A stretch of DNA of 64,000 nucleotides. Origin: Phytohabitans houttuyneae (GTDB lineage Bacteria > Actinomycetota > Actinomycetes > Mycobacteriales > Micromonosporaceae). The stretch's first letter is position 1, and each line of letters opens with the position of its first letter. Both the position numbers and the translations under genes were made by a program. Under the pieces are notes generated by a model, which worked only from the letters and a program-made list of their open reading frames with translations, was not told where the DNA came from and did no database searches. The stretch lies in the NCBI RefSeq assembly GCF_011764425.1, contig NZ_BLPF01000003.1:558001-622000 (forward strand), read 5' to 3'. Positions 1 to 64,000 of the stretch are shown here, one piece after another.

Positions 1-1
1 C

Positions 2-15575
<15,574 letters not shown>

Positions 15576-15579
<4 letters not shown>

Positions 15580-17033
15580 CCGCCGCCCGTCCCGCGCCGC
15601 CGCTGTCCCGCAACCGCGACTACCAGTTGCTGTGGGTGGGGCAGGCGCTGTCGCTGTTCGGATTCCACGGGTACGCGATAGCGGTTCCGCTGCTCGTGCT
15701 CGCGGCCACCGGCTCGGCGGCCGCGTCCGGCCTCGTGCTCGGCACCATCGCCGCCGCCCAGATGGTCGCCGGGTTGCCCGCCGGCGCGCTGGCCGACCGC
15801 TGGCACCGCAAGGCGATCATGCTGAGCTGCGAGGCCGCGCAGGCGCTCGCGGCGGCCAGTGTGGTGGCGGCGGTCTGGTTCGACGCGATCCACATCGGTC
15901 ACCTGCTGGCCGTCGCGGTCGTCATCGGGGCCTGCGCGGCGCTGTTCGACCCCGCCGAGGACGCCTCGCTGCCCACCGTCGTTACCGAGGAGCAACTGCC
16001 GGCGGCCGTGTCGATGAATGCCGTGCGGGGGCTGCTCGGCCACGTCGCCGGCACCGCGGTCGGCGGCGCGCTGTTCGCGGTCGGCCGGGTCCTGCCATTC
16101 GTGGTGGACGCGCTCACCCACGCGGTCGCGTTCGTGGCGCTCTCCTTCGTCCGGCTGCCCCGCCCCGCGCCGGTACCGCGTGAGCGCCGCCACCTCGGCC
16201 GGGAAATCGCCGAAGGCGTCGCCTGGGTGTGGCGGCAACCGGCGATCCGGGTCACCGCCCTGTGCGCGCTGGTGCTCAACCTCTTCTTCAGCGCGTTCTA
16301 CGTCGTCGTGCTCGTGCTCGCCCGCGACGGAGGCGTTTCCGCCGGCGGCATCGGCGTGATGGCCGCGATGCTCGGCGTCGGCGGCGTGGTCGGCGCGCTC
16401 GCGGCGCCGTACCTGAACCGGGTTCTGCGCCCGCACGTCTCCGTGATCGCGGTGTTCTGGGTGCTCACCGCCCTCACCCCGCTGGCCGCCGTGCTGCACG
16501 GCGGGCCGATGCTCGGTGCGCTGTTCTTCGCCATGGCGCTGCTGCCGCCCACCGCCAACGCGGCGGTGATGACGCGCCAGCTCCTGCTCACCCCGGACCG
16601 CCTGCGTGGCCGGCTCACGTCCGTGCTCGGGCTGGCCATGGGTGCCTCCGCCGCGGCCGGGCCGGCCATGGGTGGCCTGCTCGCCCAGGCGCTGCCCGGC
16701 GCCGGGGCCGTGCTGGTCTGCGCGGCCGGCATGGCGGTCGCCACTGTGGCGGTCACCGTCAACCGCGCGCTCCGAACGATCTCCACCCCCGTTGTCGATC
16801 ACAACCCAACCGAAGGGAAGCCAGACATGGATGACGACGCGACCTACGAGGTACTCCGCAACGACGAGGACCAGTACTCGCTGTGGCCGCTGGGCCACGA
16901 GGTACCGGCCGGCTGGAGCCGCGTCGGCAAGGAGGGCACCCGCGACGAGTGCAGCGCGTACGTGGACGAGGTGTGGACCGACATGCGGCCGCGCAGCCTG
17001 CGCGAGCGCATGGGGGCCGACACCCAGCCCTGA
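15576..17033 (+). CDS. MFS exporter (EntS/MFS_3-like), reading in frame into an MbtH-like protein
   Basis: The first ~415 residues are a 12-helix major facilitator of the enterobactin-exporter type. They start [17 protein letters not shown], with the loop 2-3 signature [11 protein letters not shown]. The probable role is export of, or self-resistance to, the NRPS product. The ATG overlaps the NRPS stop. In the sequence as given there is no stop between the transporter and the MbtH-like protein starting at 16827, so the frame runs to 17033. The join (16786-16826) is more AT-rich and carries a ribosome-binding-like GAAGGGAAG, so it looks like an intergenic space. Adding one C in the CCCCC at 16786-16790 would end the transporter at a TGA (16832-16834) overlapping the MbtH start. 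Fusion or homopolymer error cannot be separated here. Confidence 0.88.
16827..17033 (+). CDS. MbtH-like protein (NRPS adenylation-domain partner)
   Basis: A protein of 68 residues with the family hallmarks: [15 protein letters not shown] near the start, [12 protein letters not shown] in the middle, and [17 protein letters not shown] near the end. The conserved tryptophans are all present. MbtH-like proteins bind NRPS adenylation domains and promote their folding or activity. Encoding it directly behind the NRPS and exporter is the standard arrangement. The ATG at 16827 is preceded by GAAGGGAAG at a suitable distance, which supports independent translation even though the upstream transporter frame is open into it. 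Confidence 0.93.
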   Translation: MDDDATYEVLRNDEDQYSLWPLGHEVPAGWSRVGKEGTRDECSAYVDEVWTDMRPRSLRERMGADTQP

Positions 17034-17062
17034 CCGACACCACCGGCCGGGAACGGCGACGC

Positions 17063-17094
17063 GCCGTGCATGGGCAATGGTTGCCCTGCACGGC
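17063..17094 (+). terminator. Strong hairpin closing the NRPS-exporter-MbtH operon
   Basis: GCCGTGCA-T-GGGCAA pairs with TTGCCC-TGCACGGC around a TGG loop, giving a 14-pair stem with one bulge. It lies 30 bases after the MbtH stop codon. There is no following T run, which is common for actinomycete terminators. Confidence 0.75.
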
Positions 17095-17302
17095 ACGTCC
17101 GGTCCACAACGGTGCGGCCCTTTCGGCGTGCCTCGCCGCCCGGCGACGAGGCGCCGCTGCAACGCCGCTGGCGCTGTGAGGCGCGGGCCAATCCTCCAGA
17201 AGGACCTCCCGCACCTCCGGATTTCCCACCCGCCGGTCTACAGCCCCTTCGTCGGCCATGAGAGGCTGGTCTGCCCTGTGACGAGAGGTTGGCTGCAGCG
17301 GG

Positions 17303-17722
17303 GTGTGTGAAGCGTTCATCGAGCAGCGGTGCCAGACGTGCGGCTCTGTCGTCCAGTGCCGCACGTGGGAGCACGTCATCGGCGGGCGGCTGCAGTGGGT
17401 CGTGCTGTGCGGCTGCGGCACCTGCGGCGGCGGTGAGACGGAGGAGTTCGGCTGGGACGAGACTCCGGCGCAGGTGCGACAGGCCCTGCTCGATACCTGC
17501 GGCACCTTCCGGCTGCGAGTACAGGCGCCGCAGCAGGTCGCCCGCATGCCTGTGATGCGGGTCCTGCGAGCGACCGGCGAACCGCTGGCCAGCGTCTCGG
17601 CTCGCGTCGAGGCGCTGATGACCCAGGGACAGACCGGCACCGAGGCGGAACTGGAACTGCTGGCACTCCGGCTGGCGGAGGTCGGTGTACCGACGACCAC
17701 GGCAAGAGACGATCAGGGTTGA
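17303..17722 (+). CDS. Hypothetical protein with N-terminal cysteine pairs
   Basis: A 139-residue reading frame with good actinomycete codon use; I do not recognise the family. The N-terminal half holds CQTCG and CGCGTCGGG motifs that could bind a metal. The C-terminal half (VMRVLRATGEPLASVSARVEALMTQGQTGTEAELELLALRLAEVGV) has the alternating helical pattern seen in ribosomal L7/L12 C-terminal-like domains, a weak resemblance only. The GTG at 17303 was chosen because GAGAGG lies upstream, but that spacing is long and the true start is uncertain. It stands alone after the NRPS terminator. Confidence 0.5.
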   Translation: MCEAFIEQRCQTCGSVVQCRTWEHVIGGRLQWVVLCGCGTCGGGETEEFGWDETPAQVRQALLDTCGTFRLRVQAPQQVARMPVMRVLRATGEPLASVSARVEALMTQGQTGTEAELELLALRLAEVGVPTTTARDDQG

Positions 17723-17946
17723 CCAACAGATGGCCGACACGCCCGCTGGCGGCCAGCCCGACATCACGTCAATTGCTTCGCGCCTCGCTATGCCCTTCGA
17801 CTGCGGTGCCGACGGCTCGTTCTGACCGAAGTCGCGTTCTCGGCCGGCGCAGGGCTATCCCGCGCTTCAGGAAGGGCAGCAGGGTGACCATGGGCCTTCG
17901 GATCGACCTTTGGACGTGTCCGATCTGCGGATCCGCAGCGTGACGG

Positions 17947-18237
17947 TTGTCGACGAAATCGGCCGGCGGCTCGCTCCTGCGGGGTGGGCCGGCGGGAGAG
18001 GCAGACGTCGCGGACCGGGTGGTCGCCGATCTACATCAGTACGGCACGCCGTACCTGGCCGCGCGATCGACTTTGCCGGACATCATCGCCGCGATGTCCG
18101 CCGCCGGGACGACCCAGCTCGGCGACACGTACCTCGCCATCGCTCACGCGCTGCTGGGTGATCTGCCCGAGGCTCGGCAGGCGTTGGCGGCCGTGGCGAG
18201 GAAGGGCGGAAACCAAGCCGGTCCTGGTGCGAGGTGA
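17947..18237 (+). pseudogene. Probable fragment of an uncharacterised protein
   Basis: The stretch reads VADLHQYGTPYLAARSTLPDIIAAMSAAG followed by LGDTYLAIAHALLGDLPEARQALAAVARKGG, which looks like real coding sequence for a helical C-terminal domain. It has no convincing start or ribosome-binding site. The sequence before it does not encode an obvious N-terminus. It may be the tail of a degraded gene. Function unknown. Confidence 0.3.
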
Positions 18238-18403
18238 TTCCGACCGGTTCATCGAGTACTTCGCGCTCACTTCGGGGCGGCACCGTAGAAGCAGGTCCTC
18301 GCTACCAAACACGTTCGGGGTTGAGTCGGGGTGGGCGGGGCGCGGGCGGATTCAAGGGCGTCTACGTATTGCCGGAGCGGGAAGTCGGCCCTAGGCTGCG
18401 GCG

Positions 18404-18438
18404 TGGGAGCGCTCCCGCGCTCCCTGGGAGCGCTCCCG
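18404..18438 (+). promoter_or_regulatory. Two tandem CebR-type palindromic operators
   Basis: TGGGAGCGCTCCCG occurs at 18404-18417 and again at 18425-18438, 21 bp apart (two helical turns). This is one base from TGGGAGCGCTCCCA, the established operator of the LacI-family repressor CebR that controls cellulose use in Streptomyces and cellulase genes in Thermobifida. The pair ends about 118 bases before the GH5 start codon, so cello-oligosaccharide-responsive control of that gene is likely. No CebR gene is in the window. Confidence 0.85.
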
Positions 18439-18556
18439 TTCTGTCGTGCTGCCTCGGGCGGTGGCTTTTCGCCGGCCGGCACAGACCGCTCAGACCGGGC
18501 CGCGGCACCGCGGTGGCGATCCTGGGCACGTCACTCACCCCGAAGGGTTCCCCACC

Positions 18557-20289
18557 ATGACCTGGAGCAGAGCGTCCAGCGGTCGTCGCCGCTGGCGGTT
18601 ACCGGTGGCACTGGCCGCCGCGGCGGCGGCATTGGCCACCGCGACCGTCAGCACCGTCACTTCCACACCGGTCTCCGCTGCCCCTGCCAAGGACTGGTTG
18701 CACGTCCAGGGCAACCAGATCGTCGACGAGGACGGCAACCCGGTGTGGCTGACCGGCGCCAACTGGTTCGGTTTCAACGCGTCCGAGCGGGTCTTCCATG
18801 GTCTTTGGTCGGCCAACATCACCGAGGTCACCAAATCGATGGCAGACCGGGGTATCAACCTCGTCCGGATACCGATCTCCACGCAGTTGCTGCTGGAGTG
18901 GCGCGCGGGCCAGACAGTCGCCGCGCCGAACGTGAACACGTTCGCCAACCCGGAGCTGGCCGGCAAGAACAACCTTCAGATCTTCGACTACTTCCTGCAG
19001 CTCAGTGAGCAGTACGGCATCAAGGTCATGCTCGACCTGCACAGCGCCGAGGCTGACAACTCCGGCCATATCCATCCGGTGTGGTACAAGGGCACGGTCA
19101 CCCCAGAGCAGTTCTACGTCGGCTGGGAATGGGTGACCGAACGTTACAAGAACAACGACACCATCATCGCGATGGACATCAAGAACGAGCCGCACGGTAC
19201 GCCCAACCAGCCGCCCCGGGCCAAGTGGGACAACACCACCGACCAGGACAACTGGAAGCACGCCTGCGAGACGGCGAGCAAGCGCATCCTCGCCATCAAC
19301 CCCAACGTGCTGGTGCTCTGCGAGGGCATCGAGGTGTACCCACGCGAGGGGAGACCTGGAACTCGCCCAACACCGACCCGGACCTGAGCCCCAACTACTA
19401 CTACAACTGGTGGGGCGGCAACCTGCGCGGCGTACGTGACCACCCGATCAACCTTGGTGCCAACCAGGACCAGCTGGTCTACTCGCCGCATGACTACGGA
19501 CCGTTGGTGTTCGACCAGCCGTGGTTCCAGAAGCCGTTCGACAAGGCAAGCCTCACCGCCGACGTGTGGCGCCCCAACTGGTTCTTCATCCACGAGCAAG
19601 GAATCGCGCCGCTGCTGATCGGCGAGTGGGGTGGCCGGCTCGGGCAGGACGAGCGGCAGGACAGGTGGATGACCGCGCTGCGCGACCTGATCGCGGAGCA
19701 CAAGCTGCACCAGACCTTCTGGGTGCTCAACCCCAACTCCGGTGACACGGGCGGCTTGCTGCGTGACGACTGGAAGACCTGGGACGAGCAGAAGTACGCG
19801 CTGCTGAAGCCGGCGCTGTGGCAGCACAATGGCAAGTTCGTCAGCCTCGACCACCAGGTGCCGCTCGGCGGCGTCGGCAGCACGACGGGTATCAGCCTCG
19901 GCAGCCGGTACGGCGGCTCAGACCCGACGCCGACCAGCCCGACGCCAACCCTGCCCACCGCGACCCCGACGACGGCCAGCCCCACGCCAAGCCAGCCGGC
20001 TGGCACCTGTGCCGCGACCTTCCGGGCCACAAGCACGTGGCCGACAGGGTTCCAGGGCGAAGTGACCGTCACCAACCCCGGCACGAGCGCCATCCGTGGC
20101 TGGTCGGTGAGCATGACGCTGCCGCAAGGGGTAGTGGTCAACAACGTGTGGAACGGCGTCCGCAGCGAGAACACCGTTTCGAACGCCCCATACAACGGCA
20201 CACTCGCACCGAGCGGCAGCACGACCTACGGCTTCGTCGCCGAAGGTGGCACCGGCCCAGTAATCATCAGCGCCTGCACGGCGCGTTGA
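18557..20289 (+). CDS. Secreted endoglucanase: GH5 catalytic domain, Pro/Thr linker, CBM2; one frameshift
   Basis: Hydrolyses beta-1,4-glucan outside the cell. An Arg-rich Sec signal peptide (cleavage near VSAAPA) is followed by a GH5 domain resembling Acidothermus E1 (LTGANWFGFN, HGLWS, RIPIS). The acid/base Glu lies in DIKNEPHG and the nucleophile Glu in LIGEWGG. A PTPTSPTPT linker (about 19920-20000) leads to a C-terminal cellulose-binding module of family 2. The frame breaks at GGGG 19348-19351 within EVYPREG/ETWNSPN; one extra G restores it. The ATG at 18557 immediately precedes the signal sequence, and CebR-type operators lie upstream. Confidence 0.93.
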
Positions 20290-20390
20290 GCACGCCGGGC
20301 TACGTCATCCGCAAACGAACCCGTACTCGGTTCGCCCTCCTGACCAGCTGACCAGTCCGCCGGGCGGCCGTTTCGGTCACCGCCGTACGG

Positions 20391-20422
20391 CTGAGGCCCC
20401 GTCCGCGATGACGGGGCCTCAG
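20391..20422 (+). terminator. Terminator hairpin after the GH5-CBM2 gene
   Basis: CTGAGGCCCCGTC and GACGGGGCCTCAG form a perfect 13-pair stem around CGCGAT, followed by TCTTCCTC. It lies about 100 bases after the GH5 stop. Confidence 0.85.
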
Positions 20423-20522
20423 TCTTCCTCGATGCTTACGCCCCTCGCATCCCTAGCATCGGTTCACGCAGGATCAGCCTTCGAGCGCGGTCTCCACGCT
20501 TCGGTCATCCAGCGTCACGACG

Positions 20523-20681
20523 ATGCTCACGCTGTCGGACAGCTCGCCGCACCGTCTCTCCTACCGGGGCAACTACTGGAACAGGAAGCGTGCGGAGCCC
20601 ACCGTATACGCCCGGGAGAAACAGCAGCTGCTCCAAGCCGGCTACCGGTGGCAGGGTGATTACCTCGTGCCCCCTGTGTGA
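20523..20681 (+). CDS. Possible small basic protein (52 residues)
   Basis: A short frame reading MLTLSDSSPHRLSYRGNYW and continuing through NRKRAEPT, YAREKQQLLQAGYRWQGDYL to VPPV. The aromatic-rich, amphipathic pattern looks coding rather than random. There is no clear ribosome-binding site, and the family is unknown to me. It sits between the GH5 terminator and the next hypothetical gene. Confidence 0.35.
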   Translation: MLTLSDSSPHRLSYRGNYWNRKRAEPTVYAREKQQLLQAGYRWQGDYLVPPV

Positions 20682-20717
20682 CCATGGCGTCACGGACTAT
20701 AGGACGGGAGGTGGCCG

Positions 20718-21221
20718 TTGGATGCGTTCGCTCGGCTGCGGGACAAGCGGTTCAATGGTTACCTCGCGTACCGCGTCCCGCACGAGCTTGACTCCATCGT
20801 GGACGCGGCAGTGTCGGCCTACCGCTCGGGATCCGAGGACGCGCGGCGTCAGCTGACTCGTGACCTCAATGCGGATGTGGCCGCGGTCCTGAGCGTCTAC
20901 GGCGAGCGCATGGCGGTCCTGGCGGTGCGCACCAGGTCGGTGGAGCCGCTTCGACGCGCACTCGTCGGGATGGGGCTCGCCGAGGGAGTCCTCGACGACT
21001 ACCGGGACAACCTGATCGTGCTCGCCGCGGTCAACCACAGTGCGGACACCGTCGGCCTTGGGCTCACCAAACTGATCGACGACGTCGAGGCTGACCTGCC
21101 AGAGCGTGCGCTCGCGCGGTTCCGCGACTTCGCACAGTGGCGTGACGACGAAAAGTCCCTCCGCGCGCTGGGCCGTCGCGTCAAAGGCGAAGGCGACTCC
21201 TTCCGCTACGTCTCTGGTTGA
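20718..21221 (+). CDS. Hypothetical helical protein
   Basis: A 167-residue, probably all-helical cytosolic protein with no signal peptide or membrane segment and no motif I recognise. Sequence highlights are ELDSIVDAAVSAYRSGSEDARRQL near the start and RFRDFAQWRDDEKSLRALGRRVKGEGDSFRYVSG at the end. The TTG start at 20718 is supported by GGGAGG at 20706-20711, six bases before it. The gene stands alone and its function is unknown. Confidence 0.65.
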   Translation: MDAFARLRDKRFNGYLAYRVPHELDSIVDAAVSAYRSGSEDARRQLTRDLNADVAAVLSVYGERMAVLAVRTRSVEPLRRALVGMGLAEGVLDDYRDNLIVLAAVNHSADTVGLGLTKLIDDVEADLPERALARFRDFAQWRDDEKSLRALGRRVKGEGDSFRYVSG

Positions 21222-21345
21222 ACCCGCCGCGCCGACGCGCCTATCTACCTGACCTGGCTACATCATGTGGGATACCGGCCGCGTGTCCGTGGGTCGACGT
21301 CGATCGAGAAAAGAGATTGACGGAACCGGTCGGTACCGTGGGCGC

Positions 21346-21762
21346 GTGAAGAAGGCGCTTCTCGTGCTGCTCGGTGGTCTGGTTTTCCTGGCCGGCGGGG
21401 TGCTCGTCGCGGTCACCGGCACGGATCTCGTCTTCGGTCTGATGCTGATCGGGTTCGGGCTGGCGCTGCTGATCGGGGTGCCGGTCATCTGGGGTCAGGC
21501 CCGGAACGATCCCCGCGCGGGCGACCGGGCGAACTGGGCGCGCGGTGGCTACGCCGTCCTGAGTTCCCTCTCGATGTCGCTTTTCGGGCTGGTGGGTCTC
21601 GGCATGCTGATCTTCGGTCAGCCCGTCGACGAGGACGGGGACACCTACCGCGTGCCGGACAGCCCTCTGCAGGTGCGGATCTTCGGTGCTGTCCTCTTTC
21701 TGCTGTCGGCCGGAGTGGTGATCTACGGCGCTTACCGGCGCCGCCACTGGCGATCGCGGTGA
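21346..21762 (+). CDS. Small integral membrane protein
   Basis: A protein of about 138 residues with four predicted transmembrane helices: ALLVLLGGLVFLAGGVLV, LVFGLMLIGFGLALLIGVPV, YAVLSSLSMSLFGLVGLGML and RIFGAVLFLLSAGVVIYGAY. It ends in a basic tail (RRRHWRSR). An earlier in-frame ATG at 21265 would add an Arg-rich N-terminus. I prefer the GTG at 21346 because the first helix then starts a few residues in. No family recognised. Confidence 0.6.
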   Translation: MKKALLVLLGGLVFLAGGVLVAVTGTDLVFGLMLIGFGLALLIGVPVIWGQARNDPRAGDRANWARGGYAVLSSLSMSLFGLVGLGMLIFGQPVDEDGDTYRVPDSPLQVRIFGAVLFLLSAGVVIYGAYRRRHWRSR

Positions 21763-21932
21763 CCGGGCGCGCTGGTGTCGAGAACGTCCAGCGGCGAGGA
21801 TGACGTCGGGCTGCCGGCCGCTGTTTGTAGCCCAGCGGCCGACAGCCCGCGGTGCCGGTCTGGTCGGCGGACGAGGCGTGGGCGGATCTCGACCGGCCGG
21901 CTAGCCGGCCGAGGTCACCGCCGCGGTGGTGT

Positions 21933-23443
21933 TCAGGCGTACGGGTTTTGAGTGAGCAGGTGTGCCTTGAAGCCCTCGCCGACGCCGGCCTCGGGCGTGC
22001 CGGACCAGTCCTTGATGAGTACGGCGCCGGTGCTACAGCCCCATGGGTTCCAGGTCCAGGCCAGGTATCCGATGCCGTGGGCGTCGGCCCAGTTGACCAG
22101 TCTTTGCATGTAGTCGAAGCCGCAGTTGTCCTGGCCGAATTCGCCGAGAACCACGGGTACCTGTTGGGCGAGCGGGGCGATCTGGGTGTCCCAGCAGGAC
22201 TCGTTGGCGCAGGCGTTGAAGCTGTAGGCGTGCCAGGAGGCGGCGATGTTGTTCAGCGGGTCGTTCGGCTTGTAGGTCAGCCATTCCCGCATGTCGTTGG
22301 TCCATTCCAGGCCACTGACCATGAGTAGGTTGGTGGCGCCGGTGGCGCGGACCGCGTCGACGAGGTCCTGCATGCCGGCTGCCTCGTAGGGGAGGCCGGT
22401 GCAGGTGCCGCCGTCGCGCAGGCATTGCCAGCCCAGGGTCTTGTTCCATTCGGCGGGCATGTCCGGGTACGGCTCGTTGAACAGGTCGAATACGACGGCG
22501 TCGTTGCCTTTGAACATGTTGGCGACGCCGGTCCAGAACTGTGGGGCGTATCGAGCGTCCGGCATCGGTTTCTGGCAGGTGGCGTGCTCGTCCTTGCAGT
22601 GCCAGTCCGGGCTGTTGGTGTAGGCGCCCCAGGTCCAGTGCAGGTCGAGGATCGGGGTGATGCCGTTGGCGACCAGCAGGTTCACATAGTCCTTTACGCC
22701 CTGCTGGTAGGTGGCGCCGCTGGGCGAGCCGTTGATGCCCAGCCAGCACTCCTCGTTCAGGGGATCCGAACGGTGTGGATGTTCCAGGTCTTCATCGCAT
22801 CGACGGAGGCCTGATCGACCGGCCCGGAATCCCACAGGCCCTTGCCCTGCACGCAGGCGAACTCGCCGCTGGACCGGCTGACACCCAGCAGCCGGTAAGC
22901 CCGCCCGTCAGTGGTGACGATCTTGTTGCCGGACACCTTGAGCTTGGGCGCGGGGCCGCTTGGCGGCGGCGTCGTGACCGGCGGGCTGCTCGGCGGGGCG
23001 GAGGTGGGGTTCGCGGTGGGCGATGTCACCGATCCCGTGCATGTGGTGCCGTTGAGCGCAAAGGACGCCGGTGCCGGGTTGGCGCCAGTCCAGGCGCCGA
23101 CGAACCCGATGGAGGTGGATGCGCCGGTGCCCAGCGACCCGTTCCAGCCCATGCTGGCCGCGGACACCTGGGCGCCGGACTGGGTCCAGGTCGCGCTCCA
23201 GCCTTGGGTGACCTTCTGGCTGGCGTTCGGGAAGGCGAACGTCAGGGTCCAGCTCGTCACGGGGGAGCCGAGGTTGGTGAGGGCCACGTTCGCGCTGAAC
23301 CCGCTCGGCCACTGGCTTTGCACCGTGTACGTGACCGAGCAGCCGGAGGCGGCCGCTGAGGCGGGAAGGGTAGCCGTTGCCATGCCACCCAGTACCAGCA
23401 CGCCGGCGGCACCGGCAGCCAGCAATGCATGACGATGTTTCAT
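21933..23443 (-). CDS. Secreted CBM2-GH5 glycoside hydrolase (endo-beta-1,4-glucanase or mannanase); one frameshift
   Basis: This begins with a Sec signal peptide (MKHRHALLAAGAAG, cleavage near ASAAAS). An N-terminal CBM2 follows (CSVTYTVQSQWPSGFSANV to a C-terminal Cys pair), then a Pro/Thr/Ser linker and a GH5 catalytic domain. The acid/base Glu is in FDLFNEPYPD and the nucleophile Glu in VVLGEFGQD. The ATG is preceded by GAGGAG six bases upstream. The frame breaks at GGGG 22760-22763 (CCCC on the coding strand) within HTVRIP/LNEECW; one added C makes it continuous. Its neighbours are a divergent ROK regulator and, beyond it, an oligosaccharide importer and beta-mannosidase, so mannan is as plausible a substrate as cellulose. 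Confidence 0.9.
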
Positions 23444-23472
23444 CTGATCTCCTCGTGGTCGTGAGGGATCGA

Positions 23473-23486
23473 CGGGAGCGCTGCCG
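23473..23486 (-). promoter_or_regulatory. Degenerate CebR-like palindrome
   Basis: CGGGAGCGCTGCCG lies 30 bases upstream of the GH5 start and matches the CebR operator core GGGAGCGCT with changes in the right arm. It may be a weak CebR site or chance. Confidence 0.45.
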
Positions 23487-23492
23487 ACATCC

Positions 23493-23512
23493 TTTATTAG
23501 CCTAGTTACGAA
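23493..23512 (-). promoter_or_regulatory. TTAGCC motif at the GH5 promoter (candidate ROK operator)
   Basis: TTTATTAGCCTAGTTACGAA overlaps a minus-strand promoter whose TTGACT -35-like element is at 23511-23516. The core (WTTAGCC with flanking A/T) recurs at 23579-23601 and 30268-30287, so it may be a common operator. Confidence 0.45.
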
Positions 23513-23578
23513 AGTCAATACACCGCATAGTCGAGCCTGCGGGTGCGATGCAGGCAGCACGAGTAGCCACGAGAAGCC

Positions 23579-23601
23579 GTAAGTAAAGTAGCCTGGCAAA
23601 G
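23579..23601 (+). promoter_or_regulatory. AGTAGCC motif upstream of the ROK gene (candidate autoregulatory operator)
   Basis: GTAAGTAAAGTAGCCTGGCA and the bases after it share the TAGCC core and A/T flanks with the motif at the divergent GH5 promoter and the importer promoter. It lies about 25 bases before the ROK start codon. It is the weakest of the three matches. Confidence 0.35.
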
Positions 23602-23624
23602 CGGCGGGGTAGAGGAGGGCAACC

Positions 23625-24884
23625 GTGGCGACCAGCCCGATATGGGCAAGCCGGCCAAAGACGCGTGGCCTGGTGCTGGACCTGATCAGGGCGGCGCGCG
23701 CCATCAGCCGGGTGGAGCTCGCGACGGCGACAGGTCTGACCGGCGCGACGATCTCCGAGGTGGTGCGCGAGCTGATGGGCGACGGCTTGGTCGTCGAGGC
23801 CGGCCGGGGTGCGCCGACCGGCGGAAAGCCACGCACGCTCGTGCAGCTCAACCCCTCGGCCCGCTACAGCGTCGGGGTCCAGCTCGAGCGCAACACGTGC
23901 GTCATCGTCGTCGTCGACCTGGCCGGTCGGCAGGTGGCCCGGACCTCGTTCCAGGGCGTGGCATCTCTGCCGCCGCAGCAGGCGCTGCCGCTGTTGGCGG
24001 CACAGGTGGACGCCCTGTTGACCACAGCGGCCGTCGATCGCGGCAAGGTGCTGGGGGTTGGCCTGGTCAGCTACGGTCCGCAGGACCGGCGCGCGGGTGT
24101 GCTGTTGACACCGCAGCCCACCGATCAGTGGCTCGACTATCCCGTCGCGGGGCGGCTGGCGGAAGGTCTTGGGCTGCCCGTCCTGCTCGACAACGACGCG
24201 GCGGCGGCCGCCATCGGCGAGTACTGGATGGGTGCGGTGGATCCGCGCAGCACCTACGGGTGCATCTACATGGCCACCGGGATCGGCGGTGGGGTCGTGG
24301 TCGCCGGTGAGGTGTATCGGGGCAGTTCGTCGAACAGCGTGGAGATCGGACATATCTCGATCGATGTCAACGGCGCGGAGTGCCCATGTGGCAACGTCGG
24401 CTGCCTGGAAAACTACGCCGGTCCCTCCGCTTTGGTACGGGAGGCGGTGGCGACACCGGGGCTTGCCCAGCGGCTGGCGCTCGATCCGTCTGCGGCGGAC
24501 TTCCTCACCGAGTTCGCGCGGCTCGCGGCGGCCGCGAACGCCGGCGATCGGGACGCCCGGGACCTCATCGAGCGGTCGGCCCGCTACCTCGGTTCTGCCG
24601 CTGTCACCATGGCGAGCCTGTTCGATGTGGACGTGATCGTCCTGGCTGGGCCGAGCTTCGCGGTGGCGGGATCGATCTACCAGGCGGTGATCCAGCAGGA
24701 GGTGGACCGCCGCATGTTCGCCCGGCGGGCGCATCCGGTACGGGTGGTGCCGTCGGTCAACGGGTCGGATGCGGCGGCGATCGGCGGGGCGGTCCTGGTC
24801 CTGCAGAGCGAGCTGACTCTTGGCCATGCCCGCCCGGAGGACGGGGCACGGCCGGTTCCCGCCAGCACGAGCACGGCACCCTGA
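23625..24884 (+). CDS. ROK-family transcriptional regulator
   Basis: Sugar-responsive DNA-binding repressor of 419 residues. The N-terminal 80 residues form a winged helix-turn-helix (SRVELATATGLTGATISEVVRELMGDGLV) and the rest is a ROK sugar-kinase-like fold. The ROK signature runs through GIGGGVVVAGEVYRG. The zinc site is complete, with His in EIGHISID and the CPCGNVGCLE cysteines. The LDNDAAAAAIGE stretch keeps the aspartate used as base in ROK kinases. The GTG start is preceded by GAGGAGGG. It diverges from the CBM2-GH5 gene and converges on the ABC importer, so it probably controls both and senses an imported oligosaccharide or its product; that role is inferred. Confidence 0.92.
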   Translation: MATSPIWASRPKTRGLVLDLIRAARAISRVELATATGLTGATISEVVRELMGDGLVVEAGRGAPTGGKPRTLVQLNPSARYSVGVQLERNTCVIVVVDLAGRQVARTSFQGVASLPPQQALPLLAAQVDALLTTAAVDRGKVLGVGLVSYGPQDRRAGVLLTPQPTDQWLDYPVAGRLAEGLGLPVLLDNDAAAAAIGEYWMGAVDPRSTYGCIYMATGIGGGVVVAGEVYRGSSSNSVEIGHISIDVNGAECPCGNVGCLENYAGPSALVREAVATPGLAQRLALDPSAADFLTEFARLAAAANAGDRDARDLIERSARYLGSAAVTMASLFDVDVIVLAGPSFAVAGSIYQAVIQQEVDRRMFARRAHPVRVVPSVNGSDAAAIGGAVLVLQSELTLGHARPEDGARPVPASTSTAP

Positions 24885-24890
24885 GACCTC

Positions 24891-25739
24891 TTACCGGTGC
24901 TCGTACGGCGGGGCGCTGCCCGCCTTGACCACCTCGACGGGGTCGATGTCCAAGGACCTGCCTCGCGCGGCCGGATCGGGCGATGCCGCGGCCAGCAGCT
25001 TTGTGTAGGGGTGGCGCGGGTCCAGAATGACCTGGTCGGACCGGCCGCGTTCGACGACCCGCCCCCGGTAGAGGACCAGGATGTCGTCGGCGAAATGGCG
25101 GGCGGTGGCCAGGTCGTGGGTGATGTAGAGGATGGCGAGGTCTTGCTCGGCCTGCAGGCGGGCCAGCAGGTTGAGCACATCCAGCCGGATCGAGACGTCC
25201 AACATGGACACGGGCTCGTCCGCGACCACGACGGTCGCGCCGGGCGCCAGCGCGCGGGCGATCGCGACCCGTTGGCGCTGGCCGCCGGAAAGCTCGTGCG
25301 GGCGGCGGTGCGCGATGTCTGCGGCCGGCAGGCTGACCCGCTCGAGCAGGTCCACCACCGCCGACCAGGTCTGCGCGCGTGTCCGGGTGCGGCCATGGAG
25401 CCGTAGCGAGCGGGCCAGGTGGTGGGCGATGGTGTGGAACGGGTTCAGCGAGGCGAACGGGTCCTGGAACACCATCTGCACGTGGTGGCGGTAGGCGCGG
25501 TTGGGGACCGCCACGCCGTCGGCTCCGCGCAGGGTGACCTGGCCGCTGGTGGGTCGCTCCAGGCGGGCGATGATTCTGGCGATCGTGGACTTACCCGATC
25601 CTGACTCGCCGACCAGCGCCACGGTGCGGCCGGGGGTGAGGGTGAACGAGACGTGGTCCACGGCGCGCAGGCGGGTGCGGCGCAGCCCGCCGCGGATGCG
25701 GAAGTCCTTGACCAGGTCGGCAACGTCCAGGGTGGTCAT
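24891..25739 (-). CDS. ABC importer ATP-binding protein (DppF/OppF type)
   Basis: Energises uptake for the four-gene importer. It has Walker A GESGSGKST, Q-loop VFQDPFASLNP, signature LSGGQRQRVAIARAL and Walker B VVVADEPVSMLDVS with the H-loop in ITHDLATARHF. The C-terminal HPYTKLL region is typical of the oligopeptide/nickel branch. Its ATG overlaps the stop of the preceding permease/ATPase gene (ATGA). It is the last gene of the operon and ends six bases from the convergent ROK stop. Confidence 0.93.
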   Translation of the reverse strand: MTTLDVADLVKDFRIRGGLRRTRLRAVDHVSFTLTPGRTVALVGESGSGKSTIARIIARLERPTSGQVTLRGADGVAVPNRAYRHHVQMVFQDPFASLNPFHTIAHHLARSLRLHGRTRTRAQTWSAVVDLLERVSLPAADIAHRRPHELSGGQRQRVAIARALAPGATVVVADEPVSMLDVSIRLDVLNLLARLQAEQDLAILYITHDLATARHFADDILVLYRGRVVERGRSDQVILDPRHPYTKLLAAASPDPAARGRSLDIDPVEVVKAGSAPPYEHR

Positions 25740-27509
25740 GGCGCACCCACCGAGCGCACGAAGGCCCCGGACTCGCCGGTCAGGCTGGGGAAGGAGTGGA
25801 GCAGCCGCCGGGTGTACCGGTGCTGTGGCCGGTCCCGGATCTGTTCGGCGGACGCGTGCTCGACGATCTGGCCGTCGAGCATGATGGCGATCCGGTCGGC
25901 GACCTCCAGCAGCAGCGGCAGGTCATGGGTGATGAACAGGACGGCGAAGCCGAGCTCGCCGCGCAGCCGGAGGATCTGCTGGAGGATGCCGCGCTGCACG
26001 ACCACGTCCAGTGCTGTGGTCGGCTCGTCGAGGATCACGACCTGCGGTTCGAGCAGCAACGCCATGGCGATCATGACCCGTTGCCGCATCCCGCCGGACA
26101 GCTCGTGGGGTAGGAACGCGACCGTCGCGGGTCGACGCCGACCAGCGTGAGCAGCTCAACGCAGCGGGCCTGCCGCGCTTTGCGGGACATGTCCGGCTGG
26201 TGGGTGGCGAGCACGTCCTGCAGCTGTGCCCGGATGGTCAGGACCGGGTTGAGCGCGTTCATGGCTCCCTGGAAGACCATGGACAGCTTCGACCACCGGA
26301 ACGCGCGCAGCTGCTCGGGGTCAGGGCAAGGACGTCGAGATCGCCGTCGACGCGGTCGTGGAAGGTCACGGACCCGGCGGTGACCTCGGCGGGTGGCCAG
26401 TGCAGCCGGTTGACCGCGTACGCGAGGGTGGTCTTGCCGCAGCCCGACTCGCCGGCCAGGCCGAGAATCTCACCCCGCCGCAACGTGAGCGAGACGTCCC
26501 GCACCGCGCGCACCGGCCGTTCGCCCTGGTACGTCACAGACAGGTCCCGCAGGGTGAGGACCGCGTCGTGGCCGGGGCTCAGCGCGGGGGCGGTGGCGGG
26601 TCGGGCCACGGCTCCCACGCGGCGGCGCAGATCCCGCAGCTTCGGGTTGATGATCTCGTCGATACTGAAGTTGACCAGGGCCAGACCGCAGCCGAACAGG
26701 GCGATGACGAGCCCGGGCGGCACGAACCACCACCAGGCTCCGCGCTGTAGGGCGAAGCCGTTCTGCGCGTAGTAGAGCATCGTGCCGAGGGTCGAGGACG
26801 ACGAGGCGCCCAGCCCCAGGAACGACAGGCCGGCCTCGCTGAGGATCGCCGCGATGACCGCGAACACGAACTGGGAAGCCAGCAGCGGCAACAGGTTCGG
26901 CAGGATCTCCACGCCGATGACCCGCCACGGTTTCTCCCCAGCAACCCGGGCGGCCAGCACATAGTCCCGACCTCGCACGGACAGGGTCTGCGCGCGCAGC
27001 ACCCGGGCCGACCCGGCCCAACCGGTGATCGCCAGCACCAGCGCGATTGTCCAGGCACCACGCTGCTCCGGCGGTACGAACGCGGAGATCACGATCACCA
27101 GGGGCAGGCCGGGAATCACCAGCATCACGTTGGAGAACAGCGAGAACGCCTCATCGACCACGCCACCGACGTAGGCGCCGACGATGCCGAACAGCGCCGA
27201 CAGGAACGTGGCCATGACGCCGACCAGCAAGCCGATGTAGAGCGAGCCACGGGTGGCGTAGGCGAGCTGGGCGAGCACGTCCTGACCGGTCTGGGTGGTG
27301 CCGAGCAGATGTCCGCCGCCCGGCGGCGTCAGACCGATGTTGTCGATCCGGTCTGGGTCGCCGACCAGCAGCGGCCCAACCAGACCAAGAACGGTGATGG
27401 TGACGATGAGCGCGGATCCGACGGCGAGCTTCGGTGACCAGCGCGGCACGAGGTTGCGCCAGCCGGCGCTCGGCCGCGGCTCCAACAGGTCAGGGCTGAG
27501 GTTGGTCAT
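25736..27509 (-). CDS. Fused ABC importer permease and ATPase (DppC-DppD type); two frameshifts
   Basis: The N-terminal ~300 residues are a DppC-type permease (TM segments, [13 protein letters not shown], and the EAA-like loop [20 protein letters not shown]). They run directly into a DppD-type ATPase with Walker [30 protein letters not shown] and [13 protein letters not shown]. Fusion of these two subunits is known in actinobacterial oligopeptide-family importers. The ATPase half is broken twice, at GGGG 26317-26320 and GGGG 26107-26110; in each case one extra C on the coding strand restores the conserved sequence ([34 protein letters not shown]). The gene lies between dppB-like and dppF-like genes. 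Confidence 0.9.
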
Positions 27510-27522
27510 TTGACGTTCCGCC

Positions 27523-28512
27523 TCAGCCGCCGGACCGGGTACGGGGGTCGATGATGCCGTAGAGCAGGTCGACGGCCAGGTTGGCGGCGAGCACCGCGAC
27601 CGTGATGACCAGGAAGATGGCCTGCATCAGGGCGTAGTCGTTGTTTTGCACCGCCTGCAGCAGCTTCGACCCGATGCCGGGGTAGGCGAAGACCTGCTCG
27701 GTGACGATCGAACCGGCCACGACGAAGCCGAGGGAGATCGCGAACCCGGCCACCGACGGCAGCACCGCGTTCCGCGCCGCGTACCAGATCATGATGCGTC
27801 GCTCGCGCAGGCCTTTGGCCCGGGCGGTGAGTACGTAGTCCTCGGCCATGGTGGAGACCATCATGTTTCGCGTGCCCAGCAGCCAGCCGCCGATCGAGGA
27901 GATCACGATCGTCAGCGCCGGCAGGATGCCGTGGTAGAGCGCGGAGCCGAGGAACTCGGTGTTCCATCCGGGGGTGAGGACGACGTCGTAGCCGCCGAGG
28001 AGGGGAAACCAGCCCAGCGCCGACCCGAGCACGGCGACCAGGATGAGCGCCAGCCAGAAGTACGGCACCGCGGCGAGCACGGTGGTGGCGGGTACCAGCG
28101 AGTCCAGCCACGTGCCGCGCCGCCACCCCACGAATGCACCCAGCACGGTCCCGGCCAGGACCGCCAGGACCGTCGCGATGCCGACCAGTGCGACGGTCCA
28201 GGGCAGCGAGGTGGCGATGACCGTGGAGACCGGGGTCGGGAAGTCGCTGACCGAGATCCCGAAGTCGCCGCGTACCAGGTTGCCCAGGTAGGACAGGTAC
28301 TGGCGGATCAGCGGCTCGTCCGAGTCGGTGCCGAGCAGCACCTCGTACGCCCGGCGGGCGGACGGGTCGACGCCGCTGCCGCGCTGTTGCAGCTTCGCCA
28401 TGAGGATGTCCACCGGGTCGCCGGGCATCATCCGCGGGATGAAGAAGTTCAGCGTCACCGCGGCCCAGAGGGCGACCAGGTAGAAGGCGAACTTGCGCAG
28501 GTAGTACCGCAT
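27523..28512 (-). CDS. ABC importer permease (DppB/OppB type)
   Basis: A 329-residue permease with about six transmembrane helices. The N-terminal [23 protein letters not shown] and RMMPGDPVD segments are the hallmark of the DppB branch, and the EAA loop is [24 protein letters not shown]. It pairs with the fused permease/ATPase 13 bases downstream to form the membrane channel. The start ATG lies 10 bases after the binding-protein stop, so the operon is tightly packed. Confidence 0.93.
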
Positions 28513-28522
28513 CGGCCGGGAC

Positions 28523-30208
28523 TCACTTGCCGGCTGGTTTGAGCCGCAGGAAGACCTCCGCGTTGTCGGGGTGCGCCCAGACCGCGGGGAACGCGTACAG
28601 GTCGCCCCCTGACGGCCAGCCGGTGAACTTGGCGTCGTGGTAGACGTTGATCGTGCCCTGGGTGAGGACCGGGATGTACGGCATCGCCTGCTCGACGCGG
28701 GTCTGGATCGCTTCCAGGTGCGGCTGCCGCGCGGCGGCGTCGGCCGGGTTGATTCGCTTGAGGGCGTCCAGTGCCTGGTCGACCTGCTGGTCGGAGAAGC
28801 GGCTGACGTTCGGCCCCGGCTTGGCGCCGACCTTGGCGGTCTGCGCGGTGCTGAAGAAGTAGCTGTAGAGGTAGTAGGGGTCGGGTGCGGGGCCCTGGTA
28901 GAGCGAGTCGATGATCAGCTGGTACTGGCCGCGGTCCTTGGCGTCGACGAACTCGTTCCAGGACAGCTGCTGCGCGGTGAGCTTGATGCCGACCTGCTTG
29001 AGCTGCTGGCCGATGGTGTTCACCGCGGTGATGTAGTCGGTCCAGCCGGAGACCGTCTTCAACGTCAGCGACAGCGGCTTGCCGTCTTTGGCGTAGACGC
29101 CATCAGAGCCCTTGGCGTAGCCGGCGCCCTCCAGAATCTGCTGTGCCCTGACCGTATCCGGCTGCATAGGCGCGGTCCGCTGCCGCAGTTTGCCGGAGAT
29201 GAGCTCACCGTCGCGGTCCGGTAGCAGGAAGCTGGGCGAGACTTCGCTGCCGGTGCCTTCGAAGGCGAGCGCGTTGAGCTGGGTCCGGTCGATCGCGTGG
29301 TAGATCGCCTGACGCACGGCCGGGTCGGTCTGTGGGCCCTGGCAGCCCAGAGCGGCGCTGCTGCAGGTGTACAGCGCGATCTGGTTCACCGGCGTGATCA
29401 CCGACTTGTAGCCGGGGTAGTTCTTCTCGACATCCTTGACATCCGGCACCGGCCCGGTCTGCCAGTCGATCTGGCCGGCCTTGAGTGCGGTGGCTCCGGA
29501 CTGGTTGCCGGACAGCGCGAGGTAGCGGATCTTCTTCACCGCGGGCTCGCCGCCAAAGTAGGACGGGTTCGCCTTCAGCGTGTACGCCTGCGGCTTGAAC
29601 TCCTCCAACAGGTACGGGCCGGTGCCGACCGGATCGGCAACCACGGCGACCGCCGGATCGGCGATATCCTTCCACCTGTGCGCGGGCACGATATATGTCT
29701 TGCCCAGAACCGACGGGCCGTCCACAAACGACGGTTGCTCGAACGTGATGGACACGTGCGTGTCATCGACCGCCGTGGCCCGGCCGGCGTAGCCGGTGCT
29801 GTTCATGCCCTTGTGCTTGCTGATCATGTCGAGGGTGAACACGACGTCGTCGGCGGTGAACTTCTCCCCGTCGGACCACGTCACCCCGTCCCGTAGGGTG
29901 ATCGAGAGCTGGGTGCCGTCCGCGTTCCAGGCGAACTGCGTGCCCAGCCGCGGCGTCGGCTCGTCGTCGCGGACGATGTTGTAGAAAAACAGGGTCTGGA
30001 AGATCGTCCCTGTCCCGCCGATGCTCGTTGGCGCGAACGGGTTGAAATTGATCTGATAGTCCGTGGACTGGCCGGTGTACGCCACCAGCGTGGGAGTCTC
30101 GGCTCCGGCCGACGTGTCTGACGATCCGCACCCCGCGGCTACGACCAGTGCGGCCATCAGGGCGGCTGCGGCGCGCGGACCCGCGCCCGGTTTCTTCGAC
30201 ACCGTCAC
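28523..30208 (-). CDS. Solute-binding lipoprotein of the peptide/oligosaccharide family (family 5)
   Basis: Captures the substrate outside the cell and delivers it to the permease. A lipoprotein signal ends at VVAAGCGSS, so the Cys is lipidated. The mature part follows family 5 layout: SITLRDGVTWSDGEKFTADDVVFTLDMI, YLLEEFKPQAYTLKANPSYFGG, AIYHAIDRTQL and a C-terminal AMPYIPVLTQGTINVY. The GTG start at 30208 has AGGAGG five bases upstream, better than the earlier in-frame candidates. Family 5 proteins also import cello- and manno-oligosaccharides in other bacteria. The neighbours (GH5, beta-mannosidase, ROK) suggest a beta-linked oligosaccharide here rather than a peptide. Confidence 0.9.
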   Translation of the reverse strand: MTVSKKPGAGPRAAAALMAALVVAAGCGSSDTSAGAETPTLVAYTGQSTDYQINFNPFAPTSIGGTGTIFQTLFFYNIVRDDEPTPRLGTQFAWNADGTQLSITLRDGVTWSDGEKFTADDVVFTLDMISKHKGMNSTGYAGRATAVDDTHVSITFEQPSFVDGPSVLGKTYIVPAHRWKDIADPAVAVVADPVGTGPYLLEEFKPQAYTLKANPSYFGGEPAVKKIRYLALSGNQSGATALKAGQIDWQTGPVPDVKDVEKNYPGYKSVITPVNQIALYTCSSAALGCQGPQTDPAVRQAIYHAIDRTQLNALAFEGTGSEVSPSFLLPDRDGELISGKLRQRTAPMQPDTVRAQQILEGAGYAKGSDGVYAKDGKPLSLTLKTVSGWTDYITAVNTIGQQLKQVGIKLTAQQLSWNEFVDAKDRGQYQLIIDSLYQGPAPDPYYLYSYFFSTAQTAKVGAKPGPNVSRFSDQQVDQALDALKRINPADAAARQPHLEAIQTRVEQAMPYIPVLTQGTINVYHDAKFTGWPSGGDLYAFPAVWAHPDNAEVFLRLKPAGK

Positions 30209-30267
30209 GATGTCCTCCTGACCTGCTGCTCGTGGGTGCGCTACGACATGAGCCCGCGCTCCGGTCA

Positions 30268-30287
30268 TTATTAAGTTGGCTAAGTAA
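30268..30287 (-). promoter_or_regulatory. Importer promoter with TTAGCC operator-like dyad
   Basis: On the minus strand TTGACG (30289-30294) is followed 17 bases later by AATAAT, a good promoter. The spacer holds TTACTTAGCCAACTTAATAA, an imperfect inverted repeat (TTACTTAG / TTATTAAG) sharing the TTAGCC core with the GH5 promoter. Binding by the ROK protein here would block RNA polymerase. Confidence 0.55.
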
Positions 30288-30436
30288 CCCGTCAATACTC
30301 AAGACCATGGATTCGATGGCCTGATCGCGGTCGGCTCGCCTACGGCAGACATCGAAGGTGTTGACTTACTTCGGTCGCCTGCGTAAGGATCCTCGTCACC
30401 ACTGGTCCCTGCCGCCAACCGACGAAGAGGGCCTCC

Positions 30437-32899
30437 ATGACGCGCACGACCTTGCACGACGGCTGGCGCCTGCGCGCCGCAGCAGGCCCGATGCCGGACC
30501 TCCTGAGGGAGCGGGACCTGCCCGCTCAGGTGCCCGGCAGCACCCACCTCGACCTGATGGCCGCCGGCCTCATACCGGACCCGTACCTGGACCGCAACGA
30601 GGCGACGCTGACCTGGATGCACCGCGTCGACTGGCAGTACACGACCACCTTCCAGGCGCAGGGGCCGCGACCCGGCGAGCGGGTCGAGCTGGTCTTCGAT
30701 GGCATCGACACGATCGCCACCATCGAACTGAACGGCGACGTGGTAGGCCACACCGCCAACATGCACCGCGGCTACCGGTTCGACGTGCGGCAGTCGCTGC
30801 GCGAAGGCGGCAACGACCTGACCGTGACGCTGAAATCCGCGCTCACCCAAGCCGAGCAGATGCAGGCCCAGCTCGGCTGGCGCCAGCGGGCCTACCCCCA
30901 CCCCTACAACGCCATACGCAAGATGGCCTGCTCCTTTGGCTGGGACTGGGGACCCGACCTGCAGACCGCCGGCCTCTGGAAACCCGTACGCCTGGAACGC
31001 TGGGACACCGCCCGCCTGACCCAGCTGCGCCCCCTCGTCACCGTTGACGCCGACGGCACCGGCCGCATCGACGTACACCTCGAACTGGACCGCGCCGCGG
31101 ACCGCGACTACACCGCGGTGATAACCGTCGGCGACGCCGAGGAACGGGCGACGGTATCCGGCGACATCGCGCACGTCACCGTCCTCGTGCCGGACGCGCG
31201 GCTGTGGTGGCCGGTCGGCTACGGCGACCAGCCGCTCTACGAGCTGACCGTCACGCTCCTGGCCGACGGCGAAGCGGTGGACACCCACCGGCGCCGGATC
31301 GGTTTCCGCACCGTCACCGTCGACACCGAACCGGACGAGACCGGTACGCCGTTCACCTTCGTCGTCAACGGCAGGCGCGTATTCGCCAAGGGCGCCAACT
31401 GGATCCCGGACGACCACTTCCTCACCCGGGTCACCCGCGAGCGGCTCGAACGCCGGATCGGCCAGGCCGTCCACGCGAACATGAACATGCTGCGGGTCTG
31501 GGGCGGCGGCATCTACGAAACAGACGACTTCTACGACGTCTGCGACGAACGCGGTGTGCTGGTCTGGCAGGACTTCCCCTTCGCGTGCGCCTTCTACGCC
31601 GAGGAGGAGCCCTTGCGCGGCGAGGTCGAGGCCGAAGCACGGGAGAACATCACCCGGCTCGTCGCCCACCCTTCTCTCGTGCTGTGGAACGGCAACAACG
31701 AGAACCTCCCCGCTCACGCCGACTGGGGCTGGCAAGACGGCCTACAGGGGCGCACCTGGGGGATCGGCTACTACACCGAACTGCTGCCCAAGATTGTCGC
31801 CGAACTCGACCCCACCCGCCCATACGCGCCCGGCAGCCCGTACAGCCCCGACGACCTGCCACCCAACGACGCTCACCACGGCACCCGCCACGAATGGGAC
31901 GTCTGGAACGTCGTCGACTACACCCACTACCGCGACCACATTCCACGGTTCTGCGCCGAGTTCGGCTTCCAGGGCCCACCCACCTGGGCGACCCTCACCC
32001 GATGGATCCACGACGAGCCGTTGACGCCCACGTCACCGGCCTTCCTGCTCCACCAGAAGGCCGACGACGGCAACGGCAAGCTTCACCGTGGCCTCGCACC
32101 CCACCTGCCGGTCCCCGTCGACTTCGAGTCGTGGCACTGGGCGACCCAGCTCAACCAGGCTCGCGCGGTGGCATTCGGCATCGAACACTTCCGCTCCTGG
32201 TGGCCGCGAACCGCGGGAGCCCTCGTCTGGCAGCTCAACGACTGCTGGCCAGTCACCTCATGGTCCGCTGTGGACAGCGACGAACGCCCCAAACCCCTCT
32301 ACTACGCGGTAAAGCACGCCTTCGCGCCCCGGCTGCTGACCATCCAACCCCGCCAGGGAAGGCCCACACTGGTCGCGGTGAACGACCACGACCAGCCATG
32401 GACCGGTACCGTCCTCGCGACGAGGCAGACCCTCGCCGGCGACATGCTGGCCACCGCCGAGCTGTCACTCCACGTGCCACCCCGCTCCACCGCCCTGCTG
32501 GATCTGGCCGACGACCTACTCAAACCCACCGACCCGAGACGAGAAGTGCTGGTCGCGACAGCCGGCGATGCCCATACCCACCACTTGTTCGCCGAGGACC
32601 GCGATCTCGCCTACAACCCGGTGCCCTTCACCGCCAGGGTCACGCCTGTGGCCGGCGGCTACCGGGTCGATGTGCGGGCCACCTCGTACGCCCGGGACAT
32701 CGCCTTGCTGGCGGACAAGGTCGCGCCCGACGCGGTGGTCGACGACATGCTCATCTCCCTGCCGGCAGGGAGAACCCACACCTTCCTCGTACGCACGACA
32801 GCGACCCTCGACCAAGCGTCCACTTTGGTGCATCCACACGTGTTGCGCTGTGCCAATACAGTGGCTCAGGCCGCATCCAGTGGGACATCGTCGTTTTGA
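30437..32899 (+). CDS. Cytoplasmic GH2 beta-mannosidase
   Basis: Releases mannose from the non-reducing end of imported beta-manno-oligosaccharides. The 820-residue protein has no signal peptide. The order is an N-terminal sugar-binding jelly roll (DGWRLRAAAG, PGSTHLDLMAAGLIPDPY), an immunoglobulin-like domain, a TIM barrel and a C-terminal beta domain. The acid/base is Glu422 in WNGNNEN and the nucleophile Glu508 in FCAEFGFQG, both in the contexts usual for beta-mannosidases. It diverges from the importer operon across about 230 bases that contain the candidate ROK operator, which argues for co-regulation. Confidence 0.93.
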   Translation: MTRTTLHDGWRLRAAAGPMPDLLRERDLPAQVPGSTHLDLMAAGLIPDPYLDRNEATLTWMHRVDWQYTTTFQAQGPRPGERVELVFDGIDTIATIELNGDVVGHTANMHRGYRFDVRQSLREGGNDLTVTLKSALTQAEQMQAQLGWRQRAYPHPYNAIRKMACSFGWDWGPDLQTAGLWKPVRLERWDTARLTQLRPLVTVDADGTGRIDVHLELDRAADRDYTAVITVGDAEERATVSGDIAHVTVLVPDARLWWPVGYGDQPLYELTVTLLADGEAVDTHRRRIGFRTVTVDTEPDETGTPFTFVVNGRRVFAKGANWIPDDHFLTRVTRERLERRIGQAVHANMNMLRVWGGGIYETDDFYDVCDERGVLVWQDFPFACAFYAEEEPLRGEVEAEARENITRLVAHPSLVLWNGNNENLPAHADWGWQDGLQGRTWGIGYYTELLPKIVAELDPTRPYAPGSPYSPDDLPPNDAHHGTRHEWDVWNVVDYTHYRDHIPRFCAEFGFQGPPTWATLTRWIHDEPLTPTSPAFLLHQKADDGNGKLHRGLAPHLPVPVDFESWHWATQLNQARAVAFGIEHFRSWWPRTAGALVWQLNDCWPVTSWSAVDSDERPKPLYYAVKHAFAPRLLTIQPRQGRPTLVAVNDHDQPWTGTVLATRQTLAGDMLATAELSLHVPPRSTALLDLADDLLKPTDPRREVLVATAGDAHTHHLFAEDRDLAYNPVPFTARVTPVAGGYRVDVRATSYARDIALLADKVAPDAVVDDMLISLPAGRTHTFLVRTTATLDQASTLVHPHVLRCANTVAQAASSGTSSF

Positions 32900-33752
32900 C
32901 GCACCTTGCGGGAGTTGTACGCCCGGCCAGGCGTCATGATTCGTGATCTGACCGAGAGCAGCTGGAGATCATCGACCTCGTCGCCGAACGCGTGCAAAGC
33001 CTGGGCGGCGTGCGCGGAAGAAGTCTCCGCATGCTGTCGCGACTGCTCGTGTTGCTGGACCTCTCGCGAGGGCCGAGCCGACAGCGGGGTCCCGGTCATC
33101 CAGCCGGCTCCTGGCCTGCCATCCCGGGAGGCCCTGATCCGTCGCGGTCTTGGTGCGCGTGTTGGCGATGTCGGGAGTAACCTGTAGCGTACGTGCGCCG
33201 TAACAGGTCGGCGCTACCGTACATGTCAGGCCGGCGGCTCCTCCCAACGGGGAGGTCGCTTCGCAGGCCGGTGGGCCCGGACTTCGCCCGCTCACGCGTC
33301 ACCATCATGTGTAGACAGCGGCGAGGACACCATGACTTGCATCCCGTAATCCTTGAGGCTCCACATTGGCGCGGTTTGCCATGTCGGCGAGGACACTGGT
33401 CGCCGCGGTGGAGGCGGTCGACCTGCATTCGTGGCTGTGGGCGCCGCCTACGGCAACCAGCAGGGTGTGCCGGCACGACGGGCGATGCCCGCCGGTCAGC
33501 CCGAAATTTCCGGCAGCGTCTGGCTCTGACCGAGTCCGGGCGTCGCCGACGCTGGCCGGACAGGACGGAGTTCGCTGTCCCGTTCGGACCTGGGCTGGGC
33601 ATCATCGGCCGGTGCGGCCCCAGTCGGCGTCCGTGCGGACCAGTTCTCGCCGCCTCGACCCTGCGGCACAACCAGCGCCCTCGGTGCTTCAGCAGAGGCG
33701 CCGCTCCGGCCGGGCACGCCTGCGGGGTGTCCCCTAGAGAGCGTTGACCAGC
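32900..33752. other. About 850 bases without a convincing gene
   Basis: Open frames exist on both strands but have random-looking composition, no ribosome-binding sites and no recognisable motifs. A short direct repeat (GGCGAGGACAC near 33321 and 33387) is the only structure noticed. It may be eroded coding DNA. Confidence 0.5.
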
Positions 33753-34775
33753 ATGATCGTTCTCACCGAGCCATCTACGATCGCGGCCGCCGCCTATCCC
33801 GCCAGGCCCCGCTTCACGACCGCGCACACGGGCACCGCGTCAGGACGCGGCCAACCGGTCGGCGCGCCTGTGGGCAGCGGGCAGCTGCCGCGCCACCGCG
33901 ACGCCCCATCGGCCGACGATCCCGACCGCGCCGAACTCTGCGTTCCACCTGCCTCAGTGGTGGCAGATCCGGACTCGACTGTCGACACCCGGCCGCTTTA
34001 CCAGAGCGACCCGGTCGACGTTGACGGCTACCGGTTGGTGTCGCGTCTCGGGGTTGGCGGGATGGCGGACGTCTTCTACGCGGTGGCGCCCACCGGTGAG
34101 CCGGTCGCGGTCAAGCTCCTGCGCAACGTTGACGGGGTTGCCGAGGCATGCCTGCGTGAATTCCTGCTGGCGTCTGCCGTCGATCCGGACTGCACCGCAC
34201 CGGCACTCGGGCACGGCGTGTCCACGGCGGGCGCTTACCTGGTGACGGCTCATCTTCCGGGCTACCGGAGCGGCGCCACGTTGGTGGGCGGGCCGCCGCC
34301 GGCTCAGCGGCTGTGGACGCTTGGAGGGGTGCTGGCCCGGACGCTTGCTGCGATACATGACAAGGGCATCGTGCACTGCGATGTGAAGCCGGCGAACCTG
34401 CTGGTCCGGGACGACGACGTTCGCATCATCGACTTCGGAATCGCCCGGTACGTTGGCGAGCGGTGCGGTGTTGACGGGATCGTGCAGTACAGCCGTGGCT
34501 GGGCCGCACCGGAACAGCTGCGTACCGGCCCAGCCACGCGAGCGGTGGACGTCTTCGCGTGGGGTTGCCTACTCGCCTACCTGGCCTGCGGTGTCCACCC
34601 ATTCGCCAGCCGCAGTGAGCAGGAGTGGATCCTGCGGGTCCAGTCGGCGCAACCAGATCTGTTCGGGCTGCCGGCGGGACTGGATGAGCTGATCCTGCGG
34701 GCATTGGCCCGCGACCCAGGCGACCGGCCCAGCGCCGGCGAACTGGTCTCGATCTGCCGGACGCGGGGTGTTTGA
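33753..34775 (+). CDS. Soluble serine/threonine protein kinase with HCD in place of HRD
   Basis: An unstructured, Pro/Ala-rich N-terminal extension of about 90 residues precedes a compact Hanks-type kinase domain. It has the Gly loop LGVGGMADVFYA, catalytic Lys in PVAVKLL, catalytic loop HCDVKPANLL, DFGIAR and APEQL. The catalytic loop has Cys where most family members have Arg (HRD), as in some RD-negative kinases, while Asp and Lys are kept. There is no transmembrane or sensor domain after the kinase, unlike PknB-type receptors. An ATG at 33753 is preferred; a TTG nine bases earlier is possible. No partner gene is adjacent. Confidence 0.85.
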   Translation: MIVLTEPSTIAAAAYPARPRFTTAHTGTASGRGQPVGAPVGSGQLPRHRDAPSADDPDRAELCVPPASVVADPDSTVDTRPLYQSDPVDVDGYRLVSRLGVGGMADVFYAVAPTGEPVAVKLLRNVDGVAEACLREFLLASAVDPDCTAPALGHGVSTAGAYLVTAHLPGYRSGATLVGGPPPAQRLWTLGGVLARTLAAIHDKGIVHCDVKPANLLVRDDDVRIIDFGIARYVGERCGVDGIVQYSRGWAAPEQLRTGPATRAVDVFAWGCLLAYLACGVHPFASRSEQEWILRVQSAQPDLFGLPAGLDELILRALARDPGDRPSAGELVSICRTRGV

Positions 34776-35181
34776 CGCCGTATCGGTAGCCGATGCCTGG
34801 CTCGAGACGCGGAACGGGTGACGTCCCTCGACGACGGGCCTGGACACCCGGCGGCTGGGCGTCACCCACGTGCCGGTGTTGTTCCTGCCTGAGGTGCGGC
34901 GCGGGAGCTGTCGGTGCGGTTGTTTCGGCCTGAAGGCGGGTCCGGTCCAGATGACCGGTCGGCAAGTCATCGCGCAAGCACAGCAGCTGCTCGGTGGTGG
35001 CGGGCGTGTCAGCCGGTTGCTGGTGCCGGGCTGGTGCTCGCCGGCGACGTGCACGAGGCCCTCGACCTGGCGCGTCGCGGGGAACATCCAACGCAGCTCG
35101 CCGGGCGGCGTCCAGCCCGCGACGCCGCCGGCCCCGGGGTCCTCGTGCCATGGCTTGTGCGCGACGCCGGCGATCTGACCG
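34776..35181. other. About 400 bases between convergent genes, nothing recognised
   Basis: No credible coding frame is seen, nor a strong terminator, between the kinase and the penicillin-acylase-family gene. Confidence 0.5.
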
Positions 35182-38019
35182 CTACGGGGTGAAGAAGGTG
35201 ACGGAGTCCGTGGCGCCGATGAGGTCGGTCGGGTGCAGGCGGGAGGGGAAGTTTTCGTTGGTGAGCCACCCGCCCAGCAGGTTCAACCGGAACTTGTCTC
35301 CGATCTGCTCGCTCGTTCCGCCCGGCAGCGAGGTCCTTCCCCGCATGCCGAGCGGCGTGGCCTGCCCTACGTAGCGGTTGGTCGGGCCGGAGACGAACAT
35401 GAAGTCGTTCACCGAGGCGGCGCGCGGGTTGTGTGCCGAGGCGTCGACGGTCTGGAAGCCGCCGTCGACGGGCAGGCCGGGCAGGCCGGTGAGCGGCTGT
35501 GCAAACGGCCCGTCCACGGTCGGCACCGAGTACACGGCCGGGACGGGCAGGCCGTCGAACACGATGCGGTGCAGCTTGCCCCACCGGTAGGTGTCCTGGT
35601 CGGTCGAGCGGTGGAACGCCGGTGCGAACGGGTCGCCGGCGAGCCGGTCCAGCGCGTCGGCGAGGCTCCTGAGCAGCAGCACGTCGCGGCGGTCGGCCGC
35701 GTCCGGCACGCCGGGGACCGCGTAGAAGTCCAGGCCCGAGGCCCCGACGCCGCGCCGGCTGTCGAACGTGTCGAGCAGCTGCTTGAGTGCCCTGACCGAC
35801 TCCGGACCGCCCGGCAACGGCAGCTCCAGCGGCCTGAGACGCTCGTCGATGACGTTGTCGATGTACTGCCCGCGCCAGACCGCGAAGATCGTGGCCGCGA
35901 CGCTGGCGTCGATCTCCTTCTGCGACGGGCCGCCGAGTCGGCCGTTGTCGTCGCTCGCGTCGAACCCCTCGCGGATGCCGGTCGGTGTGGTGCGGTCCCA
36001 TGCCGACAGCCGCTGTACCGCCTCGGCGATCCGAGAGTCTCCGGCCAGTGCGTTCAGTTCGGGCGTCGCGCTGTGCCGGGCCCGGTCGAACGCGGCGGTG
36101 ATGTACGGCGTGAAGAACTGCGCGTCCAGCAGCGTGACGTCGGCCTGCCGGTCCCGGGTGTCCTCGGCGGTGACGCGACCCTTGCGGATGTCCGCGCGGA
36201 CCATGTCGGTGACCCGGCCGCCCCGGCTGCCGTTGTCGTAGGTGTGGGTCAGGTAGTAGATGCCGCCACCGGGCCGCGTCTGGTTCAACGGGTCGTTGTC
36301 CAGCGTGGTGCCGGCCGGGTCGTTGTTGGAGTTGATGACGAAGCCGGCCGGTGGGTTGACCACCTGCGGCATCTCGTTGAACGGTATTACCTCGTACGGC
36401 AGTGCCTGCCCGGGCTGCTTGGTTCTGGCCGGCAGCCACTCGTTGCCGCCGGTGCCGTCGCGGACCAGGTAGGGCGGGTTGCCGTCGACGCGGCCGGCCT
36501 GCAGGTCCTCGCGCAGCGGCGCCTCGCCGGTGGTGAAGTGGGCGATGGTGCCGCGGATGTCGGCGTAGAAGAAGTTCTGCGAACCGACGTCGAAGAAGCT
36601 CAGTGCCTGCTTGAAGTCGTCCAGTCCCCGCGCGAGGTTCACCATCCGGAACGAGTCGAGCTCCCGGGTGCCGGAGAAGCCGGCGTACTGCACCGACACG
36701 GCCACGCCCGCGGCCACGTTCGCGTCGACGATCGGGCCGTTGTTGCGGCGCGGCACGATCAACGTGGCGGCGGGCACCGCACCACCCGGCGGCACCGGCA
36801 CGATCGTGTCGCTCTGGCCCGGCGTTCGCGTGTTGATCCGGTACGACTCCGGGATCGCCAGGACGTGCTCCTTCCTGCCCTGGTACACCGTGGACAGTCC
36901 GGACGGTGAGGTCGGGTCCGGCTCGATCCGCTCCTGGTACATGTCCGTGACGTCCAGGAGGTTCGTGGTGAGGCCCCAGGCGAGCTGGCGGTTCTGACCG
37001 ACGACCACGTACGGGATGCCGGCCAGCCCCTGGCCGGTCACCTCGAACCCGGCACCGCTGAGCGTGATCGGGTAAAGCGTGCTGGGCGAGTCCAGCGGCA
37101 GGTGCGGGTCGTTGGCGAGGATCGGGCGGCCGGTCGCGGTGTGCCGTCCGGCGATCGCCCACGCGTTCGACCCGAAGTCGAATTCGTTGTCCATCGCCTG
37201 GGCGATCAGCGGCACCCGCTCGGCCACCGTCCGGTACCTGTCGACCAGCCGCAGGCCTTCCTCGGACAGCTCGCCGAGCGCCTGGCTCTGGCGGCCGGCC
37301 GTGACTGGCGGGTTTCCTTGGATCGCGGCACGCCTGCCGGTCGCGTCCGGCACGGTGGAGGCGCGCGTGAAGGGCTGGAAGCGGAACAGGTCCTGGTCCA
37401 CCGCCGCCACGCCGTCGAACCCGTTCGCGGCGCCGGCCCGCGCGTACCTGGCGGTGTTCGTGGTGCGGACGCCGTCCATGTCGAACGACAGGCTGAAGCT
37501 GATCGCCTTCAGGATCGCGAGCGAGTCCACCGGTGTCCACGGCGCGACCCGGGTGACCAGCAGGTCGGCGTACTGCCGCGGCGGCCGGTTGCGGGCCAGC
37601 CACGCGTTCACACCGTCCGCGTACGCCGACAGCGCCGCCCGGGTGTCGGCGGACTGCAGCGGCAGGCTGCGCTCGGCGGCCCGGCGCAGGCCGATCGTGC
37701 GCAGCTGGACGTCGCCGGCAAGCGCGTCCTTACCCAGCAGTTCGGCGAGCGTTCCGGCTGCCTGCCGCCGGGTCAGGTCCATCTGGAACAGGCGATCGTT
37801 AGCGTGTATCCAGCCCTGGAGGAAGAACAGGTCGTGCTGGTTTCTGGCGTTGACATGAGCAAGACCCTCGACGTCGCGCACCACCGAGGCGGGCGCTCGC
37901 AGGCCGGGTATGGCGACCCGGCCGGCGTCGCGGACATCCGCTGGCGCTGGCGGCGCGGCGGTGAACAGTCCGGCGGCGACGATGCCGGCGGACAGGAAAG
38001 CGATGGCCGAACGGCGCAT
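35182..38019 (-). CDS. Secreted penicillin-acylase-family Ntn hydrolase
   Basis: A 945-residue precursor with a Sec signal peptide (MRRSAIAFLSAGIVAAG, cleavage near APPAPA). The family splits itself into alpha and beta chains by cutting before a nucleophilic Ser, here Ser284 in DFG-SNAWAIAG. Other conserved points are EGLAHVNARNQHDLFFLQGW, a NDPHLPL motif and VINSNNDPAG. Members hydrolyse amide bonds of acyl homoserine lactones, penicillins, or N-acylated lipopeptides and echinocandins. The substrate cannot be told from sequence. It is monocistronic. A role in quorum quenching or in deacylating a peptide is possible but inferred. Confidence 0.93.
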   Translation of the reverse strand: MRRSAIAFLSAGIVAAGLFTAAPPAPADVRDAGRVAIPGLRAPASVVRDVEGLAHVNARNQHDLFFLQGWIHANDRLFQMDLTRRQAAGTLAELLGKDALAGDVQLRTIGLRRAAERSLPLQSADTRAALSAYADGVNAWLARNRPPRQYADLLVTRVAPWTPVDSLAILKAISFSLSFDMDGVRTTNTARYARAGAANGFDGVAAVDQDLFRFQPFTRASTVPDATGRRAAIQGNPPVTAGRQSQALGELSEEGLRLVDRYRTVAERVPLIAQAMDNEFDFGSNAWAIAGRHTATGRPILANDPHLPLDSPSTLYPITLSGAGFEVTGQGLAGIPYVVVGQNRQLAWGLTTNLLDVTDMYQERIEPDPTSPSGLSTVYQGRKEHVLAIPESYRINTRTPGQSDTIVPVPPGGAVPAATLIVPRRNNGPIVDANVAAGVAVSVQYAGFSGTRELDSFRMVNLARGLDDFKQALSFFDVGSQNFFYADIRGTIAHFTTGEAPLREDLQAGRVDGNPPYLVRDGTGGNEWLPARTKQPGQALPYEVIPFNEMPQVVNPPAGFVINSNNDPAGTTLDNDPLNQTRPGGGIYYLTHTYDNGSRGGRVTDMVRADIRKGRVTAEDTRDRQADVTLLDAQFFTPYITAAFDRARHSATPELNALAGDSRIAEAVQRLSAWDRTTPTGIREGFDASDDNGRLGGPSQKEIDASVAATIFAVWRGQYIDNVIDERLRPLELPLPGGPESVRALKQLLDTFDSRRGVGASGLDFYAVPGVPDAADRRDVLLLRSLADALDRLAGDPFAPAFHRSTDQDTYRWGKLHRIVFDGLPVPAVYSVPTVDGPFAQPLTGLPGLPVDGGFQTVDASAHNPRAASVNDFMFVSGPTNRYVGQATPLGMRGRTSLPGGTSEQIGDKFRLNLLGGWLTNENFPSRLHPTDLIGATDSVTFFTP

Positions 38020-38183
38020 CAGCGGCCTCCACGACTAGACGGGTACCCAAACACGGCTTGCCGCCCACGGTCCCCGCGGCGGCCTGTGGAACCGTTGTGG
38101 ATTTGCTGTGGCGTCGGATACCTGATCGCCGCTCCTCGCCGTCTTGGGCCTGGACCACCAACTGGGGTCCACCGGTCGGCGGC

Positions 38184-38710
38184 TCAAAGAGCGGGACATC
38201 CCACACAACAAGGCGGGACGGTAGGGCACAGCACGCCGGCCGGCTCGTTGCGGTCCAACACGGCGCTTCGATCATGAGTACACGCCGCGTACCGCGTCGA
38301 CGAAGTCCTGCCCGCGCGTTGACGGCGGCCCGTCCTTGGTGGTTTTTCGCTCGTGACGTGCAGCCGCGGGTGGTTCTGACCGGCCGGCAGCTTGCCCTTG
38401 AACTGGCACTGCGTGTGCTCGGCGCCGGCGATGGCCGCGGCGATCTCGCTCGTGCGCGGCTCGATCGCGCCACCGTGGGGTGCGACGACGATCAGCGGCG
38501 AGCCGGTGATCGTCCAGGTGAGTTCATACGCGGTACCTTCCTGCTCGACCTTGCGCAGCGCCGTCATCGACGGGTACTCCGCGACGCTGCCCGTCGCGGC
38601 GGTGTACCGGGTTGACGCACGCTCCGCCTGGGCGCCGCTTGAGCCGCTGAGCAGTACGAGCAGGCCCGCGAGGACGCAGGGAGCCATCGCGCGGGTTGGT
38701 TACTGGTCAT
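38184..38710 (-). pseudogene. Poly-gamma-glutamate hydrolase (PghP-like) remnant, frameshifted and truncated
   Basis: The frame encodes a signal-like segment (VLAGLLVLLSGSSGAQA), then YPSMTALRKVEQEGTAYELTW and APHGGAIEPRTSEIAAAIAG, the metal-binding H/E motif of phage-type poly-gamma-glutamate hydrolases, and LHVTSE. After this point the family sequence stops and the reading becomes random. A well-placed ATG with GGAGG (38710) lies in a different frame from the body, so at least one indel sits in the signal region. Another frame near 38280-38345 ends with RGQDFVDAVRGVYS. The family is usually near 200 residues, so the gene seems broken or badly assembled. Confidence 0.6.
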
Positions 38711-39159
38711 GGTGACCTCCGGCAGACGTCGACGAATGGTTCGCCTGCGGCGTGTACGGCCCACTCTTCGCGGGTGAGGCCGCCGGGTTGGCTGCACAGG
38801 CTCCGGATTGGTTCGGTGTAGAGGGTGGGGTCCCACAGCTGTACCGTGCCGTCGTGGCTGCCGGTGGCGAGTTGCTGGCTGTCCGGGCTGAATGCCACCG
38901 CGTACATCGCTCCCTTGTGGCGGGTCAGGGGTGCGCCGACGGGTCTGCCAGTGGCCGGATCCCATAGCCTTAGGGTGTCGTCTTCGCTGCCGGTGGCCAA
39001 TAGGCGACCGTCGGGGCTCAGCGCGATGGTGTACGCCGGCCACGGGTGGCCGGCCAGGGGCGCGCCCACAGGTCTGGCCGTGGCTGGGTTCCACTTCTCG
39101 TTGCACCACGACAGATCCGGCGTGTCACCGCACCGCCGACGGTCAGCTGCGCAGCGCAA
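38707..39159 (-). pseudogene. C-terminal fragment of a WD40-repeat protein
   Basis: Two full WD40 blades are readable (YTIALSPDGRLLATGSEDD..RLWDPATG and YAVAFSPDSQQLATGSHDG..QLWDP), followed by the C-terminal tail typical of actinomycete WD40 proteins (LTREEWAVHAAGEPFVDVC). The N-terminal blades and any associated kinase or NTPase domain are missing. The fragment starts abruptly just after the end of the sigma-factor partner gene. It overlaps the start of the PghP-like remnant. Confidence 0.65.
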
Positions 39160-39250
39160 CCATCGTCACGCGGAATGGCTCGGTGCCTTACCGGGGGATG
39201 CGAACGGGAAGACCAATGTGTACGCGATGTGATCGAGATCCCAACCGGGT

Positions 39251-40032
39251 TCAGAAGCGGCCGTCCACTTCGGCTCGGGCACCGTCATCTGCGGTCGCGA
39301 CGGCCTGGTAGGTGTCCCGGCTCGGGTCCCGGCCACCCGTCGCGTGGCCATACTGCACCCCGAAGAAGTGTGTGGCGGCCCCCAGGCGCATTCCCGGCTT
39401 CAGCGTGAACGTGTAGACCAGAGCGTCCGCCTGCTGCTCGACGGTGGTCACCAGAGCGTCGGCGGATATGGTGCTCCAGGCCCCGGTGTTGACCACGTCC
39501 GGCGTGAGCGCGATCCGCACGCGTAGCTCCAGCGCGGTGACCGTCTGGCTGTTTCTCAGTGTCACGTTGCTTTGCGCCCAGTTGTCGATGCTGTGTGGAT
39601 CGACGGCGACGCTGGACCACAGGAAGCCTTGCTGGGCCGAGGAGTTGCTCGGGGACGCCGCCGGTGAACGAGACGCTTGAGCGGCGGACGGCGGACGGTG
39701 CGCAGGGCCATGGCTGGGCACCGACCCGGCAGCGGCGCTTGGGGAGCGGCCGGGGCGGGGGACACCGTGGTGGCCGAGGGCGCGGCTATCGGCTCCTGCG
39801 GCGTCTCGCCGCGGACGGCGGCCCAGGTGACCGCCACGCTGAGACCGATGACCGCTGCCACGGTCGCGGCCATCCCGGCTGCCACGGCCGTGCGCCGGTG
39901 GTTGGAGCGGGGCGCCCGGGATGCGCCAGTCGCCGCCTGGCCGCGTTGGATCCGGGTCAGAATGGCTGCACGGTCCGGCTGGTGAGCGGCCGCTGCCGCG
40001 CGGAGCGCCGAGCGGACGCGATCCGTCGACAT
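39251..40032 (-). CDS. Membrane-anchored partner of the SigE-family sigma factor (putative anti-sigma factor); one frameshift
   Basis: A cytoplasmic N-terminus (MSTDRVRSALRAAAAAHQPDRAAILTRI) leads to one transmembrane helix (VAAGMAATVAAVIGLSVAVTWAAV). A Pro/Ala-rich linker and an extracellular beta-rich domain of about 130 residues follow. The ATG overlaps the sigma-factor stop (TGATG), the usual coupling of ECF sigma factors to their regulators. The frame changes in the linker, in the C/G runs at 39741-39761; one added C joins APAPG to RSPSAAGS and keeps the rest in frame. The outer domain resembles those seen next to SigE-type factors in actinomycetes but I cannot name it. Confidence 0.75.
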
Positions 40033-40607
40033 CAGCTCCCCCTTCCCGACGGGCCGGGCGGAACTATGGCTCGGGACGCGGGGGCCAGCCACCGCGCGCC
40101 GTCGCTCGTCGACGCCGACTGGCCGCCGAGCAGCGCGGTCAACTGGGCCACCCCGCGCGACGTCTGGCTCTTCACGGTGCCCACCGAAATGCCAAGGGCA
40201 CGCGCGGTCTCCCGCTCGGACAGGTCGAACGCGTAACGCAGCACCACGCATGCCCGACGCCGGTACGGCAGCCGGTGAAGCGCCTGCCGTAGGTCGACGA
40301 CCGCGGGCACGTCCACGTCCTGCGTCCGGTCGCGCCACAGCAGGCCCAGACCGAGCAGACCGCGCCGCTCCCGGCTCAGCCTGCGGATCCGGTTGCGGGC
40401 CAGGTTGGCCAGCACACCGCGGGCGTACGCGATCGGGCTGTCGGCCGCGGCGACCCTGTCCCAGTGCCGCCATACCTCCAGGAGTGCGTCGGCGGCGAGG
40501 TCGTCGGCTACCTCCGCCTCGCCGGTGACCAGGTACGCCAGCCGTGCCAGCTCGGCGTGATGCATCTCGAAGAAGGAATGGAAGGCGTCGTCGCGCGATA
40601 CTGCCAT
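40032..40607 (-). CDS. SigE-family ECF RNA polymerase sigma factor
   Basis: A 191-residue sigma factor with region 2 (FFEMHHAELARLAYLVTGEAEVADDLAADALLEVWRHW) and region 4 (HRLPYRRRACVVLRYAFDLSERETARALGISVGTVKSQTSRG). The spacing and wording match the large actinobacterial SigE/SigM-like group. The ATG at 40607 has GGGAGG six bases upstream; longer frames starting further out lack such a site. It is co-transcribed with the overlapping membrane partner gene. Targets are unknown, but the next operons encode secreted cell-wall and hemicellulose enzymes. Confidence 0.92.
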   Translation of the reverse strand: MAVSRDDAFHSFFEMHHAELARLAYLVTGEAEVADDLAADALLEVWRHWDRVAAADSPIAYARGVLANLARNRIRRLSRERRGLLGLGLLWRDRTQDVDVPAVVDLRQALHRLPYRRRACVVLRYAFDLSERETARALGISVGTVKSQTSRGVAQLTALLGGQSASTSDGARWLAPASRAIVPPGPSGRGS

Positions 40608-40880
40608 CGGCGCCTCCCACCCCCTCGACAGTCGGTCTGTACTCGTCCGGTTGCGCCTCCGGATCGTAGCCATGAGATCCCATGTCTGAAAGACCCGTGC
40701 ACCCTCGCGCGAGTCCAAAGGATGGGCGCGTCGGCTCGAGGATGTGGGCTTATACCCGGTAGCGTCGCGGCCCCTGGATACGAGCAGGAAGTTGCGGCTA
40801 TAAATCAATCCCATGACATGCAACGCGGCGTTCGCAAGGCGCTCACTGCCGTGTCCTCGCCGGCGTGACCAAAGTCGCGT

Positions 40881-40912
40881 GACCGGCCCGCGGCGGATGC
40901 CGCGGGCCGGTC
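40881..40912 (-). terminator. Perfect hairpin downstream of the GH74 gene
   Basis: GACCGGCCCGCGGC and GCCGCGGGCCGGTC form a 14-pair stem around GGAT, 31 bases past the GH74 stop. It would also stop transcription coming from the other side. Confidence 0.85.
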
Positions 40913-40943
40913 GGGGTTCGTCATAAACGCCACGGCCTTGGGG

Positions 40944-43643
40944 TCAGGAGGGGTCGCCGTACTGGAGGCCGCGTCCGTTGGTGCCGATGTAGACGCGGCC
41001 GTAGGTGTCGGGGTCGCCGGTGATGACGCCCGCGCCGCTGATGCTGCCCCACTGGTGGGCGTCGTCGTTGACGCGGAGCCAGGTGGCGCCGCTGTCGGTG
41101 GAGCGGAAGACGCCGGTGACGTCCTTGACGGTACCGATCAGGTACAGGGCCTGGTAGGCGGCGCCCGGTGCGGCCTTGCCGAAGCCGAGGGCGGAGGCGG
41201 ACTGCACCGTTGTGAGGGTGGTGAAGGTGCGGCCGCCGTCGGTGGAGTGCAGCAGCCCTTTGGCACCGCTGGCGATCCACAGGTCCCCGGCGATGCCGGG
41301 GACGGCCGCGAGTCGGCCGGTGGGCAGGTTGGTGGCGCGGGTGGTGAAGGTCACGCCGCCGTCGGTGCTGGAGTAGAGGCTGCCGCCGGCCAGTGAGTAG
41401 AAGGTCTTGGCTGAGGAGCGGTCGGCGACGACCACGGCGTCGGTGCCTAGGCCGCTGACCGTCGACCAGCTCGCCCCCTTGTCGGTTGAGCGGTACGGAG
41501 CCTGACCGGCCTGGGTCCAGACGATGGCGGAGCCGTCCGCTGCGAGCGCGACATGGCCGGTGTCGGCGTCGGCCACCGGCTCTGCTGTGAAGCCGTTCCA
41601 GGTGCTGCCGCCGTCGGTGGAGTAGGCGCCGTCCTGCGCACCGCCACGGCCGACGCGGACCATGACAGCGGGGTTGGACTGGGCGAAATCGATGTCGGTG
41701 CTGTTGGTCATCATCGGGTTCTGCAGCCGCCCGGCGGGCACCTCGGTCAGTGAATCGTGGCGGAAACCGCCCAGGTCGCCCATGGCGGTGACGACGTGGG
41801 CGCCGCCGGGAGGGGCGATCACGTCCAGCAGCGCGGTCTCCTCCAGCCCCCGGGCCCCCACGGTCCAGTGGGTGGTGCCGCCGCTGTCGGTGGCGTTGGC
41901 GTCCTTGCTGCGCCAGATGCCGCTGCCGGTGCCGTACAGCACGTGCCCGGAGTCGAAGGGATCGATGGCCAGGGCGGTCATCCAGTGCCCGGTGCCGGTG
42001 CCGACGTAAGGGGCGCCGGAGGCGTCCCGCACCGATTTGGCGGCCAGTGCTTTCCAGGTCGTGCCGCCGTCGGTGGTCCGGTAGAGCTCGTCCTCAGGCC
42101 ACCAGCGGTCGAGGGTGGTGACCATCACCGTGGACGGCTCCTGCGGGTCGACGGCCAGACCGGAGAACCCGTAGCCGCCCTGGGACGGGGAGATGTTCTT
42201 CCACGCCCCGCCGGCCGGCGTGTACTTCCACACCGAACCTGCCGTCGCGTCGTTGGGTCCGACGTTGTTGGTGTACGTCAGGTACAGCGAGCCGTCACCG
42301 GAGAGCACGCCGTGCTGCGGCATCTGGCCGGTCGGCTGCCCGGAGACGGCCTGCCAGCTGCTGCCGCCGTCGGTGGAGCGGTACAGGGAGGTGGACGTGT
42401 CGGCGACGCCGGCGTAGATCGTCTCGCTTCCGGCCGGGCCGTACGTGACGAAGGAGATGCCCGCGCCGCTGCTCGCGCCGTTTTTGACGGGGAACGAGGA
42501 GACCTGGCTCCATGTCACGCCGTAGTCGGTGCTGCGCCACAGGCCGTTCTTGCGGGTGCCCAGCAGCAGGGTGCCGGGGTTCGCGGGGTCGATCGCCAGC
42601 CGTTCGCCCGCCCCGCGGCCGGACTCGTTGGCGCCCAGCTTGAAGGGCAGATCGGTGCGCTGGAAGGTGCGACCCCGGTCGGTGGAGCGCAGGATCGCGC
42701 CGTTGCCCGCCCACTCGTTGGTGTAGGTGCCCGCCCCGAGGTAGAGCCGGTTGGGATCGACAGGGTCGGTAGCCACCGAATCGATGCCCAACAGGTTCCA
42801 GTCCTTCTCGCCGGCCCAGTCAGTAAGCGGGATCCACCGCTCGGCGGCGTCCCATCGGTAGGCGCCGCCCATGTCGGTGCGCGCGTACAACAGGCCCTTC
42901 TCCCGCGGGTTGAACACCAGCCCGGTGACGTAACCGCCGCCCACCACCTGGGCGTTGTTCCACACATACGGTCCGGTCGGGGTCTTGGGTTCCGTCGTGC
43001 CGGTCCCGGCCGTCGGGGCAGCGGTCGTCGGAGTCCCGGCCGTCGGTGTCTGGGCCGCCGGGGCCTCGGCCAGTTTCACCAGCTTCCACTGCTGGTTGGC
43101 GCCGCCGTGGCCGGGCCACTGGATGACAGCCGCGCCGTCGGCCGTGGAGTTTCCGGACACGTCCAGGACCTGGCCGCTCCGGCGGGAGGTGAAGGTGACG
43201 GCGTCGGAACCTCGCACATCGTCGATCCGCCACTCCTGGGAGGTGGAGGAGCTCTCGGTCTGCTGCTCAGAGGCAGCCGCCTGGGCGGTCGAATCGCCCG
43301 CGATGCCCAGCACCTTACCGCTGTTGCGGCTCACCAGCTCGTAGTAGCCCTCCCCGGTGGATCGCAGCTTCCACTGCTGGTTGGCGGTGTTCTGGTCGGT
43401 CCACTGCTGGACGCGGGCACCGTCGGCGGTCGAGAAGGCGTTCACGTCCAGCGCCTTACCGCTGCGCACGGAAATCAACCGGTAATAGGCACCCCCGTCG
43501 ATCGTCGCGGCCTGCGAGTCCTCTTCAACGAACAGGACATACGGCACGACGACGGCGGACATGGCGAGCAGCAGGCCGGTGGCGATCCAACGACGGCGCC
43601 GGCGGTGACGCCCGCGGCGCCCGCCGTTCGCGGGGTTCTTCAT
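40944..43643 (-). CDS. Secreted xyloglucanase: CBM13 (ricin-type) plus GH74
   Basis: Cleaves the glucan backbone of xyloglucan. An Arg-rich N-terminus and hydrophobic segment (WIATGLLLAMSAVVVPYVLF) act as signal or anchor. A ricin-B-like carbohydrate-binding module follows (GKALDVNAFSTADGARVQQW, three similar repeats), then a Thr/Pro linker and a GH74 double seven-bladed propeller. Its repeats read as STDRGRTF or STDGGSSW units. Likely catalytic aspartates lie in GIDSVATDP and AIDPFDSG, by position in the family. MKNPANGG at 43643 is taken as the start, with AAGGAG upstream; a more distal ATG at 43664 would remove that site. It diverges from GH62 across an inverted repeat. Confidence 0.92.
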   Translation of the reverse strand: MKNPANGGRRGRHRRRRRWIATGLLLAMSAVVVPYVLFVEEDSQAATIDGGAYYRLISVRSGKALDVNAFSTADGARVQQWTDQNTANQQWKLRSTGEGYYELVSRNSGKVLGIAGDSTAQAAASEQQTESSSTSQEWRIDDVRGSDAVTFTSRRSGQVLDVSGNSTADGAAVIQWPGHGGANQQWKLVKLAEAPAAQTPTAGTPTTAAPTAGTGTTEPKTPTGPYVWNNAQVVGGGYVTGLVFNPREKGLLYARTDMGGAYRWDAAERWIPLTDWAGEKDWNLLGIDSVATDPVDPNRLYLGAGTYTNEWAGNGAILRSTDRGRTFQRTDLPFKLGANESGRGAGERLAIDPANPGTLLLGTRKNGLWRSTDYGVTWSQVSSFPVKNGASSGAGISFVTYGPAGSETIYAGVADTSTSLYRSTDGGSSWQAVSGQPTGQMPQHGVLSGDGSLYLTYTNNVGPNDATAGSVWKYTPAGGAWKNISPSQGGYGFSGLAVDPQEPSTVMVTTLDRWWPEDELYRTTDGGTTWKALAAKSVRDASGAPYVGTGTGHWMTALAIDPFDSGHVLYGTGSGIWRSKDANATDSGGTTHWTVGARGLEETALLDVIAPPGGAHVVTAMGDLGGFRHDSLTEVPAGRLQNPMMTNSTDIDFAQSNPAVMVRVGRGGAQDGAYSTDGGSTWNGFTAEPVADADTGHVALAADGSAIVWTQAGQAPYRSTDKGASWSTVSGLGTDAVVVADRSSAKTFYSLAGGSLYSSTDGGVTFTTRATNLPTGRLAAVPGIAGDLWIASGAKGLLHSTDGGRTFTTLTTVQSASALGFGKAAPGAAYQALYLIGTVKDVTGVFRSTDSGATWLRVNDDAHQWGSISGAGVITGDPDTYGRVYIGTNGRGLQYGDPS

Positions 43644-43759
43644 GACGAGGTGTTCTCCTTGCATGCCGTTCGCCAGAGGAAAGGTGGATCCAGCATCGGA
43701 GTGGCCGGGTCCCACTCCTTTGTGGTCACGGGCCCGCAAAGGGTTGCCTCGAGCCGAGG
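43621..43759 (-). repeat. Left arm of a ~138-bp inverted repeat (GH74 leader)
   Basis: Read on the minus strand, these bases match 43988-44124 on the plus strand with about a dozen differences. They include the ATGCAAGGAGAACACCTCGT stretch and the first codons of the GH74 gene. Confidence 0.9.
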
Positions 43760-43987
43760 AAATTTCTCAGGTCGCACCGTGGCGCGGCAGGCGCCGCACC
43801 GTCCACGCCGCGGCCAGCGCCTCCGGCCCCGGCACGTAGGCCGGCGTGGCGGCCCCGCGCGCCCAACTCGAGCTCCCGCTCCGCTGCGGCACGGGAGGAG
43901 AGGCCGCCCGGCGAGGTCCTGGGCGTCTCCCGAGGCTCCATGCCGGCTGAATACTCTGCGCAGCGGCAAGGTGATCCGAAAAGGTCC

Positions 43988-44124
43988 CCGGCTCGAGGCA
44001 ACCTTTGCGAGGCCCGCGACCACAAAGCAGTGGAACCCGGCCACTCCGGTGCTGGATCCAGCTTTCCTCTGGTGAACGGCATGCAAGGAGAACACCTCGT
44101 CATGAAGAACCCCACGAACGGCCG
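43988..44124 (+). repeat. Right arm of the ~138-bp inverted repeat (GH62 leader)
   Basis: This mirrors the left arm, about 92% identical by eye, with a 228-base spacer between the arms. It ends with an ATG (44102) and MKNPTNGR codons, in frame with GH62 162 bases before its likely start. The duplicated part therefore includes a pseudo-start. Confidence 0.9.
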
Positions 44125-44263
44125 GGACCCAGACGGTTGGCGCCGGCACGACGCAGACCACGGCCGAGGCCGTTGTCGTGCGCGGGTCGTCCTCGGGGTC
44201 GGGTCCGCGCCGATGCGGCGTGTTCATGTCAGCGGTTCCCCACATGATGAAAGGAAAGATGCT

Positions 44264-45742
44264 ATGTCGGTTGGGGTTGGGCACACCGCGAGGTGGCGTC
44301 GTCGGTGGCGGTCAGGATTGGCGGTTGCGGTGGTCGCGGCGGTCGCGGGCGGGCTACTTACGGTGGTCACAACGTCCGCGTCGGCCGCCACCGTGGATAC
44401 CACCGCCTGGTATGTACTGCTGAACCGCAACAGCGGCAAGGCCCTCGACGTCAACGGCGTGTCCAGCGCCGACGGCGCCAACCTCATCCAGTGGACCCGC
44501 ACCAACGCCACCAACCAGCAGTTCCAGTTCGTGGACTCCGGCGGTGGCTACTACCGACTGAAGGCCCGCCACTCCGGCAAGGTCGTGGACGTCAACGGTG
44601 CGTCCACCGCAGACGGCACGCAGCTTGTGCAGTGGTCCGACCATAACGGGACCAACCAGCAGTTCCGGCTGGCCGACTCCGACAGCGGCTATGTCCGGCT
44701 GGTCAACCGGAACAGCGGCAAGGTCGTCGAGGTGCAGGGGCTGTCGACCGCCGACGGCGGCAGCGTCGTGCAGTGGAGCGACTGGAACGGCAGCAACCAG
44801 CAGTGGCAGCTCGTCAAGGTCGATGGGGGCAGCGGATGCACGCTTCCGTCGAGCTACCGCTGGTCATCGACCGGCCCGCTGGCAAACCCGAAGTCGGGTT
44901 TGAATGCGCTCAAGGACTTCACCAACGTCGTCTACAACGGCCAGCACATCGTCTATGCCTCGACGACCGACTTCAACAAGAACTATGGATCGATAAACTT
45001 CAGCCCTTTCGCCAACTGGTCCGACATGGCCTCGGCCAGCCAGAACACGATGTCCATCGGCACCGTCGCGCCGACGCTCATCTACTTCGCCCCGACGAAC
45101 ATTTGGGTGCTCGCCTACCAATGGGGTCCGACTACCTTCTCCTACCGCACCTCGAGCGACCCCACCAACGCCAACGGCTGGTCGTCGCCGCAGACGCTGT
45201 TTACCGGGGACATTCCCGGCGACGCGGCTCCGCTCGACCAGACACTCATCGCCGACGACACGAACATGTACATGTTCTTCGCCGGCGACAACGGCAAGAT
45301 CTACCGATCCAGCATGCCCATCGGCAACTTCCCGGGCAGCTTCGGCTCGTCATACACGGAAATCATGAGCGACACGGTCGCCAACCTTTTCGAGGGGGTC
45401 GAGGTCTACAGGATCCAGGGTCAGAACCAGTACCTCATGCTGGTCGAGGCGATGGGCGCGCAGGGCCGCTACTTCCGCTCGTTCACGGCCACCAGCCTCG
45501 GCGGGTCGTGGACGCCGCAGGCCGCCACCGAGAGCAACCCCTTCGCCGGCAAGGCCAACAGCGGCGCCACGTGGACCAACGACATCAGCCACGGTGACCT
45601 GGTTCGCACCAACCCCGATCAGACCAAGACTGTCGACCCTTGCAATCTGCAGTTGCTGTACCAGGGGCTCGACCCCGGCTCCACCGGCGTGGACTACAAC
45701 CTCCTGCCTTGGCGGCCGGCGGTAATGACACTGCAGCGCTAG
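44264..45742 (+). CDS. Secreted alpha-L-arabinofuranosidase: CBM13 plus GH62
   Basis: Removes arabinose branches from arabinoxylan. A signal peptide ([24 protein letters not shown], cleavage near SASAAT) precedes a ricin-type CBM13 with three QW-type repeats ([60 protein letters not shown]). Then comes a GH62 five-bladed propeller: [62 protein letters not shown]. The ATG at 44264 has AAGGAAAG six bases upstream. An in-frame ATG at 44102 in the inverted repeat would add 54 residues in front of the signal peptide and is less likely. Confidence 0.93.
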
Positions 45743-45763
45743 ATAGCCCGGTGGATCCGGAGC

Positions 45764-45794
45764 GGGCGGGCTCGGCGCAAGGCCGAGCCCGCCC
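45764..45794. terminator. Bidirectional hairpin between GH62 and the LRR gene
   Basis: GGGCGGGCTCGGC and GCCGAGCCCGCCC form a 13-pair stem around GCAAG, just past the GH62 stop. It lies between convergent genes, so it can serve both. Confidence 0.8.
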
Positions 45795-45880
45795 CGCCTG
45801 GTCGCCTCCCGGACCGGCTCAGAAGACGCAGATCGTCTGCAGGTCGTCGACCAGCAGCTCCCGCCAGCCACCGGGACCTT

Positions 45881-47344
45881 TTACCGAGACTCGTAGCTTC
45901 GTGCTCGGATCGGTAGCGATGGGTTGCCGGCCGGGACGAAGCCGGCCCAGGCGGCGGCGGTGCCGGTGTGGTAGATCGTCGCCTGGTCGGTGCCGGCGAA
46001 GACGTCTGAGTCCTGCCGGGGTGGCTGGTCGCCGAGGTTTATCCGGGTGAGGGCCGGATTGCCGGCGAGGGCGCGCGGTCCGAGGTGGACGATCTTCGGT
46101 AGGTGGACGGCATTGAGCTTCGGGTTGCTGGTGATGGAGTCGTGCCGGGCGGTGCTCAACCGCGGCGCGTACAGCCATCGGAGGTTGTCGAAGCGGATGA
46201 TGGCGTTCTTGTCCAGCTCAGTCAGCGCGGGCAGCCGCAGGCCGGTCAGGGCGTGGTTGAGGTCGAAGCAGTTGATGCCCATGTACCGCAGGTTCGGAAG
46301 GTTGACCGACACGAGGGCGTGGCTGTCGTTGAGTGCGTTCCGGCCGATCCGTTCGAGCTGCAGGGCGGTGAGATACCGCAGGCGCGACGCGTCGTCGAAG
46401 GCGAAGTCGGCGATCGTCGTGGCCCGGGGCAGGTTGACCTTTGTCAGGTACTGGTTGCGGCGGAACGCGTCGCGCGCGATCGTCCGCACGCTGGGCAGGT
46501 ACAGCACGCTCAACCGTGCGCGTGGCCCGTGACCGAACGCCATGACACCGATCGACCGGGCCGCGCGCAGGCTCACGTCCGTGAAGGTGTGGTTACTGAA
46601 CGCCCCATCCGGCACGTCGATCAGGTCATCCAGGACCAGGTGTTTGACCCACGTGTCCCACCAGCCGTTGAACCACAGATACGGGAAGGTGCCGCCGCGA
46701 GCGGTCTGACCGGCGCACGCCAGGCCGGAGGACGGCGTGCACTCGTTCCCACCCGCCACTGTCCTGAGGTTGTAGACGTAGAGACGGGACAGGTTCGTCA
46801 GCCCCAGGTCGCGGTGCACGCCCTGCAGCGCCCTCAGATCGGCGTCGCCAAGCGCGGTCCCGCCGGTCAGGTAGAGCGCGATTCCGGTCGCTGCGGCGAG
46901 GTCGGCCTTCCGCTCGGCCAGCCGCGCCTTGAGGGCCCCGGTGGTGACGTCGTACGGGAAGGCGAACGTGCCCGGCGCCAGGCGGTGGTCGCCCACTGTG
47001 GAGAAGCGATAGGTGTACGTCTCGGTCCGCCGCAGGTCCGCGTCGCGCGCGAAGACCGGGTCCGGACCCGGGTCGACGGTAATGTCCGCGATCACCGCGC
47101 CCGCGGCGTACGGGTTCCCGGCCGGCGTACCAGTCGTGCGGCTGCTCGAAGGCGACGCGGACGCCGAGGGCGGCGGCACCGCGGCCGGCGACGAGGTCAC
47201 CGAGGTTCCGGCCACACCCGGCGGCACCCACGACCGCCCGGTGGTCACAGGATCGGGCGTTCCGTGCAGCGCCGCCGCGGCCGTCCCCGCCGCGCCCACC
47301 GCGACCAGCACGAGCCCGCCAGCCGCGACCTTGATCCACTTCAT
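45881..47344 (-). CDS. Secreted BspA-type leucine-rich-repeat protein
   Basis: A protein of about 487 residues. A signal peptide (MKWIKVAAGGLVLVAVGAAGTAAAA) and a Pro/Ser-rich spacer precede a globular part and then LRR_5-type repeats of about 22-24 residues. Examples are VNLPRATTIADFAFDDASRLRYL, VNLPNLRYMGINCFDLNHALTGL and LPALTELDKNAIIRFDNLRWL. Such repeats form binding surfaces for proteins or glycans on the cell exterior. No enzymatic motif was seen. The start at 47344 has GGGAG nine bases upstream; earlier in-frame starts lack a site. It sits between hemicellulase and expansin genes, which fits a surface role. Confidence 0.8.
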   Translation of the reverse strand: MKWIKVAAGGLVLVAVGAAGTAAAALHGTPDPVTTGRSWVPPGVAGTSVTSSPAAVPPPSASASPSSSRTTGTPAGNPYAAGAVIADITVDPGPDPVFARDADLRRTETYTYRFSTVGDHRLAPGTFAFPYDVTTGALKARLAERKADLAAATGIALYLTGGTALGDADLRALQGVHRDLGLTNLSRLYVYNLRTVAGGNECTPSSGLACAGQTARGGTFPYLWFNGWWDTWVKHLVLDDLIDVPDGAFSNHTFTDVSLRAARSIGVMAFGHGPRARLSVLYLPSVRTIARDAFRRNQYLTKVNLPRATTIADFAFDDASRLRYLTALQLERIGRNALNDSHALVSVNLPNLRYMGINCFDLNHALTGLRLPALTELDKNAIIRFDNLRWLYAPRLSTARHDSITSNPKLNAVHLPKIVHLGPRALAGNPALTRINLGDQPPRQDSDVFAGTDQATIYHTGTAAAWAGFVPAGNPSLPIRARSYESR

Positions 47345-47650
47345 GCCAGTACTCCCGCCGCCTTTGCCATGACTTGGAGACCCGGCCGGGACCAACCGAA
47401 TAGCCGAGAACGCAGATGTGGTACGTCGATCCACGAGCGAAGATCATTCAAGCACCCGGACTCGACGGTCGCTTGGACTTCCCGCGATACCGGGTACTCG
47501 GGCCGGCGCTGGAGCCCGCCGTCGACCCCGCGCTGGCGCTTCGCCGCCTACGAGCCACACCCCAGAGGACTCGGTGACATGGCAGCACGCGGTCCCGCTG
47601 GCTCGAAGCCGGGCACGCGGCAAGGGTTGGTGGAGGACGTGCGCCAAGCC

Positions 47651-48553
47651 TCAGTGCTTGGCGAACTGGACCCGGGTCGGCTGCGCCTCGTCCGGCCTCA
47701 GCGCGATCCCGTTGATGGTCAGCCGTTCTCCGTAGACGTCGGTGATTCTGATGGCGCCGCCGCACCCGCTGCCGTTGGAGGAGAGGAAGTGGTTGTAGTC
47801 GGTGCGGGGCAGCCGGTGCCAGCCGGTGTTGGTGCGGACCTCCAGCCGCGCCACTGGATTGCGGTGGCCAATCGCCTGGATGCCGCACCACCATTCGCTG
47901 GACCCGGTCTTGTATCGGATCGAGATCGTGTTGGAGATGCTGGGGCTGAGTAGTTTCCACGTGATCGGTACCTCGCCGCGCTTGGGGTCGGCCAGCTTGG
48001 CGAACGCTTGAGGGCTGAGGTCGATCTGCCCGGGCGCGCAGGGCAGTGGGCACAGGTTGGTGATCCGGACCGTGACCGAGGCGCCGTTGGTCGCGCGGAC
48101 CAGCACGTACGCCCCGCAAGCCTTGGACGCCTCGTAGTCGGTCTGGTTCATCGCCCCGATCATGAGGTCATCGGCTGGGCCGAACAGGCAGGCGCCATCG
48201 CCGTCCCCGGCGTCGTAGAAGGTAGCTTTTCCGCGATACATGACGTTAGGTCGGATCCGTCCCGCCAACGGTGCCGCAGCGGACGCCGTCCGCGGGCCGC
48301 TCTTCCTCGGCGATAGCGACGTTCTGATGCTCGGAGAGGCCGACGGCCGCGCCGTTGCGCGGCTCGCACCAGAGGCCGCGGTGGCGGTCCCCGCCCCGCT
48401 TGGGACGGTCGCCTGGGTGCTGGCGGCGGGTGTGGCCGCGATAGGCCCGGCGGGGGAGGGTTCGCCGCACCCAGCGCCGGCCGCCAGTATGGTCGCGGAT
48501 ACGGCGCTCGCGAACGCGAGGCGCAACCTGCGGCGCGGGTGCACAGGGGTCAT
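47651..48553 (-). CDS. Lipoprotein bacterial expansin (EXLX type)
   Basis: Loosens plant-type cell walls without hydrolysis. A lipoprotein signal ends in LAAGAGC, followed by a long Ala/Ser/Thr/Pro spacer that would span the cell wall. The six-stranded double-psi barrel domain starts GKATFYDAGDGDGACLFG and keeps the essential acidic residue in QIDLSPQAF. The second domain is CBM63-like, with the exposed aromatic platform SSEWWCGIQ and DYNHF that binds cellulose in Bacillus EXLX1. Where Bacillus has TDLYPEG this protein has TNLCPLPC, as in plant expansins. The ATG at 48553 has AAGGAG nine bases upstream. About 300 bases before the next LRR gene hold nothing recognisable. Confidence 0.88.
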   Translation of the reverse strand: MTPVHPRRRLRLAFASAVSATILAAGAGCGEPSPAGPIAATPAASTQATVPSGAGTATAASGASRATARPSASPSIRTSLSPRKSGPRTASAAAPLAGRIRPNVMYRGKATFYDAGDGDGACLFGPADDLMIGAMNQTDYEASKACGAYVLVRATNGASVTVRITNLCPLPCAPGQIDLSPQAFAKLADPKRGEVPITWKLLSPSISNTISIRYKTGSSEWWCGIQAIGHRNPVARLEVRTNTGWHRLPRTDYNHFLSSNGSGCGGAIRITDVYGERLTINGIALRPDEAQPTRVQFAKH

Positions 48554-48980
48554 GTCGGTGCTCTCCTTCAACCATTCCAATCGACCCGAACGATCTTCAG
48601 TGGTCCGGCAGACCGGAAAGGTTGCTCGACCGCCCCGAGAAAATTCAGAAGCCGCCCTCCACCTCTACCCGGGTACCGCCGCGAAAGCCACATCGGCTCC
48701 CCACCCGGGTGGGTGGTGAAGGGTGCGCAGCCCGGCAGCTCCAGGCAGTCGTTGTCGAAGCGGTGTCGCCACAGGCCCGCGAAACGAGCGCCGTGGCTCT
48801 CAGCGACAGAGGCGTCGCACGCTCATAGCCGAGATGAGCATGGTTGCCAGGGCTGTAAGGGTGAAATGATCGGGTGGTGGTTGGACCTGGCGAGGCCCTG
48901 AGCCATGAGGTGGCGGATCTGTTGCGACGGTCCACATCGAGCATCGATACGGAACGGCGCGGCGATCACGGGGCTTGGAA
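48554..48980. other. About 430 bases without a clear gene
   Basis: The upstream region of the expansin gene. No operator or hairpin was recognised, and short frames here look random. Confidence 0.4.
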
Positions 48981-48989
48981 CAATGGCCC

Positions 48990-49397
48990 GCCGAAGGCGG
49001 CCTGGTTCGGTCGAGTACGACGCGATCGCCTCGGCGCTTGTGCGGGCGGCGGATGACATTGACCCGAGGGTTCGGCTCAGGGCTGTTCGCGGTCTGTGTG
49101 CCTTGCCGACGTCGCTGTCCGCAGGCGTGGTGACCGCTGCTCTCGGCGACGAGGACCACGCGTGCGGGAGGCGGCAGTCTTGCAGGTTCTGGCGCTCGGC
49201 CTGGCGGATATGAACCCATCGGTACAGGGTGCGGCGATGTCTACCCTTCGAGCGATCGCGGCCCGGTCATCACAGTTGGCCGAGGCGTGACCGAGCTCGC
49301 GCAGCGTGGTTTGACCGACGCGAACCCTCAGCGGCGTGAGATCTCCATTGAGCTACTTCGCCACCTTGGCGAGCCGGGTCACCGCGAACGGTGCCTA
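48990..49397 (+). pseudogene. HEAT-repeat protein, 5' part, interrupted by an IS630-type element
   Basis: Helical repeats are readable: AIASALVRAADDIDPRVRLRAVRGLCALP, then VREAAVLQVLALGLADMNPSVQGAAMSTLRAI, then VTELAQRGLTDANPQRREISIELLRHLGEPGHRERC. Two single-base losses near 49158 and 49284 split the frame; adding one C at each site rejoins it. At 49397 the gene is cut by the insertion sequence. The missing 3' end lies on the far side at 50672-50736. The start is not clear. HEAT-repeat proteins mediate protein-protein contacts; the partner is unknown. Confidence 0.7.
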
Positions 49398-50671
49398 GTG
49401 CGGTGACCACGAACGTTCACCGGGTCTGATGGTCAGCCGGCTTTGGTGCGTGGTCGGCCCCAGCGTTGTTGGCGTTCGCTGCGGATGCGGGCGCGTTCGC
49501 GGCGTTGGGCGGCTAGGACGTCGGGGTGGCGGGCGTTGGCGTTGCGCCAGCGTAGGTATGCGTGCATCTCGCGGGCTAGGACGGTGTGGTTGGGGTAGTT
49601 GGAGTTGGCCATGGTGAAGGCGCGTAGTGGCCCGAACTGGGCCTCGATCGGGTTGGCCCAGGAGGCGCTGGTTGGAGTGAGGACCAGTTCGACCTTGTTT
49701 CGCGCGCACCAGGCCCGGATCGCCGGGGTGGTGTTGGCGGACAGGTTGTCGCAGATGATGTAGATCGGCGCGCCGTCCGGGCGTGCGGCCCGGATCGATT
49801 TGTAGGCCGCGAGGGTGTGGTCGCCGCCTTTACGGCGGCGCATCACGCCCCAGAGCTGGTCGTCACCGAGGCTGTAGCAGCCGTGGAAGTAGCGGATCCC
49901 GTGCGTGCGGGTATAGGTGGCCGGTAACCGATCAGGTCTGCTCTTGGGTGACCACGAGCTGCCGTGGTGCGGCCGGATCGACAGCGGTCCGAACTGGTCG
50001 AAGGCGAAACACCGGTCCGGGAACTGCGAGGTGACCTGCTCGATGCGGTCGAGCTTGGCTTTCCTTGTTCGGATCTCGCGATTCTTTCCAGGTGCGGGTG
50101 CGTTGGAACGTGACGCCGTGCTCGCGTAGCAGCTGGCGGAGCCGTTCCCGGCCAACAGCCATCGGCCGGTGGGGATTGGTGGCCAGGTAGTCAGCCAGCT
50201 TGCGGATGCTCCAGCGGGTGAACGGGCGACCCACCGTGGTGGGCCGCCCGGTGGCCGTCGCGACGATGAATGCCTCGTCGTCTGTGCTGATCCGGCGGGG
50301 ACGGCCGCCCGCCCAGTTAGGGTCCAGCGCACGCAGTCCGATCTCGTTGAATGCGTGGATCACATCGCGGACGGTGTCCTCGTGCGCTGCCACAAGGCGG
50401 GCGATCGCTGGCACCGGCGTACCGGACGCCGACGCCATGATCATCATGGCGCGGCGGACCCGGATGGTTCCGTGCTTGCCCCGCCGCACGATCTGTTGCA
50501 GCCGACGGCCTTCCTCGTCAGTAAGCCGCCGCGCCCGTACCGGCTCAGCCATCCACCCACCTCACGCTCAACAACGGTGTGACCGCTGTTGAGCGTGCCC
50601 GCGACCTCACCAGAACCGACCGACCACGCCCGGCGTGTCAGCAACCCGGTAAACATTTGTGGCCAGCGCAC
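49398..50671 (-). mobile_element. IS630-family insertion sequence (about 1274 bp)
   Basis: The ends are 28-base imperfect inverted repeats. The left end begins GTGCGGTGACCAC at 49398; the right end, read inward, begins GTGCGCTGGCCAC at 50671; 23 of 28 positions agree. TA flanks both ends (49396-49397 and 50672-50673), the target duplication typical of IS630/Tc1-type elements. A 10-pair hairpin (ACGCTCAACA / TGTTGAGCGT, 50564-50596) lies just before the transposase start. Removing the element and one TA restores the HEAT-repeat reading frame. Confidence 0.93.
49433..50552 (-). CDS. IS630-family DDE transposase, two frames
   Basis: Cuts and pastes the surrounding element. The N-terminal half (MAEPVRARRLTDEEGRRLQQIV to TWKESRDPNKE) holds two helix-turn-helix regions. 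The C-terminal half carries the DDE triad: Asp in CFAFDQFGPLS, Asp in YIICDNLSANT and Glu in SWANPIEAQFGP. The halves are in different frames, joined near 50066-50072 where GGAAAGCC has one A too many for a direct read (KEAKLDRIEQ expected). This is an extra base, unlike the other frameshifts in the window. It could be a natural inactivating mutation, a programmed frameshift or an error. Confidence 0.88.
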
Positions 50672-50736
50672 TAGCGGCATTGAAAGACCCGCATCCGGTA
50701 GTTCGGCATAGAGCCGAGCGAAGCCTCACGCGCTGA
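50672..50736 (+). pseudogene. HEAT-repeat protein, 3' end beyond the insertion sequence
   Basis: With the element and one TA removed, the codons read C-LAALKDPHPVVRHRAERSLTR-stop, a normal final HEAT helix pair continuous with the 5' part. This shows the gene was intact before insertion. Confidence 0.8.
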
Positions 50737-50997
50737 TATCGGGGCTTGATCGGTACTCGCATCTGGTCGCGATCCGAGCGCTGATGGTTGCAAGACCAGT
50801 TACAGGGGTCTGCCGCATGTGCGCGGCGGTGGCGAGGCTCTGTTATCGGGTCGTTGCCTGCGCGGTGGGCGGTGCGTGGTTGGCGGCCGAGGCGTTCGTC
50901 GAGCAGCGTGTCGGTGCCGGCGAAGAAGCTGCGCTGTGCGGCTATATGGCGCCAGGCGAGGGCGGCGAGATCGACAAGCCGGCGGAGTTCGCCAACT

Positions 50998-51279
50998 GTG
51001 GGTGGAAACATCTACTCTTTCGACGTGGCGGCGTCCTCCTTCACAGCGCTACTGGCGCTCTCGCTGCTGATCATCCTGCTCAGCGTGCTGGCAGGTCTAG
51101 CGAGGCGGAAGAGGTGGAAAGGGTCTGTGCCACGTACTCCCGCCCAAGAGTTCACGCCGCCGCGCACCGCACCGGATAGACCGCAGCTGCCGATCTTGAG
51201 TTCACCCGCCTGGAACGTGGTCGGCGTCGTGGCAGGCGTCGTCGGTGCTGTCGTGTCGGTCATCGGACTTTTTCGGTAG
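50998..51279 (+). CDS. Small two-helix membrane protein
   Basis: A protein of about 93 residues starting VGGNIYSFDVAASSF. It has two hydrophobic helices (FTALLALSLLIILLSVLAGLA and WNVVGVVAGVVGAVVSVIGLF) separated by a basic, Pro-rich loop. The frame is open further upstream, but that part is Arg/Ser-rich and looks non-coding. The GTG at 50998 is a tentative start. No family recognised. Confidence 0.45.
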   Translation: MGGNIYSFDVAASSFTALLALSLLIILLSVLAGLARRKRWKGSVPRTPAQEFTPPRTAPDRPQLPILSSPAWNVVGVVAGVVGAVVSVIGLFR

Positions 51280-51622
51280 ACCACGCGTCCAGCGTTGTGC
51301 ACGTCTGCCCGCACCCCGACAGCCTGGTTACGAGGGCGGCGGCCCTGACTGGAGGGTGACGCTTCACTCTTCTAGCCGAGATGAGTGCGTCCCAACTGCG
51401 TAATGATCGGATACCGCCACGGAGTGCCCTGAGGCGGCGCCCTGCCTCTGCGACGACAAGCGGGCTCGGGCCGGTCGGCACGACGACGTCGAAGAACCCG
51501 AGGGACGGCATGAAAGGGGCGCGGCCGAGGTCCTCGGCGAAGTTTCGAGATTGAGGACGATGAGCGGTCCCCAAGGTAAGGGTCGTGCTGCTCGTGCACA
51601 CGAACACCGCGCGAAGGGCCGC
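51280..51622. other. About 340 bases, no firm gene
   Basis: Minus-strand text such as APFMPSLGFFDVVVPTGPSPLVVAEAG looks partly coding but has no start, and I cannot assign it. It may be another remnant. Confidence 0.35.
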
Positions 51623-52282
51623 TCAAGTCACCAGGCCGCGGCGGTACGCGTACACCACGGCCTGCACCCGGTCGCGTAGGTCGAGCTTGGTGAGGATGCG
51701 GGACACGTATGTCTTTACCGTTTCCTGGCTGATCACGAGGGCCGCGGCGATTTCGCTGTTGGAGAGGCCCTCCGCGATGAGCCGGAGCACCTCCAGCTCG
51801 CGCGGGGTCAGCGCGCCGCTGTCCGGGTCGCCTTCGGCGGGGCGGATGCGCGCCGCGTACCTGCCCACCAGCTGCCGGGTTACCTCCGGGGCCAGCAGCG
51901 CGGCGCCCGTCGCGACCGTGCGGATGCCGTTGAGCAGCTGCGCCGGTGGGGCGTCCTTGAGCAGGAAGCCGCTGGCGCCGGCGCGCAGCGCCTCGTATAC
52001 GTACTCGTCGAGGTTGAACGTGGTCACCACGAGGACCTTTACCGGCTCGGGGACGCCGGCGCCGGCCAGCAGGCGGGTCGCCTCGATGCCGTCGAGCACC
52101 GGCATCCGAACGTCCATCACCACCACGTCCGGCCGGAGCCGGGCGGCCAAGCCCACCGCCGCGCGTCCGTCGCCGCACTCGCCGACGATCTGCATGTCCG
52201 GCTGGGCGTCGATGATCGTCGCGAAGCCGGCGCGGATCAGCTCCTGGTCGTCGCAGACCAGCACCCGGATCGGCGCGGTCAC
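51623..52282 (-). CDS. NarL/LuxR-type response regulator
   Basis: A 219-residue two-component regulator. The receiver has the acidic pair in VLVCDDQELIRAGF, the phospho-acceptor Asp in DVVVMDVRMPVLDG, Thr in VTTFNLDEYVYEAL and Lys in FLLKDAPP. The output domain is a LuxR helix-turn-helix (LTPRELEVLRLIAEGLSNSEIAAALVISQETVKTYVSRIL). The GTG start overlaps the kinase stop (GTGA), as usual for these pairs. Its cognate kinase is only a remnant, so the regulator is probably orphaned or controlled by another kinase. Confidence 0.93.
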   Translation of the reverse strand: MTAPIRVLVCDDQELIRAGFATIIDAQPDMQIVGECGDGRAAVGLAARLRPDVVVMDVRMPVLDGIEATRLLAGAGVPEPVKVLVVTTFNLDEYVYEALRAGASGFLLKDAPPAQLLNGIRTVATGAALLAPEVTRQLVGRYAARIRPAEGDPDSGALTPRELEVLRLIAEGLSNSEIAAALVISQETVKTYVSRILTKLDLRDRVQAVVYAYRRGLVT

Positions 52283-52628
52283 GACGGGTCTCCGGCCGGG
52301 ATCCGGGCCCGCACGAGAAAGCCGCCGCCGGTCTGCGCGCCGGCGCTGAAGTCGCCACCGAGGACTTTGACCCGCTCGCGAAGCCCGGTGAGGCCGCGCC
52401 CGCTGCCGCCGGGCGACGCGCTTCCGGATCCGGAGCCGTCGGTGCTGATCCTGCACCACCCGGTACGCGGCCACCTCGGCGCTACCGGTGGCCGCCGTCG
52501 GCGTACCCTCCCGGACGAACTCGACCGGCTGCCCGGCCTGCCGGGTCTGGTCGACGAGGGCGTCGAGGTCGCCGACGGAGGGCGTACGCGGGTCGCCTGT
52601 GCTGTGGTCCGGGCGGTCCGGTCGTCCA
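52279..52628 (-). pseudogene. Histidine kinase remnant with an internal deletion
   Basis: Two pieces of a NarX/DesK-type ATPase domain remain: LVDQTRQAGQPVEFVREGT to EVAAYRVVQ, and then DGSGSGSASPGGSGRGLTGLRERVKVLGGDFSAGAQTGGGFLVRARIP. The N-box (normally EALTNxxRHA after YRVVQ), about 35-40 codons, is deleted and the two pieces are in different frames. The dimerisation and sensor regions are gone; an integrase fragment lies directly upstream. The remnant cannot phosphorylate. Its stop still overlaps the response regulator start. Confidence 0.85.
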
Positions 52629-52884
52629 GGGCGATGGTGCGGCGGCTGGCCGCGGATTTCGGCGGTCCTTCGACGATCTGGTAGCCGACCGTGGTGCGTT
52701 GGTTCACGACCGTGAGCTGTCGCCGCTCAAGGTCGAGGTCCTGCCACCGCAGCCCGGCCGCCTCACCGCGTCGCAGGCCGCGCAGGGCGACTAGCCACCA
52801 GAATCCGTACAGCGAGTCGTCCTGGACGTACTCGAGGAGGGCGTGGTGACGGCAGACCGCCCGCGGCTGAGATGCGCGGCCCAC
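52629..52884 (-). pseudogene. Tyrosine recombinase (phage-type integrase) fragment
   Basis: About 80 residues of the catalytic domain survive: LLEYVQDDSLYGFWWLVALRGLRRGEAAGLRWQDLDLE, which holds the box I arginine, and VEGPPKSAASRRTIALDD. The N-terminal DNA-binding domain and the box II part with the catalytic Tyr are absent. The fragment ends exactly where the kinase remnant begins, near 52629, marking a recombination or deletion junction. Confidence 0.82.
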
Positions 52885-53294
52885 TGTGGACGGTCACTCA
52901 TCCGCAACCCCTACATCGCTGCAACAACGGGCAGGCCCGGAACTTTGAAGTGATTGGGCACTCGCCTTCGCGGAAGAGCGCGCGCAAACCCGGATCGTCT
53001 TCACGCCGCCTTCGCCCATTAGATGCATCGTCCGCAGGGCAGGATGTGCATGCCCCGCGTCGAAAGGGCGACCAGCCTTCTAGGAGCCGAACGCCAAGCT
53101 TGCCGAGCGGATGAACGCGTTCTTGGAATGCTTCGCCGAGTCGAGGGTAGGTCGATCGAGGTGTGGCGGGCCACCGATTTCGAGGACATCGAGTCCTACC
53201 TGCCCAAGTGGCGCGGCGGTACATCGGGGCGGGGCCGCGCGTCCAGAGCGACGAGGACGTGCGGCCCTCGGAGAAACGCCGCGTGCTCCACTTC
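52885..53294. other. About 400 bases of probable debris
   Basis: Plus-strand text EVWRATDFEDIESYLPKW near 53155-53210 and KLAERMNAFLECFAES near 53094 look like broken coding sequence. No whole gene is present and no family was recognised. Confidence 0.35.
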
Positions 53295-53951
53295 CTAGCG
53301 GGCCAGGCGGTCCAGCAGTTCGCCGAGCAGCCCGCGTTCGCCAGGGGTGAGGTCGCCCGGGTCGTTGCCGACCAGCGCGCGCAATGTCAGTGCGGCGCTC
53401 GCGCGGGTCGCGGGGGTGTCGGTGGTGGGTGTGTGCAGCACTCCGGCCAGTGCGGCCTCGCGGACGCGTCTGGAGAGCTCGAAGTCCGGCTCTGGCTGGC
53501 TGATCAGGGTGAGTGTGATGCCGACGTTGGCGGCGAGTAGCTGTTCGGCGGCGTCGGCCGCTGGCACCTTGAGCATGCCCTGGGCGGCGGCTGCGGTGAA
53601 CCGGTCGCGCAACGCGGCGTGCGCGGGAGCAGTGACGGCGCAGGGCTTTCCCGGCTCGACGCGGCCGTAAAGCAGCCCGTAGAACGACGGGTGCTCCAGC
53701 CCGAACCGTACGTGCCTGTCCCAGCCTTCGCGCAGGTCGTCCAGCGGGTCGCCTGAGCTCTCGATCGCCGTGTATTGGGTGAAGCCGTGGTTCGCCACGG
53801 TGTCGATCAGGCCCTGCTTGCTGCCGAAGTGGTGGTACAGCGTCGGGGCCTGCACCCCGGCGCGGTCGCACACCGCTCTCGTGGACACCGTAGCGCCGCT
53901 CTCCAGCAACTCCGCCGCGGCGAGCAAGAGTCGATCCCGTGCGTTCTGCAT
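53295..53951 (-). CDS. TetR/AcrR-family repressor
   Basis: A 218-residue repressor. The N-terminal helix-turn-helix is MQNARDRLLLAAAELLESGATVSTRAVCDRAGVQAPTLYHHFGSKQGLIDTV; the C-terminal all-helical part is the ligand pocket and dimer face. The start at 53951 follows a short intergenic region with two tandem dyads. It diverges from the SDR gene and probably represses both that gene and itself. The ligand is unknown, and may be the SDR substrate. Confidence 0.92.
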   Translation of the reverse strand: MQNARDRLLLAAAELLESGATVSTRAVCDRAGVQAPTLYHHFGSKQGLIDTVANHGFTQYTAIESSGDPLDDLREGWDRHVRFGLEHPSFYGLLYGRVEPGKPCAVTAPAHAALRDRFTAAAAQGMLKVPAADAAEQLLAANVGITLTLISQPEPDFELSRRVREAALAGVLHTPTTDTPATRASAALTLRALVGNDPGDLTPGERGLLGELLDRLAR

Positions 53952-53955
53952 GCTT

Positions 53956-53995
53956 GCTATGGTAACTGTTATAGCGCTACATTGCCTTCTATAGC
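53956..53995. promoter_or_regulatory. Two abutting 20-bp dyads in the TetR-SDR divergent promoter
   Basis: GCTATGGTAACTGTTATAGC (53956-53975) is followed directly by GCTACATTGCCTTCTATAGC (53976-53995). Both have GCTAY...ATAGC ends. A -35-like TTGCTA at 53955 and a -10-like TACATT at 53978 lie within them, so TetR binding would block the SDR promoter. Confidence 0.65.
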
Positions 53996-54009
53996 GGGAG
54001 GTGAAGTCC

Positions 54010-54840
54010 ATGAGGACTTGGTTCATCACGGGTGGGACGCCCGGAGGGTTCGGCCTGGTCTATGCCGAGGCTGCGCTGAAACAGGGCGATCAGGTGGTGG
54101 TGACCGCGCGTCGGCCCTCTGAACTGCAGGAATGGGCTGCATCGCATGGCGACCGTGTGCTGGTTCTCCAGCTCGATGTCACCGATGCCGACCAGGTGCG
54201 TGCGGCGGTCAAGGCGGCGGAGGAGCGGTTCGGCGGGATCGACGTGCTCGTGAACAACGCGGGCCGTGGCTGGTACGGCTCGGTCGAGGGGGCCCCTGAC
54301 GAGACGATCCGCCGCACGTTCGATCTCAACCTGTTCGCCGTGGTCGAGGTGGTGCGCGCGGTACTGCCTGGTATGCGGGCACGCGGCGACGGCTGGATCG
54401 TGAACATGTCGTCGGTGGCTGGCCGGGTGGGCGGACAGGGGTTCGGCTACTACTCGGCGGCGAAGTTCGCGCTCGAAGGACTGTCGGAGACGCTGCGCCA
54501 GGAAGTTGAGCCGTTCGGTGTACGCGTGCTCGTCGTGGAGCCGGGAGCGTTCCGCACCAGTGCCTTTTCCTACTTCCAGAACGAGTCCGTCAATGAGACC
54601 GTCGACGCCTACGTGCCGATGGTCGAGGCCGTCAAGGCGGCATTCATGGACCACAACGGCAAACAAGCGGGTGACCCTGAACGCGGAGTGCAGGCCGTGA
54701 TCAGCGCGATGAACGCCCCCGTTCCACCACACCGGATCGTGCTCGGCAACTCCGGCTACGACGTCATTGTTGCGATGCACGAGAACGCACTCGCGGAACT
54801 GCGCGCGAACGAGAAGCTCTCGCGCAGCGCGGACTTCTAA
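54010..54840 (+). CDS. Short-chain dehydrogenase/reductase
   Basis: A 276-residue classical SDR that oxidises or reduces a small substrate with NAD(P). The cofactor loop is TGGTPGGFG (a variant of TGxxxGxG); NNAGRG follows, then SSVAG, and YYSAAK gives the Tyr-Lys pair. Arg in TARRPSEL after strand two favours NADP. The ATG at 54010 is preferred over the GTG at 54001 because GGAGGTG then lies at normal distance. It is probably regulated by the divergent TetR gene. Confidence 0.9.
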   Translation: MRTWFITGGTPGGFGLVYAEAALKQGDQVVVTARRPSELQEWAASHGDRVLVLQLDVTDADQVRAAVKAAEERFGGIDVLVNNAGRGWYGSVEGAPDETIRRTFDLNLFAVVEVVRAVLPGMRARGDGWIVNMSSVAGRVGGQGFGYYSAAKFALEGLSETLRQEVEPFGVRVLVVEPGAFRTSAFSYFQNESVNETVDAYVPMVEAVKAAFMDHNGKQAGDPERGVQAVISAMNAPVPPHRIVLGNSGYDVIVAMHENALAELRANEKLSRSADF

Positions 54841-54999
54841 ACCTGCTGCCAGAAGCGGGGGGTCCGCAACTCGCGTGAGTTGACCTTGCCCGAACCTGAA
54901 GAGCATCCCCCGGCACCGTGCACCGTGCCGCTGAGGTGCTGCATCTACACGCCAGGACGTGCCCGCGTCCTGACACCCGAGAAAGACCGGAGAGCAGAA

Positions 55000-55323
55000 A
55001 TGGACGACATCACCCTTCCCAAAGCTGTCGAGAACTTCATCGCGGCCACCAACGCGAACGACGCGAACGCGCTGGCCGCGGTCTTCGGCGACGGGGCCAC
55101 CGTGCACGATGACGGGAAAACCTGGACCGGCGAGGCCGAGATCCACGAGTGGATCCAGGGGCATCTGATCGACCCCAAGATCGTGCTCACGCCGACCTCG
55201 TTCGCGGGCGACCGGCTGGTGGCCTCCGGGGACGGTGAATTCCCCGGCGGGCCTCTGTCCTTCGCGTTCGTGTTCGGCATCAAGGACGACCAGGTCACCG
55301 ACCTCGCAATCGACCCCGTCTGA
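55000..55323 (+). CDS. SnoaL-like (NTF2-fold) protein
   Basis: A 107-residue protein with the cone-shaped NTF2-like layout: ENFIAATNANDANALAAVFGDGATVHDDGKTWTGEAEIHEWI then LVASGDGEFPGGPLSFAFVFGIKDDQVTDLAI. Members include small isomerases, cyclases and binding proteins. It follows the SDR gene by 160 bases in the same direction and may be co-expressed, since SDR plus SnoaL-like pairs are frequent. GGAGAG precedes the ATG. Confidence 0.85.
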   Translation: MDDITLPKAVENFIAATNANDANALAAVFGDGATVHDDGKTWTGEAEIHEWIQGHLIDPKIVLTPTSFAGDRLVASGDGEFPGGPLSFAFVFGIKDDQVTDLAIDPV

Positions 55324-55690
55324 TTCGTCAAGGGGCCGGGGCGGCCTGAGGATTGCCCCGGTCAGAAACGCGGAAGCAGCCAGGTCACCACGAACGACCT
55401 GATCCAGTCGCTCACCAACGACGGATGTCCCAAGCGCTGAGCGGTCGGCCGACCGCGACTTCGGATCCCTGCCACACGACCGTTCGACCCCATCGTTCGG
55501 ACTCCATCGCGGACATCGCGGCTACGTCTTGAGGTCGAAGTGTCTGTATGTCTGGCAGGGCTCAACGGATGGCGTTTAGCAGCGGCCAGGTTTTGGACCG
55601 GCCTGACCGAGGCCCTTTAGGCCGCGGCGGCGAGCTTCTCGGCATTGCTCGCCTGCGTAGGTTACTGGCGCAACGCGGTTCAATTGCGCC
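55324..55690. other. About 370 bases without a clear gene
   Basis: No credible coding frame, hairpin or operator was recognised here. Confidence 0.4.
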
Positions 55691-55975
55691 AGAGGCATTC
55701 TTCCCCAATTGGTAACGGCAGGCGCTGGCAACCACCATACGGGCGCGCTCCAGCTCGTCGGCCTCGGCCAGTGTGGGGGTGAGGCTGGCCAGCGCTTCTG
55801 CCTGGCTGTTTGGGTTGGTGATGGTGCGGGCGACCTGCTCGGCTTCGCTGGCGGCTGGCCGGGCCCACGCCAGTTCGCCGGCCTCAATCAACGCGGTGGT
55901 GAGGCTGATCAGAGCGTGTGCCTGGCTGTACTGGCCAGCGTCACCCGGGAACGGGGCACGCCCTGGCCTGGTGAC
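55690..55975 (-). pseudogene. Fragment of a helical-repeat (TPR-like) protein
   Basis: About 33-residue repeats are visible: ALISLTTALIEAGELAWARPAASEAEQVARTITNPNSQAEALASLTPTLAEADELERARMVV. The wording (ITNPNSQAEALASL..LAEADELERA) is that of long actinomycete repeat proteins. Only about two repeats remain and the flanks do not continue, so this is a remnant. Confidence 0.55.
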
Positions 55976-56054
55976 ACAAACGCCAGGCCAGGGCGGACCC
56001 CGACTCCGCAGGCGTGGTGGAGCATCTTCCTGTCGACGGGCCTCGCAGTGTGCG

Positions 56055-56360
56055 TCAGCGCCGCGCCCGGGTCACCATGACCAGTCCGGCGATGAACGAC
56101 CCGAGCAGGACGGGCGACAGCACCAAGAGGACCCCCCACGCTACGAGGCCGAGATAGCCGTACGCAGCCGAGCCGTTTGTCGGGTCGGCATCGGCGACCG
56201 CGATGAGCCCCACGCCGAGCGCGACGCCGATCACGGTGAAGGCGACCGGTGCCCACAGAAGCACTTGGGCCCACACGCGGTAGGCCCGGCTACGCGTGGT
56301 CGGGGAAGAGGGCACCGGCGGCGTGCCTGGCCGAGGGGGATATGCGACCTGGTCGTTCAC
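56055..56360 (-). CDS. Small membrane protein with two helices
   Basis: A protein of about 101 residues with a Pro-rich cytoplasmic start (VNDQVAYPPRPGTPPVPSS) and two hydrophobic segments (VLLWAPVAFTVIGVALGVGLIAV and YLGLVAWGVLLVLSPVLLGSFIAGLVMV). The GTG at 56360 is one option; the frame is open to 56396. No family recognised. Confidence 0.55.
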   Translation of the reverse strand: MNDQVAYPPRPGTPPVPSSPTTRSRAYRVWAQVLLWAPVAFTVIGVALGVGLIAVADADPTNGSAAYGYLGLVAWGVLLVLSPVLLGSFIAGLVMVTRARR

Positions 56361-56757
56361 GCCGCAGTTGTACCAGCCGTGGTGGAGACTCACCACCCGG
56401 TCCCGCGGATGATGATCAGCGAGTACATCGCCAGGTCACACGGCCGCTACCTGGCGCTACAGCTTCCGCTGTCGGTCGGCTCCGGTGCGCCTCGATAGCC
56501 GACCGGGATCGGTGGGTTGGCGCTCCGCCGCGACATCCGCCGTCGGATCGCCGGATACGCCGCAGGGTACCGCGACCGATCGTCATCGCCGCCGCATGGC
56601 AGATGCTTGCCGGTTCATCAACCGAGCACGCATGGCACGGCGAGTACCCGAGCACTCCAGGCGCGCCGCCTGGATCCTTGGTTCGGGAATCTGAACGGCG
56701 ATCCGGTCCTCCGCCGCACGTTCGGGTTGGGTGTCGGCCACCGTTATGATCTTGGTC
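56361..56757. other. About 400 bases between divergent membrane-protein genes
   Basis: The common upstream region of the two divergent membrane-protein genes. Nothing was recognised apart from short random frames. Confidence 0.4.
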
Positions 56758-57504
56758 ATGCGTTCCGAACCCGCCCCACCAGACCGGATCCAGCCGGACG
56801 GAGGACGAGAGGCCGACCAGCGATTCACCCGGACGCCTCCGGCCGGGTTCGGTTCGTACGGATCCGGTCCAGCCGCGGCGCCGCCGGCTGGTTCCACCCG
56901 CTGGGCGGGAGCCTGGCCGGCGGGCAAGTCGGCCACCAGGACGGCGCTGGTGGTGCTGCTTGGCCTGGCTTTCATCGCGCTCAATACCGCGATCGCGTAC
57001 GCCGCGGTGGGGTCGAAGGTCATTTCGATCGTGACGGGAGTCGCCTTCTGCCTGGCCTTCATGATCGTCGTACGTTTGCTGCACCGAGCGATGTGGCTGT
57101 CGTTGCTGTCGTTCATTCCCGGCCTGTTCGTGCTTGTCGGGTCGGTGGAACTCGCCCCCGACCTGGCTCTGGAGAATCGCGGCGTCCGTCAGCAGGTAAC
57201 CGTCGTCGACGCTGAGGTCGCCGGTAAGCGGCACACGTTCACGCTCGAGGGTGACGATGGGCCGCTCGACGAGCCGCTGATCTATCGAGGCAGCGCCCCC
57301 GACTACGAGATCGGCGACACCCTGACCGTTCTCACCGATCCGAACGGTGTGATCGCGCTCAAGGAGGCCGATCGAGTCGACTCCACCGCCAAGCTGGGGT
57401 CACTGGTTCTCGGCGGCAGCGGCTGGACTTTCATCGCGCTGGTAGCGGGATGGCGTGGGCACGTCCGCCGCCGGGAAGGCCGGTTCGACACCCTGGTGAT
57501 ATAG
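56758..57504 (+). CDS. Membrane protein, DUF3592-like
   Basis: A 248-residue protein. A Pro/Gly-rich N-terminus leads to helices TALVVLLGLAFIALNTAIAYA, VISIVTGVAFCLAFMIVV and LSLLSFIPGLFVLVGSVEL. An extracytoplasmic beta domain follows (VVDAEVAGKRHTFTLEGDDGP to YEIGDTLTVLTDPNG), then a last helix (LVLGGSGWTFIALVAGW). The helix, small beta domain, helix order with a YxxGDxxxVLxDP motif resembles DUF3592 proteins. Function unknown. Confidence 0.65.
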   Translation: MRSEPAPPDRIQPDGGREADQRFTRTPPAGFGSYGSGPAAAPPAGSTRWAGAWPAGKSATRTALVVLLGLAFIALNTAIAYAAVGSKVISIVTGVAFCLAFMIVVRLLHRAMWLSLLSFIPGLFVLVGSVELAPDLALENRGVRQQVTVVDAEVAGKRHTFTLEGDDGPLDEPLIYRGSAPDYEIGDTLTVLTDPNGVIALKEADRVDSTAKLGSLVLGGSGWTFIALVAGWRGHVRRREGRFDTLVI

Positions 57505-57803
57505 CGCGAGCTAATCCGGCGGGAACGAATGAGCCGCGCCGCGCCTTCCCGAAACGGCGACGAATGCCGGAAGGGGACCGGAGTGAAAGACGGGAGCTGG
57601 GGGACGGATCGGTAGGTCACCGGCCGGGGTCCGCCGACGAACAGCGGCCGACATTTTGGTCTCGCGTGACGGTCGGCAGGTCGAACCGAGGTGACTGCGA
57701 CGAGCGGTGGACATGCCGATCAGGCTTCCCGGTGCACCAGGTCACAGCCTGCCGACCATGGGGACCGACGCCGCGATGTCACGCGCGCCAACGGCAGCGA
57801 GGT
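57505..57803. other. About 300 bases, nothing recognised
   Basis: Space between the DUF3592-like gene and the convergent LacI gene. No clear terminator hairpin or coding frame. Confidence 0.4.
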
Positions 57804-58808
57804 TCAGGTGCCCGGCGGGTTCAGGGCGGTCGCTGAGTCTCGGATTACCAGTTCGGGTTCGGGGTCGGTGATGACACCGCCCGCGCCCGGCCGTCCTGCG
57901 ATCAGGTCGTACAGCGCCTCGACGCCGGCCCAGCCGAGTTGGTACATGGGCATCCGGACTGCGGTCACGGCCGGGCGTAGGTGTTGCATCAGGTCGACGT
58001 CGTGGATGCCGACCACCGACAGTTGGTCGGGGATGGCGATGCCGAGGTCGTGCGCGGCGGCGAGGACCCCGACCGCGCTCATGATGTTGTTGACGACGAT
58101 GGCTGTCGGTGCGGTTGCCGCCTGCATGGCCTGCCGGAGCCCGTCGGCGCCGGCCTGCTCGCCGAACCCGGTGGCCAGGTGTGGGGCCGGTGTCAGCCCG
58201 GCGGAGTCCATCGCCTGCTGGTAGCCCACGTAGCGCTGCTGGGAGATGTATCCCGATCCCCCGATGAAGACGATGTGGCGGTGGCGGAGGTTGACCAGGA
58301 ACCGGGTCGCGATCTCACCTGCGCGGCGATCGTCGATGTCGATCCAGGGATGGTCCGGTGCGTGTTCCAGGATCAGGATCGGCTTGGGGTGGGAGCGGAG
58401 TTCGGCCATTACGTCGTCGTCCAGCAGCCCTTCGCCGCGGATCAGGATGCCGTCGACCGTGCCCTGGCTGAGTAGCCGGGTGAGGAACTGGCTGCCGGAG
58501 CGCATCGTCTCGGCATCGCCCAGCAGGACCGTAGCGCCGTGTTCCGCCGCCGCTTCGTAGACGCCTTGCCGAAGCGGTCCGTAGACCGGGTTGTCGAGCT
58601 TGTTGAGGATCATCGCGATCATGCCGGTTTGGTTGAGTCGAAGCGAGCGCGCCGCATGGTTCGGCTGGTAGTCCAGTTGCTGCATCGCCCGGAGCACCCG
58701 GGTGCGGGTGGATTCCCTCATCCGGGTGTGGCTCGTGCCGTTGACCACCGCTGACACCACCGCGAGCGACACCCCAGCAGCTCGTGCGACGTCACGTTGC
58801 GTTGCCAT
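57804..58808 (-). CDS. LacI-family transcriptional repressor
   Basis: A 334-residue sugar-responsive repressor. The helix-turn-helix is TQRDVARAAGVSLAVVSAVVNGTSHTRMRESTRTRVLRAMQQLDYQPNHAARSLR, including the hinge helix. A periplasmic-binding-protein-like sensor domain follows. It diverges from the pyruvyl transferase and importer operon across 81 bases that hold two GACGTA-type sites, so it most likely represses that operon and itself. Confidence 0.94.
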   Translation of the reverse strand: MATQRDVARAAGVSLAVVSAVVNGTSHTRMRESTRTRVLRAMQQLDYQPNHAARSLRLNQTGMIAMILNKLDNPVYGPLRQGVYEAAAEHGATVLLGDAETMRSGSQFLTRLLSQGTVDGILIRGEGLLDDDVMAELRSHPKPILILEHAPDHPWIDIDDRRAGEIATRFLVNLRHRHIVFIGGSGYISQQRYVGYQQAMDSAGLTPAPHLATGFGEQAGADGLRQAMQAATAPTAIVVNNIMSAVGVLAAAHDLGIAIPDQLSVVGIHDVDLMQHLRPAVTAVRMPMYQLGWAGVEALYDLIAGRPGAGGVITDPEPELVIRDSATALNPPGT

Positions 58809-58828
58809 GTTGCAAGCCTCCTCGGATC

Positions 58829-58876
58829 TTGACGTAACGTCTCACCAACCCCTACGTTGAATTAACGATACGTCAC
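58829..58876. promoter_or_regulatory. Promoter with two LacI-type operators in the divergent region
   Basis: The perfect palindrome GACGTAACGTC is at 58831-58841; a second copy on the other strand reads TGACGTATCGTTAAT at 58862-58876. A -35-like TTGACG (58829-58834) and -10-like TACGTT (58853-58858), 18 bases apart, drive the rightward operon, with the first operator on the -35 element. Confidence 0.7.
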
Positions 58877-58889
58877 CGAAGGAGCATGC

Positions 58890-60179
58890 ATGACATCGAC
58901 CCGTCACACCGTCCTCCTGCGGTCGTCCTGGGCGACGGTGAACATCGGCGACGTGGCTCACTCCCCTGGTGTCGTGCGGGCGTTCCAGCGGTTCGCCCCC
59001 GAGGTCGAGGTCGTCCTCTGGCCGGTGCGGCTGGAGGAGCGCGAGCGATCCATGCTGCGACACGCGTTGCCCGATCTGCGCGTCGTCGACGGCACTCTCG
59101 ACGGCGACGGGCCGAGCACCTCGGAGTTGGCCGCCGCCATCGACGGCGCGGACGTGCTGATGCACGGATCGGGCGCCGACGCCTTCCAGAGCACCGAGAT
59201 CGACTGGTGGCGCCGGCACGTGGGCCGCCCGTACGGGTACTTCGGGGTCACCGTGGATCCGCTGTGCCCACCGACCGCGGCGACGCTGCCGGAGCTGGCC
59301 CGGATGGTCGATCTGCTCCCGCCGTCCTATCTCGACGACGACGTCAAGGACCGCCTCGACGGCGCCGACTTCGTCTACTGCCGCGAAACGCTGACCCTCG
59401 CCACCCTGCGCAGCCAGAAGATAACCAGGCCCGACCTCGCCTTCGGGCCGGATGGCACGTTCGCGTTCGACCACATTGACGCCGTCGCGGCCGCCCGCCT
59501 GCTGGAGGGTCTCGGCCTGGAGCCCGGTCGGTTCGCCTGCTTCGTCCCGCGGCTGCGCTACAGCCCCTACGCGAAGATCTACGGCACGGATCCGACCCGC
59601 GAGCAGATGCGGCGCGACGCGGTCAACCGGGCGACCGTGACGCACGACCTGGCGGTGCTGGCGGCGGCGATCGAGACCTGGGTACGTGTCAGCGGCCTGC
59701 CGGCCGTCGTGGTGCCCGAGATGAGCTACGCCGTCGAGCTCGCGCACGAGCACCTTCCCAGCCTGGTCAGTCCAGAGACACTCAGGCAGGTCCGGCTCCT
59801 GGACCGGTACTGGCCGCTGGAGGAGGCGACCGGTGTCTACGCCGCCTCGTCGCTGGTGGTCAGCATGGAGTGTCATTCGCCGATCCTGGCCGCACGGCAC
59901 GCGATCCCGACCATCTACCTTCGACAGCCGACCGAGACGACCAAGTCCCAGATGTTCGCCGACCTCGGCGCTCCGGACCTGGTAATCGAGCTCGACCATC
60001 GCGCCGCGGCAATGGTGGTCGCGGCGGTCACCGACATCGCCACCGACCCGGCGCCCGCGGTCGCCCGGAGCAGGAGGGTCGCGGCGAACGCCGACGACCG
60101 GCTGCGGGCGGCGGTGCGGGCCTGCGTCGCGGGCCAACCCATCGGCTTGCCTGTACAGGTGGGGAGCGGCGATGCATAG
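58890..60179 (+). CDS. Polysaccharide pyruvyl transferase family protein
   Basis: A 429-residue cytoplasmic protein of the family that adds pyruvate ketals to cell-surface sugars (CsaB, ExoV, WcaK group). Family landmarks are the early NIGDVAHSPGVVRAF, a GADVLMHGSG segment, FVYCRETLTLATLRS, and the C-terminal VYAASSLVVSMECHSPILAARHAIPTIYL, which resembles the usual SxRxHxxxxA motif region. Here the motif reads SMECHSPILA, so the Arg is replaced. The ATG at 58890 follows AAGGAG. It is the first gene of a LacI-controlled sugar importer operon, an unusual place for a cell-wall modifying enzyme. Confidence 0.82.
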   Translation: MTSTRHTVLLRSSWATVNIGDVAHSPGVVRAFQRFAPEVEVVLWPVRLEERERSMLRHALPDLRVVDGTLDGDGPSTSELAAAIDGADVLMHGSGADAFQSTEIDWWRRHVGRPYGYFGVTVDPLCPPTAATLPELARMVDLLPPSYLDDDVKDRLDGADFVYCRETLTLATLRSQKITRPDLAFGPDGTFAFDHIDAVAAARLLEGLGLEPGRFACFVPRLRYSPYAKIYGTDPTREQMRRDAVNRATVTHDLAVLAAAIETWVRVSGLPAVVVPEMSYAVELAHEHLPSLVSPETLRQVRLLDRYWPLEEATGVYAASSLVVSMECHSPILAARHAIPTIYLRQPTETTKSQMFADLGAPDLVIELDHRAAAMVVAAVTDIATDPAPAVARSRRVAANADDRLRAAVRACVAGQPIGLPVQVGSGDA

Positions 60180-61083
60180 CCTGCGCAACCGCTGGCGGCG
60201 CGACCGGGTCCTGCTGCTGCTCGCGCTTCCCGGGGTCACGGCGCTGCTGCTGTTTCACTACCTGCCGCTCGGCGGGAACATCATCGCGTTCCAGGACTTC
60301 CAGCCGTTCCTGGGAATCTGGCACAGCCCTTACGTCGGGCTGGACAACTTCGAGCCCGTGCTTACCGGCGACCCGGTGTTCCTCAACGCGCTCGTCAACA
60401 CGCTGATCATCACGCTGATCCAGGTCGTCTTCGTGTTCCCGCTGCCGATCTGCCTCGCGTTGGTCCTGAACGCGACGATCAGCGAACGACTCAAACGCCT
60501 GACCCAGTCGATCCTCTACATGCCGCACTTCCTGTCCTGGGTGATCGTGGTCGCCCTGTTCCAGCAGATGTTCGGCAACGGCGGGATGCTCAACGGCTGG
60601 CTGCGCTCGGCCGACCTGTCGACATTCCACATCGTCGGCGTGCCCGAGTTGTTCAAGCTCATGATCACATCACAGGTGATCTGGAAGGACACCGGCTGGT
60701 CGACGATCATCTTCCTCGCCGCACTGTCCAGAGTGGATCCGGCACAGATGGAGGCCGCGGTGGTGGACGGCGCTTCGGCGGTGCGCCGCCTGTGGCACGT
60801 GACCCTGCCGTCTATCCGCCCGGTGATCGTCCTGCTGCTGATCCTGCGGCTCGGTGACTCGCTGTCCGTCGGGTTCGAGCAGATCATCCTGCAGCAGGCC
60901 CAGGTCGGCGCCGGTGCCAGCGAGGTGCTCGACACATACGTCTATAACCACGGGATCGTCGGCGGGGACTGGGGCACCGCGGCCGCGGTGGGGCTGATCA
61001 AAGGCATTGTCGGTGTCGCGCTCGTGCTCGGCGCGAACCGGGCGGCCCACGCGCTGGGCGAGCAGGGGGTGTACGCCAAGTGA
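60172..61083 (+). CDS. Sugar ABC importer permease, LplB/YteP type
   Basis: A 303-residue membrane component with six helices. The start LLLLALPGVTALLLFHYLPLGGNIIAFQDFQPFLGIW is diagnostic for the LplB/YteP branch that imports complex oligosaccharides such as rhamnogalacturonan or alpha-mannan fragments. The EAA loop is EAAVVDGASAVRRLWHVTLPSIRP. It overlaps the pyruvyl transferase gene by eight bases, with GGGGAG upstream, so translation is coupled. No ATPase is encoded here; such importers often share a distant MsmK-like ATPase. Confidence 0.93.
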   Translation: MHSLRNRWRRDRVLLLLALPGVTALLLFHYLPLGGNIIAFQDFQPFLGIWHSPYVGLDNFEPVLTGDPVFLNALVNTLIITLIQVVFVFPLPICLALVLNATISERLKRLTQSILYMPHFLSWVIVVALFQQMFGNGGMLNGWLRSADLSTFHIVGVPELFKLMITSQVIWKDTGWSTIIFLAALSRVDPAQMEAAVVDGASAVRRLWHVTLPSIRPVIVLLLILRLGDSLSVGFEQIILQQAQVGAGASEVLDTYVYNHGIVGGDWGTAAAVGLIKGIVGVALVLGANRAAHALGEQGVYAK

Positions 61084-62051
61084 CGGGTGTACCTGTGTCG
61101 GCTGCGGTGTCCGTGGCGCGCCCCGCAGGCGGCGCGGGACCGCGGCGGTCGCGCTCGGGCCGTGGCCAGCGTCCGGCCTGGATGGGTGAGCCCAGCAAGC
61201 TGGGGATCGGTGCGCGGGGACTCGTGCTCGGCGTGGGCTGCCTGGCGGTGGTGGTTCCGTTCTGGGCGGTGCTGATGACCAGCATGGCCTCCCCGGAGGA
61301 GATCAGCAGTGCGGGCGGCTTCGTGCTGTGGACGCGCGAACCGACGCTGGACGCCTACCGGGCCGTCCTGTCCGGCGGAATCGTCACCCGTGCGCTGATG
61401 GTGAGCGCCGGCATCACCGCGCTGGGCACGGCACTCAGCCTCGTCGCCACGATCGCTCTGGCGTATGCGCTGTCTAGGCCAGGTTCGTTGCTGCACAAGC
61501 CGATCCTGCTGATGACGGTGTTCACTTTGCTGTTCAACCCGGGCATCATCCCGATGTACCTGACGGTCAAGCAGCTCGGCCTGCTGGACAACTACCTGGC
61601 ACTGATCCTGCCGGTGCTGGTGAACGCGTTCAACGTCATCGTCATGCGCGCGTTCTTCCTGGAAATCCCCAGCGAGCTAGTGGAAAGCGCCTTTATGGAC
61701 GGTGCGGGGGAGGTGCGCATCCTGCTGCGGATCGTGCTGCCGCTGTCGAAGGCGGTCGTCACCGTGATCGGACTGTTCTACGCGGTGGCGTACTGGAACG
61801 CGTTCTTCTCCGCGATGTTGTACCTGCAGTCGCCCGAAAAGTGGCCGCTGCAACTGGTGCTGCGCACCTACGTCGTCAACAACACCCCGATCGGATCCGA
61901 CCAGCTCAGCTCCAACCTGGAGAACCTGCCACCGCAAATCTCCGTCCAGATGGCGATTCTTGTCATCTCCATCCTGCCCATCCTGCTCATCTACCCCTTC
62001 ATCCAAAAGCACTTCGCCAAGGGACTCATGGTCGGCGCCGTCAAGGGCTGA
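61080..62051 (+). CDS. Sugar ABC importer permease, LplC/YtcP type
   Basis: Second permease of the pair, 323 residues, starting with GTG that overlaps the previous stop (GTGA). The conserved parts are FWAVLMTSMASPEEISSAGGFVLW, NPGIIPMYLTVKQLGLLDNYLALILP, MRAFFLEIPSELVESAFMDGAGEVRILLRIVLPLSKAV (EAA loop) and the C-terminal YPFIQKHFAKGLMVGAVKG. The last motif is nearly invariant in the YtcP/LplC group. Confidence 0.93.
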   Translation: MTGVPVSAAVSVARPAGGAGPRRSRSGRGQRPAWMGEPSKLGIGARGLVLGVGCLAVVVPFWAVLMTSMASPEEISSAGGFVLWTREPTLDAYRAVLSGGIVTRALMVSAGITALGTALSLVATIALAYALSRPGSLLHKPILLMTVFTLLFNPGIIPMYLTVKQLGLLDNYLALILPVLVNAFNVIVMRAFFLEIPSELVESAFMDGAGEVRILLRIVLPLSKAVVTVIGLFYAVAYWNAFFSAMLYLQSPEKWPLQLVLRTYVVNNTPIGSDQLSSNLENLPPQISVQMAILVISILPILLIYPFIQKHFAKGLMVGAVKG

Positions 62052-62083
62052 TCGGTCGTCCACACAATGTGGAAGGAGACGTC

Positions 62084-63706
62084 ATGGCACCTAACCTCAG
62101 CCGTCGTCGCGTCCTGGCACTCGGCGCGGCAGCGGGGCTGGGCCCGCTGCTCGGGGCATGCGGCGACGGCGGGTCGAGCTCGTCGAACGGCTCGACCGGG
62201 CCGGTCAAGCTGCCCACCTACAAGCCCGTCACCGCGGCCACGCCCGACCTGGCCGCCGAGCCGGCCGGGGTGTCGCCGGGATACTTCACATACCCGACCG
62301 CCTCCAGCGCAGCGTCGCAGCCGGTGCAGGGCGAGGCCGTCACGGCGCTGACGTACACGTACGACCCGATCGCCCCCGCGCTCGGCTCGAACCCCTACTG
62401 GCAGAACCTCAACGACAAACTCGGCACCGAACTGAAGATCACCTACGTCGCGTCGGCGGACTACAAGAGCAAGGTAGCCACCACCATCGCCGGTGGCGAC
62501 CTGCCGGACATGGTCGCTATCCAGGGCGTCGTCCAACAGATGCCGGCCATGCTGAGGGCGACATTCACCGACCTGACCGAGTACCTGTCCGGGGACGCGG
62601 TCCTTGCCTACCCGAACCTCGCCGGCCTGCCCACCGATGCCTGGCGCAGCACCGTCTACGACCAACGGATCTGGGGCATCCCGGTGCCGCGGGCACGGAT
62701 CGGCACCGTGCTGTACACCAGGGCCGACCTGCTGGCCAAGGCCGGACTCAGCCTTCAACCCACGTCGTGGGACGAGTTCAAGCAGATGGCGGCCGCGTTG
62801 ACCGACGAGCGGGCCGGCCGCTGGGCGTTCGGGCAGATCCCGTTCACCACGATCCTGGAGATGAACGGGATCACCGGAAACTGGCCCGGCGGCGCCGGCG
62901 CCTGGCAGGCCAAGGACGGCGTCTTCACCCACACCGGGACGACACCGCAGTTCGCGCAGGCCCTCCAGGACACCGTCGAGCTGGTGAAGTCCGGGGTGAT
63001 ACATCCCGACCAGGCGGGCGCGCCCAACACCAAGCGCAACGCGTGGATGCTGGCCGGCACGACCTCGTTCACCATCGGCGGGTACGCCGGTTGGGGCAAG
63101 TTCTACGGCCAGGCCAAAGACGTGACCGGCTTCCGCCTGACCGGCATGCTCTCGCCCACCCGGGATGGCACGGGGACGCAGGTACGCACGCCCGGTCCGG
63201 CCCTGTCCAGCTTCACCGCCATCGCCAAGACCGACGACGCCGACCGGATCAAGCAGATCCTCAAGGTCCTCGACTGGTTGTGCTCACCCTTCGGCAGCCG
63301 CGAGTACATGGCACTGCGGTACGGCGTCGAGGGCCAGACGTTCAACCGCAACGGCTCCGACCCGACCCTCACCGAGGGCGGGCGCAGCCAGACATTCCTG
63401 CCCGTGCGGTACCTCGCCGAGGCATCGCCCGTCATCTACGAGCCTGGTAACCGCCAGGCCGTGCAGGACCAGTACGACCACCAGGTCGCCGGCGTCCCGC
63501 TCGCCGCCCCGGACCCGACCCTCGGGCTGTACTCGGAGACCGCCGCCAGCAAGGCGGCCAGCGAGCAGCAGGAACTGGACTCGGTCCTGCTGGAGATCCA
63601 GCTCGGCAACAAACCCGTCTCGGCATGGCAGCCGGCCATCAAGCAGTTCATGGACCGGGTGGGCAACAAAATCAAGGCGGAGTACGAGGAGCAGGCGGGT
63701 CGCTGA
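62084..63706 (+). CDS. Sugar-binding lipoprotein, LplA/YtcQ type
   Basis: Captures the oligosaccharide for the two permeases. The signal SRRRVLALGAAAGLGPLLGACG contains a twin-arginine pattern and a lipobox, so Tat export with lipid anchoring is likely. The mature part (541 residues in all) has the GDLPDMVAIQG, LYTRADLLAKAGL, PTSWDEFKQMAAAL and YMALRYGVEGQTF landmarks of the large extracellular binding proteins of this transporter group. A strong GGAAGGAG precedes the ATG, 32 bases after the permease stop. Confidence 0.93.
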   Translation: MAPNLSRRRVLALGAAAGLGPLLGACGDGGSSSSNGSTGPVKLPTYKPVTAATPDLAAEPAGVSPGYFTYPTASSAASQPVQGEAVTALTYTYDPIAPALGSNPYWQNLNDKLGTELKITYVASADYKSKVATTIAGGDLPDMVAIQGVVQQMPAMLRATFTDLTEYLSGDAVLAYPNLAGLPTDAWRSTVYDQRIWGIPVPRARIGTVLYTRADLLAKAGLSLQPTSWDEFKQMAAALTDERAGRWAFGQIPFTTILEMNGITGNWPGGAGAWQAKDGVFTHTGTTPQFAQALQDTVELVKSGVIHPDQAGAPNTKRNAWMLAGTTSFTIGGYAGWGKFYGQAKDVTGFRLTGMLSPTRDGTGTQVRTPGPALSSFTAIAKTDDADRIKQILKVLDWLCSPFGSREYMALRYGVEGQTFNRNGSDPTLTEGGRSQTFLPVRYLAEASPVIYEPGNRQAVQDQYDHQVAGVPLAAPDPTLGLYSETAASKAASEQQELDSVLLEIQLGNKPVSAWQPAIKQFMDRVGNKIKAEYEEQAGR

Positions 63707-63887
63707 CGAGCCGGACACGGCGGCCGGTCCGGCGTACCCGTTCGCCTCGGGCCGCCGAGCCGTGAAGTGCACCCACCCGGGTTGAGCAACACCAGCCGGC
63801 CGCGAACTCCGCGGACTGCTTTCGGCGCTCCCGGGCGCGGTCGAAGGACTTCAGCTAACACGCTCACGGGTAAGGGAGAAGACCATA

Positions 63888-64000
63888 GTGAGACGACGCT
63901 ATTTTCCCTGGTACACGCCTCGACAGGCCCGTGCGGGGGCCGCTGCGACGCTCGTGCTGGCTCTGGTGGCGACGGTCCTGTCGCCGGGCCGGGCCGCCGC
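63888..64000 (+). CDS. Secreted protein, N-terminus only (cut by window edge)
   Basis: The GTG at 63888 is preceded by AAGGGAGAA. The readable part, VRRRYFPWYTPRQARAG then AAATLVLALVATVLSPGRAAA, is a signal peptide with a basic start and an AxA cleavage site. The rest lies outside the window. It follows the importer genes in the same direction by 181 bases and may be the secreted hydrolase that produces the imported sugar; that is inference. Confidence 0.75.
   Translation, partial: MRRRYFPWYTPRQARAGAAATLVLALVATVLSPGRAA

Follow-up and report, generated by a model that had tools for sequence, protein, structure and literature searches.

The PF04230 protein studied here, from the soil actinomycete Phytohabitans houttuyneae, belongs to a distinct branch of the pyruvyltransferase family and is encoded among genes for uptake and degradation. 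From these features we infer a substrate and a reaction. The enzyme is probably a PEP-independent hydrolase in glycan catabolism, when action on a uronyl end group and action on a ketal are counted together. Hydration of a 4,5-unsaturated uronyl end group is the single likeliest chemistry and is put forward tentatively. Removal of a pyruvate ketal comes next and is the more doubtful of the two.

The window is a stretch of 64,000 nucleotides of contig NZ_BLPF01000003.1. The gene order and coordinates given by the preliminary description were borne out by the open reading frames and by Pfam. A LacI-family regulator (57804..58808, minus strand; Pfam LacI and Peripla_BP_3) is divergent from the gene of the 429-aa pyruvyltransferase-like protein (58890..60179, plus strand). 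This gene runs 8 nt into permease 1 (60172..61083, plus strand), which overlaps permease 2 (61080..62051, plus strand) by 4 nt; these overlaps are consistent with the coupling to the importer genes described earlier. Both permeases are of CUT1 type (PF00528) and are followed by a solute-binding protein (62084..63706, plus strand; PF13416/PF01547), whose N-terminus by eye carries a twin-arginine motif and a lipobox. By Pfam, two BPD_transp_1 permeases with a solute-binding protein make up the composition of a CUT1 ABC importer. An ATPase gene was not seen within the cassette, and LplABC systems are likewise not known to carry one in theirs. The importer proteins earlier labelled LplB/LplC/LplA-type matched PF00528, PF13416 and PF01547, but no Lpl-specific model passed, so "CUT1-type" is the safer label. 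NCBIfam equivalogs (UgpA, GlcU and others) scored far under their cut-offs, and the solute-binding protein had no NCBIfam match.

The palindrome GACGTAACGTC lies at 58831..58841, between the two divergent genes. It is a perfect 11-bp palindrome with one match in the window against 0.02 expected by chance, and it is exact in 10 of the 11 tight-cassette loci, while the remaining one, L015, differs at a single position. This conservation agrees with the LacI operator proposed earlier, and the palindrome is the probable, predicted operator for both the LacI gene and the pyruvyltransferase-like operon.

A secreted protein gene had been noted after the importer, with a call to identify it beyond position 64000. 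Its 5' end lies at 63888..64000 (plus strand), and the whole gene (L002:9888-13382) has a GTG start at 63888 and encodes a secreted protein of 1164 aa, which PF16889 and PF07940 identify as heparinase II/III-like. The protein matches the PDB heparinase III 4mmi with an E value of 2.6e-19. The PL12 enzyme heparinase III (PDB 4mmi, 5jmd) shares with it both Hepar_II_III domains (N and C) and, at aligned positions, the catalytic Asn/Tyr/His, which are kept in 18/18 members of the cluster. It differs from heparinase III in an extra C-terminal region and in its score of 80 bits against the NCBIfam HepC equivalog, below the cut-off of 700. The presence of this gene shifts the likeliest substrate of the pyruvyltransferase-like enzyme towards an unsaturated uronyl oligosaccharide.

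The branch was sampled as 40 loci, covering Actinomycetota and one Bacteroidota neighbourhood. The conserved neighbourhood that the preliminary description proposed to look for in other genomes was found: the cassette turns up again in Micromonosporaceae, Streptosporangiaceae and Jiangella, where the genes flanking it are mostly unrelated. A LacI-family gene is present in 33/40 loci and permeases in 29/40. Heparinase-like genes occur in 19/40, 18 of them from the heparinase II/III cluster of the window and one, in L102, a diverged gene recognised by Pfam. A second secreted partner family of about 650-840 aa, found in 9/40 loci, has neither a Pfam nor a PDB relative, and its single-sequence structure model (mean pLDDT 33.7) was not used. 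The two secreted families are not mutually exclusive, as L103 has, besides the second family, a gene that shares 42% identity with the L102 heparinase-like protein. Twelve of the 40 loci have neither family, and no secreted lyase was recognised in L110, L111, L113 or L114. Among the heparinase-linked loci the transporter type varies between CUT1 and Dpp-type.

The Spirosoma member sits among SusC/SusD genes; it is also annotated as a surface-polymer pyruvyltransferase. Some loci carry GH29 fucosidase, GH31, GH36 or GH2 genes, and some carry genes for sugar-acid enzymes (MR/MLE, DHDPS, IlvD/EDD). Neither a surface-polymer synthesis gene nor a nucleotide-sugar gene was recognised among the annotated neighbours. 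In a search of 396 Actinomycetota genomes, in most of which no more than 4 candidates were scored, only the genome of P. houttuyneae itself matched at E 1e-20. Among 296 genomes of the phylum of genome G200, G200 and one weak, broken match were the only ones. As judged from gene content, the catabolic placement is well supported, and the cassette appears to be a catabolic operon spread between actinobacterial families. The conserved catabolic cassette agrees with the earlier suggestion that the enzyme may act on imported sugars; the reaction itself is what we infer.

The product of 58890-60179 scored 40.5 bits against PF04230 (cut-off 25.3), the sole Pfam family matched. PF04230 matches were found in 67 of 198 Actinomycetota genomes, at about 23 to 176 bits, and a further match was not found in its own genome. 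The unusual SMECHS in place of SxRxH was confirmed within VSMECHSPI at residues 324-332 of the window protein. At the position of the usual arginine, R337 of yeast Pvg1p, which is modelled there to contact PEP, the branch has E in 29/40 members and D in 11/40. The same position in 29 ordinary PF04230 proteins is R in 24, S in 4, P in 1 and an acid in none, 23/29 of the set having been trimmed by an R-containing motif.

Other residues of the site are kept. The NxGD Asp (D21; Pvg1p D106) is present in 39/40 of the branch, the exception being an N-terminally short call, and in 21/23 ordinary proteins. Pvg1p D106 was placed through the 5ax7 alignment, for which R217 and R337 suggested an index offset of 53. 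This alignment puts D106 on the kept NxGD Asp and rules out its being the Asp after GGG that is lost here. The RD-motif Arg R165 (Pvg1p R217, CsaB R148) and the motif His H329 (CsaB H308) are both found in 40/40. K352 is invariant in all 40 as well, but lies two columns off the Lys (CsaB K328) that all 23 ordinary proteins share.

The profile of the branch matched that of 20 ordinary members with a probability of 99.3 and an E value of 6.8e-21, and the identity to E. coli WcaK was about 16% in the profile-profile alignment. The structure predicted for the window protein (pLDDT 88.9) is of GT-B type, and among solved folds the UDP-GlcNAc 2-epimerases come closest to it (1v4v, E 2e-11, TM 0.55-0.61). 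In a PDB sequence search, the family profile gave chance-level matches only and the window protein alone gave none. The window protein thus has PF04230, the GT-B-type fold, the NxGD Asp, the RD Arg and the motif His in common with the ketal-pyruvyltransferases CsaB, Pvg1p and WcaK, whereas its branch differs from them by the acid in place of the Arg modelled to contact PEP, by its degradation and uptake loci and by export motifs in some members.

The earlier idea of a new branch of the family is consistent with the tree, in which the window enzyme lies within a distinct PF04230 clade with a support of 1.0. The heparinase-linked members (10 of the 27 sequences in the tree) form one clade, also with support 1.0, which holds together although the transporter type changes. 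A regular expression detected a twin-arginine motif in 5/40 members, all of them outside a non-exported clade of 22 members (support 0.99); an export motif was not seen in the window protein. A PEP-dependent enzyme would need to lie in the cytoplasm or to be supplied by transporters, as in the yeast Golgi; cytoplasmic PEP should not reach the five relatives with these motifs. The earlier suggestion of a reaction in the reverse sense, from pyruvyl back to PEP, looks unlikely, given the acid at the place of the Arg modelled to contact PEP and the export motifs of these five relatives; hydrolysis is the more plausible reaction.

In the proposed pathway, the secreted heparinase-III-like lyase would cut an acidic polysaccharide, the CUT1-type ABC importer would bring in the resulting oligosaccharides and the LacI regulator would sense them. 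The cytoplasmic enzyme of pyruvyltransferase fold, apparently the only intracellular enzyme of the cassette, would hydrolyse the imported oligosaccharide at its acidic end group without the need for PEP. An unsaturated uronyl end would be a fitting substrate, as an enol ether adjoining a carboxylate and chemically akin to PEP. The enol-pyruvyl site appears partly retained (Asp21, Arg165, His329, possibly Lys352), with Glu327 at the position of the Arg for which a PEP contact is modelled. Protonation in this pocket would have shifted from the enol of PEP to the enol ether of the lyase product, the PEP-contacting Arg giving way to an acid and the sugar acceptor to water. The pyruvyltransferase fold may in this way have given rise to unsaturated uronyl hydrolases of a new family, independent of GH88/GH105, a proposal made with the same reserve as the hydration chemistry. 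Utilisation loci of Bacteroidota would use an older exported form, and the importer operons of actinobacteria a cytoplasmic one.

GH88/GH105 enzymes hydrate 4,5-unsaturated uronyl ends. Encoded beside CUT1 importers, they stand between importer and central metabolism, the place proposed for the window protein, although the latter is unrelated to them in sequence, matching PF04230 only and not the PF07470 domain. Such an arrangement is seen at a second locus of the same genome, L116, where an importer stands beside GH88 and KduD and a weakly heparinase-like gene (24.4 bits, cut-off 24). By analogy, the pyruvyltransferase-like gene may occupy the slot held by GH88 and KduD in L116. GH88/105 is over cut-off in 1/11 tight-cassette genomes, and KduI, expected after a GH88-like step, in 2/11. 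As proof of substitution this absence is weakened by seven Streptosporangiaceae genomes, none of which has GH88/105 over cut-off although each has 4-6 Hepar_II_III_C matches (3-5 over cut-off), and also by both Jiangella genomes, which have the same gene order and GH88/105 elsewhere. At the locus of the exported member L072, a GH88-like gene lies about 4.7 kb away, so the two enzymes are not substitutes there.

Hydrolysis of a pyruvate ketal on exopolysaccharide oligosaccharides (colanic-acid or xanthan-like), cytoplasmic or extracellular by branch, is the other form of the best explanation and is possible, if doubtful. The ketal is the known chemistry of the fold, a depyruvylase would not duplicate the GH88-like gene of L072, and the glycosidase genes at some loci are compatible with exopolysaccharides. 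Arg165, His329 and possibly Lys352 match R148, H308 and K328, which CsaB mutants tie to PEP binding in the excerpt of PMC10435577. The excerpt of PMC6090015 describes enzymes for the breakdown of pyruvylated oligosaccharides as "not well known". However, no locus shows a sign of a pyruvylated substrate, and the unsaturated uronyl product of the lyase would still need an enzyme.

Other catabolic chemistry on a GT-B fold, namely glycosidic phosphorolysis, epimerisation or an isomerase step on an imported sugar acid, is rather unlikely. The epimerases closest in fold and the sugar-acid enzymes at some loci speak for it, and the GT-B fold is found in glycogen phosphorylase too; the kept Asp21, Arg165 and His329 instead indicate a pyruvyltransferase site, and none of the annotated neighbours was recognised as a nucleotide-sugar gene. 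Quite improbable is an ordinary PEP-dependent pyruvyltransferase co-transcribed with the importer by chance, with an imported sugar or a surface polymer as its acceptor: the score above the curated cut-off, the kept counterparts of D106 and R217, the 5/29 ordinary proteins with Ser or Pro for Arg and the single PF04230 match in the genome allow it, but the acid in 40/40, exported relatives that should be without cytoplasmic PEP, annotated neighbours without a recognised surface-polymer synthesis gene and the recurrent importer and degradation context argue against it.

The usual annotation of a PF04230 protein is that of a pyruvyltransferase acting on surface polymers. A depyruvylase, or this branch in utilisation loci, was not among the literature matches listed, and literature searches on the mechanism of GH88 gave no match. 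The PvGal-ase described in the excerpt of PMC6090015 is likewise concerned with pyruvylated glycans; however, it is a beta-galactosidase that releases pyruvylated galactose and cleaves the glycosidic bond, not the ketal. If pyruvate ketals are removed by the present branch, a gap would be filled, such enzymes having been called not well known in 2018 in that excerpt (PMC6090015). If unsaturated uronyl ends are hydrated, a key step downstream of polysaccharide lyases would gain a new fold. A catabolic PF04230 clade with an acid for the Arg modelled to bind PEP, partly with export motifs, would mean both misannotation and a new enzyme activity, and the digestion of acidic polysaccharides would, if true, be a new role for the family.

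The operon reaches the right end of the window and continues beyond it. A LacI-family gene (57804-58808, minus strand) is divergent from the PF04230 pyruvyltransferase-like (PPT-like) gene (58890-60179, plus strand), and a perfect palindrome with a chance expectation of 0.02 lies between the two (58831-58841). Two CUT1-type permease genes overlap their upstream neighbours by 8 nt and 4 nt, and the solute-binding protein (SBP) gene occupies 62084-63706 (plus strand). The preliminary description had placed a secreted protein gene after the importer genes. This was borne out in the 11.3 Mb own genome, where the gene running past position 64000, starting at 63888, encodes a secreted heparinase II/III-like protein of 1164 aa. 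Solved heparinase III is nearest to it by sequence (E 2.6e-19). The positions aligned to the catalytic Asn, Tyr, and His residues of heparinase III are kept in 18/18 members of the lyase cluster; in a diverged protein at locus L102, counted apart from the cluster, the Asn and Tyr positions differ. The PPT-like gene product is the sole intracellular enzyme of the cassette.

The cassette, defined by blastn from the own locus, begins with LacI and ends at the stop codon of the lyase gene, a stretch of about 9.6 kb. Its neighbourhood, proposed earlier for comparison with other genomes, was found in Micromonosporaceae, Streptosporangiaceae, Jiangella, and L099. Three other Micromonosporaceae genomes carry the cassette at 93-95% identity, and in one of them (L024) LacI was called as a fragment only. 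In seven Streptosporangiaceae genomes, the LacI-SBP part is 91-93% identical and the lyase 85-88%. These ten and the own locus form the tight set (n=11), in which the palindrome is exact in 10 and has one change in L015. The flanks are unlike between genomes, except for a downstream dehydrogenase gene in Micromonosporaceae. The conserved cassette within differing flanks would fit horizontal transfer. That D-2-hydroxyacid dehydrogenase gene (L002:13632-14645, beyond the window) is kept in L010 and L025 and is a fragment in L024; the Streptosporangiaceae loci gave no match to it. Farther downstream, about 5.6 kb from the cassette, an ORF (L002:18980-20000) looks transposase-like by eye. The operon order of the window is also found in Jiangella (L018, L019) and L099; the Jiangella lyase DNA is 81% identical to that of the own locus and the remainder 65-70%. 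Ruania and Haloactinopolyspora (L020, L022) have LacI, lyase, and PPT-like genes together with a Dpp-type importer.

The branch of PPT-like proteins is rare. It was present in 5/200 genomes of the own family, 1/396 evenly drawn Actinomycetota genomes, 12/396 genomes from the order of Ruania, and 2/295 genomes from the class of the Saprospiraceae genome, each count including the centre genome itself. Scanning genome contigs gave 14 loci and the plasmid collection 2 records. Forty loci were used, without the Nonomuraea gerenzanensis copy; L010 and G104 are the same contig and were counted once. At L109:9223-10236, the called PPT-like ORF is without its N-terminal part.

Neighbours were counted within 9.5 kb of the PPT-like gene in the 40 loci. 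A window-cluster heparinase II/III gene occurs in 18/40, and a diverged heparinase-like neighbour detected by Pfam in L102 brings the total to 19/40; L103, whose neighbour was recognized by 42% identity to the L102 protein, is not counted. This diverged heparinase-like/DUF4962 gene directly follows the window-type lyase in L018 (18425-20425), L019 (17404-19386), and L099 (18433-19901), and stands in its place in L102 (14545-18387); L103 also has it (17608-19899). In 9/40 loci (L021:7605-9932, L071:12062-14035, L100, and L103-L108, thus including L103), a neighbour belongs to a second family of secreted proteins, about 650-840 aa long. Neither of the two members scanned had a Pfam match, and no PDB relative was found; the family is possibly a new polysaccharide-active enzyme family. 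LacI-family genes occur in 33/40 loci, permeases in 29/40, and the window-cluster SBP in 22/40. Neither secreted family is present in 12/40, four of which are Bacteroidota (L023, L072, L073, L115). SusC/SusD genes are annotated at L073, the PPT-like gene has a PF12831 FAD oxidoreductase nearby in L072, L112, and L115, and L115 has a GH43 match. A look-alike of this oxidoreductase occurs in L071, by sequence similarity alone. GH2, GH36, and a beta-helix protein neighbour the L026 member, and L070 (by Pfam) and L101 (by cluster) carry an IclR, DHDPS, and MR/MLE set. L110, L111, L113, and L114 have a common neighbourhood, with Pfam matches to IlvD/EDD in L111 and an aldolase-SDR fusion in L110; a GH106 match in L114 is under the cut-off (26.9 vs 29).

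The AlphaFold2 model from 18 sequences had a pLDDT of 88.9. The best 50 Foldseek matches were UDP-GlcNAc 2-epimerases, UDP-glycosyltransferases, and similar GT-B proteins, and Pvg1p was not among them. When the branch profile was compared with that of 20 ordinary PF04230 proteins, among them E. coli WcaK, the probability was 99.3. According to passages of PMC4872226, R217 and R337 of Pvg1p contact PEP in a model, with D106 close to the acceptor, and, as part of PMC10435577 has it, R148, H308, and K328 of CsaB matter for PEP binding. A weak but consistent PDB-chain alignment (E 0.0025) matched D106, R217, and R337 to the NxGD Asp, RD Arg, and RxH Arg. Asp21 is conserved in 39/40 branch members, the remaining one being a short call, and Arg165 and His329 in 40/40. 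The R337 position is Glu in 29/40 and Asp in 11/40. Arg stands there in 24 of 29 ordinary proteins, Ser in 4, Pro in 1, and an acid in none, in a set biased by the trimming of 23 with an Arg-containing motif, with six read from HMM alignments and two of 30 loci unrecovered.

A tree of 27 non-redundant branch members and the 29 ordinary proteins, rooted on WcaK, showed the branch as monophyletic (support 1.0). The ten heparinase-linked members fall into one clade (1.0) and 6/7 members linked to the second secreted family into another (1.0), with L071 elsewhere. A regular expression applied to the N-terminal 25 residues found a twin-arginine motif in 5/40 members (L023, L026, L072, L073, L115), and L115 also has a lipobox by eye. 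All 22 tree members that lack the motif belong to one clade (0.99), outside which the five bearing it lie in two groups of weakly supported order (0.5). A GT-B protein exported folded would not meet cytoplasmic PEP. Transporters carry PEP into the Golgi in yeast, according to part of PMC4872226, and access to PEP is therefore possible in principle for exported members.

The single GH88/105 gene of the own genome lies at L116 (G000:C2:1978000-1997900), beside the only other Hepar_II_III_C match. This locus, which lends itself to comparison with the window cassette, holds a weakly heparinase-like gene (24.4 bits against a cut-off of 24), DUF2264, an SBP, a CUT1 permease pair (one permease scanned), GH88, KduD over its curated cut-off (347.6 vs 338.85), and GH43. 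Three Micromonosporaceae genomes (G037, G104, G119) have no Hepar_II_III_C match besides the cassette lyase and no GH88/105. Among the 11 tight-cassette genomes, GH88/105 is over the cut-off in 1 and KduI in 2. Each of the seven Streptosporangiaceae genomes gave 4-6 Hepar_II_III_C matches, of which 3-5 were over cut-off, and no GH88/105 over cut-off; its absence is therefore not peculiar to the cassette.

Among the papers listed by the literature searches, none described this branch, and the PF04230 family is treated as transferases in passages of the review PMC6801904. The branch enzyme is probably a PEP-independent hydrolase. It may, tentatively, perform uronyl hydration in a GH88-like step; however, KduI is mostly missing, so the product would be without its usual next enzyme, and substitution for GH88 is opposed by GH88/105 genes in both Jiangella genomes and by L072, where a GH88-like gene lies close to the exported enzyme. 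Ketal removal is the slightly less likely form of the hydrolysis. No locus proves a pyruvylated substrate. The branch very probably works in glycan catabolism, not in surface-polymer synthesis.
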